Below are positions 1 to 64,000 of a stretch of 64,000 nucleotides of DNA, piece by piece. The stretch covers positions 1 to 64,000 of the forward strand of contig JAHKAM010000003.1 of NCBI GenBank assembly GCA_018826515.1, in the 5' to 3' direction. Source of the DNA: Alphaproteobacteria bacterium (GTDB lineage: Bacteria > Pseudomonadota > Alphaproteobacteria > Caulobacterales > Caulobacteraceae). Each line of letters begins with the position of its first letter. Position 1 is the first letter of the stretch. A program made the position numbers and the translations under genes. A model generated the notes under the pieces. It was not told the origin of the DNA and searched no databases. It saw nothing but the letters and a program-made list of their open reading frames with translations.

Positions 1-745
1 CATGCGCCGCCCGGGCGGGCGGCGCGGCGGCGCGCGGTTCAGCCTCCTCCAGCATGAAGGCGACGCCGATGCCCTGACCGCGGGCGCCCGGGTCGGGAAT
101 GAGGGCGGCGAAGCCCTGGACCCTGCCCGGCAGCACCGGGGCGGCGTCGATGCGGACGACGGCGTGGCCGATCTCTGCTCCGTGCGCGTCCAGCAGGGCC
201 ACGCGGACGGGCGGGGCGATCCGCTCATTGTCGCGCACATTCCTCAGGGCGCCGGAGACCAGCACCCGGCCCGGGTCGTTGTGCAGGGGCCGGGCGGTGA
301 CCGCCTCGAAGTCCAGCCCGGTCGGGTTCACCGTCAGGCCCACGGCGGCATAGGCGGCGGCGGTGCGCGGGGCCAGTTCGACCACCTCGACCCGGAACAG
401 CCAGGCTGAGGCCAGCAAGGCGGCGAAGCCCGAGGCGATGCCGGCCCAGACCACGCCATGGGCCGCGGCGCGGCGCAGACGGCGCTGCTGTTCAGCCCGG
501 GCGCGGAAGGCCTTGGGCAGTTCGGGGGCCGGGGTCTCGGCCAGTGATTCGGGTTCGGGCTCGTCGCGGTGGCCGAAGCTGACGGCCTCGGTGGGCGTCG
601 AGGACTGCGACAGCTCCAGCGGCTCGTCCAGCGTCGCCCGCCAGGTGTGGCGGCACGACTTGCAGCGCACGGTCCGGCCGCCCGGTCCGATCGCTTCATC
701 GGGGGTGAAATAGCTGGTGGCGCAGGACGGGCAGGTCAGTATCAT
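1..745 (-). CDS. Zinc-ribbon (MJ0042-type) membrane protein, 3' part missing
   Basis: The frame opens at an ATG at 745 and stays open to the left window edge, so the C-terminus is missing. The N-terminus begins MILTCPSCATSYF and contains a second CXXC pair (VRCKSCRHTW) about residues 25-35. This is the four-cysteine zinc ribbon of the MJ0042 family. A single hydrophobic segment follows at about residues 95-115, then a domain resembling the DUF3426 region that often follows this ribbon. The gene is divergent from ftsE, with about 65 bp between them. The function of the family is unknown; metal binding by the ribbon and membrane anchoring are inferred. Confidence 0.8.
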   Translation of the reverse strand, partial: MILTCPSCATSYFTPDEAIGPGGRTVRCKSCRHTWRATLDEPLELSQSSTPTEAVSFGHRDEPEPESLAETPAPELPKAFRARAEQQRRLRRAAAHGVVWAGIASGFAALLASAWLFRVEVVELAPRTAAAYAAVGLTVNPTGLDFEAVTARPLHNDPGRVLVSGALRNVRDNERIAPPVRVALLDAHGAEIGHAVVRIDAAPVLPGRVQGFAALIPDPGARGQGIGVAFMLEEAEPRAAAPPARAAH

Positions 746-811
746 GTGCGCTGACTGCGAGGCTCTTCGCCCCCTCCCGTCGCGGCCCGGCCGCGTCCTG
801 ACCCGAAATTC

Positions 812-1522
812 ATGCCCGTCCAGCCCCGCCGCGCTTATCAATCCGACGCCGCGACCGAGACCGTCCGCCTTTCGGGCGTGGGTTTTGGCTATGCGGCGAC
901 GCACCGCGCGCTGCGGGACGTTAATCTCACCTTGCCAGCCGGCTCTTTCCACTTCCTTACCGGGCCGTCCGGAGCCGGGAAGTCGACCCTCCTGAAACTG
1001 CTGACCCTGGCCGAACATCCGCTGACCGGGACGCTGCATCTGTTCGGCGAGGACGCCACGACGGCGCCGCGCCGCGCCCTGCCCGCCTTCCGTCGCCGGA
1101 TGGGGATGGTGTTCCAGGACTTCCGCCTGTTGGATCACCTGTCAGCCTTCGACAATGTCGCCCTGCCCCTGCGGCTGACCGGCCGGAAGCCGGCCGACTA
1201 TGCCGCCGACGTCGAGGAGATGCTGGACTGGGTCGGGCTCGGCGACCGCATGAACGACGGGCCGCCTTCGTTCTCGGGCGGCGAGAAGCAGCGGCTGGCC
1301 ATCGCCCGCGCCGTGGTCACCAGACCCGAACTGATCCTCGCCGACGAGCCCACCGGCAGCGTCGACGCCGCCATGGCCGAGCGGCTGCTCAAATTGTTCC
1401 AGTCGCTGAACCGGCTGGGGACAACCGTGCTGATCGCCAGCCATGACGAGGCGCTGGCTGAACGGTCAGGAGCGACCATCCTGAGGCTTGAAGGCGGACG
1501 GCTGACCGGAGGCGCGACATGA
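812..1522 (+). CDS. ftsE: Cell division ATP-binding protein FtsE
   Basis: ABC-type ATPase of 236 aa, the normal FtsE length. Visible motifs are Walker A GPSGAGKST, the Q-loop region MVFQDFRLLDHLSAFDNVALP, split here as MVFQDFRLL then DNVALPL, the ABC signature FSGGEKQRLAIARA and Walker B LILADEPTGSVD, followed by the switch histidine in IASHDEAL. FtsE pairs with FtsX at the septum to activate peptidoglycan hydrolases during division. The last codons overlap the ftsX start by ATGA (1519-1522), which supports translational coupling and the assignment. A slightly extended N-terminus before the core (about 15 residues) is the only unusual point. Confidence 0.95.
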   Translation: MPVQPRRAYQSDAATETVRLSGVGFGYAATHRALRDVNLTLPAGSFHFLTGPSGAGKSTLLKLLTLAEHPLTGTLHLFGEDATTAPRRALPAFRRRMGMVFQDFRLLDHLSAFDNVALPLRLTGRKPADYAADVEEMLDWVGLGDRMNDGPPSFSGGEKQRLAIARAVVTRPELILADEPTGSVDAAMAERLLKLFQSLNRLGTTVLIASHDEALAERSGATILRLEGGRLTGGAT

Positions 1523-2400
1523 TCGGGCGGCTGTTTCACGGCCGCACGTCCCTGTTGCCGCGCGACGCGGGCGGCGAGGCCTGGTTGGCGGGCCTGATCG
1601 CCGTGCTGTGCTTCCTCGCCTGCCTGTCCGCCGTCGGCGCCGTTTCCGCCGACCGGGCCGCCCACGGTTGGGCGCGCGAGCTGAGGTCGGAGGCCACGGT
1701 CCAGGTGCGTCCGCGCGTCGGCGAAACCGGAGCCGAGGCCGCCGCCCGCGCGGCCCAGACCCTGGCTGGTGTCGAGGGCGTGTCCGAGGCCGAGGCCATG
1801 GACCGCGAGACCGCCGAAGCCCTTCTGCGACCCTGGATCGGCGACGCTGTCCTGCCGGACCTGCCCATCCCGCATCTGGTCACGGTGCGGCTGGATCCGA
1901 CCGCGCCCGCCAGCGCTGTCACCCTCGGCCGGGCCATGGCCGAGGCCGGGCTGGACGCCACCGTGGACGACCACAGCCTGTGGCGCGGCGAGGTCGAACG
2001 TTCGGCGGGCCTGATCACCCTTCTGGCCGTCGCCGCCTTCCTGCTCACCGCCGGCGCGGCCGGGGCCGCCGTCGCCTACGCCACGCGGGCGGGCATGGCG
2101 GCGCAGTCGGGAGTGATCAACACCCTCAGCCTGAACGGCGGCGCCGACAGCGCCGTAGCCGGCCTGTATCAGGCCCGCTACGGCCTGCTGGCCGCGGGCG
2201 CGGGCGCCATCGGCGCCTTGACCGCCATGGCTGTCGTCGCGGGCCTTCGCTTCCTCGGCGGCGCCGAGGGGGTCACGCCCGCCCTGCCCCTGGCCTGGAG
2301 CGACCTGCTGATCCTCTCGCCATGTCCGCTGCTCGCGGCTACGGTGGCGCTTGTTGCGGCGCGATTCACCGCGCTGGCGCGGCTGAAGCGGGGTCACTAG
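1519..2400 (+). CDS. ftsX: Cell division protein FtsX (ABC permease)
   Basis: A 293-aa membrane protein starting at the ATG that overlaps the ftsE stop. It has one transmembrane segment near residues 25-45, a periplasmic stretch of about 120 residues, and three further hydrophobic segments in the C-terminal half (around 165-190, 215-245 and 260-280). This is the four-segment FtsX topology. It is the membrane partner of FtsE and transmits ATP hydrolysis to periplasmic murein hydrolase activators. Sequence conservation of FtsX is low, so the call rests mainly on topology and on coupling to ftsE. Confidence 0.9.
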   Translation: MIGRLFHGRTSLLPRDAGGEAWLAGLIAVLCFLACLSAVGAVSADRAAHGWARELRSEATVQVRPRVGETGAEAAARAAQTLAGVEGVSEAEAMDRETAEALLRPWIGDAVLPDLPIPHLVTVRLDPTAPASAVTLGRAMAEAGLDATVDDHSLWRGEVERSAGLITLLAVAAFLLTAGAAGAAVAYATRAGMAAQSGVINTLSLNGGADSAVAGLYQARYGLLAAGAGAIGALTAMAVVAGLRFLGGAEGVTPALPLAWSDLLILSPCPLLAATVALVAARFTALARLKRGH

Positions 2401-2409
2401 GTTAAGCGC

Positions 2410-3045
2410 ATGAAGTTTCTGACCTTCATCGCCACTCTGGTGTTGATCTGGCTGATCGGCCTGTTCGTCTTCGCCGATCGGGTGCGGAGCTATGCGCCCG
2501 CGGCCGAGCCCGCGCGGGCCGACGCCATCGTCGCCCTGACGGGTCCCTCGGCCGAGCGTGTCAACGCCGCCATCCGCCTCCTGGAGCAGGACAAGGGCGA
2601 ACGGGTCCTGATCTCGGGCGTCAACCGCGAGGTCCGCCGCCAGGAGCTGCGCGCCCTGACGCCGGGCTCCAGCCGCCTGTTCAACTGCTGCGTCGATCTG
2701 GGCTTCGAGGCGGAGGACACCGTCGGCAACGCCCAGGAGATCGCCGCCTGGGCCGAGGCCAAGGGCTATGACAGCCTGATCGTGGTGACCTCGGACTATC
2801 ACATGCCCCGCGCCCTGACCGAGATCCGCGCCGCCGCCCCTGGCGTCGAACTGACTCCCTTCGCCGTCGAGACCCCGTCGCTGGACGATTCGCGCTGGTG
2901 GCGCGCCGCGGTGACGGCCCGGCGCATGACGCTGGAATATATGAAATACCTCGCCGCCATGGCCCGCGCCGCGGTGGGCGGCAGCCCCTCGACGAGCGAA
3001 CCCGCTGACGCGCCCGTCGGATCCGCTGGCGAAAAGGCCGCCTGA
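2410..3045 (+). CDS. YdcF-like (DUF218) envelope protein
   Basis: A 211-aa protein with an N-terminal membrane anchor (residues about 4-25) followed by a DUF218/YdcF-type domain. Family signatures visible are ADAIVALTG near residue 40, the ERVLISGVN strand, a central ED.T.GNAQE helix (DTVGNAQEIAAWAEAKG) and IVVTSDYHMPRA. Members are thought to act in the envelope; SanA and ElyC belong to the same fold. The exact reaction is not established. It follows ftsX by 9 bp and precedes the acyltransferase by 1 bp, so ftsE-ftsX-ydcF-plsC look like one transcription unit. Confidence 0.85.
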   Translation: MKFLTFIATLVLIWLIGLFVFADRVRSYAPAAEPARADAIVALTGPSAERVNAAIRLLEQDKGERVLISGVNREVRRQELRALTPGSSRLFNCCVDLGFEAEDTVGNAQEIAAWAEAKGYDSLIVVTSDYHMPRALTEIRAAAPGVELTPFAVETPSLDDSRWWRAAVTARRMTLEYMKYLAAMARAAVGGSPSTSEPADAPVGSAGEKAA

Positions 3046-3046
3046 A

Positions 3047-3817
3047 GTGACATCGCTGCGGTCGCTGGTCTTCGTCGCCTGGCTGTATCTGTCGATGGCC
3101 CTGTTCGCGGTCGGCCTGTCGCCGGCGCTGGTCATGCCCTACCGGCAGGCGATGTGGGTGATCCGCGGCTGGTCACGCTTCTGCCTGTTCGGCCTGCGCT
3201 GGATCGCCGGGGTGAAGGTCGAGTTCCGGGGTCTCGAACATATGCCCGTCGGCGCGGCCCTGATCGCCGGCAAGCACCAGAGCATGCTGGACGTCATCGC
3301 CCCCTTCGCCATCCTTCCCGACAACTGTTTCATCATGAAGAAGGAGCTGATGCCCCTGCCCTTCTTCGGCTGGTTCGCGCGCAAGACGAACATGATCGCC
3401 GTCGACCGTTCGGCCCATTCCAAGGCGCTGAAGGACATGGTCCGTCAGGCCCGGGCCCGGTTCGCCGAGGGCCGCCAGATCCTGATCTTTCCGGAGGGCA
3501 CCCGCGCGCCCGTCGGCGCGCCCGCCGACTACAAGCCCGGCATCGCCGCCCTTTACCGCGACCTCGACTGCCCCTGCACGCCGATGGCGACCAACTCGGG
3601 GGTGCACTGGCCGGCGCACGGGTTCCGGCGGTATCCGGGGACGGTGGTCTATGAGTTCCTGCCGGCGATCCCGGCGGGACTGAAGCGGGACGCGTTCATG
3701 AGCCAGCTGGAAGAGCGGCTGGAGGGGGCGTCGAACGCGCTGCGGGGGCTGCCGGCTACCGCAACGCGTTCCATGCCAGCGCGTGCACCCGATCCCGTCC
3801 CAGCGCCGCGGCCATAG
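3047..3817 (+). CDS. plsC: 1-acyl-sn-glycerol-3-phosphate acyltransferase (PlsC-like)
   Basis: A 256-aa phospholipid acyltransferase. It shows the HX4D catalytic motif as GKHQSMLD (about residues 80-87), a second block KKELMPLPFFGW, and the glycerol-phosphate binding motif FPEGTRAP near residue 150. There is a hydrophobic N-terminal segment. It converts lysophosphatidic acid to phosphatidic acid at the inner membrane. The start is GTG at 3047, one base after the previous stop. The last 62 bp overlap the 3' end of the convergent pdeM gene, so the Pro/Ala-rich tail (MPARAPDPVPAPRP) is read through the other gene and may be a late extension. A paralogue role cannot be excluded. Confidence 0.9.
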   Translation: MTSLRSLVFVAWLYLSMALFAVGLSPALVMPYRQAMWVIRGWSRFCLFGLRWIAGVKVEFRGLEHMPVGAALIAGKHQSMLDVIAPFAILPDNCFIMKKELMPLPFFGWFARKTNMIAVDRSAHSKALKDMVRQARARFAEGRQILIFPEGTRAPVGAPADYKPGIAALYRDLDCPCTPMATNSGVHWPAHGFRRYPGTVVYEFLPAIPAGLKRDAFMSQLEERLEGASNALRGLPATATRSMPARAPDPVPAPRP

Positions 3818-4487
3818 GCGGCTCCTCGAACAGCCCGGCGATGGCAGGGTCGCGCACATCCAGCCCGCCCGTGAACGCCCCGAAGGCCGGCAGCACCGCC
3901 CGACGCCCGTCCGTCACGAAACACGGTCGCCGCACCCCGCGTCCGTGGGCCGCCACGCGCGCCGCCGGGTGCAGGTGGCCGCCGATCTCGCCCGGCTGCA
4001 CGCCCGGCTGCGGCTCGTGAATCAGCCGCAGCGACCCCAGCGCCATCGTCTCGACCACCTCGCCGACGAGGTCGTCCATGGCCCCGGCCAGGGCGGCGAT
4101 GTCGTGGTTGCCCTCCAGCCAGATCCAGTCACGGCCCGCCGCCAGCCGGTCCAGCCGCGCCTTGTCGTCCGCGGCCATGCGGCCGACCGACTTCGCATCG
4201 TGGAAGCTGTCGCCCAGCAGCACCACCGCCGCCGGCTGCAACGCCTCGATCTCAGCATCGAGCCGGTCCAGCGTCGCCCGGCTGTCATAGGGCGGCAGCA
4301 TTTGGCCGCGGGCGGCGAAGGCCGAGCCCTTCTCAAGATGCAGGTCGGCGACGATGAGAGTGTTGTGGTTGAGCACCCACAGACCCCCCGAACAGCGCAG
4401 CACGCAGGGCTCGCCCTCGATCGAGACGCGCAGGCCGCCGCTGGGACAGCGGGCGGGGGACAGGGTCTGGCGCAGGGCGGCGTTCAT
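3756..4487 (-). CDS. pdeM: Ligase-associated DNA damage response endonuclease PdeM
   Basis: A 243-aa metallophosphoesterase. Motifs visible are VADLHLEKGSAF (first metal-binding Asp and His), LLGDSFHDAKS (GD..HD type), WLEGNHD and GGHLHPAARV. These are the calcineurin-like phosphoesterase blocks in order. PdeM is normally encoded with an Lhr-like DEXH helicase, an ATP-dependent DNA ligase and an exonuclease. Here it is downstream of the helicase on the same strand, but ligase and exonuclease are absent from the window. Overlap of 62 bp with plsC is tail-to-tail. Confidence 0.92.
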   Translation of the reverse strand: MNAALRQTLSPARCPSGGLRVSIEGEPCVLRCSGGLWVLNHNTLIVADLHLEKGSAFAARGQMLPPYDSRATLDRLDAEIEALQPAAVVLLGDSFHDAKSVGRMAADDKARLDRLAAGRDWIWLEGNHDIAALAGAMDDLVGEVVETMALGSLRLIHEPQPGVQPGEIGGHLHPAARVAAHGRGVRRPCFVTDGRRAVLPAFGAFTGGLDVRDPAIAGLFEEPPMAAALGRDRVHALAWNALR

Positions 4488-4507
4488 CGGACGGCGCTTC
4501 TGAAAAG

Positions 4508-4669
4508 CCCTCCCCCTCGACGGGGGAGGGTTGGGCGGGGGTGGCGGCAGGCCGCCTGACGATCAGATGCGGAAGGCGCGGTCGAGAGCTTCGGCGCCTC
4601 ACACGCCAGACCGTAGAACAGTGTGCCCCCACCCCCATCCCCGGCCCTTCCCCCGTCGAGGGGGAAGGG
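4508..4669. repeat. Large inverted repeat between pdeM and the helicase gene
   Basis: The left arm (4508-4544) and right arm (4626-4669) are near-complementary. Each contains a short internal palindrome around CTCGACGGGGGAGG or its complement CCCCGTCGAGGGGG. The arms end in runs such as GGCGGGGGTGG and CCACCCCCATCC. The 80-base centre has no ORF. It fills the intergenic space between the helicase stop and the pdeM start. It resembles the G/C-run palindromic intergenic repeats common in Caulobacterales. It could form a strong RNA hairpin in the helicase-pdeM transcript. Confidence 0.7.
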
Positions 4670-4686
4670 AGAAGACAACACCGCCC

Positions 4687-7338
4687 TCACCTTGCCGCCG
4701 CCGGCACGGGCGGGGCGTCCGCCATCACCTCGGCGATCAGCGCCTCCTCGTCGAAGCTGTAGGCCGAGGCGTCCAGGATCATCTCGGCCGCCTGGCCGCC
4801 GCCGACCCGCTCGCGCCCGATCTGGACCAGAACCGGCACGCAGAAGGGCGACGGCCGCTCCAGGGGCACATGGCGGATCTGCCCCCTGATCCGCGTCAGC
4901 AACAGCCCCAGCCGCGCCACGTCCAGCAGGCCCGCGGCGGCGTCGGCGCGGGCGGTCCTGAGCAGCAGATGGTCGGGTTGGTGGCGGCGCAGCACGTCGT
5001 AGATCAGGTCCGTCGAGAAGGTCACCTGCCGGCCGGTCTTCTCATTGCCCGGCTGGCGCTTCTCGATCAGCCCCGAGATCAGGGCGCAATTGCGGAAGGT
5101 GCGCTTCATCATGAAGCTCTCCTCCAGCCAGCTTTCCAGATCGTCGCCCAGCATGTCGGGCTCGAACAGGGCGCCGAGGTCGAGGGCGTCCATCGGCTTG
5201 ATCGACCAGATGGCCAGCGAATAGTCGGTGCAGACGAAGCCCAGCGGCCCGACGCCCAGCCGGTCCAGCCGCCGCGTCAGCAGCATGCACAGGGTCGCAT
5301 GCGCCAGGCCGCCCTCGAAGGGATAGGCGACGAGGAAATGGCGCGACCCGCGCGGGAAGGTCTCGACCAGCAGGGTGCCGGCGTCGGGGATCACCGACCG
5401 CGTCTCCTGAAGCTCCAGCCACTCCTGCACGTCGGGCGGCAGGACGCGCCAATGGTCGCGGTCCTGGATCATGGCCCGGACCCGACTGGCCAGTGAGGTC
5501 GACATCGGGAATTTCGACCCGCCCCAGGACGGGATCTTGGGGTCCTTGTCCTGGGCGTGGGTGACCAGGGCGTCCATGCCGTTGATGCCCTGGAAGGCCC
5601 AGACCTGACCGGCGAAGACGAAGGTGTCGCCGGGCGCCATCTGTTCGAAATAGGTCTCCTCGGCTTCGCCGACCTTTCGGCCGCCGATCAGCTGCTTCGA
5701 GGCCCCGCCGCGGCGCGAGGCGATGCGCACGTTCAGGGTCGCCGCCGCCACGATGGTCCCGACGTTCATCCGGTGCCGCTGAGCCGTCTGGGCGTTGCGG
5801 ACCTTCCATTTGCCGTCGCGCGTGCGGACGATCCGCGCGAACCGCTCATAGGTGCGCAGCGCATAACCGCCGGTGGCGACCAGATCGACCACCGCCTCGA
5901 AGTCCTCCCATGACAGGCTGCGATAGGGGCCGCAGCCGGTCACCTCCGCATACAGATCATTCATCGAAAAGGGCTCGGAACAGGCGCAGCCCATGACGTG
6001 CTGGGCCAGGGTGTCCAGCGTCCCGGTGTGGATCGGCTCCCAGTCGAAGGCGTTCTCGGCCACCGCCTCGCGCGCGGCCTGGCATTCCAGCATCTCGAAC
6101 CGGCTGGCGGGGACCATGAGGGCGCGTGACGGGTCGTCCAGCCGGTGATTGGCCCGGCCGATGCGCTGCACCAGCCGGCTGGCCCCCTTGGGCGCAGCCA
6201 GCTGGATGACCAGATCGACGTCGCCCCAGTCGATGCCCAGATCCAGCGTCGAGGTGCAGACCACGGCCCGCAGCTCGCCCCGCGCCATGGCCGCCTCGAC
6301 CTTGCGCCGCTGCTCCGCCGCCAGCGACCCGTGATGCAGGGCGATGGGCAGGTCGTCGTCATTGATGGCCCACAGCGACTGGAAGACAAACTCCGCCTGC
6401 CAGCGGGTGTTGACGAAGATCAGGGTCATGCCGGAGCGTTTCAGCGCCTCATAGACCTCGGGGATGGCGTGCTGGCCGGTATGCCCGGCCCACGGCACCT
6501 TGCCCTCGCTGACGAGGACGTCCACCACCGGCGGGGCGCCGGGGTCGCCGCGGACGATGGTGACGGCGCTTGCGGCAGACAGCTCCTCCACCGCTTCGCG
6601 GTCCCCCTCCCCATCGCTTCGCGACAGGGAGGAGACGCCGGACGCATCCGTCTCCTCCCCATGAAATGGGGAGGGGGACCGCGAAGCGGTGGAGGGGCGC
6701 CCGGGCCTCAGCCAATCCGCGATCATCTCCGGATCATCGACCGTCGCCGACAGCGCCACCCGCCGCATCCCCGGCGCGAACTGTTGTAGCCGCCCCAGGC
6801 CGAGCGACAGCAGGTCCCCCCGTTTGCCGCTCCAGATCGCGTGCACTTCGTCCAGCACCACGCATTTCAGGTCGGCGAAGTAGCTCCGCGCCCCGTCCCA
6901 GGCGCAGAACAGGGCCAGCTGTTCGGGGGTGGTCAGCAGGATGTCCGGCGGGTTCTCGCGCTGCCGCTGCTTCTTGGATTGTTTGGTGTCGCCGGTGCGG
7001 CTCTCGACATGGATGTTCAGCCCGATCTCGCGGATCGGCGTCATCAGATTGCGCTCGACGTCTGTGGTCAGCGCCTTGAGCGGCGACAGATAGAGGGTGT
7101 GCACCCCCGACCCCGGCCCGAACTCGGGCCGCGGCCCGCGCTCCGCCAGCTCGACCAGTGACGGCAGAAACCCCGCCAGCGTCTTGCCGCCCCCGGTCGG
7201 CGCGACCAGCAGGGCGTGCGACCCGGCCTGCGCCGCCGCGATCATCTCCAGCTGATGCCGTCGCGGCGACCAGCCGCGCGACGCGAACCAGTCGGCGAAG
7301 AGGGGCGAAAGCGTTGCGGGAGCGGGTGGCGGCGTCAC
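4687..7338 (-). CDS. Ligase-associated DNA damage response DEXH helicase (Lhr-like)
   Basis: An 883-aa SF2 helicase. Walker A is APTGGGKT at residues 46-53, motif Ia LSPLKAL, motif Ib TTPEQLA, motif II DEVH at 163-166, motif III LSATVDDPE near 200, and motif VI QRIGRANHR. A DEAD-associated C-terminal region follows. Members act on DNA damage intermediates with PdeM, a ligase and an exonuclease. Residues about 215-251 (RPSTASRSPSPF...EAVEELS) do not fit the family and derive from a 111-bp palindromic element inserted in frame between motif III and the second RecA-like domain. The start ATG at 7338 lies about 58 bp from the divergent DinG-like gene. Confidence 0.92.
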   Translation of the reverse strand: MTPPPAPATLSPLFADWFASRGWSPRRHQLEMIAAAQAGSHALLVAPTGGGKTLAGFLPSLVELAERGPRPEFGPGSGVHTLYLSPLKALTTDVERNLMTPIREIGLNIHVESRTGDTKQSKKQRQRENPPDILLTTPEQLALFCAWDGARSYFADLKCVVLDEVHAIWSGKRGDLLSLGLGRLQQFAPGMRRVALSATVDDPEMIADWLRPGRPSTASRSPSPFHGEETDASGVSSLSRSDGEGDREAVEELSAASAVTIVRGDPGAPPVVDVLVSEGKVPWAGHTGQHAIPEVYEALKRSGMTLIFVNTRWQAEFVFQSLWAINDDDLPIALHHGSLAAEQRRKVEAAMARGELRAVVCTSTLDLGIDWGDVDLVIQLAAPKGASRLVQRIGRANHRLDDPSRALMVPASRFEMLECQAAREAVAENAFDWEPIHTGTLDTLAQHVMGCACSEPFSMNDLYAEVTGCGPYRSLSWEDFEAVVDLVATGGYALRTYERFARIVRTRDGKWKVRNAQTAQRHRMNVGTIVAAATLNVRIASRRGGASKQLIGGRKVGEAEETYFEQMAPGDTFVFAGQVWAFQGINGMDALVTHAQDKDPKIPSWGGSKFPMSTSLASRVRAMIQDRDHWRVLPPDVQEWLELQETRSVIPDAGTLLVETFPRGSRHFLVAYPFEGGLAHATLCMLLTRRLDRLGVGPLGFVCTDYSLAIWSIKPMDALDLGALFEPDMLGDDLESWLEESFMMKRTFRNCALISGLIEKRQPGNEKTGRQVTFSTDLIYDVLRRHQPDHLLLRTARADAAAGLLDVARLGLLLTRIRGQIRHVPLERPSPFCVPVLVQIGRERVGGGQAAEMILDASAYSFDEEALIAEVMADAPPVPAAAR
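6585..6695. repeat. Protein-coding palindromic element inside the helicase gene
   Basis: Perfect 29-bp inverted repeats (6585-6613 and 6667-6695) flank a centre that itself contains a shorter, imperfect inverted repeat (AGGGAGGAGACG at 6626-6637 facing CGTCTCCTCCCC at 6649-6660). The arms carry the palindrome CCGCTTCGCGG. The whole unit is 111 bp, exactly 37 codons, so the reading frame of the helicase is kept and no stop is introduced. This is analogous to the Rickettsia palindromic elements that insert in frame into ORFs, but in an unrelated sequence family. Confidence 0.9.
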
Positions 7339-7396
7339 ATCGCGCCTATAGCATGTTCCCGTTCCGTTTCACGCGCCGAACCGCTATCTATCGGTC

Positions 7397-10261
7397 GTGT
7401 CCATCGACTCCCTCACGTCCGCCGCCGCCCTGACCGGCGCCGAGCCATGGCTGGCCCTGCCGCCGGCGCTCGCCATTCCGCCGGGCGCGGGGGCGATCTG
7501 CGATGGCGAAGGGGCGCGCCGGATCGGGCGAGGCGCCGCCGAGGGGGCCTTCACCACCGCCCCGGTCATGGTCGCCCACGCCAGCCTGACCGCCCGCCGC
7601 CTCGGCATCGCCCCGCCGGCCCGATCGGTCGAGATGCTGGACGTGCTGGAGTTGTTCGCCTTCGTCCGCCCCGCCCGCTTCTGCGCCCCCTCGCCGAGCG
7701 GCCTGGCCCTCGCCATGGGGATGGCCGAGCCCAAGGGGGCGGAGGCCCAGGCCGAGGCCCTGCGCCACGCCGCCAACGGCCTGCTGCGCGAACTCGCTGA
7801 CCCGGCCTATCCGGACCGCGAGGCCGCCTTCACCCTCGCCGAGACCCTCGGCCGCGCCGGCTGGTCGTGGGCCTGGCGGGTCACGGGCGCCCTGCAGCAC
7901 CATCCCGTCCGCGACCGCAACCATCGCGGCAGCGGGCTCGATGTCTGGTCCCGCCTGCCGGAATGGGAGGACGAGGCGCCGCGCGGCGAGGCCGGATCGG
8001 CCCCGGTCGACAGCGAAAGCGCCCGCATCCGGTTGGAGAAACTGCTTCAGGCCTCGGGCCTCGACGAGACCCGCCCGACCCAGTCCGACTATGCCGCCGA
8101 GGCCGCCTACGCCTTCTCGCCGCGCAATGAGGAGGGCCGACCCCGGTTCCTGCTGGCCGAGGCCGGCACCGGCACCGGCAAGACCCTCGGCTACCTGGCC
8201 CCCGCCAGCCTGTGGGCCGAGCGCAATCAGGGGGCGGCCTGGGTCTCGACCTACACCCGCGCCCTGCAGCGTCAGATCGACCGCGAAAGCGCCGCCCTGT
8301 GGCCCGATCCGGTCGAGCGCAAGAAGAAGACCGTGGTCCGCAAGGGGCGTGAGAACTACCTCTGCCTGCTGAACCTTCAGGACATGGTGCAGGCGGCGCA
8401 GCTCGGAAACGGCGACCTGATCGGCATGGCCCTGGCCAGCCGCTGGGCCATGCATTCCCGCGACGGCGACATGACCGGGGGCGACTATCCGGGGTGGCTG
8501 CCCGGCCTGTTCGCGACGGGGCCAAGCCATCAGGCCAGCGCGGCCAATCTGGTCGACCGGCGCGGCGAATGCGTCCACGCCGCCTGCCCCCACTACCGCA
8601 CCTGTTTCGTCGAGAAGACCATTCGCGCCAGCCGCCGCGCCGACCTCGTCGTCGCCAACCACGCCCTGGTCATGACTCAGGCCGCCTTCGACGGGGCCCG
8701 GTCGGCGCGCGGCCTGAAGCAGGATGGCGAGACGGCGGCCCTGAAGCGGATCGTCTTCGACGAGGGCCACCATCTGTTCGACGCCGCCGACAGCGCCTTC
8801 TCGGCCTGCCTGTCCGGTCAGGAGGCGGCGGAACTGCGCCGCTGGCTGCGCGGGCCCGAGGGGCGCGGCCGGCGCGGACGCGGTCTGGAACAGCGGCTGG
8901 GCGACCTGTGCGCCGACAATGAGGCGGCGACCAAGGCGCTTCAGGACGCCGTCCGCGCCGCCGCCCAGCTGCCCGGCGAGGGCGTGTCGGGCCGGATCGC
9001 CCCGGCCTCGGGCGAGGTCAATCCGGTCGGGCCGATCGAACGCTTCCTGCTGGCCGCGCTGGAACAGCTCCGTGCACGGACCAGCGAGAACGCCTCGGGC
9101 AGCGGGACCGAATTCGGCATGGAGTGTTCCCTGCGGCCGGTCACCGAACAGGTGCTGGAGGCCGCGCGCGAGGCCGCCCAGGCCCTCGCCGCCGTCGAGG
9201 CGCCCCTGCTGGCCCTGTCGCGGCATCTGGAGGACATCCTCGACGACGAGGCGGCCGATCTGGACGGCGCCAGCCGCGCCCGGATCGAGGGCGCCCTGAG
9301 GGGCCTCGATCGCCGCGCCCGCATGACCCTGCCCGGCTGGCGGTCCATGCTGGCGGCCCTGGAGGTGTCGTCCGACGAGCCCGACCCCGACTTCCTCGAC
9401 TGGCTGTCGGCCGAGGCCGCCTTCGGCCGGATCATGGACGTGGCCCTGCGCCGGCACTGGATCGATCCGACCGTGCCGCTGGAGGCCGCGGTGATCATGC
9501 CGGCCCATGGCGTGCTGGTGACCAGCGCCACCCTGTCCGATCCGAACGCGGACGATCCGTTCGACATGGCCCGGCTGCGCACCGGCTCGGCCCGGCTGAT
9601 CGAGCCGGCGCGGACGCTGAAGGTCGAAAGCCCGTTCGACTACGCCGCCAACGCCCGGGTCATCGTCGTCAACGACCTGGTCAAGGACGATCCGCGCCAG
9701 ACGGCGGCAGCCATGCGCGAACTGTTCCTCGCCGCGGGAGGCGGCGGCCTCGGCCTGTTCACCGCCATACGCCGGCTGAAGGCGGTCTATGAGCGACTGG
9801 GACCGGATCTGGCCAAGGCGGGCATCCCTCTCTACGCCCAGCATGTCGATCCGCTCGAGGTCGGGGCCCTGGTCGACGTTTTCCGCGCGGAACAGGACAG
9901 CTGCCTGCTGGGCACCGACGCGGTGCGGGACGGGGTGGATGTGCCGGGCCGGTCCCTGCGCATCCTCGCCTTCGACCGCGTGCCCTGGCCCCGCCCGGAC
10001 CTGCTGCACAAGGCGCGCCGCCTGCGCTTCGGCGGCGAGGGCGCCGGCGGGCGCAATTTCGACGACGCCCTCGCCCGCGCCAAAATGGCCCAAGCCTTCG
10101 GCCGGCTGATCCGCCGCGGCGACGACAAGGGCGTCTTCGTCATGCTGGACGCCGCCGCCCCGACCCGTCTGTTCGCCAGCCTGCCGCCGGGGACCGAGGT
10201 CCAGCGCATGGGACTGGCCGAGGCTGTTGAACAGGTTGGCGCATTCCTCAAGCCGGACTAG
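7397..10261 (+). CDS. DinG/XPD-like ATP-dependent DNA helicase
   Basis: A 954-aa SF2 helicase of the DinG/YoaA group. Walker A is AEAGTGTGKT near residue 255-262 and the DEAH box is FDEGHHLF near 454. Four cysteines typical of the XPD-type 4Fe-4S domain are visible: one in NYLCLLNLQDM about residue 322, and three in ECVHAACPHYRTCF about 391-404. Late motifs include SATLSD, VRDGVDVPG and AFGRLIRRGDDKG. The ~230-residue N-terminal part lacks clear exonuclease motifs. It is divergent from the Lhr-like helicase and followed after 9 bp by the DUF2125 gene. Likely role: unwinding damaged DNA or R-loops (inferred). Confidence 0.9.
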   Translation: MSIDSLTSAAALTGAEPWLALPPALAIPPGAGAICDGEGARRIGRGAAEGAFTTAPVMVAHASLTARRLGIAPPARSVEMLDVLELFAFVRPARFCAPSPSGLALAMGMAEPKGAEAQAEALRHAANGLLRELADPAYPDREAAFTLAETLGRAGWSWAWRVTGALQHHPVRDRNHRGSGLDVWSRLPEWEDEAPRGEAGSAPVDSESARIRLEKLLQASGLDETRPTQSDYAAEAAYAFSPRNEEGRPRFLLAEAGTGTGKTLGYLAPASLWAERNQGAAWVSTYTRALQRQIDRESAALWPDPVERKKKTVVRKGRENYLCLLNLQDMVQAAQLGNGDLIGMALASRWAMHSRDGDMTGGDYPGWLPGLFATGPSHQASAANLVDRRGECVHAACPHYRTCFVEKTIRASRRADLVVANHALVMTQAAFDGARSARGLKQDGETAALKRIVFDEGHHLFDAADSAFSACLSGQEAAELRRWLRGPEGRGRRGRGLEQRLGDLCADNEAATKALQDAVRAAAQLPGEGVSGRIAPASGEVNPVGPIERFLLAALEQLRARTSENASGSGTEFGMECSLRPVTEQVLEAAREAAQALAAVEAPLLALSRHLEDILDDEAADLDGASRARIEGALRGLDRRARMTLPGWRSMLAALEVSSDEPDPDFLDWLSAEAAFGRIMDVALRRHWIDPTVPLEAAVIMPAHGVLVTSATLSDPNADDPFDMARLRTGSARLIEPARTLKVESPFDYAANARVIVVNDLVKDDPRQTAAAMRELFLAAGGGGLGLFTAIRRLKAVYERLGPDLAKAGIPLYAQHVDPLEVGALVDVFRAEQDSCLLGTDAVRDGVDVPGRSLRILAFDRVPWPRPDLLHKARRLRFGGEGAGGRNFDDALARAKMAQAFGRLIRRGDDKGVFVMLDAAAPTRLFASLPPGTEVQRMGLAEAVEQVGAFLKPD

Positions 10262-10270
10262 ACGGAGCCC

Positions 10271-11311
10271 ATGACCGACATGCCCAGCCGCCATTCCCGC
10301 CGCGGCCTCTTCACCCCCTTCATCATCGTCGGCGTGCTGCTGGCCGCCTGGACTGGCTGGTGGTTCTATTTGACCAGCCAGATCGAGACCCGCCTCGAAG
10401 GCCAGGTGGAAGCCTTGCGTCAGGACGGCTGGACCGTCACCCACGCCGCCGTGACCACGACGGGCTGGCCGTTCCGGGCGAGGGTCTCGATCCCACACGC
10501 CGACATCCTGGCCCCGTCGGGCCACGGGATCGCGGCCCCCGAACTGGTGGCCGAGGCCAATGCCTGGAATCCGGACCGGTGGGTGGTCGTCGCCCCGGAC
10601 GGCCTGACGCTGACCCGCGCCGGCAAGGGGAAGGTCGGAATCGGCGGCGACGGCCTGCGTCTGAGCGTCAGCCAGCTGGACGCGCGGTTCCCCGATCTGC
10701 GGGCCGAGATGATCCGCCCGACCTTCACCGCCCACGCCGACGCCGAACCCTTCCCCATCGCCTCGGCCGAGCGCATCCAGCTGGAGACCCGCCCGCACCT
10801 GACCGATGGCCAGCCGTCCACCGACGAGATGGATGTATTGTTCGTCCTGACCGAGGCGCGCGGCCGGCCGGGCGGACCGGTCGAAGGGGCCACCCGACAG
10901 GGCCGGCTCACCGCCCAGGTCGAGGCCACCATCGGCGAGGCCAGTCAACTCCGGGGCATGGATTCCGCCGGCGTCTTCGCCGCCTGGACCGCGGCGGGCG
11001 GGCGGTTCACCGGCGTGCGGGGCCGGCTGCAGGCCGGGGACAGCACCGCCATCCTCTCCAGCGACGCCCTTTTGGCCGGCGCCGACGGACGGCTGCAAGG
11101 GTCGCTGGCCGTGACCGCCGAACGGCCCATGGCCGCCATCGCCGGCCTGGCCGGTTCGCGCTCGGGCGCGGTCAACCGCGCGGGCGCCGCCGGCGCGGCG
11201 GCCGCCACGGCGGCTTCGGGCGAGCGTCCGGTCGATCTGGTCGTGCAGTTCCGCGACGGCCGCACCTGGCTGGGCCCCTTCGCCCTGGCGCCCGCGCCGC
11301 GTCTGTTCTGA
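10271..11311 (+). CDS. DUF2125 domain protein
   Basis: A 346-aa protein with one N-terminal transmembrane anchor (residues about 12-32, ending in WTGWWFYLTSQIE) and a large presumably periplasmic part. The motif GWTVTHAAVTTTGWPFRARV is characteristic of the DUF2125 family found in Rhodobacterales, Rhizobiales and Caulobacterales. Its function is unknown; an AsmA/tubular-lipid-transport-like fold is possible but not shown here. It is 9 bp after the helicase, and its TGA overlaps the next ATG by one base (TGATG at 11309-11313), so it lies in an operon. Confidence 0.85.
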   Translation: MTDMPSRHSRRGLFTPFIIVGVLLAAWTGWWFYLTSQIETRLEGQVEALRQDGWTVTHAAVTTTGWPFRARVSIPHADILAPSGHGIAAPELVAEANAWNPDRWVVVAPDGLTLTRAGKGKVGIGGDGLRLSVSQLDARFPDLRAEMIRPTFTAHADAEPFPIASAERIQLETRPHLTDGQPSTDEMDVLFVLTEARGRPGGPVEGATRQGRLTAQVEATIGEASQLRGMDSAGVFAAWTAAGGRFTGVRGRLQAGDSTAILSSDALLAGADGRLQGSLAVTAERPMAAIAGLAGSRSGAVNRAGAAGAAAATAASGERPVDLVVQFRDGRTWLGPFALAPAPRLF

Positions 11312-11994
11312 TGCTGGTCGAGCCGGAAGCCGACGTCGAACGGCTGGCCCTGGACCGGGCGGTGGTCGAAGCCGTCCGCCTGCGGATCAAGGCCGGATCG
11401 CGCGCCACGGCCGACGCCGACGCCATTGCGCTTCGCGAATTATTGAACGGCCTGGCGGTCGCCGAACGCGCGGCCGTGCGCGCGGTGCTTGGGCGGATTG
11501 ACGCGGCGACAGGCGGGCCGTTGGTCGTCTGGGGGCCGGCCAGCCAAACCCTTGCCGCCGACCGCTTCGGCCTCGCCGCCCGCGCCGTCGCCGAGCCGGA
11601 ACAGGCGCTCTCCGCCGTTCGCGACGGTGCGCGCGCCCTGATGGATTTGCCGCCCGGCAAGGCGTGGTGGGGCCGACTGCTGGCCGAGCCCGCTCTGCGC
11701 GTCGTCGCCGCCCTGCCCGACGATCGCCACGGCCGGCCACGGGCCCTGGTGGTCCGGCACGCCGTTCCCGGCCCGACGGGCGACGATCGCACCTTCTGGG
11801 CCACCGACAGCACCGCCCCGGACGCCAGAATCGTCGAGGCGCTCGGCGCCGCCGGCCTGGCCGCCAGCCCGCTGATCGCGGCGGGCGGCTTGAAGCTGTT
11901 CATGCTCGCGGGCTATGTGCAGGCCGAGGACGGGCGGCTTGCATCCGCGCCCGGCAGCCTTTCCGGCGTTATCGGCGCCGCCCCCCAGTTCTGA
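11311..11994 (+). CDS. Unrecognised 227-aa protein upstream of hisC
   Basis: It starts at ATG 11311, overlapping the DUF2125 stop by one base, and ends 16 bp before hisC. It has no signal peptide or membrane segment. The first 60 residues look helical (LDRAVVEAVRLRIKAG... ADAIALRELL), followed by mixed alpha/beta sequence with LVVWGPASQTLAADRF and a PPGKAWWGRLL block. I do not recognise a family with confidence. A diverged AroQ-type chorismate mutase is a possibility, because such a gene next to an aminotransferase would make sense, but no active-site residues can be assigned. Confidence 0.75.
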   Translation: MLVEPEADVERLALDRAVVEAVRLRIKAGSRATADADAIALRELLNGLAVAERAAVRAVLGRIDAATGGPLVVWGPASQTLAADRFGLAARAVAEPEQALSAVRDGARALMDLPPGKAWWGRLLAEPALRVVAALPDDRHGRPRALVVRHAVPGPTGDDRTFWATDSTAPDARIVEALGAAGLAASPLIAAGGLKLFMLAGYVQAEDGRLASAPGSLSGVIGAAPQF

Positions 11995-12010
11995 TGTCGA
12001 GGACCGCCCC

Positions 12011-13105
12011 ATGACCGACGCACCCGCGCCCAAGCCCGGCATCCTCGACATCGCCCCCTATGTCGGCGGCAAGTCGCGCATTGAGGGCGTCGCCGAGCCC
12101 ATGAAGCTGTCGTCCAACGAAAACGCCCTCGGCGCCGGGGAAAAGGCGCGCGAGGCCTATGCCGCCGCAGTGAACAATATCCACATGTACCCCGACGGCC
12201 GGGCCATGAAGCTGCGCGACGCCGTGGCCGGACACCACGGTCTGGAGCCCGAGCGGCTGATCTTCGGCAACGGTTCGGATGAGGTCTTCGCCCTGCTGAA
12301 CCAGACCTACCTGACCGCCGGCGACAACATCGTCAGCGGCAAATACGGCTTTCTCGCCTATCGCATCAGCGCCCTGGCCAACGAGGCCTCGGTCAAACTG
12401 GCGCCGGAGCCGGATTTCCGGCTGACTCCCGAGGCCATTCTCGCCGAGGTCGATGACCGCACCCGCATCGTCTATGTTTCCAGCCCGTCGAACCCGACCG
12501 GCAGCTACAATACGGCCGAGGAAATCCGGCGCCTGCACGCGGCCCTGCCGCCGCACATCCTGCTGGTCATCGACGAGGCCTATGCCGAATTCGTCGCCGA
12601 ACCGGACTGGGAGACCAGTTTCCCCCTGGCCCGCGACGCCGACAACATCGTCGTCACCCGCACCTTCTCCAAGATCCACGGCCTCGGCGGCCTGCGCATC
12701 GGCTTCGGCTATGCGCCGCTGAAGGTGGCCGAGGCGGTCGACCGCATCCGACTGCCCTTCAATGTCTCCGTTCCCGGTATCGAGGCGGCCGTCGCCGCTC
12801 TCGGCGACGAGGCGCACCAGAAGGCCTCGCGCGACCTGGTCCACGCCTGGCGGCCGCGTCTGACCCAGGCCATCAAGGGCTTCGGCTTTGACGTCTTCCC
12901 CTCGGCCGGCAACTTCGTTCTGGTCCGCTTCCCGGATGAAAAGCGCAACGCCGCGGCGGCCAATGACTATCTGAATTCCAAGGGAATCATCGTCCGACCC
13001 GTGGGCGGCTACGGCCTGCCCGACTGCCTGCGCATCACGGTCGGCACCGAGGACCAGAACCGCGCGGTGATCGATGCACTCAGCGAGTTCGCGGCGGCCG
13101 GGTAA
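12011..13105 (+). CDS. hisC: Histidinol-phosphate aminotransferase
   Basis: A 364-aa class I/II fold PLP aminotransferase. Visible features are the SSNENALGAG substrate-binding segment, the YPDGRAMKLRDAVA block, GNGSDEVFALL, SSPSNPTGSY, IDEAYAEF and the PLP-lysine motif TFSKIHGLGGLRIG near residue 221. It transfers amino groups between histidinol phosphate and 2-oxoglutarate. HisC-type enzymes in alphaproteobacteria can also act on aromatic substrates. ATG 12011 is preferred over upstream in-frame starts because it fits the family N-terminus and follows the preceding stop. It is the last gene of the DUF2125 operon. Confidence 0.93.
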   Translation: MTDAPAPKPGILDIAPYVGGKSRIEGVAEPMKLSSNENALGAGEKAREAYAAAVNNIHMYPDGRAMKLRDAVAGHHGLEPERLIFGNGSDEVFALLNQTYLTAGDNIVSGKYGFLAYRISALANEASVKLAPEPDFRLTPEAILAEVDDRTRIVYVSSPSNPTGSYNTAEEIRRLHAALPPHILLVIDEAYAEFVAEPDWETSFPLARDADNIVVTRTFSKIHGLGGLRIGFGYAPLKVAEAVDRIRLPFNVSVPGIEAAVAALGDEAHQKASRDLVHAWRPRLTQAIKGFGFDVFPSAGNFVLVRFPDEKRNAAAANDYLNSKGIIVRPVGGYGLPDCLRITVGTEDQNRAVIDALSEFAAAG

Positions 13106-13205
13106 GCTGCGGAGTCCGACGCAGCCCCCGGAAATGCTCGTTTTGGGCGCGCCGAAAATGACTTTTTCACTCCGGAGTTGTTGCCCGGGAGACACGGACT
13201 CTGAC

Positions 13206-13234
13206 TTGCCAGCCTGCGACAGCTTGGCTACAGA
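13206..13234 (+). promoter_or_regulatory. Probable housekeeping promoter of the 73-aa exported protein
   Basis: TTGCCAG (13206-13212) and GCTACAGA (13227-13234), 14 bases apart, fit the Caulobacter housekeeping promoter pattern TTGACGS-N10-14-GCTANAWC with one or two mismatches in each element. A CcrM-type GACTC site (13197-13201) lies just upstream. The promoter is about 30 bp from the start codon at 13266. Confidence 0.45.
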
Positions 13235-13265
13235 GTTTTCTGGATTTTTCCGAGGGGACACCATT

Positions 13266-13487
13266 ATGAAGAAGATTATCGTTGCTTCCGTCGCCGGCCT
13301 GCTGCTGGTCGCCGGTCAGGCCGCCGCCACCACCCAGGCTTCCGCCCGCGTGGGTGACCGCGTCGGCGCCACCAGCGCTGAGTCCAGCGAGTTCGCCGCC
13401 ATCCCGCTTCCGCTGATCCTGATCGGCGCCGCCATCCTGGCCGGCGTGGTCATCAACGAAGTCTCGGACGACAGCGAAAGCGACTAA
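13266..13487 (+). CDS. Small exported or membrane protein, 73 aa
   Basis: It begins MKKIIVASVAGLLLVAGQAAA, a typical signal peptide with likely cleavage after QAAA. A short polar stretch follows (TTQASARVGDRVGATSAE), then a hydrophobic segment IPLPLILIGAAILAGVVI and an acidic tail SDDSESD. An RBS-like GAGGGG lies 7 bases before the ATG. It has its own promoter and a strong terminator, so it is a monocistronic, probably well expressed gene. I do not recognise a family. The layout suggests a small inner-membrane protein with a cytoplasmic or periplasmic acidic tail. Confidence 0.8.
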   Translation: MKKIIVASVAGLLLVAGQAAATTQASARVGDRVGATSAESSEFAAIPLPLILIGAAILAGVVINEVSDDSESD

Positions 13488-13508
13488 GACCGTCGCACTT
13501 TCTTTCGG

Positions 13509-13543
13509 AAAAGGCCCCCCGCCATCGCGGGGGGCCTTTTTTG
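13509..13543 (+). terminator. Rho-independent terminator
   Basis: GGCCCCCCGC-CATC-GCGGGGGGCC forms a 10-bp perfect G/C stem with a 4-base loop, followed by six T residues and preceded by four A residues. It lies about 20 bp after the stop codon of the 73-aa gene. The A-run makes it potentially bidirectional for the convergent gene ending at 13579. Confidence 0.95.
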
Positions 13544-13578
13544 TTGTCCGGGAATGAGCGCCTCTCTCGTCGGCGGGT

Positions 13579-14388
13579 CTAGCTGCGCCTGAACAGGCGG
13601 CTGGCCGCCCAGCCCGTGAAAGCCGCCAGCAACACGCAGAGCAGGCCATAGCTCCACGGCCGGCGGTGGGCGAACTCATAGAGGTCGCGCTCGATGCCGA
13701 CCTTTTCGACCGTCAGGGTCAGGTTCGAGACCGACACGGGTTCGCCGTTCTGGAACAGCCAGACCTCGGCGAAATACTGGCCGGTCGGGGCGACGGCCGG
13801 CAGTTCGAGTTCGGCGCGGAACAGGCCGGCGTCCACGAATTCCACGCCGTTCGGGTCGGTGTTGTACAGGGCCGCCGCCTCGCGAAGCCGGATCACGGCG
13901 CGGCGGTAGTCCAGATAGTCCTCGCCCAGGCGGCTGACGACCACGTCGCGGACGCCGTAGCGGGTGACGGTGCGGCTCTCCTGCGGCGCGTTGATCCGCA
14001 GGTGATCGAGGCCCACGCCCAGCCGGCGAAGCTGGCCGAAGTCGGCGATGTCCGACAGGGGCCGTGTCGAGGCCGTCATGTAGAAGCCCGGCGCGCCCTC
14101 GAACAGAACCGGCCGGCTGTTGAGCCACAAGCCCATGTTGCGGGTCTTCTTGACCAGACGCACCGGTCCGTCCGGGCCCCGCACCACAACGACCACATCA
14201 GCCGGCTGGTTGGTCGGATTGAAGACCGCGCCATAGAGAACAATCGAGGCGCCGCTGAAGCTGGAATCGACCCGGACCCGGGCGTCGGTCATGGCGGCGG
14301 CGACCCGCACCTGCCGAACGGTGGCGACCGAGCGTTCCGGGGCCGGGGCGACGACCGCGGGCGGCGGCGGCGGAAGGGCGGCGATCAT
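13579..14388 (-). CDS. TIGR02186-family protein
   Basis: A 269-aa protein of the TIGR02186 family, which is commonly encoded next to a TauE/SafE transporter. Typical segments are SGASIVLYGAVF, DVVVVVRGPDGPV and GLWLNSRPVLFEGAPGFYMTAS, and a single C-terminal membrane segment (SYGLLCVLLAAFTGWA) followed by basic residues. The expected N-terminal signal sequence is not visible: the protein starts with a proline-rich stretch (ALPPPPPAVVAP). Either export uses another route or the annotated start is not the true one. It begins 10 bp after the transporter stop, so the two are co-transcribed. Confidence 0.85.
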   Translation of the reverse strand: MIAALPPPPPAVVAPAPERSVATVRQVRVAAAMTDARVRVDSSFSGASIVLYGAVFNPTNQPADVVVVVRGPDGPVRLVKKTRNMGLWLNSRPVLFEGAPGFYMTASTRPLSDIADFGQLRRLGVGLDHLRINAPQESRTVTRYGVRDVVVSRLGEDYLDYRRAVIRLREAAALYNTDPNGVEFVDAGLFRAELELPAVAPTGQYFAEVWLFQNGEPVSVSNLTLTVEKVGIERDLYEFAHRRPWSYGLLCVLLAAFTGWAASRLFRRS

Positions 14389-14398
14389 TCCGGAACCC

Positions 14399-15322
14399 TC
14401 ATTCCGGTACTCCGGGGGCGAAGGCGAACAGGTCCGACGGCCGCACGAACAGCTCCAGCCCCATCTGGATGCCGACGAGCAGGACGATCAGCCCAAGCAG
14501 GGCGCGCAGGACGTCCGGCCGGAACCGGCCCGACAGCCGGGCGCCGTACTGGGCGCCCACCACGCCGCCGACGAGCAGCAGGGTGGACAGGACGATGTCG
14601 ACGGTCTGGTTGCGCCCGGCCTGGAGGACGGTCGTCATGGCCGTGACGATGATGATCTGGAACAGGCTGGTGCCCACCACCACGCCGGCCTTCATGCGCA
14701 GCACATAGAGCATGGCCGGAACCAGGATGAAGCCGCCCCCGACGCCCATGATGGCAGACAGCACGCCGGCGAACCCGCCAAGGGCGAACGGCGGGATGGC
14801 GCTGATATAGAGGCCCGAGCGCGGAAACCGCATCTTCAGCGGCAGGCCGTAGAGCCAGAGCGGCCGGCGCCGTTCCCGGTGCGGCGCGACCTCGCCCCGC
14901 ACCCGCCGCAGGATCTGCCCGAGGCTCTCGTAGAGCATCAGGGTGCCGATGGCGCCGAGGAACAGCAGATAGGAGACCGCCACCGCCATGTCGGCCTGGC
15001 CGAGCAGGCGCAGATAGCGGAACAGTTCGACGCCCAGCAGGGCGCCGATGACCCCGCCCAGCGCCATCACGCCGCCGATGCGATAATCGACCGCCTTCTG
15101 GCTGGTGTAGCTGATGACGCCCGAGGTCGAGGAGGCGACGACGTGGCTGGCCTGGCTGGCCACGGCCACCGCCGGCGGGATCCCCATGAAGATCAGGATC
15201 GGAGCCATCAGGAAGCCGCCGCCGACGCCGAACAGTCCGGACACGAATCCGACCGTCGCGCCCAGCAGAACCAGGAGCGGCCAGTTCACCGAAACCTCGG
15301 CGATCGGCAGATAGATATCCAA
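14399..15322 (-). CDS. Sulfite exporter TauE/SafE family membrane protein
   Basis: A 307-aa protein with about eight hydrophobic segments and the duplicated TauE/SafE motif: LFGVGGGFLMAPILIFMGIP near residue 30 and IMGVGGGFILVPAMLYVLRM near 180. The family exports organosulfur or sulfite anions; here the substrate is unknown. The best start appears to be TTG at 15322, giving the usual short N-terminus MDIYLPIAEVSVNWPL. An ATG does not occur in frame nearby. It forms an operon with the TIGR02186 gene, a partnership seen in many alphaproteobacteria. Confidence 0.88.
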   Translation of the reverse strand: MDIYLPIAEVSVNWPLLVLLGATVGFVSGLFGVGGGFLMAPILIFMGIPPAVAVASQASHVVASSTSGVISYTSQKAVDYRIGGVMALGGVIGALLGVELFRYLRLLGQADMAVAVSYLLFLGAIGTLMLYESLGQILRRVRGEVAPHRERRRPLWLYGLPLKMRFPRSGLYISAIPPFALGGFAGVLSAIMGVGGGFILVPAMLYVLRMKAGVVVGTSLFQIIIVTAMTTVLQAGRNQTVDIVLSTLLLVGGVVGAQYGARLSGRFRPDVLRALLGLIVLLVGIQMGLELFVRPSDLFAFAPGVPE

Positions 15323-15446
15323 AGGACGCGCCTTCGGCTGGAACTGAGGCTAGGCGCCGGAAAGGCGACGACGGAAGTGCTGGTGTCCTAGACCCACCCG
15401 GCGACTCCCGCCACCCGATGCGCCAGAAAAGCTCGTCCCTCTCGCC

Positions 15447-18281
15447 TCAGGCGAGTGGTTCGACCTGGAAACTGTCGGCCTCGGCCCGGGCCTTGCCGCG
15501 GTCGGCGGCCGACACCGCGTCCCGCAGACGCTCGACCGCGGACCGGGCGTCGATATCGCCGGCGCGCGCCGCGATCAGATACCATTTGTAGGCCTCGGTG
15601 GTGTCGGGCGAGATGCCGACGTCCCCGGTCTCATAGAGTTTGGCGACATTGTACTGGCTGTCGACCAGACCGGCCTCGGCCGCGCGCTTCAGCCAGTCGA
15701 GCGCCTCGCCCCGGTCCTGATCTCCGCCGACGCCGTCAAACAGATACATGCCGTAGGCGTGCATGCCGCGTGCATCGCCGCCATCGGCCGCGCGGCGCGC
15801 CCAGATCCGGGCTTCCGCAAGATTCACGGCCAGACCCATTTCGCCATCCTGGTAAAGGCCGGCCAGGTGCAGCTGGGCGGGCGAATAGCCGGTCGCCGCC
15901 GCCTGTTTCAGCGTCTCGACACCGGTGGCGTCGTCCGCGTCCAGAAGGGCGATCGCCTGCTGATACAGGTCCTCGCCCCGCGCCAGATCGGCTTCGGTTG
16001 GCGCAGCGGGAACCACCGCCAGGGCCGCCAACGGCTCGGCGGACCGGCCGCCCGGGAGGTCCGGGAAATTGAACCCGGAGCCGGTCAGCTGCCCGGTCGC
16101 ATAGGCTCCGCCGGCGGTGAGCATGACCGCGATGGCTGAAGCGCCGAGCGCCTTGCGGACCGTGCCGCCGTCCCTGGATGCCTGCTTGTCCAGCCGCTCC
16201 TGCAGCCGCGACTTGCCGCCGCGTTTCAGGCCAAAGCCCGAACGGGCCGGGGGCTCGGCGGCCGGAGCGGCCATGGCGGCGCGGGCCGCGTCTATCGTCT
16301 GGCGCGTCGAGGAGGCGCGGCCCTGGGCCGCGGCGGCGCGCAAGGCGCGGGGGTCAACGAAGTCCGTCTCGCCGTCGAAGTCCTCATGGCCGCCATCGAA
16401 GACGGCTCCCTGATTTCCAGGAGCGGTCGCCTGCAGCGCATCCGAGACATCGGCCCCGCCGAAGCCCTGGCCGAAAGCCGTCGGCGGGGCCGGGGTCGGC
16501 GCTGCCTCGGACTGGGCGACCGCATGGAACGGAGGCGGGGTGAAAGCGGGGATCTGGGGCGGCGGGCCGGCGTCCTCGGCCATGTCCGCGCTGACGGTAC
16601 GGCTGCCGAACGGGGTCGGCGCCACCGGCGCCTCGTCCACCCGCGGGCCGCGCATCACGGCGTCGAAGACAGCGTCAGGACTCAGGACCTCGTCGGGCGC
16701 GGCCGCTTCGGCGACAGGCGCGGGCGCGGGCTCGGGCGGCGCCAGGTCCGCGGACCAGGCCTGCTGCTCGGCATAGATCGGGTCGTCAAACACCGTGTCA
16801 GGGAAGGGCGCGCCCGGGAAGGCGGTGTCGGGGAAGGCCGCGGCGCGCCAGTCCGGATCCGCCGCCGCGGCGGCCGCCGGCGCCGGTTCGGCGCGGCGTT
16901 CGATATTGTCCCGCGCCTCGGCGATCAGGGCCGCCGTGCGCTCTTCCGACATCCGCATACGCTCGGCCAGTTCGCCCGACGCGCGGTCATAGCCCTGCTC
17001 GATGCGCGCCGAACTGTCGGCCAGGCGGCGACCGATGTCGTCCAGCGCCTGCTGCGACCGTCGCTCGGACTGGGCGATGCGTTCGCTCAGGCGATCGGAA
17101 ATGCGGGTGATCTCGCCGCCCAGTTTCTCCAGGGCGAGGGCATTGCGGTCGTCCGTCGCGGTCAGCCGCTGCTCGATGCCCTGGGCGAACCGGCCCATGT
17201 CGGTTTCGACCTTGCGGCTCAGCTGTTCGAAGCGGACCGGGGTCTCGGCCTCGATGGACTGGACCCGGCCGTTCAGGTTCTGGGCGATGCGCAGGACCTC
17301 GCGGCCCATGGTCTCGACGGCCTTGGCCGAACGCTCTTCGGACGTCTTGACCTGATCGCCGATGGCCAGCACCGCGCGCTCGATGCGATCCATCCGCCCT
17401 TCAGACTCGGCGGTGTCGAGCCGCCGCATCATCTCGGCGCGGTTGCCTTCGACCTGACGGCTCAGCGTCTCGGCCAGCTTTTCGAAGCGGGCGGCCTCGC
17501 GGGCGCCCTCCGGCTCGGTCCGCGATTCCGCGGCGCGCAGGCGCTGATCCAGCCCGGCGAAGGAAGCCTGAAGATTGCGCAACGCCTCGGCCGTGCGGCT
17601 CTGGGCCTCGTCCAGCCGCTGCCCGACCTGGGACAACAACTCCGACCCCACGCCCGGTCCGGCGACCTTTTCGACCGCGTCCATCCGGTGGCGCAACTCG
17701 TTCACGCTCGAGCGCTGGCGTTCCTCGATGTCGTAGAGGCGGCCGGCCAAGGCGCCCATGGTGGTCTCGACCTTGCCAAAGGTCTCGGCGGTCTGGGGGC
17801 CGATCTCCTGTTCGAAGCGACGCAGGCGTTTGTGCCCCTCGCGCAGTTCCTCGGCGATGTCGTCGATGCGGCGGCCGTAGGCCTTGCCGTCCTGATCCTG
17901 GTTCTCGAGTCGGCGGACCAGACCCGAGACCGCCTGATCAACACCCTGGATGGCGATGGTCGAGCGCCGCTCGGCGGCCTCAAGCCGGGCGGCGATGGCG
18001 TCGATCGAGGCGCCCAGGCGCTGGATCTGGTCGTCGCCGACGCCCGCGCCATAGGCGTCATCGACCCGGCGGCTGCGACCCCGGCGGTCGATGCTGTCGG
18101 CGGCATGGGGACGGCGCGACAGGGGCGTGAAACCACCCTCATCGTCATCACCGTCTTCCATGATGATCGTGTTCAGCCACTCGCCGAGCGTCATGCCGGA
18201 TCGACGGGCGAGGTCCTTGGCGATCTCGCGCGCCTTGGGCTGGATGCCCTTTACGCTCCAAGGCGCCGCGGCTGCGCTCAC
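15447..18281 (-). CDS. podJ: Cell polarity factor PodJ-like, with Sel1 repeats
   Basis: A 944-aa protein. The N-terminus APWSVKGIQPKAREIAKDLA with SGMTLGEWLN is the PodJ/polar-localisation signature. Residues about 80-480 are long coiled coil (many LE.R.SQQALDDIG-type heptads). A Pro/Ala-rich acidic linker spans about 480-700, a transmembrane segment ASAIAVMLTAGGAYATG lies near 720, and three or so Sel1-like repeats lie at 770-925 (AAATGYSPAQLHLAGLYQDG, MYLFDGVGGDQDRGEA, NVAKLYETGDVG). It organises pili and stalk/flagellar pole identity. Caulobacter PodJ ends in a peptidoglycan-binding domain; here the protein stops soon after the last Sel1 repeat. Confidence 0.88.
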   Translation of the reverse strand: MSAAAAPWSVKGIQPKAREIAKDLARRSGMTLGEWLNTIIMEDGDDDEGGFTPLSRRPHAADSIDRRGRSRRVDDAYGAGVGDDQIQRLGASIDAIAARLEAAERRSTIAIQGVDQAVSGLVRRLENQDQDGKAYGRRIDDIAEELREGHKRLRRFEQEIGPQTAETFGKVETTMGALAGRLYDIEERQRSSVNELRHRMDAVEKVAGPGVGSELLSQVGQRLDEAQSRTAEALRNLQASFAGLDQRLRAAESRTEPEGAREAARFEKLAETLSRQVEGNRAEMMRRLDTAESEGRMDRIERAVLAIGDQVKTSEERSAKAVETMGREVLRIAQNLNGRVQSIEAETPVRFEQLSRKVETDMGRFAQGIEQRLTATDDRNALALEKLGGEITRISDRLSERIAQSERRSQQALDDIGRRLADSSARIEQGYDRASGELAERMRMSEERTAALIAEARDNIERRAEPAPAAAAAADPDWRAAAFPDTAFPGAPFPDTVFDDPIYAEQQAWSADLAPPEPAPAPVAEAAAPDEVLSPDAVFDAVMRGPRVDEAPVAPTPFGSRTVSADMAEDAGPPPQIPAFTPPPFHAVAQSEAAPTPAPPTAFGQGFGGADVSDALQATAPGNQGAVFDGGHEDFDGETDFVDPRALRAAAAQGRASSTRQTIDAARAAMAAPAAEPPARSGFGLKRGGKSRLQERLDKQASRDGGTVRKALGASAIAVMLTAGGAYATGQLTGSGFNFPDLPGGRSAEPLAALAVVPAAPTEADLARGEDLYQQAIALLDADDATGVETLKQAAATGYSPAQLHLAGLYQDGEMGLAVNLAEARIWARRAADGGDARGMHAYGMYLFDGVGGDQDRGEALDWLKRAAEAGLVDSQYNVAKLYETGDVGISPDTTEAYKWYLIAARAGDIDARSAVERLRDAVSAADRGKARAEADSFQVEPLA

Positions 18282-18282
18282 T

Positions 18283-18445
18283 GATTCGTCTCCCGACCCA
18301 TATGTCGAACGCTAGACGCCAAGATGATGGGTGTAAACGCGTGGTTAACCCCAAGATGTAGCGGCGGCCACATCTTCCTGTGGAAAGCGTCGGCGCCCGA
18401 TGAATATCTCGCGCGAGCGTGGTTAACGACCCATGAAGATTAACC
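18283..18445. promoter_or_regulatory. GANTC and CtrA-like half-sites upstream of podJ
   Basis: A CcrM-type GATTC lies at 18283-18287, immediately upstream of the podJ start codon. TTAACC occurs at 18345-18350 and 18440-18445, and TTAACG at 18423-18428. TTAACC is the core of CtrA half-sites in Caulobacter, and GANTC sites mark GcrA-dependent promoters, a class to which podJ belongs there. The region separates podJ from the divergent 68-aa gene, so either could be controlled. Assignment is by motif only. Confidence 0.4.
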
Positions 18446-18500
18446 TCCCGGCAAGGAATTCGCCCTTGCGCCGCGTCAGTTGGCGGGCCACCTCGCGCGG

Positions 18501-18707
18501 ATGAATCTGTCGCTGACACTGACCCTCCTCGCGGCGGCCCTGGCCCTGGCCGTGTTTGCCGGCTGGCGCGGGTCGCGCCCATGGGATCTGAGGCGCGGCG
18601 TGCGCATGATCCCGTGGCGTTTCATCATGCTGTTGTGCGGAGTCGCGGTGTTCATCCTGGCGATCCACCTGGGGACGCTGATGGGTGTTCCGCAGCGCCC
18701 GTATTAG
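18501..18707 (+). CDS. Small two-helix membrane protein, 68 aa
   Basis: ATG at 18501 gives MNLSLTLTLLAAALALAVFAG, a transmembrane segment, then a basic loop (WRGSRPWDLRRGVRMIPWR) and a second hydrophobic segment FIMLLCGVAVFILAIHLGTL. The positively charged loop predicts both termini outside the cytoplasm. I do not name a family, although this short layout recurs in Caulobacterales. A weak RBS-like purine stretch (GCGCGG) precedes it. A TTG further upstream is possible but adds no recognisable sequence. Confidence 0.7.
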   Translation: MNLSLTLTLLAAALALAVFAGWRGSRPWDLRRGVRMIPWRFIMLLCGVAVFILAIHLGTLMGVPQRPY

Positions 18708-18774
18708 GTCCGGGCCGGAACCCGCCCGGCCCCCGCCCATTCCTGATCCACCCCCAGAGATCAGGAGATTCATC

Positions 18775-19278
18775 ATGGGCGACAAGACCCTTACCGCCGC
18801 CGAGGCCGAGACCGAGTTCTGGGACCACCTCAAGAGGTCGAACACCGGGATGCTGGGCCTCGACCGGCCGGGCTATCACAGCCAGCCGATGACGGCCTAT
18901 CGGGAGGAGGAGACCGGCGTCATCTGGTTCTTCACCCGCGACGACACCGATCTGGCGAAGGACGCCGCTGGCGGGCAGAGCGCGATGTTCACCTATGGCT
19001 CCAAGGACCAGGAGGTCTGGGCCTGCATTCACGGGACCCTGTCGGCAGCGCCGCGCAATCAGGCGGTTATCGACAAGCACTGGAACCCGATCGTCGCCGC
19101 CTGGTACCCTGAGGGTAAGGACGACCCGCATCTGACCCTGCTGCGTTTCGACGCCGACGACGGGCGGATCTGGGTGTCGAAGAAGGGCGTCGTCGGCTTC
19201 TTCTTCGAGGTCGCCAAGGCCAATCTGACCAAGACAGTGCCGGACGCCGGCGGAGTGGCGGACGTGAATTTGCAGTGA
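18775..19278 (+). CDS. Pyridoxamine 5'-phosphate oxidase family (general stress) protein
   Basis: A 167-aa split-barrel flavin-binding type protein, close to the general-stress FMN-binding subgroup. Visible blocks are LKRSNTGMLGLD, QPMTAYREEETGVIWFFT, DQEVWACIHGTLSAAPRNQAVIDKHW in parts, and WYPEGKDDPHLTLLRFD. RBS GGAG lies 9 bases before ATG 18775. FMN or F420 binding is inferred from the family and the reaction is unknown. A heptamer-repeat element begins directly after its stop codon. Confidence 0.85.
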   Translation: MGDKTLTAAEAETEFWDHLKRSNTGMLGLDRPGYHSQPMTAYREEETGVIWFFTRDDTDLAKDAAGGQSAMFTYGSKDQEVWACIHGTLSAAPRNQAVIDKHWNPIVAAWYPEGKDDPHLTLLRFDADDGRIWVSKKGVVGFFFEVAKANLTKTVPDAGGVADVNLQ

Positions 19279-19377
19279 GGGCTTGGGGCTTGGGGCTTGG
19301 GGCTTAGGCAGAGGCGTCGGATCGCTGCCTAAGACCTAAGACCTAAGACCTAAGACCTAAGACCTAAGACCTACCCC
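19279..19377. repeat. Heptamer-arm inverted element between PPOX gene and argF
   Basis: Left array: three GGCTTGG units plus GGCTTAG (19280-19307). Right array: six perfect CTAAGAC units (19329-19370). The innermost parts pair perfectly (CTTAGGCAG 19303-19311 with CTGCCTAAG 19325-19333) around a 13-base loop. The outer arms pair only partly (G-U or mismatches). It fills the whole intergenic space and touches the stop codons of both convergent neighbours. Confidence 0.9.
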
Positions 19378-20292
19378 CTACCCCGCGAAACACCACGCCA
19401 GCACCGCCTTCTGGGCGTGGATGCGGTTCTCGGCCTCATCCCAGACCAGCGACTTCGGCCCGTCAATGACGGCGTCGGTGACCTCCTCGCCCCGGTGGGC
19501 GGGGAGGCAATGCAGGAACACGGCGTCGCTGTCGGCGGCGTCCATCAGGGCGTCGTCGACGCCATAACCCTCGAACGCCTCGAGCCGCTCTTCATAGTCG
19601 CCGTCGCCCATCGACACCCAGGTGTCGGTGACGACCACGTCGGCGCCGCTCACGGCCTCGCGCGGGTCGCTGGTCAGGGTGACGGAATTGCCGCCGCGGG
19701 CGAGGTCGTGGAGGTCGGGATGGAAGTCGGCCGGACAGGCGATGTTGAGGTGGAAGCCCAGCTTCGGCGCGGCGTGGATGAAGCTGTGGCAGACGTTGTT
19801 GCCGTCGCCGACCCAGGCGATGGTCTTGCCGGCGATCGGGCCGCGATGCTCCTCGATGGTCATCAGGTCGGCGAGGATCTGGCACGGGTGCGAGCGGTCC
19901 GTCAGGCCGTTGATCACCGGCACGGTCGCGACGCGGGCGAAACGCTCGACGTCCTCATGGCTGTTGGCGCGGATCATCACGGCGTCGACCATGCGCGACA
20001 GGACGCGGGCCGTGTCCTCCACCGGCTCGCCGCGGCCCAGCTGCATGTCGCCGGCGTTGGCGATGATCGAGGCCCCGCCCAGCTGGCGGATGGCGGCGTC
20101 GAAGCTGAAGCGGGTCCGGGTCGAGTTCTTCTCGAAGATCATCGCCAGAACGCGATCCTTCGCCGGTGCGTCGGCGTCGACCTTGCCTTTCGGCCAGCCC
20201 TTGCGCGCGGCCTTGCGGGCGTGGGCGTCATCGAGGATGGCGCGCAGCTCCTCGGCGGAGAGGCGGTGAAGGTCGAGGAAATGGCGGACCAT
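19378..20292 (-). CDS. argF: Ornithine carbamoyltransferase
   Basis: A 304-aa enzyme with the carbamoyl-phosphate motif [16 protein letters not shown], the ornithine-binding region [27 protein letters not shown], and the catalytic [15 protein letters not shown]. It makes citrulline from ornithine and carbamoyl phosphate in arginine biosynthesis. Its gene follows argD on the same strand; the 151-bp spacer holds an inverted repeat. This order, argD then argF, is standard in alphaproteobacteria and supports an arg operon. Confidence 0.96.
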
Positions 20293-20300
20293 TTTGATCT

Positions 20301-20434
20301 CCGCTCATCCCGGCCAAAGCCGGGACCCGGTGCTTTGGGTGAAAACGCTCACCCGGGTGGAAATGTCCGCCAATCCCATGGCGCCAGCGTCACGCCGGAC
20401 AGGACCGGGTCCCGGCTTTGGTCGGGATGAGCGG
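20301..20434. repeat. 31-bp inverted repeat between argD and argF
   Basis: Arms at 20301-20331 and 20404-20434 are 31 bp long with one mismatch (CCGGCC versus CCGACC inside the arm), separated by 72 bases. The arm core CCGGGACCCGGT and GCTCATCCCGG is a type of palindromic repeat seen widely in Caulobacterales and sphingomonad genomes. In the argD-argF transcript it would form a long hairpin, which could attenuate or stabilise the mRNA. Confidence 0.85.
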
Positions 20435-20443
20435 GTTTGACTG

Positions 20444-21640
20444 TCAGGCCGCGGCCATCTTCGTGCGGGCGAACTCGCAGGTCTTTTCAAGACGTTCGAC
20501 GGCCTCACGGGCTTCGTCCAGCGTGAAGTTCAGGGGCGGCAGGATGCGGACCAGATTATCACCGCCGCCGGCGACCAGCAGATGCGCTTCATCGCGGGCC
20601 CAGCCCATGAATTCCCGGTTATTGGGGATCAGCTTGATTCCCATCAGCAGGCCCTTCCCCCGCACCTCGACGATCACATCGGGGAAGCGCTCTTTCAACC
20701 CGTGCAGCTGCTGCTTCAGATAGCCGGCGATCTCGTTGACGTGGGCCAGGGTCTCGGGCTTCGAAATCTCGGCGAAGGCCGCGCCGCCGACGGCCATGGC
20801 CAGCGGATTGCCGCCGAAGGTCGAGCCGTGGACGCCGACGGTCATGCCCGAGGCGGCCTTTTCGGTGGCGAGGCAGGCGCCGATGGGGAAGCCGCCGCCG
20901 AGGGCCTTGGCGACCGCCATGATGTCGGGAGCCATGCCGCCCCATTCATGGGCCCACAGTTTGCCGGTCCGGCCCATGCCGCACTGGACCTCGTCGAAGA
21001 TGATCAGGACGCCGTGTTCGTCGCAGAGCTCGCGCAGGCCGCGCAGGCAGACCTCGGGAATGGCGCGGCAGCCGCCCTCCCCCTGCACCGGCTCGACGAT
21101 AATGGCGGCGGTGTTGGGATTGGCGATGGCCGCCTTGAGCGCCTCGTGATCGCCGAAGACGAGTTGGTGGAAGCCTTCCATCGGCGGGCCGAAGCCGTTG
21201 GTGTAGCTGGGGTTGGCGGCGGCGTTGATGGCGCCGTAGGTGCGGCCGTGGAACGAGCCGTCGAAGCCGTAGATGTCGATCCGCTCGGGCTGGCCGTTGG
21301 CGAAGTGATACCGGCGGGCCGTCTTGATCGCGCACTCGACCGCCTCGGTGCCCGAGTTGGTGAAGAACACGACGTCCGCGAACGACTTTTCGCACAGGGC
21401 GTCGGCGAGGGCTTCCTGGCCCGGAATCTTGAAGATGTTGGAGACGTGCCAGAGCTTTTCCGCCTGGTCCTTGATCGCCTGGACGAGGATAGGATTGGCG
21501 TGGCCGAGGGCGTTGGTCGAAATGCCCATGACGCAGTCGAGGTATTCGGTCCCGTCCTTCGCCCAGAGACGCGCGCCCTGACCGCGATCGACCTCCAGCG
21601 GCGCGCGGTTGTAGACACCCATCAGATGTTCATTGGACAC
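20444..21640 (-). CDS. argD: Acetylornithine / succinyldiaminopimelate aminotransferase
   Basis: A 398-aa class III PLP aminotransferase. Motifs include [64 protein letters not shown] and [15 protein letters not shown] with the PLP lysine. It acts in arginine biosynthesis and usually also in lysine biosynthesis. GTG at 21640 is chosen because GGAGGT (21649-21654) sits 8 bases upstream; the in-frame TTG at 21655 overlaps this RBS and is less likely. It is followed by argF. Confidence 0.95.
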
Positions 21641-21732
21641 GGCAGCGACCTCCAAAAGCGAGACGGCCCCGCCGCTGGAGAGCGCCGGGACCGCTTGGAA
21701 AAGGGTCAGGCCTTGTCGGCCGGAGGACGGTG

Positions 21733-22650
21733 TTAGTCAACACCGGCCAGTTGGCGATCCAGCCGCTCCACCACCGACGCATAGACCTCGCCCGCCAGCG
21801 CGACGGTTGCCGGGTCGATCCGCTCCATCGTGTCGTCCGCCGAATGGATCAGCTGGAACACCCGGGGCACAAAGCCCTCGGCCAGACCATTGGTCTGCCC
21901 GCCGTTGAAGGCCAGCCACATCTGGTGGGCGCCGATCTCGTCCTGGAAACCCAGCGACACCACCGGCGCGCCGGCGGCCGAGAAGGCGCGGTCATCCGAC
22001 GGCGGATACACCGGATAGCCCACGCACTGCATCGCGCGTTCGGCGCACAGCTCCTGCACGGCGCGGGTCACGAAGGCCGACTGGGCGCCGTTGTTCTGGC
22101 CGTACATCAGGGTGTCGCCATAGCCGGCGACGTCCGAGTTCACGACGGCGGCGACGTTCGTCAGGCCGTGCGCCTCGATCCATTTGCGCGCGCCGATCAG
22201 GCCCAGCTCCTCTTGGTCGAACAGGATGATGCGGATGCGATGGTTCAGGGCCTTGCCGCGCAGGATCTTCGCCGCCTCGATCACCCCGACCACGGAGGCG
22301 GCGTTGTCGACCACGCCGTGCGACATCGTCCCGTCGCGCAGCTTCACCGCGTCATAGTGGGCGGTCAGCAGGATCTCGCGCGGGCCGTCGCCGAGGGTGA
22401 CCACGACATTGCGGCCCTCCATCTCGCCGGTCTGGCGGTTGCCGCCGGTAAAGGTCTCGACGGTCGGTTCGAAGCCGGCGGCGCGCAGCTGGGCGACGAC
22501 GACGGCGGTGCGGGCCTCGTTTGACGGCTGGACGAAGGCGGCGACCTGGGCGCGCAGGTCGACCTCTTGCGCGGCGAGGGGCGAGGCGACGGCCAGCAGG
22601 GCCGCGGCGGCGCCAAAGGCCGCCTTGGCGGCAAAACGACGGAACAGCAT
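21733..22650 (-). CDS. Exported M28-family zinc peptidase
   Basis: A 305-aa protein with an N-terminal signal peptide ([23 protein letters not shown]). The catalytic domain shows metal and catalytic residues of M28 aminopeptidases: [44 protein letters not shown], and a late [12 protein letters not shown] with the last histidine. ATG 22650 is preceded by AGGGGG at 6 bases. It is predicted to be periplasmic or secreted. No gene close by explains a specific substrate. Confidence 0.88.
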
Positions 22651-22806
22651 GGAACCCCCTTGCGACGAAGGGCCATGGCTAGCGCGGCGCGGCCTCCGGC
22701 GCACCTTAAAATCCTGACAAGCTTCCCCAAGGCCAAGGCGGACAGCGGCGCGCGTTTTGACACCGGAGTTCATCCGTGAGGCCAGGACCGGCCCGGCTTT
22801 CCGGCT

Positions 22807-23619
22807 TCAGGTCTTCAGCCGCCAGCCCGATTTGAAGACCGCCCAGCAGGCCCAGGCCATGACCAGGGCCAGCAGGCCGCTCATGACCATGCCGATCGCC
22901 AGGCTGCCCTCGGCATTGCCGATGAAGCCGGCCCGGAAGCCGTCGATCAGATAGAAGATGGGGTTGAAGTGGCTGATGGTCGCGAACGGCTCGGGCAGGT
23001 TCTCGACGAGGTAGAAGGTGCCGCTGAGGAAGGTCATCGGCATGATGACGAAATTCTGCACCGCCGCGAGCTGGTCGAATTTCTGGGCCCAGAGGCCGGC
23101 GAAGACCCCCAGCATGCCCATGATCAGACAGGCGATCAGGCCGAACCAAAGGATCAGGCCGAGGTTCGCCACCCCCAGCCGGGCGAAGGGCAGGACGCAG
23201 ATCGCGGTGACGATCCCGACCACCAGACCGCGCGTGGCGGCGCCGAGCGCGAAGCCGATGGTCAGTTCCAGCGGGCTGAGCGGCGGGGTCAGGAAGTCGG
23301 TCGCCGTGTTCATCACCTTGGCCTGGATCAGGCTGGACGAGGCGTTGGCGAAGGCGTTGTTGAGCATGGCCATCATGATCAGGCCGGGCGCGACGAACTC
23401 GGGGAAGGGCGTGCCGTGCAGCGGCGGGCGGGCGCCCTGCAGGGCGACCACGAAGACCAGCATGTAGAGCAGGGTGGTGACCACCGGCCCGGCCACGGTC
23501 TGGGCCCCGACCTTCCAGAAACGGCGGACCTCGCGCAGGTACAGGGTCTGGACGCCGATCCAGTTGACGCCGGCGTAGCTGCGCGGCTGCGGGGGAACGG
23601 TCGGGCTCAGGTCGGTCAT
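22807..23619 (-). CDS. ABC-2 type transporter permease
   Basis: A 270-aa permease with six hydrophobic segments and the ABC-2 signature FNPIFYLIDGFRAGFIG near the C-terminus. The N-terminal block TLYLREVRRFWKVGAQTVAGP resembles the YadH/YhhJ-like permeases, which pair with a YadG-type ATPase. No ATPase gene adjoins it here, so the ATP-binding partner must lie elsewhere. Substrate is unknown. Upstream lies a heptamer-arm element of about 200 bp. Confidence 0.88.
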   Translation of the reverse strand: MTDLSPTVPPQPRSYAGVNWIGVQTLYLREVRRFWKVGAQTVAGPVVTTLLYMLVFVVALQGARPPLHGTPFPEFVAPGLIMMAMLNNAFANASSSLIQAKVMNTATDFLTPPLSPLELTIGFALGAATRGLVVGIVTAICVLPFARLGVANLGLILWFGLIACLIMGMLGVFAGLWAQKFDQLAAVQNFVIMPMTFLSGTFYLVENLPEPFATISHFNPIFYLIDGFRAGFIGNAEGSLAIGMVMSGLLALVMAWACWAVFKSGWRLKT

Positions 23620-23653
23620 GGGGGGCAGATGCGGTGGGCGGCGGTGGGATGCA

Positions 23654-23855
23654 AGTGGCTAGTGGCTAGTGGCTAGTGGCTGGCCACCGCCTGCGGAGCC
23701 GGAGGTCCGGCGTCGCCCTTCCGCAGGCGGAACCGGAAATCGCCTGCCGCCCCCTCACCCGCCAGCCGGAGACTGCAGCAACCTGCGCCTGCGGAAGGGC
23801 GGCGCGGTCGGCTCCACCGCACAGGCGTCGGCCAGCCACTAGCCACTAGCCACCC
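23654..23855. repeat. Heptamer-arm inverted element upstream of gcrA
   Basis: The left array is four AGTGGCT heptamers (23654-23681) and the right array is AGCCACT, AGCCACT and AGCCAC (23834-23853). A 24-bp stretch (23662-23685 with 23830-23853) is perfectly complementary. The 144-base interior holds further inverted motifs such as CGCCCTTCCGCAGGCG and CCTGCGGAAGGGCG. The interior is shared in part with the element at 24759: GCGGAAGGGCGGCGCGG (23791-23807) is the reverse complement of 24806-24822. Confidence 0.92.
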
Positions 23856-23871
23856 GGCGCAGCCGCCGCCG

Positions 23872-23999
23872 TTAACCATCCCTACATCTGGTTCCTGTGG
23901 ACGGACTGATTCGCACATCTTGCGTCTGTTAGGGCCTCGTTTACGATTAGTGGTAGGTCGAGACCCCCGGAGGGACGTCTGGACCCCATATATTGAATC
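23872..23999 (+). promoter_or_regulatory. Putative CtrA half-site and CcrM site in the gcrA promoter region
   Basis: TTAACCAT (23872-23879) equals the best-known CtrA half-site. A GANTC site, GAATC, lies at 23995-23999, 20 bases before the gcrA ATG. In Caulobacter, CtrA represses gcrA and adenine methylation influences its expression, so these sites fit the gene. No second TTAA at the usual 6-7 base spacing is present, so it would be a single half-site. Confidence 0.45.
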
Positions 24000-24019
24000 C
24001 GAGACCCGGAGGGTTGGCT

Positions 24020-24532
24020 ATGACCGCAGGCTGGACTGAAGACCGCGTCGGCGCGCTGAAGAAGCTCTGGCTTGAGGGCCAGTCGGCCAGCCAGATCGCC
24101 AAACAGCTGGGCGGCGGCGTCACCCGCAACGCCGTCATCGGCAAGGTGCACCGCCTCGGCCTGTCGGGCCGGGCCGCCCCGTCGCAGCCGGCGCGCGCCA
24201 CCTTCCGCCCGTCGCGCCCGCGCCCCGCCGCACCGCCGACCCAGGCCCCGTCGGCCCCGCGCCGCATCGAGGCGGTCCAGCCGCGCGCCGTTTCGGCCCC
24301 GTCGGTTCCGGCCCCCATGCCCGACCTGCCCGGCACCGCCACGGTGATGACCCTGGGCGCGCACATGTGCAAATGGCCGATCGGCGACCCGTCCTCGAAC
24401 GAGTTCAGCTTCTGCGGTCGCCGCTCGTCGGAAGGCGTCTATTGCGTCGAGCACGCCCGCGTCGCCTACCAGCCGCAGGTCAAGCGCGGCGGCGCGACGG
24501 ACCTGGCCCGCAGCCTGCGACGCTACATCTGA
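24020..24532 (+). CDS. gcrA: Cell cycle regulator GcrA
   Basis: A 170-aa protein starting MTAGWTEDRVGALKKLWLEG, the GcrA DNA-binding N-terminus, with GGGVTRNAVIGKVHRLGLSG. A Pro/Ala-rich linker spans about 50-110, and the C-terminal sigma-70-interacting domain contains CKWPIGDPSSNEFSFCG and EGVYCVEHARVAYQP. GcrA acts with CcrM methylation to activate division and polarity genes. RBS GGAGGG lies about 8 bases before ATG 24020. Convergent with apaG; two heptamer-arm elements lie downstream. Confidence 0.96.
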   Translation: MTAGWTEDRVGALKKLWLEGQSASQIAKQLGGGVTRNAVIGKVHRLGLSGRAAPSQPARATFRPSRPRPAAPPTQAPSAPRRIEAVQPRAVSAPSVPAPMPDLPGTATVMTLGAHMCKWPIGDPSSNEFSFCGRRSSEGVYCVEHARVAYQPQVKRGGATDLARSLRRYI

Positions 24533-24618
24533 GTGATGAGTGATTAGTGGTTAGTGATTGGCCGCCGCCAGGGCGGGCGATCACCGCGCCAATCACTAAT
24601 CACCAATCACTAACCACC
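24532..24618. repeat. Heptamer-arm inverted element after gcrA
   Basis: Left units AGTGATG, AGTGATT, AGTGGTT, AGTGATT (24532-24559); right units AATCACT, AATCACC, AATCACT, AACCACC (24591-24618). The arms pair well around a 31-base G/C-rich loop. The first unit shares the A of the gcrA stop codon. The unit differs by one to three bases from that of the 23.7-kb element (AGTGGCT). Confidence 0.9.
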
Positions 24619-24758
24619 CTCCAGCCACACGGCTGTCACGAACGGCTCCTAGAGAGCCGCCCTCCGCCTCATGGCCCCACCCGCACGGGGCCGTGAGACT
24701 GGGGCGGGGCTGCGGTTATCCGGGTTGACGCAGCCCCTCACCCGCTTCGCGGGCTCGA

Positions 24759-24858
24759 AGTGATTAGTGGCTAGTGGCTGGCCGACGCCCGTGTGACGGC
24801 GTGAACCGCGCCGCCCTTCCGCCGGCTGTGGAGCGGCAGCCACCAATCACCAGCCACT
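24759..24858. repeat. Heptamer-arm inverted element before the apaG stop
   Basis: Left units AGTGATT, AGTGGCT, AGTGGCT (24759-24779); right units AGCCACC, AATCACC, AGCCACT (24838-24858). GGCTGGCCGACGCCCGTG (24776-24793) matches, in inverted orientation and with one mismatch, 23820-23837 of the 23.7-kb element; 24806-24822 matches 23791-23807 exactly. So the two elements are relatives placed head-to-head. The last unit supplies the first base of the apaG stop codon on the minus strand. Confidence 0.9.
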
Positions 24859-25265
24859 CAGTTCAGCACCCGCCGCTCCCCGGGCACATCCAGGCTGAAG
24901 GCCGGGATCGCCGCCTCGAACTCGCGGCCCGTGGCGTCCGTCATCGCATAGCCCCCGACCATCGACCCCGAGGCCGTGCCCAACGGGCAGCCCGAGGCAT
25001 AGGCATAGCTCTCGCCGGGCTGGATGGTCGGCTGTTCGCCGATGACGCCGGGACCGCGCACCTCCTCGACATGACCGCGGGCGTCGGTGATGACCCAGCG
25101 CCGCGCTGTCAGCTGCACCGGAACGCCGGTCAGATTGACGATCTCGACCTGATAGGCCCAGACCCACCGCCCGCCCTCCGGGTCGGACTGGCCGGCCAGA
25201 TAGCTGGGCCGGACGCGGACCACGATCCCGTCGGTTTCAGCTTCATAGGCGCGCGTGTCGTGCAT
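24858..25265 (-). CDS. apaG: ApaG domain protein
   Basis: A 135-aa ApaG/DUF525 protein. Visible family blocks are RVRPSYLAGQSDPEGGRWVWAY (in two parts), VQLTARRWVITDARGHVEEVRGPGVIGEQP in parts, and YASGCPLGTASGSMVGGYAM. The fold is an FnIII-like beta sandwich; the name comes from the enterobacterial gene linked to Co2+/Mg2+ phenotypes, but the biochemical role is unclear. ATG 25265 with GGGGGA just before it is preferred over an in-frame TTG at 25283. It is divergent from dcd and its stop codon merges with a heptamer element. Confidence 0.9.
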   Translation of the reverse strand: MHDTRAYEAETDGIVVRVRPSYLAGQSDPEGGRWVWAYQVEIVNLTGVPVQLTARRWVITDARGHVEEVRGPGVIGEQPTIQPGESYAYASGCPLGTASGSMVGGYAMTDATGREFEAAIPAFSLDVPGERRVLN

Positions 25266-25351
25266 TCCCCCATGGTCGCGCAACGCGGCCCCGCGTCAAG
25301 CGCCGCTTGCGGCGCGCGGGAGAGGAGACAGGCGGCGGAATCGTGTAAGCC

Positions 25352-26386
25352 ATGCTCATGCAGTTCATAGAATTCTCCGTCCCCGGCATCCTGCCCTGCC
25401 AGTCCATCGAGCTTCTGATCGCCGGCGGCGCGATCGCCTCGGACACGCCCTTCGACGCCGATCAGGTGCAGCCGGCCAGTCTGGATCTGCGCCTGTCCGA
25501 TGAAGCCTGGCGGGTGCGGGCGTCGTTCCTCCCCGGCAAACGCACGGTCGAAGAGCGGATCGCCGACGTCTCCATGCACCGGATCGACCTGTCGGGCGGC
25601 GTCGTGCTGGAGCGGGGCTGCGTCTACATCGCCCGGCTGCAGGAGCGGCTGAGCCTGCCCAAGGGGCTGATCGCGCGCGCCAATCCCAAGAGCTCGACCG
25701 GGCGGGTCGATGTCTTCGTCCGCCTGCTGACCGACCGGGGCGCATCGTTCGACGACGTGGCCGAAGGCTATGAGGGAGCGCTGTATCTGGAAATCTCGCC
25801 CCAGACCTTCCCCATCCTGGTGCGGCCGGGGACGCGGCTGAACCAGCTGCGGCTCAAGGCCGGCGAGCCGCCGAAGCTGGAGACCCGCAGCGTCGGGGTC
25901 GAGCTGCAGGGCGGCGAGGGCTCCGTCGTCGGCTTCCGCGGGCGACGCCACGCCGGGGTGATCGACCTGGATCACATCGACGGCCACGACCCGCGCGACT
26001 TCTGGGAGCCCCTGACCCTGCGCCGCGGCGAACTGCTGCTCGATCCGGGCGAGTTCTACATTCTGGCGTCGAGCGACGATGTCGAGATCCCCGTCGACCA
26101 GGCCGCCGAGATGACGCCGATCGATCCGTCGGTCGGGGAGTTCCGGGTGCATTACGCCGGCTTCTTCGATCCCGGCTTCGGCACCGACGAGGCGCACGGG
26201 GCGGGGTCGAAGGGCGTGCTGGAGGTGCGGACGCACGACACCCCCTTCCTGCTGGAGCACGGCCAGATCGTCGCCCGGCTGGTCTATGAGCCGCTCACCG
26301 AACGGCCGACGCGGCTGTATGGCGAGGGCGGCAGCCACTACCAGCGGCAGGGGCTGAAGCTGAGCAAACACTTCAAGCCGTGGTGA
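25352..26386 (+). CDS. dcd: 2'-deoxycytidine 5'-triphosphate deaminase (tandem-domain form)
   Basis: A 344-aa protein, almost twice the usual Dcd length, consistent with the alphaproteobacterial form that has two dUTPase-like trimer folds in one chain. The first half has QPASLDLRLSDEAW, and NPKSSTGRVDVFVRLLTDRG. The second half has LLLDPGEFYILAS and FRVHYAGFFDPGFGTDEAHG. It deaminates dCTP to dUTP for thymidylate synthesis. An ATG pair lies at 25352 and 25358; either could serve. It is divergent from apaG and overlaps the start of the next gene by 7 bases. Confidence 0.9.
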   Translation: MLMQFIEFSVPGILPCQSIELLIAGGAIASDTPFDADQVQPASLDLRLSDEAWRVRASFLPGKRTVEERIADVSMHRIDLSGGVVLERGCVYIARLQERLSLPKGLIARANPKSSTGRVDVFVRLLTDRGASFDDVAEGYEGALYLEISPQTFPILVRPGTRLNQLRLKAGEPPKLETRSVGVELQGGEGSVVGFRGRRHAGVIDLDHIDGHDPRDFWEPLTLRRGELLLDPGEFYILASSDDVEIPVDQAAEMTPIDPSVGEFRVHYAGFFDPGFGTDEAHGAGSKGVLEVRTHDTPFLLEHGQIVARLVYEPLTERPTRLYGEGGSHYQRQGLKLSKHFKPW

Positions 26387-26871
26387 AGATCGCGCGGCGC
26401 ATTGTGATGCTGCATCCGGCCATAATCTCAGCCGCGATCATGATCGGTTACGCGATGCCGCTATTCGTCCAGATCCTCCCTCTTCACGTCCTTCTGAAGG
26501 GCGCCCTGTACGTCTTCCCCTTCGTGGCTATGTGCACTTGGATATGGGCGGTCTTTCATGTCGCGAACCGCACCCTTCCTCATCCAAGATCACATCATTG
26601 GGGATGGGTGTTCGCAGCGCCGCCGGCAATCATATTTGTTGCAGGATCGGCAGGCTGGTCGACCAACAACAGTCCCTCGGCTTTTGCATTCTTCATCAGT
26701 CTTTTCGTCGCCATCACACTGGCAGCCAAAGCCCTGGAGAAAGCTCACGATCCTGACGGGAACCCTTCGGTCGGACGAATGCTCGGGACGGCGCTGTTAA
26801 TGTATTTCGCCCCGGTCGGTGTTTTCGCGCTTCACGGCAGGGTTTTGCGAGTGGCTTCGCGGTCCCTCTGA
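26380..26871 (+). CDS. Unrecognised four-helix membrane protein, atypical composition
   Basis: GTG GTG AAG at 26380 gives a 163-aa protein overlapping the dcd stop. An ATG at 26407 is an alternative. Four hydrophobic segments are visible: residues about 10-30, 38-60, 75-92 and 100-118, with a further weak one near 138-152. Codons are less G/C-biased than in neighbouring genes (runs such as CATATTTGTT, ACATCATTGG), suggesting recent acquisition or weak selection. No family recognised. It is convergent with the MFS transporter gene. Confidence 0.65.
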   Translation: MVKIARRIVMLHPAIISAAIMIGYAMPLFVQILPLHVLLKGALYVFPFVAMCTWIWAVFHVANRTLPHPRSHHWGWVFAAPPAIIFVAGSAGWSTNNSPSAFAFFISLFVAITLAAKALEKAHDPDGNPSVGRMLGTALLMYFAPVGVFALHGRVLRVASRSL

Positions 26872-26880
26872 GCACTCCCC

Positions 26881-28164
26881 CTACTCCAACCGATCCGCCT
26901 TCCGTAGCGCCGGGAACCACCGCGCCCAGAGCCCGGTCGCCGTCAGGGCTCCGACGCCGCCGAACACCGCCGCGCCGATGGGGCCCAGGAAGCGCACCGC
27001 CACGCCGGAATAGGCCTCGCCAAGCTCGTTAGAGGCGCCGATGAACAACATGGACACCGACGAGACTCGCCCGCGCATGTGATCGGGCGTGGCCAGCTGG
27101 ATCAGGGTCTGGCGGATGTTGACGCTGATCATGTCCGCCGCCCCGCCGAGGAACAGCACCGCCCCCGACAGCCAGACGCTGGTCGAGAGGCCGAAGGTCA
27201 GGGTGCAGACGCCGAACACCGCCACCGAGGCGAACATCCAGCGCCCGCCGTGGGCGACGATCGGGAAACGGCTCAGATACAGGGCCACCAGCAGGGCGCC
27301 GGCCCCGAACGACGCCCGCAGCAGGCCGAAGCCCACAGCGCCGACATGCAGGATGTCGCGCGCGAAGATCGGCGTCAGCAGGGCGACCCCGGCCAGCAGC
27401 ACCACGATCAGATCCAGAGAAATGGCGCCCAGCACGATCTTGGTGTTCCAGACATAGGCCAGACCTTCCTTGACCTGATCGACGGTCGAGACCCGGGTCG
27501 GGGACGGGGCCGGTTTGCCGCTGGTGCGGATGAGCAGCAGGCTGCCGATGCCGACCGCGAACATGGCGAGGGCCGAGGCATAGGCCAGGGGGATGGAGAA
27601 GCCGACGATGACGCCGCCCAGCGCCGGCCCGGCGATGGCCCCGGTCTGGAAGGCGATCGACTGGGCGGCGATGGCCGGCGGCAGGGCGCGGCGGCCGACC
27701 ACCATCGGCAGGAAGGCCTGGCTGGCGGGGGCGAGGAAGGCGCGGGCCGCGCCGAACAGGGCCGCGACGGCGAGCAGGCCCCAGAGCGGCGGATTCCCGT
27801 GCAGGGCCATGAGCAGGAAGCCGACGGCGCAGCTCGCCTCGACCATGATCGACAGGGTGACGGTGTTCTTGCGGTCGCGGCGGTCGGCCAGGGCGCCGGC
27901 GGGCAGGGTCAGGGCCAGCAGCGGCAGGAACTGGCACAGGCCGACCAGGCCCAGATACAGGCTGGCCTCGGCGATGGGATGGTCGCGGCGGGCGATCTCA
28001 TAGACCTGCCACAGCAGGGCCGAGGACTGGATCTGGATGCCCAGCACCGCCGCCACCCGCCCGACCCACAGCAGCCGAAAATCACGGATGGCCCAGGGAC
28101 TGGACGGCCCCTCGGGCGGCGGCGGGGGCTGGACCGGTTCGGTGGTCTCGACGATTTCGGTCAC
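26881..28164 (-). CDS. MFS transporter (EntS-like subfamily)
   Basis: A 427-aa protein with about 12 hydrophobic segments and a cytoplasmic N-terminus rich in proline (PVQPPPPPEGPSSPW). The motif ALADRRDRKNTV after segment 2 is the MFS loop 2-3 signature (GxLaDrxdrk). The overall pattern, with DRRDRK and GRAFLAPASQAFLP, fits the enterobactin-exporter-like (MFS_3) group. Substrate is unknown. Its start overlaps the stop of the upstream cupin gene by four bases (28161-28164), so the two form an operon. Confidence 0.87.
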   Translation of the reverse strand: MTEIVETTEPVQPPPPPEGPSSPWAIRDFRLLWVGRVAAVLGIQIQSSALLWQVYEIARRDHPIAEASLYLGLVGLCQFLPLLALTLPAGALADRRDRKNTVTLSIMVEASCAVGFLLMALHGNPPLWGLLAVAALFGAARAFLAPASQAFLPMVVGRRALPPAIAAQSIAFQTGAIAGPALGGVIVGFSIPLAYASALAMFAVGIGSLLLIRTSGKPAPSPTRVSTVDQVKEGLAYVWNTKIVLGAISLDLIVVLLAGVALLTPIFARDILHVGAVGFGLLRASFGAGALLVALYLSRFPIVAHGGRWMFASVAVFGVCTLTFGLSTSVWLSGAVLFLGGAADMISVNIRQTLIQLATPDHMRGRVSSVSMLFIGASNELGEAYSGVAVRFLGPIGAAVFGGVGALTATGLWARWFPALRKADRLE

Positions 28165-28646
28165 GTGCGGCGGTCGACTTTCGGGTAGGGCGTCCCGTCA
28201 CGGTGGAAATAGCCGCCCTGCCGGAACTGCATGTCGATGTCGGGATAGTCGCCCGCGTCGCCGCCGGGCGTGCGGGTTCCGACCTCCAGCAGGACCGCTT
28301 CGGCGGCGGAGCGGTTCTCGAGCTTGTGGCCGTTGGGGACGCCGGCCTTCCAGCCGGCGCAGTCGCCGGAGCGCAGGACGGTCTCGCTCCCCACCTCGCC
28401 TGGCATGCCCTCGACCAGCACCACCTCGCCCTCCAGCACCCAGACGAACTCGTCCTCGCCCTCGTGCCAGTGCCTCTGGCTCGACCAGGCGCCGGCCGGG
28501 AGGCGCAGCAGATTGACCCCGAACTGATCCAGCCCGACCGCGTCGCCCAGCCGCCAGCGCCGGCGCGGCTTGCAGGGGGCGGCGAATTCCTCGGGATAGC
28601 CGGTGCCGTGGCCGGTCGGGGCTGCGTCGACGTCGATCTTCGGCAT
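28161..28646 (-). CDS. Cupin domain protein
   Basis: A 161-aa single-cupin protein. Metal-site motif 1 is SSQRHWHEGEDEFVWVLEGE and motif 2 includes GWKAGVPNGHKLENRS. Such proteins bind a metal ion in a beta barrel and can be isomerases, dioxygenases or regulators; nothing here decides. Co-transcription with the MFS transporter (ATGA overlap) suggests a role with the transported compound, which is inference. ATG 28646 is about 50 bp from the divergent dapE. Confidence 0.85.
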   Translation of the reverse strand: MPKIDVDAAPTGHGTGYPEEFAAPCKPRRRWRLGDAVGLDQFGVNLLRLPAGAWSSQRHWHEGEDEFVWVLEGEVVLVEGMPGEVGSETVLRSGDCAGWKAGVPNGHKLENRSAAEAVLLEVGTRTPGGDAGDYPDIDMQFRQGGYFHRDGTPYPKVDRRT

Positions 28647-28696
28647 GGCAAAGGCGCCCTTCTCGCGGTGGTCCGAACCCCGTAAAGCACAGGCTT

Positions 28697-29857
28697 ATGA
28701 GCGCCGCATCAACTCCGGTTATCGATCCTGTCGAACTGACCCGCGACCTGATCCGCAGACCCTCGGTCACCCCCGCTGACGAGGGGGCGATGGACGTGCT
28801 GGAGCGCGTCCTGGCCGGGCTGGGCTTCCACTGCCGGCGGATGCCCTTCGAGGGGATCGAGAACCTGTACGCGCGGCGTGGGACGGCCGGGCCCAATCTC
28901 TGTTTCGCCGGCCACACCGATGTGGTGCCGACCGGGTCGGCCGAGGCCTGGTCCTCGGGGCCGTTCGAGGCCGAGGTGAAGGACGGCGTCCTGTACGGCC
29001 GCGGCGCGGTCGACATGAAGGGCGGGATCGCGGCCTGGGTTGCTGCGGTCTCCCGGGTGCTGGCCCAGGGCGAGGTTCCGGGCTCCCTGTCCTTCCTGAT
29101 CACCGGCGACGAGGAGGGCCCTGCCCTGCACGGCACCAAACGGGTGGTCGAGACGCTCATGGCCGAGGGCGAGGTCATCGACGCCTGCGTCGTCGGCGAA
29201 CCTTCGTCGCAGCAGGCGCTGGGCGACATGATCAAGATCGGGCGGCGCGGTTCACTGAACAGCTGGATCACGGTGCACGGGAAGCAGGGGCACGTCGCCT
29301 ATCCCGACCGGGCGGCCAATCCCGCGCCGGTGATGGCGCGGCTGATGGCGCGGCTGGCGGACCACCGGCTGGACGACGGCTATCAGGGCTTCCAGCCGTC
29401 AAACCTCGAGATCACCACCATCGACATCGGCAATCCGGCGACCAACGTCATCCCGGCCGAGGCGAAGGCGCGGCTGAACATCCGCTTCAATCCCAATCAC
29501 ACAGGCGACGAGCTGATCGCCTGGCTGAACGCCATGGCGGGCGAAGCGCAGGCGGCGTCGGGGCTGCGGATCGAGCTGGAGCATCTGTGCTCGGGCAACG
29601 CCTTCCTGACGGAGCCGGGGCCGTTCATCGAAGGGGTCCAGGACGCGGTCGAGGCGGCGACGGGGCGTCGGCCCGAGGCGTCGACCACGGGCGGCACGTC
29701 GGACGCGCGCTTCATCCGGGCCATGTGTCCGGTGCTGGAATTGGGGCTGGTCGGACAGACCATGCACCAGATCGACGAGCGGGCGCCGGTGGCGGAGATC
29801 GAGGCGCTGGCGGAGGTGTACCGAGCGGTGATCGGGACGTATTTCGAGCGGGTCTAG
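28697..29857 (+). CDS. dapE: Succinyl-diaminopimelate desuccinylase
   Basis: A 386-aa M20 metallohydrolase of standard DapE length. Visible are FAGHTDVVPTG (metal His), GRGAVDMKGGIAAWVAA (bridging Asp), LITGDEEGPALHGTKRVVE (catalytic Glu), VGEPSS, the dimerisation region YPDRAANPAPVMARL, and the late STTGGTSDARFI with DERAPV. It makes LL-diaminopimelate for lysine and peptidoglycan. ATG 28697 is the first start after the divergent promoter region. Confidence 0.95.
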   Translation: MSAASTPVIDPVELTRDLIRRPSVTPADEGAMDVLERVLAGLGFHCRRMPFEGIENLYARRGTAGPNLCFAGHTDVVPTGSAEAWSSGPFEAEVKDGVLYGRGAVDMKGGIAAWVAAVSRVLAQGEVPGSLSFLITGDEEGPALHGTKRVVETLMAEGEVIDACVVGEPSSQQALGDMIKIGRRGSLNSWITVHGKQGHVAYPDRAANPAPVMARLMARLADHRLDDGYQGFQPSNLEITTIDIGNPATNVIPAEAKARLNIRFNPNHTGDELIAWLNAMAGEAQAASGLRIELEHLCSGNAFLTEPGPFIEGVQDAVEAATGRRPEASTTGGTSDARFIRAMCPVLELGLVGQTMHQIDERAPVAEIEALAEVYRAVIGTYFERV

Positions 29858-29939
29858 CGGTGTTTCCTGTCAGCCGGTCGAAGCGAAAAACAAGGTAATC
29901 GGCGACGACGTCCACGCCCGCGCTCACCGCCAGGCGGCC

Positions 29940-30071
29940 TCAGATCTTCCGCCCCGACCAATACCGATACCGGCAAATCTTGCAGGTCATCATTCCGGGT
30001 CGGCTTCGACTCTGGGTGAAGTAGTGTTCCCGCTGAGGATGCTTCAGCAGTCTGAAGATGAATCCAATCAT
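29940..30071 (-). CDS. Small CXXC protein, 43 aa
   Basis: ATG 30071 is preceded by GGGAG with a 5-base spacer (revcomp of 30077-30081), a good ribosome binding site. The 43-residue product begins MIGFIFRLLKHPQREHYF and ends with CKICRYRYWSGRKI. The CKIC pair plus basic/aromatic tail suggests a small metal-binding or nucleic-acid-binding protein, but only one CXXC is present, so a full zinc site would need a partner or dimer. Codon use is not strongly G/C-ending. Real but unproven; it lies alone between dapE and the next small gene. Confidence 0.5.
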   Translation of the reverse strand: MIGFIFRLLKHPQREHYFTQSRSRPGMMTCKICRYRYWSGRKI

Positions 30072-30202
30072 GTCGACTCCCGGCGCCAACCGTCCTTAGC
30101 CAGATACCGGCACTATGCCAAATTTCTGGAATTGACTGATCAGTACCCGCGCATTGCCGTTCGGTTCTCATGGTCGTGACCCGGTCGCGAGGTCAGCAAC
30201 CC

Positions 30203-30403
30203 TCAGTGGGTTGTGGTTTCGGCCCGGGCGATGCGGCGGTCCAGTTCGGCGACCATCTGTTCCAGTCGCGCCTGTTCCGATTTCATATCGACCGCGGTCC
30301 CGTCGTCATAGGTGAGCTGCGCGCCCTTGCCGATCAGGTCGAGGCGGTAGAGGGCGGTCGTGCGCCGGTCTTTCAGCCGCTCCAGTTCGCTGTCGTCGGC
30401 CAT
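30203..30403 (-). CDS. Small coiled protein resembling phage gpW
   Basis: A 66-aa protein starting MADDSELERLKDRRTTALYR. The middle part GKGAQLTYDDGTAVDMKSEQ followed by an amphipathic helix LEQMVAELDRRIARAE fits the layout of the gpW head-tail joining family: helix, short hairpin with DG, helix. No other phage gene is adjacent, so it would be an orphan. It sits 2 bp upstream of the M20D hydrolase... reading minus, the hydrolase comes first and this gene follows, so it could be the tail of that operon. Family match is by eye only. Confidence 0.6.
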   Translation of the reverse strand: MADDSELERLKDRRTTALYRLDLIGKGAQLTYDDGTAVDMKSEQARLEQMVAELDRRIARAETTTH

Positions 30404-30405
30404 GT

Positions 30406-31722
30406 CTACTGCCGCTCCAGAAACCGGATGGCGCTCAGCACATGGGTCTTCACGCCCAGCGGCAGGACCGACTCATTGACGTCAAAGCCCGGCGAATGGT
30501 TGGGCGGCGAGGTCGACGGATCGACCCCGTCCTTCGAACCCCCGAGGTGGTAGAAGACGCCCGGAACTTCCTGGGACAGATAGCTGAAGTCCTCGGCCAC
30601 CGTGGTCGGCGGGGAGCCGGCGTTGACGTTGCCCGCGCCCGCCGCCTCGGTCAGGATCGGGGCCAGCCAGGCCGAGAGTTCCTCGTTGTTGAACACCAGG
30701 GCCGCGTTCTGGCGCACGGAGAATTCGGCCGTGGCGCCGAAGGTTTCGGCGACATTGTCGATGGCGATCTCCGCGCGGCGCACCAGATCGTCCCGCTGGG
30801 CGATGTCGAAGGTGCGCAGGGTGCCCGACAGCGTCGCCCGGTCGGGAATGATGTTGTAGCGGACGCCGGCGTCGAGGGTGGCGATGGTGAAGACTGTCGG
30901 CGTCGTGGTCGGGTCGATGGTCCGCGCCGTCAGGGTGTTGATGGTCTGGACGATCTGGGCCGAGGCGGCGATGACGTCGACGCCCTTCCACGGCCAGGCG
31001 CCGTGGGTCTGGCGTCCGTGCAGAACGATGTCGATGCGGTCCGAGGCGGCCATGAATCCCTGCGGTCGGAAAAAGACGGTTCCGGGTCGACCCGGCACGA
31101 CGTGCAGGCCGAAGATGGCGTCGGGCCGCGGATCGGCCAACGCTCCCTCCTGGATCATCAGGGCGGCCCCGCCGAGCGGTTCGCCCGGAGGCGCCCCCTC
31201 CTCGGCCGGCTGGAAGATGAAGACGACGGTCCCGGCGATGTCGTCCTTCATCCCGGCCAGCACCTCGGCGGCGCCCATCAGCATGGCGACATGGGCGTCG
31301 TGGCCGCAGGCGTGGGCCACCGGCACCGTATTGCCCATATAGGTCCCGGTCGCGGTCGAGGCGAAGGGCAGGCCCGTGGCCTCCAGCACCGGCAGGGCGT
31401 CCATGTCGGCCCGCAGCGCCACCGTGCCGCCGGGGCGGCCGCCGCGCAGCACGCCGACCACGCCGGTCTTGCCGACCCCGGTGCGGACCTCCATCCCGAG
31501 CGCCCGCAGATGATCCGCCACCATGGCGGCGGTGCGGGTCTCGGCGAAACCCAGTTCAGGATTGGCGTGCAGGTCGCGCCGCCAGGCTGTGACGCGCGGC
31601 GTCCCGGCCGCGACAGCCGCCTCGATCCGCTCCAGGGCGATCGGCGCGGTCTGGGCCTGTACGAAACCGGCGGACAGCGCCAGCGAGAGGGTCGAGACGG
31701 CGAGCAGGCGGCGGATGGTCAT
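30406..31722 (-). CDS. Exported M20D-type amidohydrolase
   Basis: A 438-aa protein with a signal peptide (RLLAVSTLSLALSAGFVQAQ). The peptidase M20D/amidohydrolase motifs are LHANPELGFAE, GVGKTGVVGVL, ALRADMDALPV, HACGHDAHVAMLMGAAEVL, FIFQPAEEG and GLHVVPG. Enzymes of this type hydrolyse N-acyl amino acids or hippurate-like amides and bind two metal ions. A signal peptide is less common and places it in the periplasm. RBS AGGAGAT lies just before ATG 31722. Followed by the 66-aa gene. Confidence 0.9.
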   Translation of the reverse strand: MTIRRLLAVSTLSLALSAGFVQAQTAPIALERIEAAVAAGTPRVTAWRRDLHANPELGFAETRTAAMVADHLRALGMEVRTGVGKTGVVGVLRGGRPGGTVALRADMDALPVLEATGLPFASTATGTYMGNTVPVAHACGHDAHVAMLMGAAEVLAGMKDDIAGTVVFIFQPAEEGAPPGEPLGGAALMIQEGALADPRPDAIFGLHVVPGRPGTVFFRPQGFMAASDRIDIVLHGRQTHGAWPWKGVDVIAASAQIVQTINTLTARTIDPTTTPTVFTIATLDAGVRYNIIPDRATLSGTLRTFDIAQRDDLVRRAEIAIDNVAETFGATAEFSVRQNAALVFNNEELSAWLAPILTEAAGAGNVNAGSPPTTVAEDFSYLSQEVPGVFYHLGGSKDGVDPSTSPPNHSPGFDVNESVLPLGVKTHVLSAIRFLERQ

Positions 31723-31785
31723 GGCGGATCTCCTCAGGAGATCCCACCGTCGCGGACAGGAGCGGGTTAGGCAAGGATGGGCGAA

Positions 31786-31949
31786 GGATGAGGGATGAGG
31801 GACAGATTTCCCGGAGCGCTGACCCGAATGACCCTGAGCGGCTTCTGCCCACCGCACCACCCGCCACCAGCCACCTCGTCCCTCTTCCCTCTTCCCTCAT
31901 CCCTCTTCCCTCATCCCTCTTCCCTCATCCCTCTTCCCTCATCCCTCTT
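31786..31949. repeat. Heptamer-arm inverted element with a long right array
   Basis: Left units GGATGAG x2 (31786-31799). Right array of ten uninterrupted heptamers, CCCTCTT or CCCTCAT (31880-31949), alternating from the third onward. The left units pair with the CTCATCC steps of the right array. The loop is about 80 bases. The asymmetry (2 versus 10 units) shows the arrays change copy number independently, as expected for replication slippage. It lies between the start regions of two divergent genes. Confidence 0.88.
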
Positions 31950-31995
31950 CCCTTCACCGGATGACGGGGCGCGCCGAGAGGCCTAGGCTCGGACA

Positions 31996-33297
31996 GTGAA
32001 CCTCCGCTCGCCCGCCTTCGCCATCCTCTTCTCCGTCAGCCTGATCGCGGCCGCCGGAAACATGGCCCTGCAATCCGTGCTCCCGGCCATCGGCCGCGAG
32101 TTCCAGCTGTCCGACACCCTGGTGGCCGGGGCCTTCGCCATCTCGGCCCTGATGTGGACGGTGGCCTCGCCCTTCTGGGCCCGGCTGTCCGACCGGCTGG
32201 GGCGCAAGCGGGTGATGATGATCGGCCTCGGCGGCTTCATCCTGTCGATGAGCGGCTTCGGCCTGGCCGCGACCTCGGGACTGGAGCAGTGGCTCAACGC
32301 GGGGGTGGCCTTCATCCTGATGGCGGTGGCGCGCACCGTCTATGGCGTGTTCGGCTCGGCCGCGCCGATCGCCTCCCAGGCCTATGTCGCCGACCGCACC
32401 GCGCCGGAACAGCGCACCCAGGCCATGTCCCTGCTGGCCTCGGCGCAGGGGCTGGGGACGGTGATCGGCCCGGCGCTGGCGCCCTTCTTCGTCCTGCCGA
32501 TGATCGGCCTCGCGGGCCCGATGTACGCCTTCGCCCTGTTCGGGGTCGTGGTGTTGGTCGTGGTCTGGCGCAAACTGCCCAGCGGCGAGGTGGTGCGAAC
32601 GACGTCGGCCAGCGGACGGCAGGGCCATGTCGGCAAGGGGCTGTGGAAGGACCCGCGCGTTCGCGGCTATCTGCTGTACGGCCTGTTCGTCACCGGGGCC
32701 CAGGCGGCCAACATCTCGGTGCTGGGCTTCCACATCATCGACGAACTGGGGGTCGCCGGCCTCGCGGCGCGGGAGGCGCAACCCTTCATCGGCATCGCCA
32801 TGCTGGCCGGCGCGGCCGCCACCCTGATGGCCCAGTGGGGGCTGATCCCGTTGCTGAAATTGCAGCCCGCCGATCTGATGCGCTGGGGCGCCGCCCTGGC
32901 CCTGGTCGGCAATCTGATGAGCATCGCCGCGCCCGGCTACTATGGCGTCGTGATCGGCTATGCCGTCGTGTCGATGGGGGTCGGCTTCGCGCGACCCGGC
33001 TTCACCGCCGGCTCGTCCCTGTCGGTCGGCCCGCACGAACAGGGGGCGATCGCCGGCCTGATGATGTCGCTGGCCGGGCTCAGCTTCCTCGCCCCGCCGG
33101 TGATCGGCGTGGCCCTGTACGAGCTGGCCGAGCCGGCGCCCTTCATTGCCAACGCCGTGCTGCTGGCCGCCGCCACCGCCCTGTGCTTCCTCAATCCGGT
33201 GCTGCGGAGGGGGCCGCCCGATCTGCCGGGCCGCGACGAAACCCCCTCGCCCGAGACCCCGCCCGCGTCGCAGCCGGGGCCCGAGGGGAACCGCTGA
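31996..33297 (+). CDS. MFS transporter
   Basis: A 433-aa protein with about 12 hydrophobic segments. The loop 2-3 motif ARLSDRLGRKRVMMIGLGGF is the classic MFS/DHA1 signature, and DRTAPEQRTQAMSLLASAQG follows segment 4 as in tetracycline/multidrug transporters. The start is GTG at 31996, giving NLRSPAFAILFSVSLIAAAG; no ATG in frame nearby. The heptamer element ends about 45 bp upstream, so it may overlap the promoter. Substrate unknown. Confidence 0.87.
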   Translation: MNLRSPAFAILFSVSLIAAAGNMALQSVLPAIGREFQLSDTLVAGAFAISALMWTVASPFWARLSDRLGRKRVMMIGLGGFILSMSGFGLAATSGLEQWLNAGVAFILMAVARTVYGVFGSAAPIASQAYVADRTAPEQRTQAMSLLASAQGLGTVIGPALAPFFVLPMIGLAGPMYAFALFGVVVLVVVWRKLPSGEVVRTTSASGRQGHVGKGLWKDPRVRGYLLYGLFVTGAQAANISVLGFHIIDELGVAGLAAREAQPFIGIAMLAGAAATLMAQWGLIPLLKLQPADLMRWGAALALVGNLMSIAAPGYYGVVIGYAVVSMGVGFARPGFTAGSSLSVGPHEQGAIAGLMMSLAGLSFLAPPVIGVALYELAEPAPFIANAVLLAAATALCFLNPVLRRGPPDLPGRDETPSPETPPASQPGPEGNR

Positions 33298-33354
33298 GGA
33301 CCTGGCGCCTCTCCGGGCCTTTTCCCGGTCCCAAAGCCGTGGCAGATCGGGAGC

Positions 33355-33789
33355 ATGGAAATCGCCCGTATCGAACGCCGCATCGGCGTCCGCGCCACGC
33401 CTGACCAGATCTGGGCCCTGATCGCGGACCTGCCGGGCTGGGAGCGCTGGAATCCGATCGAGACCGGGCTGGAAGGCGCCATCGCCTTCGGGGGCGAGAT
33501 CGCCCTGAACGAACGGATTGAAGGCTTGCCGGAACGCCGGGCGGTGACGCGCGTCGGCGACTGGCAGCCCTATTCACAGCTGGTCTGGTCGGAAAGCCGC
33601 GGTCTGTGGTTCCGCTCGATGCGCTATTTCGAGATCGAGCAACTGGACCAGCCGCACAGCTGTATCGTCGCCAACGGTTTCATCTTCTCCGGCCTGCGCG
33701 GCGAGATGTTCTTCGACAGGAACCGCCGCCATCTGCGCCACGCCGTCGATGCGGTCGCCGAAGCCTGGAAGGCCGCGGCCGAAGCCTGA
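33355..33789 (+). CDS. SRPBCC (polyketide cyclase-like) domain protein
   Basis: A 144-aa START/SRPBCC-fold protein. The opening IERRIGVRATPDQIWALIADLPGWERWNP is the usual first strand and helix of this superfamily, and the final helix HLRHAVDAVAEAWKAAAEA closes the binding pocket. It likely binds a hydrophobic ligand, not identified. It is preceded by a 57-bp gap after the MFS gene and convergent with tadC, whose stop lies 2 bp away. Confidence 0.85.
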   Translation: MEIARIERRIGVRATPDQIWALIADLPGWERWNPIETGLEGAIAFGGEIALNERIEGLPERRAVTRVGDWQPYSQLVWSESRGLWFRSMRYFEIEQLDQPHSCIVANGFIFSGLRGEMFFDRNRRHLRHAVDAVAEAWKAAAEA

Positions 33790-33790
33790 G

Positions 33791-34789
33791 TCAGCCGCCC
33801 GCGGCGCCGGCGGCCATCGTGTCCTGGATGCTGATGATGGCCGGGGTCAGGATGACGATGAACAGCACCGGCAGGAAGAACAGGATCATCGGCACGGTCA
33901 GCTTGGCCGGCAGGGCCGCGGCCTTCTTCTCGGCGGCCGAGAGGCGCATCTCGCGGTTTTCCTTGGCCATGGTGCGCAGGGCGGTGCCCAGCGGGGTGCC
34001 GTAGGTCTCGGCCTGGGTCATGGCCGTGGCGACGGACTTCACGCCCGGGTGGTTGGTGCGTTTGGCCAGTCCCTCATAGGCCATGCGACGGTCGGGCAGA
34101 TAGCTGAGCTCCGCCGACAGCAGGGTCAGCTCCTCGGCCAGGTCGATGGACGAGCCGCCGATCTCCTGGCTGACCTTCTGGATCGCCGCCTCGATCGACA
34201 TGCCGGCCTCGACGCAGATCAGCAGCAGGTCCAGCGCATCCGGAAACGCCTGCATGATCGAGGTGCGGCGCTTCGAGATGCGGTTCGAGAGGAAGATGTT
34301 CGGCGCGTAGAAGCCGATCACGGCCGCGAACATGCAGGCCGTGAGGCGCGTCATAAACGGCAGGCCGAAATCGTTGAAGATGAACAGGTAGAAGGCCGTG
34401 ATGCCGAGAAAGACAAAGGGCATGGAGAAGCGGAAGAAGTAGAAGGTCGTCAGCGGTCTGGGGCCGCGATAGCCGGCCTGGGCCATCTTGTCCGCGACCT
34501 TGGGATCCTCCAGCAGTTTGGTCAGGTTCAGCCGCTCGACGACGCGCTTCTTGAAGCCGTCGTCCGAGTGGCGAAGGTTCTGGGAGCCGGAATTCTGGGC
34601 CGCGATGGCCTGTCGCGAGCGGCGCTTCAGCTCCTCCCGCCGCACCGCCACGGCCTTGAGCCGGCCCTCCAGCTTGGCCCCGCCGCCGAACGAGCCGAGC
34701 AGGGTCACCATGGTCGCGAAGACAAGGAAGCCAACCAGCATGCTGAGGAGGTTCACGGGGTCGGTGAAGAAGGGGATCAGGCCGGGCAT
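33791..34789 (-). CDS. tadC: Tad pilus inner-membrane platform protein TadC (CpaH)
   Basis: A 332-aa type II secretion F-domain protein. It has an N-terminal membrane segment (SMLVGFLVFATMVTLLGSF), a cytoplasmic part, two central segments and a C-terminal segment PMILFFLPVLFIVILTPAII. The GspF core is ALDLLLICVEAGMSIEAAIQKVSQEIG. With TadB it forms the platform for Flp pilus assembly driven by CpaF. Last gene of the cpa operon, 9 bp after tadB. Confidence 0.93.
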   Translation of the reverse strand: MPGLIPFFTDPVNLLSMLVGFLVFATMVTLLGSFGGGAKLEGRLKAVAVRREELKRRSRQAIAAQNSGSQNLRHSDDGFKKRVVERLNLTKLLEDPKVADKMAQAGYRGPRPLTTFYFFRFSMPFVFLGITAFYLFIFNDFGLPFMTRLTACMFAAVIGFYAPNIFLSNRISKRRTSIMQAFPDALDLLLICVEAGMSIEAAIQKVSQEIGGSSIDLAEELTLLSAELSYLPDRRMAYEGLAKRTNHPGVKSVATAMTQAETYGTPLGTALRTMAKENREMRLSAAEKKAAALPAKLTVPMILFFLPVLFIVILTPAIISIQDTMAAGAAGG

Positions 34790-34798
34790 GTCTGGTCC

Positions 34799-35773
34799 TC
34801 AGAACTTGAACGCGATCATTTTCTTCATCACGAAGACGCCGAAGGCCATCATCGCCACAGCGATCAGAAGCATGAACTGGCCGCGCGGATCGGTGAACAG
34901 CCGGGCCATGTAGGCCGGGGTGGTGAGGCTGACGAGGATCATCACCGCGGGGGGCAGGGAGCCGATGATCCCGGCTGACGCGGTGGCCTCGGAGGACAGG
35001 GCCTTGATCTTCTCGCCCATCATCTTGCGGGCGCGCAGGACCACCGACAGGTTGTTCAGCGCCTCCGCCAGGTTGCCGCCGGTCTTCTGCTGAATGGCCA
35101 TGACGATGGCGAAGAATTTCAGCTCCGGGGTCGGCATTCGCTCGTACATCTTGTCCAGCGCCTGGGGGAGGGTGAGGCCGACCCCGAGCCCCTCCACCAG
35201 CTTCTGGAACTCCGGACCGAGCGGCGCGGGGCTTTCGCGGGCGATGATCTTGAAACAGTCGTGGACCGGCAGGCCCGACTTGATGCCGCGCACGATGACA
35301 TCGACGGCGTCGGCGAAATGGCCGGAGAATTTTTTGCGCCGGCTCTTGCCGAGGAAACCGACCACCCAGCGCGGAAGGCCCAGACCGAGCACGACTCCCG
35401 CGCCCAGGCAGATCAGCAGGTTGAGGCCGAACAGCAGGGACAGCAGGAAGGCGAACACGCCCAGCACGCCGCTGATGATCCAGAAGGTCGAGACCTTGGT
35501 GGTCAGGCCCGCCTGTTTCAACTTTGCGGTCAGGCTGATCCGCGCCTTGCGCTCGGCCCGCTCGGATTCCTGCAGTTGAAGCAGGATCTGCTTGCGGCGC
35601 GCCTCGGGGGTATTGGCCTGGGCGGCCTTCCTGGCGGCGTTGTTCTGTTTGGGGCCGCCGAAGCCCTCGGCGCGCTTGATCGCGACGTCGCTGGAATCGC
35701 CCCCTCCGACGAAGGCCCAGCCCAGTCCGCCGATGGTGATGAAGGCCAGAACCGCCGCGAGGATGGGGAGCAT
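34799..35773 (-). CDS. tadB: Tad pilus inner-membrane platform protein TadB (CpaG)
   Basis: A 324-aa GspF-domain protein. The N-terminal segment (PILAAVLAFITIGGLGWAFV) is followed by a basic linker, two membrane segments near 95-135, the GspF core FADAVDVIVRGIKSGLPVHD and ETGGNLAEALNNLS-like KTGGNLAEALNNLSVVLR, and two C-terminal segments. It is the partner of TadC. It follows cpaF by 5 bp. Confidence 0.93.
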   Translation of the reverse strand: MLPILAAVLAFITIGGLGWAFVGGGDSSDVAIKRAEGFGGPKQNNAARKAAQANTPEARRKQILLQLQESERAERKARISLTAKLKQAGLTTKVSTFWIISGVLGVFAFLLSLLFGLNLLICLGAGVVLGLGLPRWVVGFLGKSRRKKFSGHFADAVDVIVRGIKSGLPVHDCFKIIARESPAPLGPEFQKLVEGLGVGLTLPQALDKMYERMPTPELKFFAIVMAIQQKTGGNLAEALNNLSVVLRARKMMGEKIKALSSEATASAGIIGSLPPAVMILVSLTTPAYMARLFTDPRGQFMLLIAVAMMAFGVFVMKKMIAFKF

Positions 35774-35778
35774 GGCTG

Positions 35779-37392
<1,614 letters not shown>

Positions 37393-37395
37393 GCG

Positions 37396-38943
37396 TCAGG
37401 ACTTCTTCTTGAACAGGCCGGCGAACATGGACTTGCCTTCGCCCTTGCCGGCCTTGCCCCGGGGTCCGGCGATCAGGGGCAGTTCGCGGCGCGAGACGAT
37501 CTGCGCCAGGGTCTGGAAGGCCTCGGCGGACTTGGACTTGGCCCCGGCGTCCAGGATCATCTGGCCGTTGTTTGCGGCCGCGCCGAAGACCTTGGGATCG
37601 AACGGAATGATCAGGCTGGGGTGAACGCCGAGGGCGGCGCCGAAATCCTTGGCCGGGATCTCGGGACGACCGGGCACGCCGACCTGGTTGAGCACCAGCC
37701 GAGGCGGCGCGTCATTGGGCCGGCCCTGGCGGATCAGGTCGATCATGTTCTTGGCGTTGCGGAGGCTGGCCAGATCCGGCGTGGCCACGATCACCACCTC
37801 GTCGGCGGCGATCAGGGTGCGGCGCATCCAGCCGGACCACAGGTGCGGCAGGTCCAGAACCACGAAGGGGGCGGTCGAGCGGATCTGGGTCGTCACCTCC
37901 TCGAAGGCTTCGGGGGAGATGTCCCAGTCGGTGTCGAGCGTGGCCGGCGCAGCGAACAGGCTGAGCTTGTCGGTGCAGCGGACCATCATCCGGTCCAGCA
38001 GGACCGGGTCGAGGCGGTCGGGCTGGCTCAGCGCGTCGGCGACGCCGCTCAGCGGATCCTGGTTGAAATCCAGACCGGCGGTGCCGAACGGCAGGTCGTA
38101 GTCGACGATGACGGTATTGGCGCCGATCCGCTCGCTCATCGCATAGGCGGTGTTGTGGGCCACCGAGCTCGAACCCGTGCCGCCGCGCGCGCCGACGAAG
38201 GCGATCGAGCGGCCGACGAACGGCTGGGCCGGGTCGGCGAACAGGCCGCCGATGGCGGCGATCAACTGCAGCGGCTGCAGCGGCGCGACCAGATATTCGC
38301 TGACCCCGCGACGCATCAGCTCACGGAACAGCAGGATGTCGTTGGTGGCGCCGACCACGACCACCTTGGTGCCCGCGTCACAGACCTCGGCCAGCTGATC
38401 GACTTCCCAGAGCAGGGTCTGGGGGTCCTTCATGCATTCGACCACGATCAGGGGCGGGGTCGGCTCGTGCTGGTAGGCCTCGACGGCGGCGGCGACGCCG
38501 CCGATGCGGATCTGGGTCGTCGCCCGTGACAGCCGACGGTCCTGACCGGCGCGTTCGGCGGCCGCCAGGGTGTCCTGGCGCTCGGCGAAGACGTGGATGG
38601 CGATGCGGGGGACCGACACCTCGGCGGTTTGGCCGCCGCCCAGCGCGGGCGGCGAGAAGGCGGCGCTGGCTCCGGCGACCAGCTCGCCGACCGGATTGAA
38701 ACCCGCGCCCGGCACGGACGCGTCGTCCGACGGGAATTCCCGAACGGGCTGGACGGCGGGCGCCGGCGCCGCCGGCGCGGTGAACTGCAGGGCCGGGCGC
38801 GGATCGACGGCGGGCGCCTCAATGCTCTGAAAGTCCGCACCGGTCTCCGTCGACATCACGGCGCCGGGCGCGGCATAGCCGGCGTCGAGGTCGAACTCGT
38901 CGTCAAACTCATCAAATGGACGGGGCGCGAAGGCGTTGCTCAT
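37396..38943 (-). CDS. cpaE: Tad/Cpa pilus localisation ATPase-like protein CpaE (TadZ)
   Basis: A 515-aa protein with an acidic, Pro/Ala-rich N-terminus (1-110), a receiver-like domain (115-250) and a MinD/ParA-type domain (250-490). CpaE positions the Tad machine at the pole, and in Caulobacter depends on PodJ, also in this window. The Walker A region reads FVGARGGTGSSSVAHN: both conserved lysines of the KGGxGKT/S motif are replaced (R and S). This degenerate P-loop is known in some TadZ proteins. ATP hydrolysis is therefore doubtful; nucleotide binding may persist. It sits between cpaD and cpaF. Confidence 0.93.
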   Translation of the reverse strand: MSNAFAPRPFDEFDDEFDLDAGYAAPGAVMSTETGADFQSIEAPAVDPRPALQFTAPAAPAPAVQPVREFPSDDASVPGAGFNPVGELVAGASAAFSPPALGGGQTAEVSVPRIAIHVFAERQDTLAAAERAGQDRRLSRATTQIRIGGVAAAVEAYQHEPTPPLIVVECMKDPQTLLWEVDQLAEVCDAGTKVVVVGATNDILLFRELMRRGVSEYLVAPLQPLQLIAAIGGLFADPAQPFVGRSIAFVGARGGTGSSSVAHNTAYAMSERIGANTVIVDYDLPFGTAGLDFNQDPLSGVADALSQPDRLDPVLLDRMMVRCTDKLSLFAAPATLDTDWDISPEAFEEVTTQIRSTAPFVVLDLPHLWSGWMRRTLIAADEVVIVATPDLASLRNAKNMIDLIRQGRPNDAPPRLVLNQVGVPGRPEIPAKDFGAALGVHPSLIIPFDPKVFGAAANNGQMILDAGAKSKSAEAFQTLAQIVSRRELPLIAGPRGKAGKGEGKSMFAGLFKKKS

Positions 38944-38949
38944 GTCACG

Positions 38950-39636
38950 CTATTCCACGGCCCCGGAGATGCGGCCTTCCACCAGGGTTTCCTGCGGCGT
39001 CGCCGTGGGCTGGCCCCGGCGATAAGTGTCGAACACCACGGCGGCGCGACCGGAGTCGGCCGGCGTCATGGCGCGTGGTCGAAGGATGTCGCGCGGATCG
39101 GCGATCTGCGCCGCCATATTGGCGGTGATGGCGCAGCCGAAGCCGCCTGAGCTCTGGTTCGACAACCGGATGCCCATATTGCGGGCCTCGGCCGCGCAGT
39201 CGGGAATGGAGGCCCGGATCGTCTCGAACCCGGCCAACACCGGCGCGCGCGGATCAGGGGCGGCATAGGCGGCCATCTGGATGCGGTCGCCGGGCACGCC
39301 GGCGGCCTGCAGCGCATTGCGCATGGCATAGGCCTGTTCGACCGCTGCCGGATCGTCCCCGGCGGGCGACTCGATGCGGACATGGTCGGCGCCCGAGACG
39401 CCGTAGCGCGCGGCCAGGTCGCGGAGGGCAGCGTGCTGGTTCGAGGAGAGTCCCTGTTCGTGAACGGCCAGGGCGATGCGGTCCAGACCGGGCTCGACCT
39501 GCAGGACGTATCGCGACAACGGCGTCATCGGTGCATGGGCGTCGCCCCCGGACACCGAGGCGCAGCCGGAGGCCGCGAGCCCGGCGGAGAGCACAAGGAT
39601 GGCGGAGACGAGGGCGCGTTTCACGGGGATCCTCAT
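38950..39636 (-). CDS. cpaD: Tad/Cpa pilus lipoprotein CpaD
   Basis: A 228-aa CpaD-family protein. The N-terminus has a basic start, a hydrophobic core and a lipobox-type ASGC (LSAGLAASGCASVSG), so it is an outer-membrane lipoprotein. The C-terminal family block GFGCAITANMAAQIADPRDI with RPRAMTPADSGR is clear. It probably helps the secretin CpaC insert or function. Its ATG overlaps the cpaC stop (39633-39636), and cpaE follows after 6 bp. Confidence 0.93.
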   Translation of the reverse strand: MRIPVKRALVSAILVLSAGLAASGCASVSGGDAHAPMTPLSRYVLQVEPGLDRIALAVHEQGLSSNQHAALRDLAARYGVSGADHVRIESPAGDDPAAVEQAYAMRNALQAAGVPGDRIQMAAYAAPDPRAPVLAGFETIRASIPDCAAEARNMGIRLSNQSSGGFGCAITANMAAQIADPRDILRPRAMTPADSGRAAVVFDTYRRGQPTATPQETLVEGRISGAVE

Positions 39637-41057
39637 TCGATGACATAGCCCACGGGGCCGCTCCAGCCGCTGTCGGCGGCAGCCGGAGCGCCGGGCCGGC
39701 GGAACTGCTGGTTCAGCTGGCCGAACAGCAAGGTCTGGGCGTCGCTGGCGATGACCAGCCCATCGGCCGGGGTCTGCATCCGGCCCGGCGAGGTCGGCGA
39801 GACGATGTAGGCCTCAATGATGATCACCAGCTCGGTCTCGCCCGACAGATAGTCGCGAGAGCGGAACAGGGCGCCGAGCACCGGCAGGCTGCCGATGCCC
39901 GGCAGCTGGTCGATGTTCTGTCGCGTGTCTTCCCGCAGCAGGCCGGCGATCATCATCGATCCGCCCGAGGGCAGTTCGACGGTGGATGACGCACGACGCA
40001 CGTTCAGGGCCGGAATGACCAGGGGATCGTCGGCGGTGCCGCCGAGGGTGAAGGATCCCGTCGTGGTCAGCTCGGACACCTCGGTCGAAAGCTGCAGCGA
40101 GATGCGGCCCTCGGAAAGCACGATCGGCCGGAAGGCCAGACGCACGCCGAACGGCTTGAACTCGACGCCGATGGTCACCTGGCCGGTGGTGGCGTCGACG
40201 CTGCGGCCGACCGGGACCGGGAATTCGCCGCCGGCGAGGAATTCCGCGCTCTCGCCGTTGACCGAGGTCAGATTCGGCTCGGCCAGGATGCGGACCAGGC
40301 CGGCGCGCTCGAAGGCGCGCAGCCGGGTTTCAACGCCGCCGCCGCTGCCATTCCGGTCGAGATAGTTCAGCAGGCCGCCGCCGAGCTGGCTGCCATTGAC
40401 CCCGAAGGTCGCGTTCTGGACGAAGCCAAGGCCGTCCCCGACGTCCGCGACAAACGCGTTGACGTCCAGACCCAGTTGTTTGATCGCGGACCGCTGGACC
40501 TCGATGACGCGGGCCTTGACCATGACCTGGTCCGAGCCGGCGATGGTCATCATGTTGATGACCCGCTCGGGGGCCGAAACGAAGGCGCGGGCGACCTGGG
40601 CGGCGCGGTCGGCCTCTCCGGGACTGCTGACCGGTCCGGTCAGGATGATGCTGTCGTTGACGGCTTCGGCGCGGACCTGGGAGCCCGGCATGACCCGGCT
40701 GAGGGTGTCCTGAAGCGCCGAGACTCCTGCGTCGACACGAACCCGCAGCGACAGGATGGTGCGGCCGGCCGCGTCCAGAACCACGGCGTCCGTCTCACCG
40801 GGCTGCAGGCCGATGATCGTGATGCGTCGCGGCGAGTGCAGCATGGCCTCGGCGACGATCGGGTTGGGCACGATGACGTCGCGGGCGTCGGACGGCAGGT
40901 CGATGGCCATCGACGAGCCGCGCGGCAGATTGATCAGCTGGGCCGTTCCGCCCAGCGGCACGGCGGCGCGGGACTGGGCCCGGGCCTCGTTCGGCCCGGC
41001 GGGCGCGACGGCGGCGAGGGTCAGGCCCGCGAGGGCGATCGCGATCAGATGTTTCAT
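39633..41057 (-). CDS. cpaC: Tad/Cpa pilus outer-membrane secretin CpaC (RcpA)
   Basis: A 474-aa secretin with a signal peptide (LIAIALAGLTLAAVAPAG). The N-terminal pilus domain is residues about 35-105 (VPLGGTAQLINLPRGSSMAI), followed by a BON-like region with DSIILTGPVSSPGEADRA and the secretin domain with EPNLTSVNGESAEFLAGGEF, FRPIVLSEGRISLQL and PSGGSMMIAGLL. It forms the outer-membrane channel for Flp pili. ATGA overlaps link it to cpaB (upstream) and cpaD (downstream). Confidence 0.95.
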   Translation of the reverse strand: MKHLIAIALAGLTLAAVAPAGPNEARAQSRAAVPLGGTAQLINLPRGSSMAIDLPSDARDVIVPNPIVAEAMLHSPRRITIIGLQPGETDAVVLDAAGRTILSLRVRVDAGVSALQDTLSRVMPGSQVRAEAVNDSIILTGPVSSPGEADRAAQVARAFVSAPERVINMMTIAGSDQVMVKARVIEVQRSAIKQLGLDVNAFVADVGDGLGFVQNATFGVNGSQLGGGLLNYLDRNGSGGGVETRLRAFERAGLVRILAEPNLTSVNGESAEFLAGGEFPVPVGRSVDATTGQVTIGVEFKPFGVRLAFRPIVLSEGRISLQLSTEVSELTTTGSFTLGGTADDPLVIPALNVRRASSTVELPSGGSMMIAGLLREDTRQNIDQLPGIGSLPVLGALFRSRDYLSGETELVIIIEAYIVSPTSPGRMQTPADGLVIASDAQTLLFGQLNQQFRRPGAPAAADSGWSGPVGYVIE

Positions 41058-41965
41058 TGAACCACCACCACTTCGGGCTCGCCGCCGCGATAGACGCGGA
41101 TGGCGGACGACTGCCGGACGACCGGCGCCACCCGGCCGGACGGACCGCCCGTGTCGGCGTAGGAGCGCAGCACCAGGCTGAGTTCACCCTCGGACTTGGC
41201 CAGGGCCAGGGCCTCGGCGTCGCGGGGGCCCACCTCCAGCGTGGCGGTTGCGCCGACCACGGCCTGTTCGTCGTCGCCGGCGCGGGTCGACTGGTCGATG
41301 GCCAGGACCTTGATGTTCTGCATCACGGTCGATGAAGCGAATTTGGACCGGTCGCCCTCCTGGGCGCCCATGTTGCTGAGCGTCGTCTCGCGGGTCAGCA
41401 GGACATCGACCCGGTCGCCGGGCAGGATGAAGCCGCCGGCGGCGGTCTCGACCGTGACGCGGATGGCCATGGCCCGCATCCCGGGCTCCAGATAGGCGGC
41501 CATATAGCCGCTGTCGCCGGCGCGGACGATCTTGCGGCTGACGATCGGTTCTCCGGCCAGGATGGGTTCCCGCACGACCGAGCCGACATAGTCGGCCTTG
41601 GCCCCGCCGGTGGTAAGATTGGCGGCGGCGCGGGTGACGGAGGCCACGGCCCCCTCGGGACGGGCGGGGGCGCCTTCGACGGCGGCGTCGGTGGGCAGGG
41701 GGGTGGATCCATCGGTGATGAAGGCCGGATTGACCTCATCGACGGGCCAGTCCTTCCAGTCCAGATCGGACTCCGCGAGCCGCTGACCCGGCTGCAGATC
41801 CTTTGCGGCGACCAGCACCTTGGCCATCGGCCGCACCGGAACGGCCGCGGCGGCCGCCACAGCGGTGGGCGTGTTCGAGGGGGATCCCATGGCGCGCACG
41901 ACCAGGGCCAGGCCGATGGCGGCCACGGCGGCGATGCAGATCACGATGATACGGGCGGGCTTCAT
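41054..41965 (-). CDS. cpaB: Tad/Cpa pilus assembly protein CpaB (RcpC)
   Basis: A 303-aa protein with one N-terminal membrane segment and a SAF domain (VRPMAKVLVAAKDLQPGQRL). Family-typical segments are EPILAGEPIVSRKIVRAGDSGYMAAYLEPGMRAMAIRV in parts, and FILPGDRVDVLLTRE. SAF domains bind carbohydrate-like ligands, and CpaB sits in the periplasm near the secretin. It starts the cpaB-tadC transcription unit; cpaA lies 130 bp upstream with two TTAAC motifs between. Confidence 0.94.
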   Translation of the reverse strand: MKPARIIVICIAAVAAIGLALVVRAMGSPSNTPTAVAAAAAVPVRPMAKVLVAAKDLQPGQRLAESDLDWKDWPVDEVNPAFITDGSTPLPTDAAVEGAPARPEGAVASVTRAAANLTTGGAKADYVGSVVREPILAGEPIVSRKIVRAGDSGYMAAYLEPGMRAMAIRVTVETAAGGFILPGDRVDVLLTRETTLSNMGAQEGDRSKFASSTVMQNIKVLAIDQSTRAGDDEQAVVGATATLEVGPRDAEALALAKSEGELSLVLRSYADTGGPSGRVAPVVRQSSAIRVYRGGEPEVVVVQ

Positions 41966-42021
41966 CGACGGTCTCCAGCAGGCCCGGGCCGGACCCTGAA
42001 TCGGTCCTTCGGCCCCCTGCC

Positions 42022-42053
42022 GTTAACGACCATGCCGGGCGCGGGTTAACGAC
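42022..42053. promoter_or_regulatory. Paired GTTAACGAC sites upstream of cpaB
   Basis: GTTAACGAC occurs at 42022-42030 and again at 42045-42053, same orientation, 23 bp start to start (about two helical turns). TTAAC is the core of CtrA half-sites. The pair lies about 60-90 bp upstream of the cpaB start, which opens the main pilus operon. CtrA controls pilus genes in Caulobacter; binding here is inferred from sequence alone. Confidence 0.45.
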
Positions 42054-42094
42054 CGCCTAAGTGTCGGACGAACCCCGCTATCCTGTGATGTCCG

Positions 42095-42607
42095 TCAGCC
42101 CGCAATGAAGGCGGCCAGGAGCGGCGAACCCGGGTAGGCCATCAGGGCGCCGGCGGCGATGGCCACGCCATAGGGAATGTCGCCGCGGGGCTCCATCAGC
42201 TGCACCACCCAACCGGGCGCGCCCAGCAGATACGGCCGCGAATGAAAGCGGGCGAACAGCAGGGCCAGGCAGAACAAGCCGCCCATCACGCCCGTCCACA
42301 GCAGGAACATCCCGGATCCCGTGACGCCCAGCCACAGGCAGGTCGCCGCCATCAGCTTGGCGTCGCCGCCGCCGATCCAGCGCAGGGCGAACATGCCGGC
42401 GCCGACCACCAGGGCCAGGGCGGCGATGCCGATATTGGCGGCCACCGTCATGGGATCGAGACCCACGACGAGGGCGGCGGGAAAGAAGGCGAGGACCAGA
42501 AGGCCTGAGATCCAGTTCGGGATCTTCATTGACGTCAGGTCCTTGAGGCCCGCGACAATGGCGAGCGCCGGCATGACGCCGAGAAGGATCAGGGTGATCG
42601 TGTCCAT
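42095..42607 (-). CDS. cpaA: Prepilin peptidase CpaA
   Basis: A 170-aa A24-type aspartyl prepilin peptidase without the N-methyltransferase domain, typical for Tad systems. The two catalytic aspartates are in AGLKDLTSMKIPNW (about residue 23) and the GxGD-like block WIGGGDAKLMAATCLWLG (about 75). It has about five membrane segments. It cleaves the leader of Flp pilins and the TadE pseudopilins encoded nearby. It is separated from the pilin by a terminator, so partial read-through or an own promoter is needed. Confidence 0.93.
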   Translation of the reverse strand: MDTITLILLGVMPALAIVAGLKDLTSMKIPNWISGLLVLAFFPAALVVGLDPMTVAANIGIAALALVVGAGMFALRWIGGGDAKLMAATCLWLGVTGSGMFLLWTGVMGGLFCLALLFARFHSRPYLLGAPGWVVQLMEPRGDIPYGVAIAAGALMAYPGSPLLAAFIAG

Positions 42608-42667
42608 CCCCCCTTCTCACCCGCCGACGGTTAAAACCGGGTTGCCGTGCGGGGAGTCGCGCATGCG

Positions 42668-42699
42668 AAAGAGGCCGGAGCGTTTCCGCTCCGGCCTCC
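42668..42699 (-). terminator. Terminator downstream of pilin gene 1
   Basis: On the minus strand GAGGCCGGAGCG-GAAA-CGCTCCGGCCTC forms a 12-bp stem with a tetraloop, followed by a short T run (complement of AAA at 42668-42670). It ends the pilin-1 transcript before cpaA. A near-identical hairpin follows pilin 2, as part of the same duplication. Confidence 0.88.
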
Positions 42700-42726
42700 C
42701 GTCGGTTTCAGGACTGTCGTCGGCGA

Positions 42727-42906
42727 TCAGGTGCCGGCGGTGCCGCCCATGCCGGTGACGACATCGTTGAACTTGGTCTTGATGGTCGTGCCCAGGGCGG
42801 TCACGGCCGAGATGATGACGACGGCGATCAGGGCCGCGATCAGGCCGTACTCGATGGCCGTGGCGCCCGATTCATCGGACATGAACTTCGAAACGAACTT
42901 GGTCAT
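42727..42906 (-). CDS. pilA: Flp/PilA-type pilin 1, 59 aa
   Basis: The 59-residue product begins MTKFVSKFMSDESG and continues ATAIEYGLIAALIAVVIISA, the Flp pilin leader and hydrophobic core. Cleavage by CpaA is expected after the glycine (G/ATAIEY), with the conserved Glu5-Tyr6 pair of mature Flp subunits. The rest (VTALGTTIKTKFNDVV then a Gly-rich tail) is short. It is the major pilus subunit candidate together with its duplicate. It differs from pilin 2 only at residue 48 (Asp here, Ala there). Confidence 0.95.
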   Translation of the reverse strand: MTKFVSKFMSDESGATAIEYGLIAALIAVVIISAVTALGTTIKTKFNDVVTGMGGTAGT

Positions 42907-43096
42907 GGGATTTTCCTTTAGGACGGAGGGAAGCGAGCTATTGAAACGGGGGGGAGCCGGTAGCCCGCCTGTCCCCCAAACGCAGGACCGTTTTCGCCCA
43001 TATCGGTTAAAGTGACGTGGTCGGGCGTGGTTACTTGGCGATTTACTCTAAAAAGTTTTCATGTCGCGGCGCAGCCAGATGCTGACCCTGTCAGAG

Positions 43097-43126
43097 AAAA
43101 GGGCCGGAGCGTTTCCGCTCCGGCCC
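43097..43126 (-). terminator. Terminator downstream of pilin gene 2
   Basis: On the minus strand GGGGCCGGAGCG-GAAA-CGCTCCGGCCC is a stem of at least 11 bp followed by TTTT (complement of AAAA 43097-43100). It lies between the two pilin genes, so each pilin is made on a short separate mRNA unless read-through occurs. Confidence 0.9.
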
Positions 43127-43154
43127 CTTCCGGTTTCAGGACTGTCGTCGGCGA

Positions 43155-43334
43155 TCAGGTGCCGGCGGTGCCGCCCATGCCGGTCACGACGGCGTTGAAC
43201 TTGGTCTTGATGGTCGTGCCCAGGGCGGTCACGGCCGAGATGATGACGACGGCGATCAGGGCCGCGATCAGGCCGTACTCGATGGCCGTGGCGCCCGACT
43301 CGTCGGACATGAACTTCGAAACAAACTTGGTCAT
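43155..43334 (-). CDS. pilA: Flp/PilA-type pilin 2, 59 aa
   Basis: Paralogue of pilin 1: same length, same sequence apart from Ala instead of Asp at residue 48. The nucleotide sequences differ at only a handful of positions across 180 bp, and identity continues into the 3' untranslated region and terminator but not upstream of the start codon. So the copies share coding part and terminator but have separate promoters. Upstream in-frame codons would extend it to 92 aa, but the leader MTKFVSKF at 43334 is the correct Flp start. Confidence 0.95.
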   Translation of the reverse strand: MTKFVSKFMSDESGATAIEYGLIAALIAVVIISAVTALGTTIKTKFNAVVTGMGGTAGT

Positions 43335-43439
43335 GACTGAAATCCTTCTGTGTTTAAGCGAGCGATCGTTGACACCTGCAGGGCCACCGGCTTGTGCCCG
43401 CTTGACCCCTTCTTGCACGGTCATCCTGCCCACTGTGGA

Positions 43440-43454
43440 TTAAGGGCGAGTAAA
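43440..43454. promoter_or_regulatory. Possible CtrA box upstream of pilin 2
   Basis: TTAA (43440-43443), seven bases, then TAAA (43451-43454): one mismatch from the CtrA pattern TTAA-N7-TTAA. It lies about 105 bp upstream of pilin 2 on the minus strand and 150 bp from the divergent pilus gene at 43603. pilA is a direct CtrA target in Caulobacter. No equally good site is seen upstream of pilin 1, where only a single TTAA (43007-43010) occurs. Confidence 0.35.
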
Positions 43455-43602
43455 ACAGCGATACTTCGCGCCGATTTCTTTTGTTGACATTGCGTTTACT
43501 ATGATTTCGCCCGCGGTTGCATGATTTCAGACTTTGTTGAGGTTTGCGGAGCACTGTCTGCCGACGCTCACGCGCGCGCCCCGTTCACTGGAAGTCGACG
43601 CC

Positions 43603-44016
43603 ATGCCACGACCTGTCTCCACCGTTCGCCTCTTCGTGGCCCTGGTCTCGACGGCCCTGCTGTCCGCGCCGGCGATTGGTATGGCCCAGTCCGCCAGCCT
43701 GAATGTCGAGATCGATCAGGCCCAGCGCGTCCAGCTGCGCGGCCCCGCCGGTTCGGTGATTGTCGGCAACCCCGCCATCGCCGATGTGACAGTGGTGGAC
43801 GCCAACACCCTCTACATCACGGGCAAGGGCTACGGCGTCACCGAGATCGTAGCCGTCGACGCCATCGGCCGCACCGTGTTCCAGAGCCAGATCATCGTCA
43901 GCGAAGGCGCCGGCTCCGGCCGGGTTCGCATCTGGCGCGGCGGCCAGGCCACGGAAATGGCCTGCGGGTCTTCGTGCTCGCCGTCGATCCGCGCCAGCGA
44001 AGCGCCGACGCCGTAA
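43603..44016 (+). CDS. Pilus assembly N-terminal domain protein (CpaC-N-like), exported
   Basis: ATG 43603 gives a 137-aa protein with signal peptide (RLFVALVSTALLSAPAIGMAQ). The mature part LNVEIDQAQRVQLRGPAGSVIVGNPAIADVTVV is the T2SS/T3SS pilus-formation N-terminal domain also found at the start of CpaC, here as a stand-alone protein. The C-terminal tail has two cysteines (MACGSSCSPS). It opens the plus-strand operon followed by two TadE-like genes, divergent from the pilins. Probably a periplasmic factor for pilus biogenesis, perhaps contacting the secretin. Confidence 0.88.
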   Translation: MPRPVSTVRLFVALVSTALLSAPAIGMAQSASLNVEIDQAQRVQLRGPAGSVIVGNPAIADVTVVDANTLYITGKGYGVTEIVAVDAIGRTVFQSQIIVSEGAGSGRVRIWRGGQATEMACGSSCSPSIRASEAPTP

Positions 44017-44026
44017 GGATCGGCGT

Positions 44027-44578
44027 GTGAGCAAGCGCGTCCCCCTTCGCTCACGGAAGCGGCCCCGCGGCTTCGTCCGCAGCCTGCTGCGCGCATCGGA
44101 CGGCTCGGCGGCGGTCGAGTTCGGCATGGTCGCCCTGCCCTTCATCCTGATGATGTTCGCCATCCTCGAGCTGGGTCTCGTCTTCGTGACCGATTCCGTT
44201 CTGGAGAACGCCACGATCGAGACGGGGCGGCTGGTGCGCACCGGTCAGGCCAGCGCCCAGTCCATGGATGCCGCCACGTTCAAGACGTCGCTGTGCGGGC
44301 GCATGAGCATCTTCGCGTCCGATTGCGCGACCCGCGCGACGGTCGATGTGCGCGTCATTCCCCAGTTCGCCACCACCCCGCCGGATCCCATGGCCGGCGG
44401 CACGTTCAACAACGGGGTCCTGACCTACGACAACGGCGACCCGGGCGACCTGGTCCTGGTCCGCGTCTGGTACCGGCAGCCGCTGCTGACGACCTTCCTC
44501 GCCCAGGGCCTGTCCCGCATGAATGACGGCGCCGCCATGCTGACCGCGACCACGGCCTTCCGGAACGAACCGGCATGA
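44027..44578 (+). CDS. TadE-family pseudopilin 1
   Basis: A 183-aa protein starting GTG at 44027. A basic N-terminus is followed by the TadE-like prepilin segment SDGSAAVEFGMVALPFILMM and FAILELGLVF. TadE/TadF proteins are processed by CpaA and are needed for Flp pilus assembly as minor or pseudopilins. The rest is a soluble periplasmic domain with two cysteines (LCGRM, SDCATRA). The next gene starts inside its stop (44575-44578), so translation is coupled. Confidence 0.9.
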   Translation: MSKRVPLRSRKRPRGFVRSLLRASDGSAAVEFGMVALPFILMMFAILELGLVFVTDSVLENATIETGRLVRTGQASAQSMDAATFKTSLCGRMSIFASDCATRATVDVRVIPQFATTPPDPMAGGTFNNGVLTYDNGDPGDLVLVRVWYRQPLLTTFLAQGLSRMNDGAAMLTATTAFRNEPA

Positions 44579-45111
44579 TGCGGTTCCGGCGCCTTTCCCG
44601 GCTGGCGGGCGACGAGCGCGGCGTCTCCGCGGTCGAATTCGCCATGCTGGCGCCGGTGCTGATCGCCTTCTATTTCGGCATGGCCGAGTTCTGCCAGGGC
44701 TTCATGGCCCAGAAGCGGATGGGCCACGTCTCGGCCATGGTCGCCGATCTGGTGGCCCAGGAAGAGACCATCGCGACCAGCGCCCTCGACGACATCTTCG
44801 ATATCGGCGGCCTGATCATGAAGCCGTTTCCCACCGCGCCGCTGCAGCAGCGGGTCAGCAGCGTGACCCGGACCTCAGGAACGGCCCGGGTGGACTGGAG
44901 TCGGGGCGAGGGCATGGCCCCCCGGGCGGTCAACTCCACCATCACCCTGCCGACGGGCCTGATCGCCGATGGCGAAAGCGTCATCGTGTCGGAAGCGACC
45001 TATGACTATGACTCGCCGGTCGACTATTTCATGCCGGGTATCACGCGGTTCTCGCACATCTACTACCTGCGGCCGCGGACGGTCGAAAAGACGCTCTGCA
45101 GCAACTGCTAG
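44575..45111 (+). CDS. TadE-family pseudopilin 2
   Basis: A 178-aa protein with the prepilin-like segment DERGVSAVEFAMLAPVLIAF and YFGMAEF. The C-terminal domain resembles the previous gene only in layout, ending TLCSNC. It may correspond to TadF, the second pseudopilin of Tad loci. It overlaps the previous gene by ATGA and ends 4 bases inside the convergent pabB. Confidence 0.9.
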   Translation: MMRFRRLSRLAGDERGVSAVEFAMLAPVLIAFYFGMAEFCQGFMAQKRMGHVSAMVADLVAQEETIATSALDDIFDIGGLIMKPFPTAPLQQRVSSVTRTSGTARVDWSRGEGMAPRAVNSTITLPTGLIADGESVIVSEATYDYDSPVDYFMPGITRFSHIYYLRPRTVEKTLCSNC

Positions 45112-46412
45112 CGGCCGATCAGCGCCTCGCGCAGCGCCCGGATCTTGGCGTCCGTCTCCGCCAGTTCCGCCGCCGGATCGCTGTCCGCCACGATGCCGGC
45201 GCCGGCCAGGGTGCGGAAGCGCCACTGGCCCCCGACGCGCTCGAACGACGCCGTCCGGATCAGCACCGAGGCCGTCAGCCGCCCGTCGTCCTCGATCTGG
45301 AACAGACTGCCACACCACGCGCCGCGCGGCGGCTCGTGCCCGGCGATGACCTTCATGGCCTGGTGCTTGGGCGCGCCGGTGATGGAGCCGGGCGGGAAGG
45401 TCGCCTCCAGCAGGTCCGCCGCGCCGACGTTCGGACGCGCCAGGCCCGAGACCGTCGAGACCAGATGATGGACCGTCGGATGGGTTTCGACCTCGAACAG
45501 GGCGGTGACCGAAACGGAGCCCGGCGCGGCCACGCGCGACAGGTCGTTGCGCATCAGGTCGACGATCATCAGATTTTCCGCCCGGTCCTTGGCGCTGGCC
45601 CGCAGCTCGGCGGCGAGGGCGGCGTCCCGCGCCGGGTCGGCGTCGCGCGGCCGGGTGCCCTTGATCGGGCGGGTCTCGACGCGCCGGCTGTCCGGATCGA
45701 AGGTCAGGAACAGTTCGGGCGAGTTGGAGACGACGGCCCGGTCGCCCAGCCGCCAGAAGGCTCCGAAGGCCGCGGCGCGATCCGCCAGCCGCAGCATGAC
45801 GTCGAAAGGATCGACGCCCTCCAGCAACAGACCTGACCAGGCCCGGGCGATATTGGCCTGGAACAGTTCGCCGGCGGCGATCCGGTCGACGACATCGGCG
45901 ACGGCCGCGACATAGGCCTCGGGCGGCGTCTCGGCCGTGAACCCGGCCGCCGGGGTCGGAGGCGCGCCGGGGGCGACCGAGCCCGCCAGCCAGGCCTCGG
46001 CGCGGTCGGCGGCGGCGCGCGCCGCGTCCGGATCGTCGCCCCGGCCGATGACCCGCACCGCGCGATCCCGATGGTCGAAGGCGAGCATCGCCGGATAGCG
46101 CGCCAGCATCAGGTCGGGCCAGACCGCCTCCCGCGGCCCGGTCGCGGCCCGGGCTCCGGCGTCATAGGCCAGCAGGCCGACCACGCCCGTCGCGAAGCCC
46201 GGATCCCTGAGCAGGTCCAGCGCGCCGTCCGGCCCGGTCGGCCCGACATGGACGCGGTCCGGCCCGGCGGCGACGAACGACCAGCGGCCGAGGGCCCCGC
46301 CGTCCGACAGCAGGGCCAGGGGGCCTTCGAGATGCCGCAGCCCGGCGGCGACCGCCAGCGGATCGCGCCACGGCCGGTCGCGCGTCTCGACGGAACGCGC
46401 CGCCCCGGTCAC
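45108..46412 (-). CDS. pabB: Aminodeoxychorismate synthase component I
   Basis: A 434-aa chorismate-binding enzyme. The core motifs are LFQANIARAW, SPELFLTFDPDSRRVETRPIKGTRPRD in parts, ENLMIVDLMRNDLSRVA, THPTVHHLVSTVSG, and PPGSITGAPKHQAMKVI. The PIKGTRPR block is where PabB has the catalytic Lys (PIKGT), matching PabB rather than TrpE, which has PIAGT. It makes aminodeoxychorismate for folate. The pabA amidotransferase and pabC lyase are not adjacent. It overlaps the phosphatase gene by four bases upstream. Confidence 0.9.
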   Translation of the reverse strand: MTGAARSVETRDRPWRDPLAVAAGLRHLEGPLALLSDGGALGRWSFVAAGPDRVHVGPTGPDGALDLLRDPGFATGVVGLLAYDAGARAATGPREAVWPDLMLARYPAMLAFDHRDRAVRVIGRGDDPDAARAAADRAEAWLAGSVAPGAPPTPAAGFTAETPPEAYVAAVADVVDRIAAGELFQANIARAWSGLLLEGVDPFDVMLRLADRAAAFGAFWRLGDRAVVSNSPELFLTFDPDSRRVETRPIKGTRPRDADPARDAALAAELRASAKDRAENLMIVDLMRNDLSRVAAPGSVSVTALFEVETHPTVHHLVSTVSGLARPNVGAADLLEATFPPGSITGAPKHQAMKVIAGHEPPRGAWCGSLFQIEDDGRLTASVLIRTASFERVGGQWRFRTLAGAGIVADSDPAAELAETDAKIRALREALIGR

Positions 46413-47188
46413 GCCGTCAGCCGCGCGCCGATCCGGTCGCGCAGGGCGGCGTCGACGCCAAGCGCCTGCGCCAGATAGGCGTCGGTCGATCCGTGAAGCG
46501 CCGCGATCTCGGCCAGGGCGGTGTCCAGGTAGACGGGCTCGACCCCGAGAAAGGCGACCACGGCGTCGTGGGACGCAGCCCGGCCCGTCATGGCTTCCAG
46601 CTGGCGGGCGATGCCCGGCGCGCGCCGTTCCAGATCGACGGCGGTATTGGTGAGAAGATAGTCGGCGACCATGTCGTCGTGGTGCACGCCCAGCAGGTGA
46701 TGGGTCAGGGCGGCGAGCAGGCCGGTGCGGTCCTTGCCGGCCGCGCAGTGGATCAGCACCGGACCGTCCGTCTCGCCGAGGGCGCGGAAATAGCGCGCGA
46801 AGAGATCGAGGTGCGAGGGCTCGAACGCCAGCCGCCGGTAGGTGGAGGTCATGAACCGCCGGCCCGAGTCGGGGGTCAGGTCCGCGGTTCGCAGGAAGGT
46901 GATGTGCGGCGCCTCGCCGCCGTCGTCGTGGGCGCTTTCGATCACCGCGCCGGCGAACCCGGGCGGTCGTTTCGAGGGTTGGTCCCGGCGTTCGGACGGC
47001 CGGCGCAGATCGACCACGGTCGCCAGACCCAGGGCGGCCAGCCGGTCCAGATCCGCCTCGCTGACCCTCGCCTGATGCCCGGACCGGAACAGCCGGCCGG
47101 GAGCGATATGTCTTCCCGCGGCCGTGGCGTAGTCGCCGTAGTCGCGGAAATTGTCGAGGGCGTCGAAACGGTGGATGCGGCCGGTCAT
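46409..47188 (-). CDS. Tyrosine-protein phosphatase
   Basis: A 259-aa protein of the bacterial Tyr/dual-specificity phosphatase (PF13350-like) family. The start FDALDNFRDYGDYATAAGRHI is the family N-terminus (NFRDLGG-like), and the P-loop is VLIHCAAGKDRTGLLAAL (CX5R). Members dephosphorylate phosphotyrosine and sometimes phosphoinositides. It lies in one operon with pabB (ATGA overlap), a link without obvious metabolic sense. Confidence 0.88.
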   Translation of the reverse strand: MTGRIHRFDALDNFRDYGDYATAAGRHIAPGRLFRSGHQARVSEADLDRLAALGLATVVDLRRPSERRDQPSKRPPGFAGAVIESAHDDGGEAPHITFLRTADLTPDSGRRFMTSTYRRLAFEPSHLDLFARYFRALGETDGPVLIHCAAGKDRTGLLAALTHHLLGVHHDDMVADYLLTNTAVDLERRAPGIARQLEAMTGRAASHDAVVAFLGVEPVYLDTALAEIAALHGSTDAYLAQALGVDAALRDRIGARLTA

Positions 47189-47234
47189 GACGCCTGTCTA
47201 GACGACCCTTCCGATGCGAACCACCGTCCCGCTG

Positions 47235-47537
47235 TCACGCCTTTCCGACGAGGCCGTGCATGGCGTCGAGATAGGCGACGAAGGCCTTGCGGCCGGCCGG
47301 GGTCATGGCCGCCTCGGTCAGGGGTTTGCGACCCTCGAACCGTTTGGTCACGGCCACGAAGCCGGCCTCCTCCAGCTTGCGCAGGTGCACCGACAGATTG
47401 CCGTCCGTGGCCTGCAGCCGCGCCTTCAGGGTGTTGAAATCGGCGCTTTCGACGCCGGACAACACGGCCATGATCCCCAGTCGCACCCGGCCATGAATGA
47501 CCTCGTCGATACGGTTGATGTCGAACTCGTCGGTCAT
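47235..47537 (-). CDS. Winged-helix regulator (HTH_34 type), 100 aa
   Basis: A small MarR/ArsR-like DNA-binding protein. The sequence HGRVRLGIMAVLSGVESADFNTLKARLQATDGNLSVHLRKLEEAGFVAV (quoted here in shorter parts: HGRVRLGIMAVLSG, FNTLKARLQATDGNLSVHLR, KLEEAGFVAV) is the HTH_34 winged helix. No effector domain exists. It follows the membrane-protein gene by 4 bp, an arrangement often seen for such regulators with a membrane partner of unknown function. Autoregulation of the pair is likely but not shown. Confidence 0.85.
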   Translation of the reverse strand: MTDEFDINRIDEVIHGRVRLGIMAVLSGVESADFNTLKARLQATDGNLSVHLRKLEEAGFVAVTKRFEGRKPLTEAAMTPAGRKAFVAYLDAMHGLVGKA

Positions 47538-47541
47538 GCGA

Positions 47542-48165
47542 TCAGGCCCGCGCCTGCCGCATCAGCAGCCAGCCCGGCAGGGCCATCAGCAGGAACAGGG
47601 CGGCGGCATAGGCGAGGTACTGCTCAGCCTGGTCGGCGAACAGGGCCAGCACCGGGGCGGCGGCGAAGCTGGACAGCGACAGCACCCAGAGGCTCCGCGA
47701 GCGCTGCATCTCCGCGTGGACGGCCCAACCAACACCGTAGAAAACCATGATGATCGACGGGATCAGGGCGAAGATGGCGTTCAGGGCCGCTTCGTCCGCC
47801 AGACGCCATCCCAGCACGGACATGGCGACGAACATGGCGAAAATGCCCCATCCCATGCCGCTCCAGGCGATCCCCGCCGCCCGGTTGGCCGTGGTGGACA
47901 CGCCGGCGCGGCGGAGACGGGGAATGGTGATCGCCAGAATGACCCAGTAGGCCAGCGTGGCCGCGACCCAGCCGATCCACACCTGGTCGGCGCCCAGCGG
48001 CACCAGATCGACGATGATGCCCCAGTGGAACAGGCTGGCGATTCCGTAGAGCAGGCCGCCGAACATCAGCAGCGAATTGCCGCGCATTGGCGCCTGGGCG
48101 CCCTCCTCGGCCAGACGACGCATCCAGGCGATGTCGGCGGCGGGATCTTCTGTGTTCTCGGTCAT
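47542..48165 (-). CDS. Membrane protein paired with the winged-helix regulator
   Basis: A 207-aa protein with about six hydrophobic segments in the order 45-65, 75-95, 115-135, 140-160, 170-190 and a short last one, all after a soluble acidic N-terminus (MTENTEDPAADIAWMRRLAE). ATG 48165 has GGAG 7 bases upstream; an upstream in-frame ATG lacks an RBS. I do not recognise a characterised family. Co-transcribed with the downstream regulator. Confidence 0.8.
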   Translation of the reverse strand: MTENTEDPAADIAWMRRLAEEGAQAPMRGNSLLMFGGLLYGIASLFHWGIIVDLVPLGADQVWIGWVAATLAYWVILAITIPRLRRAGVSTTANRAAGIAWSGMGWGIFAMFVAMSVLGWRLADEAALNAIFALIPSIIMVFYGVGWAVHAEMQRSRSLWVLSLSSFAAAPVLALFADQAEQYLAYAAALFLLMALPGWLLMRQARA

Positions 48166-48749
48166 GAGGCATCTCCATAGGCAGAACATCTCCATGCCAC
48201 GAGCACTTTGCTTTGTAAAGTACTTGGTTTGCCGTGATCGACGAAGGAGAGGCACGGCGGAGCGCCCGGGCCTTCGCCCGGATGAGCAGACAGAAATACC
48301 GTTTCGGCGAAAGACGAACGCTCCGCGCGGCTGGTTTTCCGGAAGCTTGCGAGAGGCGACCCTGTTCGGGCCTGGCCGCAGCGCCTCCGGCGGGCAGGTC
48401 GGGCCACGATCCCGATCCCTGGAACGACCCGGGTATCCGACCCGAGCCCTCCGTCCGGACGGGCGACCCTGTAAAGCCCCCGCTCCGGTCCGGCCTCCCT
48501 GCCTGCGCAGCGAGATCCCGCTCCATCCGCTCCCGCCGCCGCTTCGGATCGCCGGCCGAGCGAGCCTCCCTGCGACGGGACAGGCCAATTATGGAGCGGA
48601 CCCCGGCCATGATGGCTGATGACGCTGCAATTTTCGGAAGGCGAGCGGAGTCAGGGAGTTGGTGGCGCGCGATATGCGGACAATCGGTGGAATGTCCGCA
48701 GTGGAGGCCGCCCCCTTGCCCGCCCCGCCGCGCCGGGAGACAAGTCCGC
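48166..48749. other. About 580 bp without a supported gene
   Basis: Long open frames cross this region on both strands, but their products are Arg/Pro-rich low-complexity sequences without recognisable features. The first 60 bases should hold the promoter of the minus-strand membrane protein/regulator pair; a partly palindromic TTTGTAAAGTACTTGG at 48212-48227 is a candidate operator. No tRNA, terminator or repeat array was found. Confidence 0.5.
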
Positions 48750-49511
48750 ATGTCCCCACGCCCGCCCATGAGTTTCCAGCGCATCGCCTATGAGGTCCGC
48801 GAGGTCTGCAACGGCGTGGAGATGTCCTCGATCGAGGCCGCCGTGGCGCGCACCGGTCTGGGAGGGGGCGCGACGGCGATCGACCTCGGCACGGGCAATG
48901 CGGCGGTGGCCCTGCGGCTGGCGCAGCGGTTCGGCCTCACGATCTCGGCGATCGAGCTGGACCCGGTCATGGCCGACCTGGCCCGGAGCCGGATCGAGGC
49001 GGCGGAGGCCGGAGACCGGGTGTCGCTGGTCGTCGCCCGCTCGTCCGAGGCGCTGGCGCGCATGGAACCCGTCGATCTGATTGTCGCGCTGGGGACCACC
49101 GACGTCAGCGGCGAGGGCCGGCCGACGCCAGAAGCCGGCTTCGTGGCCCTGCGCCGCAGCCTGAAGCCCGGCGGCTGGCTGTTGTGGGGCGATATCGTCT
49201 GGCGCGCCGAGCCGCCCGCCCCCCTGCGCCAGATCACCGAGGTCACCAACCTCTATACGGACGACGCCGGCTGGCGCGCGGCGGCCGTCGCCGCAGGATT
49301 CGAGGTCATTGACGGCCGCATCTCGCCGCCCGACGTCTATGAGGCCTATCCGCGGGACTCGATCGCGGCGGCGCGCGCCTGGGCCCGGGCCCATCCCGAG
49401 GCGCCGGAAACCGGATCGATCCTGTTCCACGCCGACCGGGTGCAGGCGATCACGGACTTCGGCCGCGACTACATCGATTTCGGCGTCTATCTGTTGCGCA
49501 ATCCGGCCTGA
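48750..49511 (+). CDS. Class I SAM-dependent methyltransferase
   Basis: A 253-aa methyltransferase. Motif I is AIDLGTGNAAVALRLAQRFG, the acidic end of strand 2 is SAIELDPVMADLARSRIE, and motif IV is VDLIVALGTTDVSGEG. LKPGGWLLWGDIVW is the post-I motif with a PGG turn. The layout resembles small-molecule or ubiquinone-type methyltransferases; substrate unknown. ATG 48750 has GGGAGA about 9 bases upstream; ATG 48768 is an alternative start six residues later. Confidence 0.85.
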   Translation: MSPRPPMSFQRIAYEVREVCNGVEMSSIEAAVARTGLGGGATAIDLGTGNAAVALRLAQRFGLTISAIELDPVMADLARSRIEAAEAGDRVSLVVARSSEALARMEPVDLIVALGTTDVSGEGRPTPEAGFVALRRSLKPGGWLLWGDIVWRAEPPAPLRQITEVTNLYTDDAGWRAAAVAAGFEVIDGRISPPDVYEAYPRDSIAAARAWARAHPEAPETGSILFHADRVQAITDFGRDYIDFGVYLLRNPA

Positions 49512-49517
49512 GCCTGC

Positions 49518-49898
49518 TCAGGCGGTGCGGATGATCCCGCCCGTCGCCGCGACCGGCCACGGCGTCAGCCGGGCCCCGGCGCAGGGGCCGCCGACGCAGG
49601 CGCCGGACAGCGGCTCGAACACCGCCCCGTGCCAGCCGCACAGGATCAACGATCCGTCGGGAACCAGATAGTGGTCCAGCTCGATCGCCAGCGGAAAACC
49701 CTGGTGCGGGCAGCGATCGACATAGCCGATGACCTGACCCGCCTTGCGCACCACGAAGCCGTGGAAAAACGCCTCGCCGATCTGCAGCACGAAGCCGCGC
49801 GAGCCGGGATCGGCGATGTCCGCCTCGGCGCACAGGGCCACGCCGGGCGGCGTGCTCCAGACGCGTTTGCGTTCGCTGGGTGGCGGAGTGTCGTTCAT
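49518..49898 (-). CDS. Rieske 2Fe-2S ferredoxin-type protein
   Basis: A 126-aa protein with the Rieske cluster ligands in CPHQGFPLAIELD and LILCGWHGAVFEP: Cys-X-His ... Cys-X2-His with a 21-23-residue gap as in dioxygenase ferredoxins and NirD-like proteins. No membrane anchor. No reductase or oxygenase subunit adjoins it, so its partner is unknown. Gene ends 6 bp after the methyltransferase on the opposite strand and lies 7 bp downstream of gpsA. Confidence 0.88.
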   Translation of the reverse strand: MNDTPPPSERKRVWSTPPGVALCAEADIADPGSRGFVLQIGEAFFHGFVVRKAGQVIGYVDRCPHQGFPLAIELDHYLVPDGSLILCGWHGAVFEPLSGACVGGPCAGARLTPWPVAATGGIIRTA

Positions 49899-49905
49899 GC
49901 CGTGG

Positions 49906-50904
49906 CTAGTGCCGCTCGGCCTTCAGCGGGCGGGACAGCAGATTGTCGATCACCGCCTCGACCGTGGTCTCGCCGCTCAGCAGGGCGGCGACGGCCAGGG
50001 AGATCGGCATGTCGACGCCCATCTTCGCCGCCAGCTCACGCACCGCCGGCGCGCTCTCATAGCCCTCGGCCACCGACCGTTTGCCCGCCAGTGCCTGCTC
50101 CACCGACTGCCCCTGCCCGAGCGCGAGACCCAGGCTCATGTTGCGCGACTGGGGACTGGAGCAGGTCAGGACCAGATCGCCGAGGCCGCACAGGCCCGCC
50201 ACCGTCTCGGCCTGACCGCCGAGGGCGACGCCCATGCGGGTCATCTCCGCGAAGCCGCGGGTGATCAGGGCGGCGTGGGCGCTGCGGCCCAGGCCACGTC
50301 CCTCGGCCATGCCGCAGGCGATGGCCAGAACATTCTTGATCGCTCCGCCGACCTCGGCCCCGATCAGGTCGGACGCCAGATAGGGCCGGAAGCCCGGCGC
50401 CGACAGGGTCCACATCAGCTCATCGCCGAGGGCCTCGTCGGCGCAGGCCAGGGTGACGGCGCTGGGCAGGCCACGCGCCACCTCGCCCGCGAAACTGGGC
50501 CCCGACAGAACCGCCGCCGGGGCGGCCGGCAGGGTCTCGGCCAGCACATCGGTCATCAGCTTCAGGGAGCCGCGCTCGATCCCCTTGGAGCAGAGGATGA
50601 TGGGCACGCCCGCGCGGTGATGGGGGGCGAAGGCGGTCAGGGTGGAGCGCATATGCTGGGCCGGCGGCACGGCCAGGATCAGGTCGCAGGCGCCGAGATC
50701 GGCCAGATCCGGCGTCACCGAGACATGGTCGTCGAGGACGATTCCCGGCAGGAAGGCCTCGTTCACGCGCCGGGCGCGGATGCTCTCGACCACCTCGGGC
50801 TCGCGCGCCTGCAACAGAACGTCGAGACCGGCCCAGCCGGCGACCTGGGCCAGGGCCGTGCCCCATGCGCCCGCGCCGATCACGCCTGCGGTCCTGAACT
50901 GCAT
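49906..50904 (-). CDS. gpsA: Glycerol-3-phosphate dehydrogenase [NAD(P)+]
   Basis: A 332-aa enzyme with the Rossmann motif [11 protein letters not shown] at the N-terminus, [51 protein letters not shown] (catalytic Lys), the [17 protein letters not shown] block and [13 protein letters not shown]. It reduces dihydroxyacetone phosphate for phospholipid synthesis. ATG 50904 is chosen; upstream in-frame codons belong to the tsaD tail. It follows tsaD by 10 bp. Confidence 0.96.
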
Positions 50905-50914
50905 GGTCACTCCC

Positions 50915-52039
50915 TCACGCCTTGGCGCCCTTGCGGCCCGGCGCATGCGTCGGGTCGTTGAGCGCGCTGTATTCATCAAGCGGCCAGCGCGGCCGCGCGG
51001 CGGCATCGATGTCCGAAACCAGCCCCTTGCGCAGTCGTTCCGCCCCCGCCAGGGCGATCATCGCCGCATTGTCGGTACAGTAGGCCATGGGCGGGGCCAG
51101 AAAGGCGAATCCGTTTTTCTCGGCCGTCGCCTGCAGGGTGGCGCGAACGGTCCGGTTGGCGGCCACGCCGCCGGCCACCACGAACAGGCGGTGCGGATGC
51201 GCTTCCGCATAGGCCTTCAGCGCGCGGTCGGAGCGTTCGCTGAGCTGACGGGCGATGGCGGTCTGGACCGCGTCGGCCAAATCGGCGCGCTGCTGATCGG
51301 TCTCGCAGGCCTGGGCCAGTCGGGCGGCGGCGGTCTTGAGCCCGGAGAAGGAGAAGTCGCAGTCCTTGCGGCCCAGAAGCGCGCGCGGCAGGTCGAAGCG
51401 CGACCCGTCGCCGGTCTCGGCCAGTTTCTCCAACGCCGGGCCGCCCGGATAGCCGAGGCCGAGCGCCTTGGCGATCTTGTCGAAGGCCTCGCCCGCGGCA
51501 TCGTCGATGGTGGTGCCCAGACGGGTCATGTCGCCGACCCCGCGGACCTCCAGCAGCTGGCAATGACCGCCCGAGACGAGCAGCAGCAGGAAGGGATAGG
51601 CCACCGGCCGGCCCAGCCGGGCCGAGACCGCATGGCCCTCCAGATGATTGACGGCGATCAGCGGCAGGCCGCGGGCCAGGGCCACCGCCTTGCCGAAGCT
51701 GAGGCCGACCATGACGCCGCCGACGAGGCCGGGCCCGGCGGTGGCGGCGACGCCGTCGAGACCGTCGTAGCCGAGTCCGGCCTCCTCCATGGCGCGACGG
51801 ACGACGCCGTCGATCATCTCGACATGGCTGCGGGCCGCGATCTCGGGCACCACGCCGCCATAGGCGGCATGATCGTCAATCTGGCTGTGCACCACCGAGG
51901 ACAGCACCGTCGCCTCGCCTTCCGGCGACAGGCGCACCACCGAGGCGGCGGTCTCGTCGCAGCTGGTCTCGAGGCCCAGCACGGTGAGCGGGCCGGTTGC
52001 CCGGCTCCCTTCGCTGCTATAGTCGGCGGGCCTCTCCAT
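50915..52039 (-). CDS. tsaD: tRNA N6-adenosine threonylcarbamoyltransferase TsaD
   Basis: A 374-aa ASKHA-fold protein. Visible are [14 protein letters not shown], the metal-binding [12 protein letters not shown] (HxEGH), [35 protein letters not shown] in parts, [10 protein letters not shown] and [11 protein letters not shown]. It adds threonylcarbamoyl to A37 of ANN-decoding tRNAs. The N-terminus has about 18 residues before the core. It is divergent from hemC with a 58-bp gap, an order common in alphaproteobacteria. Confidence 0.96.
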
Positions 52040-52066
52040 CGGGTCGAGGTAGCGACCCCGTCCCGC

Positions 52067-52096
52067 TGGCGCAACGACTCATGGCGCAACGACTCT
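52067..52096 (+). repeat. Tandem 15-bp direct repeat at the hemC start
   Basis: TGGCGCAACGACTCA (52067-52081) is followed directly by TGGCGCAACGACTCT (52082-52096). Each copy ends near an ATGG: ATG 52081 and the hemC ATG 52098. The two ATGs are in different frames, so the first would give a short decoy. It is probably a recent duplication of the 5' end of the leader. Confidence 0.8.
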
Positions 52097-52097
52097 C

Positions 52098-53048
52098 ATG
52101 GCCCCTCTCGTCCGCATCGGCACGCGCCGCTCCAAACTGGCCCTGACCCAGTCGGGCATGATGCAGCGCGCCATCGGCCGGGCGCTGGGCGTCGCCGAAG
52201 CGGACATCCTTGAGGCCGTGCCCCTGGTCGAGATCGTCACCACCGGCGACCGGGTCCAGGACCGTCGGCTGATGGAGATCGGCGGCAAGGCCCTGTTCAC
52301 CAAGGAGATCGAGGAGGCGCTGCTCGAGGGCCGCGTCGATGTCGCCGTCCATTCGATGAAGGACGTGCCCGCGGACCAGCCCGACGGGCTGTGCATCGCC
52401 GCCGTCCCGCCGCGCGAGGACGCCCGCGACGCCTTCGTCAGCGAAGCGTTCGCGACATTCGGCGACCTGCCCCATGGCGCGCGACTGGGCACGGCCTCGC
52501 TGCGGCGGCAGGCCCAGGCGCTGGCGCTGCGGCCCGACCTGAACATCGAGATGCTGCGCGGCAATGTCGACACCCGGCTGCGCAAGCTGGCCGAGGGCGA
52601 GTTCGACGCCATCCTGCTGGCGGTCTCGGGCCTGAACCGGCTGGGGTTCGAGGGCGTGATCCGCGAGCGGCTGTCGCTGGACGCCTTCCTGCCGGCGCCG
52701 GGTCAGGGGGCCCTGGCCCTGCAGACCCGGACCGGCGACGCCGACGCCGCCTGGGTCGAGGCTCTCAACGATCCGATGACCGCCCTGGCCGTGGCCGCCG
52801 AACGGGGCGCCATGGTCGCGCTGGAAGGCTCCTGCCGCACCGCCGTCGGCGCCCATGCGGAGATCGCCGCCGGGGCGCTGCGACTGACCACCGAAATGCT
52901 GGCCCCGGACGGCTCGACCCGGTGGAGACGCTCGGGCGAGATCGGCGACGTCGCCGCCGCCGACGCCCTTGACCAGGCCCGCGCCCTTGGCCTGCGGCTG
53001 GGGGCCGAGGTCCATGCCGCGGCCGGCGACCAGCAGGTCGAACCCTGA
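52098..53048 (+). CDS. hemC: Porphobilinogen deaminase (hydroxymethylbilane synthase)
   Basis: A 316-aa enzyme. Visible are RIGTRRSKLALTQS, GGKALFTKEIEEALLEGRVD, AVHSMKDVPADQPDG, RLGTASLRRQAQALALRPD, LRGNVDTRLRKL and the cofactor cysteine in ALEGSCRTAVGAHAEI near residue 250. It assembles hydroxymethylbilane for haem. It is followed by hemD, whose start overlaps its stop, as usual for the hemCD pair. Confidence 0.96.
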   Translation: MAPLVRIGTRRSKLALTQSGMMQRAIGRALGVAEADILEAVPLVEIVTTGDRVQDRRLMEIGGKALFTKEIEEALLEGRVDVAVHSMKDVPADQPDGLCIAAVPPREDARDAFVSEAFATFGDLPHGARLGTASLRRQAQALALRPDLNIEMLRGNVDTRLRKLAEGEFDAILLAVSGLNRLGFEGVIRERLSLDAFLPAPGQGALALQTRTGDADAAWVEALNDPMTALAVAAERGAMVALEGSCRTAVGAHAEIAAGALRLTTEMLAPDGSTRWRRSGEIGDVAAADALDQARALGLRLGAEVHAAAGDQQVEP

Positions 53049-53725
53049 CGGCGATCCGCCGCGTCTGGATCACACGCGCCGAGCCGGGCGCATCGCGCAC
53101 CGCCGACCGGCTGACGGCCCTGGGCTTCGAGCCGATCGTCGCGCCCCTGCTGGCGATCCGGCCGATCCGGCAGCCCGCGCCCGATCTGACAGGCGTCGCC
53201 GGCCTCGCCTTCACCAGCGCCAACGGCGTCGCCGCCTTCGCCGCCCTCACGCCCGACCGGAGCCGGCCTGTGTTCACGGTCGGCGACGCCACCGCCCGGG
53301 CGGCGCGGGCGGCGGGATTCGAGCGGGTGCTGTCGGCGCAGGGCGATCTGGAGCGGCTGGCCGCCCTGCTGGTCACACAAGGGCCGGACGTCGGCCCCCT
53401 GCTGGTCCCCGGCCCCCTCGAACCGGCGGGCGACCTTCCCACCCTGCTGGGGGACCGCGTCGCGGCGAGGGCGCTGCCGGTCTATGAGGCCGTGGAGACC
53501 GGCGCCGCGGCGCCCGACGCCTTTGATGCGGTTCTGGTCCATTCGGCGCGGGCGGGCCGGGCCCTGCGGGGGCTGGGACCCTTCGCGGGCCACGTGGCCA
53601 TCGCCATCTCGGACGCCGCTGCCGAATCCCTCGGCGACCGTCCCGGCCTCGAAATCCGCGTCGCCCCGACGCCCGATGAAACAGCCCTGCTCGCGGCGCT
53701 TGGCAATCCTGTGCGCCGCGTATAA
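53045..53725 (+). CDS. hemD: Uroporphyrinogen-III synthase, with non-standard (CTG) start
   Basis: The frame encodes a 226-aa HemD-like protein: VWITRAEPGASRTADRL at the N-terminus, GLAFTSANGVAAFAAL, VFTVGDATARAARAAGF, YEAVETG and LVHSARAGRALRGL. From the preceding stop in this frame (52970-52972) to GTG 53270 there is no ATG, GTG or TTG; the best start is CTG at 53045, whose last bases overlap the hemC TGA (CTGA). Starting at GTG 53270 would delete the conserved first 75 residues. It cyclises hydroxymethylbilane to uroporphyrinogen III. Confidence 0.85.
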   Translation: MTAIRRVWITRAEPGASRTADRLTALGFEPIVAPLLAIRPIRQPAPDLTGVAGLAFTSANGVAAFAALTPDRSRPVFTVGDATARAARAAGFERVLSAQGDLERLAALLVTQGPDVGPLLVPGPLEPAGDLPTLLGDRVAARALPVYEAVETGAAAPDAFDAVLVHSARAGRALRGLGPFAGHVAIAISDAAAESLGDRPGLEIRVAPTPDETALLAALGNPVRRV

Positions 53726-53767
53726 AGAGCGCCTCTCGCGCGGGGCCCTGTCGCCCGCCGCGCCAAG

Positions 53768-53843
53768 GCCGCCTTAGCTCAGCTGGTAGAGCATCGCATT
53801 CGTAATGCGGGGGTCAGGTGTTCGAGTCACCTAGGCGGCACCA
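53768..53843 (+). tRNA. tRNA-Thr (CGT)
   Basis: Acceptor GCCGCCT (53768-53774) pairs with AGGCGGC (53833-53839). The D-arm GCTC-GAGC, an anticodon stem TCGCA/TGCGG (one G-U) with loop TTCGTAA and anticodon CGT, and T-arm AGGTG-TTCGAGT-CACCT are all intact. Discriminator A, then an encoded CCA (53841-53843). It decodes ACG. It lies about 40 bp after hemD, and its 3' half appears again, mutated, at 53931. Confidence 0.97.
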
Positions 53844-53930
53844 TCACTTCCAGCAGGATCGGGCGGCGAAAGCGGGCGAAAGCACGCAACCCCGTTCCCA
53901 CGCCAGAGCGCCTCTGGCCTCAGCGGGGCC

Positions 53931-53978
53931 TTCGTAATGCGGGGGTCAGGCGTTCGGGTCGCCCTGGCGGCGCCACCA
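53931..53978 (+). pseudogene. Decayed tRNA-Thr 3' half
   Basis: The first 20 bases, TTCGTAATGCGGGGGTCAGG, are identical to the tRNA-Thr anticodon loop through T-stem (53799-53818); the rest has a few substitutions and small insertions but keeps GTTCG, GGCGGC and CACCA. The 5' half of a tRNA is not present, so it cannot be functional. Direct repeats CCACGCCAGAG (53898-53908 and 53976-53986) bracket it. It looks like a duplicated 3' end from a site-specific integration at the tRNA gene. Confidence 0.8.
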
Positions 53979-54104
53979 CGCCAGAGGCCCATTAGCCAGT
54001 ATGGGGACCGGCAAACGGCTGGAAGGCCGTTGGGGCGGGTCCGCGCAACAGGGACGGCGGCGGAGGTTCCCACCGCCGACCGATTGTCGTTCCCCGGGTC
54101 TGAC

Positions 54105-57100
54105 CTAGAACTTCCGGGACAGCATCATGCGCAGGGTGCCTGCGGACTGGTTGCGCGAAAAGCGGGCGCCGAGTTCGCTGGAGACATTCCATCCCTGTCT
54201 GGTCGTGACGTTCAACCCAAGACCTGTGTTGAACTCACTGCGGTCCCACCCCGTCGACTGAACCTGATAGGTCGGTCCCGTGAGCCAGTCCGCGTACTGC
54301 AGGTTCTGGCTTCCGCCGTCCGCAAACTCCCGCCGGTACTCGAAGCGGAAGCTCGGGGCCCAGGTGCTGTCGCGTTCCAGATGGGTCAGGACGTAGCGCA
54401 GGCCGAGCACCCCTTGCAGGGACTCCACATCGCGTTCGGCGTAACTGAGCGCCCACAGCGCCGAACCGGTCTCGGTATAGGCGTCCAATTCAGCGTTCAT
54501 TGTCTCGACCCGGCCGTAGGAGTTGATCCGTCCGCTCGAGAACGCCCGGTCCATACCCATCCCGACGGAGCCGAACATGGCCGAGCCCTCGCGCTGGCCG
54601 GTGACCATGCTGTTGTCGATGCCGACCCGGCGCCGGAGGTCGAACTCCAGGGCGCCGAAGCCCAGCATGGCGTCAAAGTAGACACCGCCCTCAGGCCTCC
54701 AGCTGCCGTAGACCACGCCTGCGAAGTTGGACGAGTCGACACGGGAGTCGTTGCTGCCCACGTCAGCGCGTTCTTCACCGAACCCGCCGCCCATGCCGAA
54801 GTCGAGGGTCGGCGAAATCGGGAAGTCCACGCCCATGCTGATCCCCGACGACTGCATCGAGAATTTCGCCTGGTTGGTCGTCTCGTCACGTTCACCAACG
54901 GTGATCGCGCCGCCGGTCCAGAAGCGTGCCCCGCCAAGAGGCGCGGAGCCAGCGTCACCCGGACCAGCATTCGAGCCGCCAGAGCCCATGCCAGTGGCGT
55001 CGCCCAGACCCGGACCCGAACCGGGGCCGCCGATCGAGCCGTTCGGAGCCGGAGCGAGACCGGCGTTGATCAACATCATGGAGCGCAGCTCTGCACGGTC
55101 AGGATCGACCTGGCCTTGCCCGAATGACTGGCGGCCGCCGATACGGGTCCGCTGGTCCGCTTCCAGACCCCGCTGGGTCAGGCCCGAGTTCATCGTCAGA
55201 CCCATGTTTACGGGCTGATCGCCGGCGCCGGTGTTCAACTGCTCCAGACGACGGCTGAAATTCTCGATCTGGGCGCCGGTGAGGCGGCGGGTCGCAGACG
55301 CCTGGGCGGCGTCCAGCCCACGCACATCCGGATCCTGTGACGGGTCAGGACGGGCAAGGATCGAAAGGCGCAGGACGACCGACCCGGAGTTACCGAACGC
55401 ATCGGTCGCCGTGACGGTGAAGTTGGCGTCTCCCACCTGGTACGAGCTTCCGCTGATATGGCCGGCCGAACTCAGGATGATGCCGGTCGGCAGCGCCCCG
55501 GCAGTCACCGCATAGCTGTAGCTCCCGGCTCCACCCGAGGCGCTGAGCGAGCGGTCGTAGGATACGCCGGCCATGACGTCCGGCAGGGAGGTCGGGGTGA
55601 CCGTAATCGCCGCCGCATTGACCAGGAGGGTCAGATTGACGTCGGAGAAGTAGGGACCGGAACCCGTCGAAGAGTCGGTCACCCGCACCACGATGGGGAA
55701 GCTGCCGACCGCCGTCGGGACGCCTGAAACCACACCCGCCGAAGACAGGGTAATCCCCGCCGGAAGCGGGCCGGTCTGAAGCGTGAAGGTATAGGGACTT
55801 GTTCCGCCCGCACCGACCAACGTCTCGCTGTAGGCAAAGCCACGCTGAGCCGCCGCCAACGTGGCCGTCGCAGTTATGGTCGGAGCCGCGACGATCAGAG
55901 TGAAGGCGTGGGCAGCGGTTACGTCACCCGCTCCGGCGTCTGTGGCCGTTACGGTGAAGTCAAACGACCCGCCCGCCGTCGGGGCGCCGGACAGTTCACC
56001 CGATGAGGACAGGGTGATCCCGGCCGGAAGAGCGCCGGCGGTGACCGCAAAGGTGCAGGGACCGACACAGCCCGTCGCCGAGATCGTGGCGCTGTAGGCT
56101 GATGCGACCACACCGTCCGACAGGGTGGTCGGCGTAACCACCAGCAGCACCACATTGAACGTGATCGTCGCCGTCGTTGACTGATTGCCCGCTGGATCCT
56201 GCGAGGTCACCACGAAGGAGTGCGCGCCGGCGGTCAGTCCGCCTTCAGGGGGAGACGCCTGCGCGCCGTCCAGGGCGCCGGCGTTGCCGCCGGAGATGCT
56301 CCAATTTCCCTGGTTGTCGACGGCGCCGACCCCATAGGTGAGGCTGTCGAGCACGACAGTCATGCGAGAGGCCGGCTCCGCCGTTCCGGTGAAGATCGGG
56401 AAGGCGGTGTTGACGGTGGAGCCTTGCGTCGGACTGGTTACGGTCGGCACGACGGGCGGCACAACATCGAGCTTGAACTCGACCACGGCGGAGGCGTCAG
56501 ACTCATTGCCTGCCTCGTCATGGCTCACGGCGTAGATCGATACAGGCACCTCGCCCACACTCGAGATGCCCAGTTGGGACTGTGCGTTCTGCCCATCGAG
56601 ATCCAGCGTCCAGTTGCCACTCCCATCAGCGCGGGAGCGGCCGATCAGATTGCCTTGCACATTGCTGAGCGCACCTGACGGCGCCGCCGGATTACCCGCT
56701 CCGATGAGGTAGATGTAGACCTCCGAGTCCGGATCCGCCGTGCCCTGAACGAAAGTAACCTTGCGCAGGAGCTGTCCTGAAACGGGGTTGGTGATCACAG
56801 GGGCGTCCGGCGCCACCGTGTCGACCTCAAACGTCCATTCGTCAGTGGATCCCGACAAGCCGCCTGCGTTGGATGCGTAGGCCGAAATCCGATGTTCACC
56901 ATCAGCCAGCGCCGCTGTCGTGAATGAGAATCGCCTCCCCCCCACCGGCATGTTTGCCGGTCCGACCTCGACTCCATCAATCAGGATCATGACGGCGGCG
57001 CTATTGCTGGTCGTGCCGATGAAGGTCGGGGTTGCATCTGAATAGGCGCTTCGCAGTCCTTCAAATTGAGGTTGCGATGGGGCTTCGAGATAGTTGAACT

Positions 57101-58865
57101 CATTGTCAGACCCGGAGACGCTGACCCCGGACGCTGTCTCGACGACCACATAGGCAGGACCGCTTCCGGCCGGAGCCGTGGCGGTGATCTGCGTGACGCT
57201 GTCCACGGTGAAACCGGTCGCCGGAGTGACGCCAAAAAGGACACTCGTGGCGCCGGTGAAATCGGTGCCCGTGAGGGTCACGACGGTGCCGCCCGCGACA
57301 GGTCCCGCAACGGGAGACAGGGATGTCACCACCGGTGCGGACACATAGGTGAAGTCATTGCCCGCGCCAGCAATGGCGCTGGTTCCGCCGGGGGTCGTAA
57401 CGGTTACCTCGACCGTGCCGGCGCCCGCAGGCGCTGTCGCAGACATTTGGGTTGCGCTCAGGACGGTAAAGGCAGAGGCGGCATTGGCGCCGAAGCTGAC
57501 GCCCGTGGCGCCGGTGAAATCAGTGCCGGTCAAGGTCACAACGGTGCTGCCGGCGGCAGGTCCGCTTGCGGGTGACAGAGACGCCACAGTCGGCGCCGCC
57601 ACATAGGTGAAGTCATTGCCGGCGCCAGCAGTGGCGCTGCTGCCGTTGGCGGTGGTGACCGTAACATCGACCGTGCCTGTTCCGGCCGGTGCGGTCGCGG
57701 TGATTTCCGTCGCGCTAACGACCGTAAAGGCGGATGCGGCGGCGCCGCCGAAGGTGACCCCGGTAGCGTCGGTGAAGTCGGCGCCCGTCAAGGTCACAGC
57801 CGTGCCGCCATTCGCAGGTCCGGCGGCGGGCGACAGAGACGTCAGCGTCGGTGCATTCGCGGGGATAAAACCATCGCAAACCAGCGCGCGGATCTGGGCG
57901 ATCTTGGCATAGAAGCGGGCAACCGTGCCGGGAATCTCAGCCTCTTCGTCTGGCGTGAACGGGTTGTCGAAATCCGGGCAAAAAGCCTGCGCAAGCAGTT
58001 GCTTCAGTTCGTCGGAATCGCAGGCGGGCAGATCCGAGGGGGCATCCTGGGCGGCCTTTTGGGCTTCGAATGCGGCCGCGCCATCGACGGCGAGTTTGTC
58101 CTCCGCCACCTCAACCGCTGTTTTCGCATCATTGTAGGCCGCCAAGGCTTCAGGCGACGGGAACCGGGTTTCCGCGAGCAGGCTGGGCGCACCCTGGGCC
58201 ACAGCCCCATTGTAGGTGTTCAACGCCGAGTCGCGGTAGGTCTTGAGTTTGTCCAGAAGCGCGGCCTTCAGAACATCCTTGAGGATCTGATCAAGCCCGA
58301 ACGGGGCGCCTTCGGTGAGCGAAAAGCCGATGCTGCCAGACAGATTGCTGACGTACTCCCCGGCAAAATTGCGAATGGCCGAGTCGGGGTTATTCACCAG
58401 ATCTGCCCAGGTGACCCGCCTTTCAGGCGTGAGCAGGATGAGCCCCCCCTGATAGGCTCGTTCCGTAACGTCCCTTACCACCTCAAGGGCTGTCACATAG
58501 ACGTACCACCGGATGACGTCGTCGGCTGTATAGGTCTTTGTGACGGTGACCGAGGCGTCGAGGTTCGCCTTGGCGACCACCAGGGCGGCCCGCGCGGCGG
58601 TCAGTTCCGCGTCGCTGGCGACCGCCTTCAGTCGGGCAGCCTCATAGGCGACATCGAGAGGATGGGGACCGTAGGGGCGGCCGTTCTCGAGGTTGTCATC
58701 CGCATAGCAGCGAAACGGACCATCGAAGGAGAGGTCTGACCGGCCTCGCGGATCGATTCCCAGCTCTTCGATCCCTGCGAACGCGCTGCCGACCCCCAGG
58801 GCGCTGAACAGGGCGACCAGGCCCAGGAACTTCAGGCCCCGCATACAGGAAATAAATACGCTCAT
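54105..58865 (-). CDS. Giant autotransporter with IPT/TIG and Ig-like domains
   Basis: From ATG 58865 (1586 aa; a TTG/ATG further up would give 1618 aa). Signal peptide (FLGLVALFSALGVGSAFA). N-terminal helical region of about 310 residues; three successive IPT/TIG domains (nt about 57850-57090) that share blocks such as SLSPASGPAAGSTVVTLTG and AGAGNDFTYV; two or three bacterial Ig-like domains (TADPDSEVYIYL, GTAEPASRMTVVLD); three putative-Ig repeats with LPAGITLSSSGELSG-type motifs; then a Gly-rich linker and a C-terminal autotransporter barrel (nt about 54940-54105) ending MLSRKF, with the final Phe of the beta-signal. Likely a surface adhesin. Flanked by tRNA fragments and AT-rich DNA. Confidence 0.92.
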   Translation of the reverse strand: MSVFISCMRGLKFLGLVALFSALGVGSAFAGIEELGIDPRGRSDLSFDGPFRCYADDNLENGRPYGPHPLDVAYEAARLKAVASDAELTAARAALVVAKANLDASVTVTKTYTADDVIRWYVYVTALEVVRDVTERAYQGGLILLTPERRVTWADLVNNPDSAIRNFAGEYVSNLSGSIGFSLTEGAPFGLDQILKDVLKAALLDKLKTYRDSALNTYNGAVAQGAPSLLAETRFPSPEALAAYNDAKTAVEVAEDKLAVDGAAAFEAQKAAQDAPSDLPACDSDELKQLLAQAFCPDFDNPFTPDEEAEIPGTVARFYAKIAQIRALVCDGFIPANAPTLTSLSPAAGPANGGTAVTLTGADFTDATGVTFGGAAASAFTVVSATEITATAPAGTGTVDVTVTTANGSSATAGAGNDFTYVAAPTVASLSPASGPAAGSTVVTLTGTDFTGATGVSFGANAASAFTVLSATQMSATAPAGAGTVEVTVTTPGGTSAIAGAGNDFTYVSAPVVTSLSPVAGPVAGGTVVTLTGTDFTGATSVLFGVTPATGFTVDSVTQITATAPAGSGPAYVVVETASGVSVSGSDNEFNYLEAPSQPQFEGLRSAYSDATPTFIGTTSNSAAVMILIDGVEVGPANMPVGGRRFSFTTAALADGEHRISAYASNAGGLSGSTDEWTFEVDTVAPDAPVITNPVSGQLLRKVTFVQGTADPDSEVYIYLIGAGNPAAPSGALSNVQGNLIGRSRADGSGNWTLDLDGQNAQSQLGISSVGEVPVSIYAVSHDEAGNESDASAVVEFKLDVVPPVVPTVTSPTQGSTVNTAFPIFTGTAEPASRMTVVLDSLTYGVGAVDNQGNWSISGGNAGALDGAQASPPEGGLTAGAHSFVVTSQDPAGNQSTTATITFNVVLLVVTPTTLSDGVVASAYSATISATGCVGPCTFAVTAGALPAGITLSSSGELSGAPTAGGSFDFTVTATDAGAGDVTAAHAFTLIVAAPTITATATLAAAQRGFAYSETLVGAGGTSPYTFTLQTGPLPAGITLSSAGVVSGVPTAVGSFPIVVRVTDSSTGSGPYFSDVNLTLLVNAAAITVTPTSLPDVMAGVSYDRSLSASGGAGSYSYAVTAGALPTGIILSSAGHISGSSYQVGDANFTVTATDAFGNSGSVVLRLSILARPDPSQDPDVRGLDAAQASATRRLTGAQIENFSRRLEQLNTGAGDQPVNMGLTMNSGLTQRGLEADQRTRIGGRQSFGQGQVDPDRAELRSMMLINAGLAPAPNGSIGGPGSGPGLGDATGMGSGGSNAGPGDAGSAPLGGARFWTGGAITVGERDETTNQAKFSMQSSGISMGVDFPISPTLDFGMGGGFGEERADVGSNDSRVDSSNFAGVVYGSWRPEGGVYFDAMLGFGALEFDLRRRVGIDNSMVTGQREGSAMFGSVGMGMDRAFSSGRINSYGRVETMNAELDAYTETGSALWALSYAERDVESLQGVLGLRYVLTHLERDSTWAPSFRFEYRREFADGGSQNLQYADWLTGPTYQVQSTGWDRSEFNTGLGLNVTTRQGWNVSSELGARFSRNQSAGTLRMMLSRKF

Positions 58866-58961
58866 GGACACTACCAAAAACAGGAAGCGCCATACCCCTG
58901 TCACCAAGACAGAAACGCACGCAACAGAAATGCAGAGGCTCACCAAACAGGGCGAAGCCAC

Positions 58962-59289
58962 TTATATATAACATTGTATGCGGAAAATTCATAAGTGACG
59001 ATAGAGATGAATTTATTATTCTGAAAACAGCCCGGCGATTGGCGAGAATTGACTATCTGAGGGTCGATTTAATCTGCTCGATTCCGCCGATTCTTGATGG
59101 TGTTTACGATGGAACATCCAGAGCGACTCCGGGTCGAGGGCCGGCTCTGATCGACGGCGCCGAAGCGCGGGGGTCCGGTGTTCGAACCACCGGGCCGCGC
59201 CACCTGTCCTGGATCCATCAACGACCGACGGTTGATCTGGACGATCCGTCCGGAACCGCCTAGCTAGATCGCAGTAGTCGGAGCGGTGG
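58962..59289. other. AT-rich intergenic region upstream of the autotransporter
   Basis: Bases 58962-59100 are strikingly A/T-rich for this genome (for example TTATATATAACATTG, GAATTTATTATTCTG), unlike the neighbouring DNA. They probably carry the autotransporter promoter. No ORF with coding character was found. A tRNA-like fragment follows at 59165-59204. Confidence 0.7.
59165..59204 (+). repeat. tRNA-like 3' fragment at the far side of the autotransporter gene
   Basis: GCGCGGGGGTCCGGTG followed by TTCGAAC and CACCGG forms a perfect T-arm (CCGGTG/CACCGG), and then GGCCGCGCCACC resembles an acceptor end with CCA-like tail. It has the same order of elements as the tRNA-Thr 3' half (GCGGGGGTC, T-arm, GGC-rich acceptor), but no D-arm or anticodon arm precedes it. 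Together with 53931-53978 it brackets the autotransporter locus. Confidence 0.65.
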
Positions 59290-59937
59290 ATGGCACAGGG
59301 GCTCAGCGCGCGTCAGGAAGAGTGTCTCAGGCTCACCGCCTTCCTCACCGACAAGGAAATCGCCGGCCGGCTCGACCTGTCGGAAGCCACCGTCAAGAAA
59401 CATGTGCACGAGGCCTGCCGCCGGCTGGGCGTCAACCGACGCAAGGCGGCGCTGGCGCTTCTGGAACGAAACGTACCAGACCCCACGAAAGACCCCATAG
59501 CGTTGCCGGGCGCCGCAGCCTCTTCTGCCGCCGCTATTGCGGAGTTGGTCGATGGGTCATCAGGTCAGGACACTTCCCCACTGGACGTGGGAGGATCTGG
59601 AGGCGGCGCTGGACGGGTTCAGCCCCCTGGGGCCGGACGATCCCGTGCGCGCGCACCTGATGCGGGGACTGGCGGACGACGCGGAGCGGGCCAGCCCGCG
59701 CGAGCTGCTGCAGCAGGTGCTGAGCGCGGGCTGGGTGATGGCGCAGGTCGGGGCCCAGAGCGGCGCCTCGGCTACCGCCCCCCGCCCGACAGCCGGGGCG
59801 TCCGTCTCCTGATCCTCGCGGGACTGGTGGTTCTGTGCGCCCTCATGATGAAGGCCGTCGCCGACATGGTCCTGGCCTATGCCGCCCAGGCCCAGGCCAT
59901 CGGCGATCTGGTTACGCCGGGGCCAGGCGGATTCTGA
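59290..59937 (+). CDS. LuxR-type HTH protein with a membrane tail; reading frame interrupted in the middle
   Basis: ATG 59290 opens a frame of 215 codons. Residues 1-70 are a LuxR/GerE helix-turn-helix (LSARQEECLRLTAFLTDKEI, then AGRLDLSEATVKKHVHEACR, RRLGVNRRKAALALLER). The last 55 residues are good sequence too: LGYRPPPDSRGVRLLILAGL, a transmembrane segment, and AQAIGDLVTPGPGGF. The middle (about residues 90-155) is a Gly/Ala/Arg-rich shadow in this frame. In that stretch the convincing coding frame is the one starting at 59552. Either three coding segments overlap, or two compensating frameshifts split one gene. Confidence 0.6.
   Translation: MAQGLSARQEECLRLTAFLTDKEIAGRLDLSEATVKKHVHEACRRLGVNRRKAALALLERNVPDPTKDPIALPGAAASSAAAIAELVDGSSGQDTSPLDVGGSGGGAGRVQPPGAGRSRARAPDAGTGGRRGAGQPARAAAAGAERGLGDGAGRGPERRLGYRPPPDSRGVRLLILAGLVVLCALMMKAVADMVLAYAAQAQAIGDLVTPGPGGF
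59552..59812 (+). CDS. Overlapping frame inside the LuxR-type gene
   Basis: ATG 59552 begins an 86-aa product with natural-looking composition: GHQVRTLPHWTWEDLEAALD, GFSPLGPDDPVRAHLMRGLA, DDAERASPRELLQQVLSAGW, VMAQVGAQSG. Codon third positions are strongly G/C in this frame between about 59560 and 59765, unlike the surrounding LuxR frame. After 59765 coding quality shifts back to the other frame. No family recognised. It may be an independent small helical protein or the middle third of one frameshifted gene. Confidence 0.5.
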   Translation: MGHQVRTLPHWTWEDLEAALDGFSPLGPDDPVRAHLMRGLADDAERASPRELLQQVLSAGWVMAQVGAQSGASATAPRPTAGASVS

Positions 59938-59965
59938 GTCCCCGTTCGCTCCGGGAGCGCCAGGC

Positions 59966-60418
59966 ATGACCCCCTTTGTCCTGTTGTATCTCGCCGCCAG
60001 CCTCGCCGCGCTCGCCATCGCCTGGCTCAAGGGCGGGCACCCGGAGCGGTTCGGTGTCGTATTCTGGCTGATCGGCTGGATGGTCGCCCTGCCGCTCAAC
60101 GACATCAGAGTCGGCGAGTTGCGCTGGGCGGTGGCCCTGGTGGACCTCGCCTCCCTGGCCGTCTTTCTCTGGCTGGCGCTGCGCTATCAGCGCTGGTGGC
60201 CGCTCGGGGTCTCGGCCTGTCTGGTGCTGATGATGGTGGTTCATGTCTCGGCGCTGCTGATCCCCGGGATGACCGCCCTCGGCGAGGCCAGCGCCCAGCT
60301 GGGCTTCGGCATGCTGGCGGTTCTGATCCTGGCCGCCGGCGCCTTCGAGCGCTGGCTGGCCGGCGAAGCGCCGGCCAGCGCCTTGGCCGTGTGGCGTCGG
60401 CGACAGCACGAGACTTGA
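59966..60418 (+). CDS. Unrecognised membrane protein, 150 aa
   Basis: ATG 59966 with GGGAGCG about 10 bases upstream. Four or five hydrophobic segments: residues 3-18 (FVLLYLAASLAALAIAW), 28-45, 52-68 (VALVDLASLAVFLWLAL), 77-95 and 110-130. Short loops, no catalytic motif. The gene ends one base before a 24-bp palindrome that precedes metK. I do not recognise a family. Confidence 0.75.
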   Translation: MTPFVLLYLAASLAALAIAWLKGGHPERFGVVFWLIGWMVALPLNDIRVGELRWAVALVDLASLAVFLWLALRYQRWWPLGVSACLVLMMVVHVSALLIPGMTALGEASAQLGFGMLAVLILAAGAFERWLAGEAPASALAVWRRRQHET

Positions 60419-60442
60419 ACATATAAACATATCTTTATATGT
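60419..60442 (+). promoter_or_regulatory. Palindromic operator upstream of metK
   Basis: ACATATAAA (60419-60427) and TTTATATGT (60434-60442) are perfect 9-bp inverted arms around CATATC. This A/T palindrome stands out in G/C-rich DNA, 34 bp before the metK start. Methionine-cycle genes in many proteobacteria are controlled by an ArsR-type, S-adenosylhomocysteine-sensing repressor (SahR) with an ATAT-containing palindromic site; this site fits that type. It also overlaps the region where a -10 box is expected. Confidence 0.65.
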
Positions 60443-60475
60443 CTGGCGGCCTTCCCGTTACGCCGGAGCTCAGCC

Positions 60476-61675
60476 GTGTCCCGTTCGTCCTTCCTCTTCA
60501 CCTCGGAAAGCGTCTCCGAGGGCCATCCCGACAAGGTGTCGGACCGCATCTCCGACACCGTCGTGGACCTGTTCCTGACCAAGGACCCCTATGCGCGGGT
60601 GGCCTGCGAGACGCTGACCACGACCAACCTGGTCGTCCTTGCCGGAGAAATCCGCGGCCAGGGCATCATGGACGTTGACGGCGCCTGGGCGCCGGGCGTG
60701 CAGGACGAGATCGAGGCCGCCGTCCGCGCCGCCGTCCGCGACATCGGCTATGAGCAGTCGGGTTTCCACTGGAACAAGTTCGAGTTCATCAATCGTCTGC
60801 ACGGCCAGTCGGCCGACATCGCCGTGGGCGTCGACGCCGCCGGCAACAAGGACGAGGGCGCCGGCGACCAGGGCATCATGTTCGGCTACGCCTCGAACGA
60901 GACGCCCGAGCTGATGCCCGCCACCCTGCAGTACAGCCACAACATCCTGAAGCGGCTCGCCGAGGTGCGCCATGGCGGCGACAAGCGGCTGGAGCCCGAC
61001 GCCAAGAGCCAGGTCACCATCCACTATGAAGACGGCAAGCCGGTCCGCGCCACCTCGATCGTGCTGTCGACCCAGCACGCGCCCGGCCTGTCCTCCGCCG
61101 ACATCGCCGACATTGTGAAGCCCTATATTCTCGAGGTCCTGCCCGAGGGCTTCACCGACGAGAACACCGTCTGGCACATCAATCCGACCGGCATCTTCGA
61201 GATCGGCGGACCCGACGGCGACGCCGGCCTGACCGGACGCAAGATCATCGTCGACACCTACGGCGGCGCCTCGCCCCACGGCGGCGGTGCGTTCAGCGGC
61301 AAGGATCCCACCAAGGTCGATCGCTCGGCCGCCTATGCCTGCCGCTACCTGGCCAAGAACGTCGTCGCCGCCGGCCTGGCGGACCGCTGCACCATCCAGA
61401 TCAGCTACGCCATCGGCGTGGCCAAGCCGCAGTCGATCCACGTCGATCTGCACGGCACGGGCAAGGGCGCGGTCACCGAGTCGGTGCTGGAAGACAAGAT
61501 CCTGGGCCTGATCGGCGGCGCCACGCCGCGCGCCATCCGCGAGCACCTCGGCCTCAACAAGCCGATCTACGCCCGCACCGCCGCCTACGGCCATTTCGGC
61601 CGCGCGCCGGACGCCGACGGCGGCTTCAGCTGGGAGAAGACCGATCTGGTCGACCAGCTGAAGGCGCTGGCCTGA
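60476..61675 (+). CDS. metK: S-adenosylmethionine synthetase
   Basis: A 399-aa enzyme starting GTG 60476 with GGAG upstream. Visible are [53 protein letters not shown] in parts, and the C-terminal [20 protein letters not shown]-loop-like block, then [14 protein letters not shown]. It makes SAM from methionine and ATP. Its operator and position before trmB suggest co-transcription with a SAM-using tRNA methyltransferase, although a heptamer element lies between them. Confidence 0.97.
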
Positions 61676-61680
61676 AGCGA

Positions 61681-61772
61681 GGCAGCAGGCAGTAGTCAGC
61701 AGGCGACAGGAAGTTGGGGCTGCCGGCTTCGCCCGGACACCTCCTGCTGCCTGATTCCTGCTGCCTGCTGCC
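61681..61772. repeat. Heptamer-arm inverted element between metK and trmB
   Basis: Left units GGCAGCA, GGCAGTA, GTCAGCA, GGCGACA (61681-61708). Right units TCCTGCT, GCCTGAT, TCCTGCT, GCCTGCT (61742-61769) plus GCC. The arms pair with a few mismatches around a 33-base loop. It starts 5 bases after the metK stop and lies within a probable operon. Confidence 0.88.
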
Positions 61773-61796
61773 TTCATCGCGGCTATAGCGCCCGCC

Positions 61797-62492
61797 ATGC
61801 CCCCTTCCGACGAACTGAAACACCCCCCCCTCCGCTCCTTCGGCCGGATCAAGTCGCGCGCCATCAAGCCGCGACAGGCGGCGCTGTTCGACACCCTGCT
61901 GCCCGGCATCGTCCTGCCCGATCCGAAGGCGGGCCCGATCGATCCCGCGACCCTCATGCCCGGCGCGACGGCGGTCTGGCTGGAGATCGGCTTCGGCGGC
62001 GGCGAGCATCTGGCCGAACAGGCGGCGCGTCATCCGGACACGCTGATGATCGGCTGCGAGCCCTTCCTGAACGGCGTGGCTTCGGCCCTGCGCCACATCG
62101 AAGAGCGCGAACTGAAGAACGTCCGCCTGCACGCCGACGACGCCCGTGACGTGATGACCGCCCTGCCCGACGCCAGTCTGGACCGGGTCATGATCCTGTT
62201 CCCCGACCCCTGGCACAAGGCGCGGCACAACAAGCGCCGGCTGGTGCAGGACGAGACGGCGGCGGAGATCGCCCGCCTGCTCAAGCCCGGCGGCGGGCTG
62301 CGCTTCGTCACCGACTGGAAGGACTATGCCGACTGGGCGCTGGAGAAGTTCGAGCGCACCCCCGGACTGGTCTGGCAGGCCGAGGCGGCCGACGACTGGC
62401 GCGTCGCCCCGGCCGATCATGTGGTCACCCGCTATGAAGAGAAGAAGCTGGGCGACACCGCGCCGATCTTCCTCGACTTCATCCGCGCCTGA
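61797..62492 (+). CDS. trmB: tRNA (guanine-N7-)-methyltransferase
   Basis: A 231-aa enzyme. Motif I is WLEIGFGGGEHLAEQA, then GCEPFLNGVASAL, and the TrmB-specific FPDPWHKARHNKRRLVQ, followed by FVTDWKDYADWALEKFE. It methylates G46 of tRNAs using SAM. Its last 14 bases overlap the convergent bioY. Position downstream of metK fits a SAM supply/use link. Confidence 0.96.
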   Translation: MPPSDELKHPPLRSFGRIKSRAIKPRQAALFDTLLPGIVLPDPKAGPIDPATLMPGATAVWLEIGFGGGEHLAEQAARHPDTLMIGCEPFLNGVASALRHIEERELKNVRLHADDARDVMTALPDASLDRVMILFPDPWHKARHNKRRLVQDETAAEIARLLKPGGGLRFVTDWKDYADWALEKFERTPGLVWQAEAADDWRVAPADHVVTRYEEKKLGDTAPIFLDFIRA

Positions 62493-63018
62493 GGCCCGGA
62501 ACCGCCGACAGGGCGCGCGCGGCGAGTACGACCAGGAGCGACTTGACCGCGGCGCCGATCAGGAAGGGCGTGAAGCCGGCGGCGAGCGCGGGGGAGGCCC
62601 CCATCCGGACCGCCAGCCAGCCGGTCCCCAGCGTCAAGATCATCAGGTGCAGGCCGAACAGCCCGGCTGTCGCGCGGACGAAGCCGCGCGGGCGGCCCTT
62701 CCCGGCGAAGGCGCCGGCCAGGGCCGCCGCGAACGGAAAGGCGAGCAGATAGCCGGCGGTCGGACCCGTCAGCGGGCCGACGCCCGAGGCGCCGTCCGAG
62801 AAGACCGGCAGTCCCGCCAGCCCGACGGCGAGATACAACAGCACGGCGCCGCCGCCCCAACGCGGCCCGAGGACCACCCCCGCCAGCAGCACGGCCCAGG
62901 TCTGCATCGTCATCGGCACCGGGACCATGGGCACCGACAGGCGCGCGCTGACCGCAATCAGCAGAACGAAGCCGAAGACGGCGGCGAAGCGGAATGGCAG
63001 GCCGGATGGAACGGTCAT
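62479..63018 (-). CDS. bioY: Biotin transporter BioY
   Basis: A 179-aa S-component with about six hydrophobic segments. Family blocks are SVPMVPVPMTMQTWAVLLAG near the N-terminus, PRWGGGAVLLYLAVGLAGLP, and GPTAGYLLAFPFAAALAG. It binds biotin with or without an ECF energising module, which is not adjacent. ATG 63018 is chosen because earlier in-frame codons encode Arg/Ser-rich sequence that does not fit the family. Convergent overlap with trmB. Confidence 0.93.
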   Translation of the reverse strand: MTVPSGLPFRFAAVFGFVLLIAVSARLSVPMVPVPMTMQTWAVLLAGVVLGPRWGGGAVLLYLAVGLAGLPVFSDGASGVGPLTGPTAGYLLAFPFAAALAGAFAGKGRPRGFVRATAGLFGLHLMILTLGTGWLAVRMGASPALAAGFTPFLIGAAVKSLLVVLAARALSAVPGLRRG

Positions 63019-63127
63019 GGCTGACGCCAACCACGCCGGACCGGGCGCGGCAAGTCCCGGGCGGCGTCGGCTGGAAATGTGACACGAACCGGAGCAGAAC
63101 ATCGGCCTGCCCAAAAAGGACTGACCG

Positions 63128-63631
63128 ATGAGCCTCGCCCTCGACCACGTCGCGACCTCCATGTTCCTGCGCGGGCTGTCCGCCCTGTCAGGACTGGTCG
63201 ACAAGGCTGTCGAGTCCGGCCTCGACGAGGCGACGATCATGGACGCGCGGCTGGCCCCGGACATGAAGCCCTTCCCCGACCAGATCCGCATGGCGTCGTT
63301 TTCGGCCCGCAGTTGCGTGGCGCGGTTGAGCGGTCAGGCCTGGCCGAAGACGGACGACGCCGAGGCGACGCTGGCCGAACTGAAGGCGACGATCGCCCTG
63401 TCGATCGCCTTCATCGAGGCGACGGACCCCGCGGCCTTCGAGGGCGGCGAGGCGCGCCGGGTCGAGCTGCGCTTCCCCGGGGTGGCGCTGGATTTCGAGG
63501 GACAGGGCTATCTGACCAGCTTCGCCCTGCCGAATTTCTATTTCCACCTGACGACCGCCTACGCCATCCTGCGCCATGCCGGCGTGCCGCTGGGCAAGCG
63601 CGACTTCCTGGGCCAGCTGGCGCTGGTCTGA
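63128..63631 (+). CDS. DUF1993 domain protein
   Basis: A 167-aa DUF1993 protein (DinB-like helical bundle). Visible family parts are MFLRGLSALSGLVDKAVESG, DARLAPDMKPFPDQIRMASF, DDAEATLAELKATIALSIAF and LTSFALPNFYFHLTTAYAIL. The function is unknown; the fold resembles metal-dependent DinB proteins. RBS AAGGA lies 5 bases before ATG 63128. Divergent from bioY. Confidence 0.9.
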   Translation: MSLALDHVATSMFLRGLSALSGLVDKAVESGLDEATIMDARLAPDMKPFPDQIRMASFSARSCVARLSGQAWPKTDDAEATLAELKATIALSIAFIEATDPAAFEGGEARRVELRFPGVALDFEGQGYLTSFALPNFYFHLTTAYAILRHAGVPLGKRDFLGQLALV

Positions 63632-63655
63632 CTCCGGCGGCGGAAGGGGCGGGGC

Positions 63656-64000
63656 ATGGATCGACCGACGACGGAAAAGCCGCCCCTCGACGGCAACGGG
63701 TTCTTCGTCGCCGCGGTCCTCGCGCCCGGGGTGTCGGTGGCGATCTTCTACCTGGGCGTGGCCCTGACGGCATCGTCCGAGGGACCGGTCGGCGGCGTCG
63801 GCGGGCTCATTGGAAGCCTGCTGTTGTTGCTGCTGATCGTGACCGTATGGGGTACGCTTCCCAGTCTGGTCTTCGGCGGTCTGGTGCTGGCCGGGATCCG
63901 GCGGTTGCCGGGGCGCGGGCGGCCGACGGCGATCGTGCTGATGGCGGGCGGCGCGGCGGCCGCCGGCCTCTATGTGATGACGGGCCTCGGGGTCGCCGCC
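63656..64000 (+). CDS. Membrane protein, truncated by the window end
   Basis: ATG 63656 opens a frame that remains open to 64000 (115 codons). It encodes a short polar start (MDRPTTEKPPLDGNG), then hydrophobic segments at about 16-38, 47-64 and 66-80 and another at 92-112. RBS AAGGGGCGGGGC lies just upstream. No family recognised; the 3' end is missing. Confidence 0.65.
   Translation, partial: MDRPTTEKPPLDGNGFFVAAVLAPGVSVAIFYLGVALTASSEGPVGGVGGLIGSLLLLLLIVTVWGTLPSLVFGGLVLAGIRRLPGRGRPTAIVLMAGGAAAAGLYVMTGLGVAA

Follow-up and report, generated by a model that had tools for sequence, protein, structure and literature searches.

Our analysis points to a group of intergenic hairpin loci in Brevundimonas, built of two facing arrays of 7-nt units, in which the unit at a fixed site differs between species on both arms and the period, polarity and position are kept. 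These loci are, in our opinion, best explained as hairpins, mostly situated at the 3' ends of genes, with arms that are renewed at the DNA level through slippage and template switching, combined with spread between loci; we assign this explanation a probability of about one half. It is from the comparison of sequences that slippage and switching are proposed here.

Facing heptamer arrays in the window and in the genus

The window (the whole analysed stretch of 64,000 nucleotides) belongs to a draft genome, designated G000, of 3,250,273 bases in 94 contigs. The nearest relatives of its GcrA were found in Brevundimonas (B. alba, 94%; B. denitrificans, 99% over residues 1-70), and the genome was therefore treated as a member of this genus. 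Genes were called with a custom codon-score ORF caller, not with a published program. The elements of the window, together with the parts of the largest of them, are as follows.

19276..19375, no strand: element that takes up the space between two convergent stop codons, with GGGGCTT units on the left and AGGTCTT units on the right
23654..23853, no strand: largest element (main copy), facing AGTGGCT arrays enclosing an inverted dimer of core A
23654..23681, plus strand: G-rich left arm of the main copy, 4 units of AGTGGCT
23668..23732, plus strand: core A copy 1 with adjoining units, partial (35.3 bits)
23769..23847, minus strand: core A copy 2 with adjoining units, in the opposite orientation (48.3 bits)
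23834..23853, minus strand: C-rich right arm of the main copy, reverse-complementary to the left arm, 2.9 units
24020..24532, plus strand: gcrA (Pfam GcrA, 180.7 bits), the anchor for orthologous sites
24529..24617, no strand: element located at the stop codon of gcrA, with AGTGATT/AGTGGTT arms and a loop of 29 nt
24759..24857, no strand: element beside apaG, containing core A (+)
31782..31954, no strand: element between divergent genes, with GGATGAG units on the left and, on the right, 11.4 units in which CCTCTTC and CCTCATC alternate
61680..61776, no strand: element 4 nt past the stop codon of S-adenosylmethionine synthetase, AGGCAGC units

The initial annotation had described six loci of one architecture, and the facing arrays are real, as period-7 arrays are present at all six of them. 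Its statement that the units are locus-specific is supported at 19.3, 31.8 and 61.7 kb, the only places of the other unit families, but three of the six loci share AGTGRYT. The claimed complementarity of the arms is strong in the main copy, where 24 bp pair perfectly (23662-23685 with 23830-23853) within a 32-nt, 94% inverted repeat; however, the pairing is only partial at 19.3 and 31.8 kb, because the arms of the former are unequal and the right arm of the latter alternates two units.

The main copy is flanked by an ABC-2 membrane gene (22807-23619, minus strand) on one side and by gcrA (plus strand) on the other. As annotated earlier, it shares interior sequence with the element at 24.76 kb (67 nt in common, 84%), and this likeness is due to the presence of the same core A in both. 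A second inverted core A dimer was found in genome G117. The 24.76-kb copy was missed by our array detector and was recovered with a repeat search and the core model.

At 19.3 kb, the stop codon of an OTCase-like gene (19378-19380) falls within a heptamer array, so that the element appears to supply the end of that gene. The same site in B. alba, inspected by eye, has no element, and three bases separate the two stop codons. The window also contains a 258-bp tandem repeat (57246-57841; 2.3 copies, 77% matches) within a 1618-codon minus-strand ORF (54105-58961). A scan of the whole window against Rfam returned a tRNA as the sole match above the curated threshold, and no element was matched.

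Exact-period runs of at least 14 matches were counted in the window three times at period 7 and not at all at periods 4-6 and 8-11; at longer periods, there were one each at 12, 15 and 21 and three at 14. The larger samples were searched with a detector of imperfect tandem arrays of a given period facing a complementary array. In 1,613,800 bases of Brevundimonas (122 loci, with the duplicates L121-L150 removed), many of which were picked for their elements, so that this set and the 126-element set used below give period ratios and not densities, 112 facing arrays were found at period 7, 27 at period 14, one each at periods 5 and 9 and none at the remaining periods within 4-15. The period-14 arrays are mostly the same elements with alternating units, and the sole period-9 array overlaps an element of the GGGGTGT type. 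The fixed period of seven noticed in the initial annotation is thus enriched over the neighbouring periods of 5-9, and the tandem 7-nt repeats exceed chance length by the criterion used for heptanucleotide long simple sequence repeats (LSSRs).

The stretches of G000 itself were mostly chosen at AGTGGCT matches, and for this reason the genome-wide proportion of other units is not given by the sample; those chosen in this way contained 20 facing arrays at period 7, three at period 14 and one at period 5. Blind stretches of the same genome (271,883 bases) contained one at period 7, with a second at a slightly looser score, and none at other periods, which indicates that the elements are clustered and not uniformly distributed. 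The dnaA/dnaN neighbourhood (L095:1-20000 on G000:C60) has five facing-array places in 20 kb, against one in the 271,883 blind bases.

Period-7 facing arrays were absent from three control sets: other genera of the family (309,408 bases; one array at period 5), Caulobacterales GcrA loci (311,085 bases; none at other periods) and other alphaproteobacteria (944,335 bases; one array at period 8). A Caulobacteraceae MAG without a genus label (L004) carries a period-7 facing array. Triple AGTGRYT units were revealed in 7/199 genomes of the family, all within the genus of the window, and in 3/398 genomes of the phylum, one of which lies outside the genus and has 2 matches. That the elements are products of chance or of assembly can hardly be credited. 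The draft state of G000 (94 contigs) is the only point in favour of an artefact, but dinucleotide shuffles (five per sequence in seven sequence sets) gave no facing arrays at periods 6-8, and the dnaA-dnaN site is filled in independent genomes, including the single-contig G168 and G189. The blind sets of G168 (7 stretches) and G117 (4 stretches) that entered these comparisons are small.

Anatomy and position behind stop codons

The elements have a median length of 115 nt, with arms of about 30 nt each and a median paired stretch of 25 nt (110 elements). The left (5') arm is richer in G than in C in 126/126 elements. Among these, 31 left-arm consensus units were distinguished (close variants being counted separately); RGTG units were found in 30/35 elements of G000 and in 96/126 overall.

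The elements of G000 (35) lie in 14 convergent, 18 tandem and three divergent gaps, and none overlaps a gene by more than 40 nt. In 31/35 cases, an element end was no more than 20 nt away from the 3' end of a CDS, against 90/700 random placements, in this sample drawn mostly from AGTGGCT-chosen stretches and counted, as for the other genomes, without repeated elements. Elsewhere, elements this close to the 3' end of a gene made up 10/12 in G168, 7/14 in G117 and 37/49 in other orthologous regions. Convergent gaps were filled to within 20 nt of both stop codons in 11/14 cases, and the elements may therefore represent a type of gene boundary that has been overlooked. The main copy is one of the three divergent-gap exceptions that are not at a 3' end. 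A preference for a particular stop codon was considered and discarded, as the excess of TAG (17/42 abutting genes versus 150/561 of all genes, p 0.046) is too weak.

Such a position might be expected if the pairing of the arms were kept by selection on the transcript, with the elements acting as intrinsic terminators or stabilisers of 3' ends. Besides the abutment to stop codons, this reading draws on the gene context, since convergent gaps hold 14/35 elements but make up 39/236 of all gaps of at least 120 nt, and divergent gaps hold 3/35 but make up 79/236 (the remaining 118 are tandem). The mean predicted fold is -67.7 kcal/mol (a value without a shuffle control), and in divergent contexts G-U pairs outnumber A-C mismatches 16 to 6 on the plus strand as given, although the transcribed strand is undefined there. 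However, the antisense strand folds equally well (-69.0), and the counts are balanced both in convergent contexts (G-U 31, A-C 30) and on the sense strand in tandem contexts (G-U 42, A-C 43), so that the selection for arm pairing assumed in the initial annotation is unsupported in its RNA-level form. A terminator is further contradicted by the lack of a U-tract in the 20 nt downstream of 58 tandem elements (T 0.09-0.26 per position), and a conserved RNA structure in core A by RNAalifold, which gave 15 pairs, one double change and a covariation term of -0.26. On balance, we consider selection on the transcript quite improbable as the cause. A strand-specific core A was also tried and rejected (12 copies in sense and 19 in antisense orientation, p 0.28).

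Change of the unit at fixed sites and agreement between the arms

The anchor upstream of gcrA was found in 15/27 sequences, representing 14 distinct loci after G205 was merged with the identical B. denitrificans sequence L056. Facing arrays are present in 10 of the 14, with six unit types; here and at the dnaA-dnaN site, the grouping into types is our own.

AGTGGCT: the window and G205
AGTGGCG/T: G273
GGTGRYT: G168, G256 and G233
AGGGTCG: G227
AGGGATT/G: G272
GGGGTGT-like: G271 and G186

No facing arrays were found upstream of gcrA in B. alba and B. bacteroides; G269 has a single array there, and G224 is cut by the contig end. The second site, the dnaA-dnaN gap (the two genes were assigned with Pfam), had both anchors in 17 genomes and facing arrays in 12 of them, with seven unit types, the arrays of G186 and G275 passing only at looser settings; none were detected in G037, G205, G240, G269 and G058. 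The interior word TGTGGA(T/C)AA, which we take to be DnaA-box-like, occurs at this site in eight genomes, seven of which have arrays, of four unit types. The units also vary between sites within a single genome. Comparison of the orthologous intergenic regions at both sites therefore reveals presence or absence as well as changes of the unit, and where the unit differs between species it does so on both arms, with period, polarity and position kept.

Two other observations concern these sites and their surroundings. Another inverted intergenic element of about 150-200 bp, of the CTCCCTCCCC...GGGGAGGGAG type, was found in L213 (G205), L218 (G269), L220 (G058) and L015; it sits in the dnaA-dnaN gap or upstream of gcrA in species without a heptamer element there. 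In addition, the gap next to dnaN (L095:769-872 and its orthologs) is an insertion hot spot: it holds heptamer elements in G000, G037, G189 and G117 and about 380-1600 bp of unrelated sequence in 12 relatives, and G275 has both.

Many of the elements have an interior in common. Core A, of about 56 nt, was shared by 20/32 elements of G000 at the chosen cut-off, and an alignment of 20 of its cores and one from B. denitrificans (A2) had a mean column identity of 81%. A model (R1) of core A with adjoining units, whose weak matches may rest on the arm units that it takes in, gave 85 rows at E of 0.01 or below among at most 150 scored candidates in G000. As rows recur on both strands, these correspond to 48 distinct places, with the main copy contributing two, one from each half; 36 places scored at least 46 bits. 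Across the genus, with at most 34 candidates scored per genome, 37/131 genomes had a match at 1e-3 and 20/131 a best E below 1e-10. Upstream of gcrA, core A occurs together with RGTGRYT arms and is missing from loci that have other units; at the gcrA-apaG site it is in the plus orientation in the window and in the minus orientation in G205, G227, G272, G256, G233 and G186. The dispersed core, the placement at 3' ends and the replacement of units at orthologous sites were overlooked in the initial annotation.

The genomes differ in their dialect of the unit. In triple units, counted with overlapping matches, G168 has 75 GGTGRTT and no AGTGRTT, and G000 has 3 and 55, respectively; 10 of the 15 genomes with at least 10 matches are at least 90% of a single type. 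Of the 29 genomes that had a match, the table comprised 26, three single-match genomes being omitted; chi-square values are descriptive only, and the reversed-pattern control is not a null, as reversing the pattern again yields a TTRGTGG array.

The dispersal and patchiness of the elements might alternatively be due to a non-autonomous, MITE-like family with heptamer arrays as terminal inverted repeats, mobilised by some transposase with a preference for insertion behind stop codons; differences of the unit at one site would then be successive replacements by different subfamilies. The 36 strong among 48 places of core A in G000, the matches in other genomes of the genus, the patchy presence and the empty sites (at 19.3 kb in B. 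alba, and at the gcrA stop codon in G168, G272, G256, G233 and other relatives) speak for it. Against it, no target duplication was seen by eye when the gcrA-stop site was compared with empty relatives, and the 28 cores of G000 have a mean identity of 73% and a maximum of 90%. Same-site cores of different species are 0.55-0.84 identical, not above these paralogs (mean 0.73); together, the values suggest that interiors change fast and that there was no recent burst. An autonomous parent with a split core A was sought in 134 Brevundimonas loci, and the 10 lone half-core matches, inspected by eye, included no left-right pair around a longer insert. One element, used as a query, had no match among plasmid and phage records, collections that may omit near genomes. 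The draft genome (94 contigs) has no match to Y1_Tnp, which is present in 4/131 genomes of the genus; an origin from REP elements with their RAYT was accordingly rejected, and the REP-associated tyrosine transposase considered in the initial annotation was not encountered in G000. We regard a MITE-like family as possible, though rather unlikely.

Further observations that bear on renewal at the DNA level come from the arms themselves. Across 126 elements, the pairing score of cognate arms was 19.4, against 9.9 for non-cognate arms, and in the 30 elements with non-RGTG units it was 17.4 against 7.4; since the elements were detected by pairing, these gaps are partly built in, and the test of unit order is less affected. 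In that test, the order of unit variants was mirrored between the arms, with 0.68 of units identical in register versus 0.40 after shuffling (62 elements); with the register left free, the score was 19.4 against 17.7, and 96/126 elements were above the control. Among RGTG elements of a single genome, the cognate advantage is small in G000 (19.4 against 17.1) and G168 (21.1 against 20.4) and large in G117 (21.8 against 14.5). The consensus units of the two arms are exactly equal in only 55/126 elements.

Under the preferred explanation of self-renewing arms, replication slippage in 7-nt steps would lengthen or shorten each arm, and the polymerase, by switching templates within the extruded hairpin, would copy one arm onto the other, which would keep the arms matched, invert the spacer and form inverted dimers. 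Arm homogenisation and spacer inversion by template switching between inverted repeats are described in PMC8604942, and PMC8794818 states that it is able to create and repair stems. The matched arms, the mirrored order, the inverted core at gcrA-apaG and the inverted dimers can be read as signs of template switching. The mismatched arms at 19.3 and 31.8 kb could be intermediate states, with one arm changed and not yet copied. The dispersed core A and the dialects require exchange between loci, as local events alone are insufficient; a second process, either ectopic recombination or low-level transposition, may spread the AGTGRYT/core A type and so produce the dialects of the genomes. The replacement of units could instead be a replacement of whole elements, in view of the association of core A with RGTGRYT arms upstream of gcrA. 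Copying by slippage, as put forward in the initial annotation, fits these observations, and the unknown enzyme that it offered as the other choice is neither required nor excluded by them. Judging by their position, the elements probably act as two-way transcript-end hairpins or as insulators between abutting genes; tolerance of insertions behind stop codons would give the same placement.

Wider occurrence and comparison with known systems

Similar arrays occur in contigs labelled as viral, of which we analysed 95 stretches (816,536 bases) picked solely by their AGTGRYT arrays. Selection by one heptamer enriches array-rich contigs, and the following results are thus a lead and not a census. 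After the removal of duplicates, 80 facing arrays were counted at period 7, against two at period 8, three at period 10 and one at period 11; with RGTG-word arms excluded, there were 21 period-7 arrays in 13 contigs, against 1, 2 and 1 at the same periods, with units such as GATTTTG, AGTTGCC and AATGACG. Facing arrays were present in 36 of 80 scanned stretches, at a G+C content of 0.32 to 0.71, and none of the facing arrays of the 80 stretches contained core A. In a set of 81 stretches, the left arm was richer in G than in C in 44/47 arrays (near seed variants and near-identical contigs included), and 38/67 elements lay at most 20 nt from the 3' end of an ORF versus 301/1120 random placements, as determined with a cruder longest-ORF caller and with 11 overlaps. 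Reversed polarity, with a C-rich 5' arm, is a rare exception (L270:9291-9588).

These data allow us to propose, as a doubtful generalisation, that bacteria at large possess a class of self-renewing loci with facing heptamer arrays, in which a copying activity working in a 7-nt register rewrites the unit on both arms at a fixed place and conserves the 7-nt step, the polarity with the G strand toward the centre and, often, the place behind stop codons. The elements bear on an old problem of stem evolution, namely how a long hairpin replaces its whole sequence with the arms still matched; this seems to occur at several sites in one genus. As the repeat step is fixed at several sites, slippage and template switching could be measured across strains. 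The strict step of seven across dissimilar units calls for a physical explanation that lies in the machinery of replication. The polarity, with the G strand toward the centre, resembles that of head-to-head fused telomeres. In Caulobacter, long intergenic repeats with GANTC sites were reportedly found by Chen and Shapiro in 2003.

The initial annotation took heptamer repeats to be undescribed, as far as it knew, as facing arms with locus-specific units, but facing heptamer arrays are in print for two other groups. In Xanthomonas, the passages of Rehm et al. (2015; PMC4692102) describe GGGAATC arrays that form convergent pairs in two genomes (70 and 75 pairs), mostly intergenic, on average 28 nt from the 5' neighbouring ORF, and in 83% of cases in the same gene context in the sister species. 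Period 7, a G-rich unit, convergent pairing and a mostly intergenic position are common to those arrays and to the 126 elements described here. According to the same passages, that study sought only arrays containing GGGAATC and interprets them as quadruplexes. A corresponding origin of the present elements, as simple repeats forming G-quadruplexes, could draw on the G runs in the units AGGGATT, AGGGTCG and GGGGTGT and on the four-run G4 motif in an arm of 22/126 elements, but we hold it to be most improbable, as none of the 96 RGTG-type elements, the majority of the sample, has a G4 motif; a GGGNATC-like unit with quadruplex potential is not characteristic of the sample. In contrast to the Xanthomonas arrays as presented in those passages, the elements described here have 31 left-arm units, share a core, differ in the unit from species to species at one site and, in the majority, contain no quadruplex motif.

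For Geobacter metallireducens, passages of PMC2700814 describe tandem heptanucleotide sites with the consensus MTYCTGA, drawn as strand-switching sequences, in four classes that mostly occur in pairs; they interpret them as regulator sites of one consensus and contain no unit replacement. Seven is the commonest category of long simple repeats in most genomes according to Mrazek et al. (2007), who proposed that a 7-nt polymerase contact favours slippage (both as described in passages of PMC4679880). The heptanucleotide LSSR and TAACTGA repeats treated in those passages are direct arrays, apart from one inverted TAACTGA case, unlike the facing arms here.

Like REP elements, REPtrons and MITEs, as characterised in passages of PMC3733652 and PMC10969869, our elements are dispersed, intergenic and palindromic. 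Unlike them, they are accompanied by no Y1_Tnp gene in G000, and their arms are heptamer arrays with locus-specific units; where MITEs have fixed terminal inverted repeats, here the dispersed core A is bordered by arms variable in length and unit. In the open literature that we searched, with subscription papers mostly outside it, no account of such elements in Brevundimonas and none of unit replacement at a fixed site was found. Facing heptamer arrays are therefore not new, given the Xanthomonas and Geobacter reports; within the literature searched, the replacement of the unit at a fixed site, with step, polarity and place retained, appears to be new, and so are the dispersed core and the abutment to stop codons in this genus.
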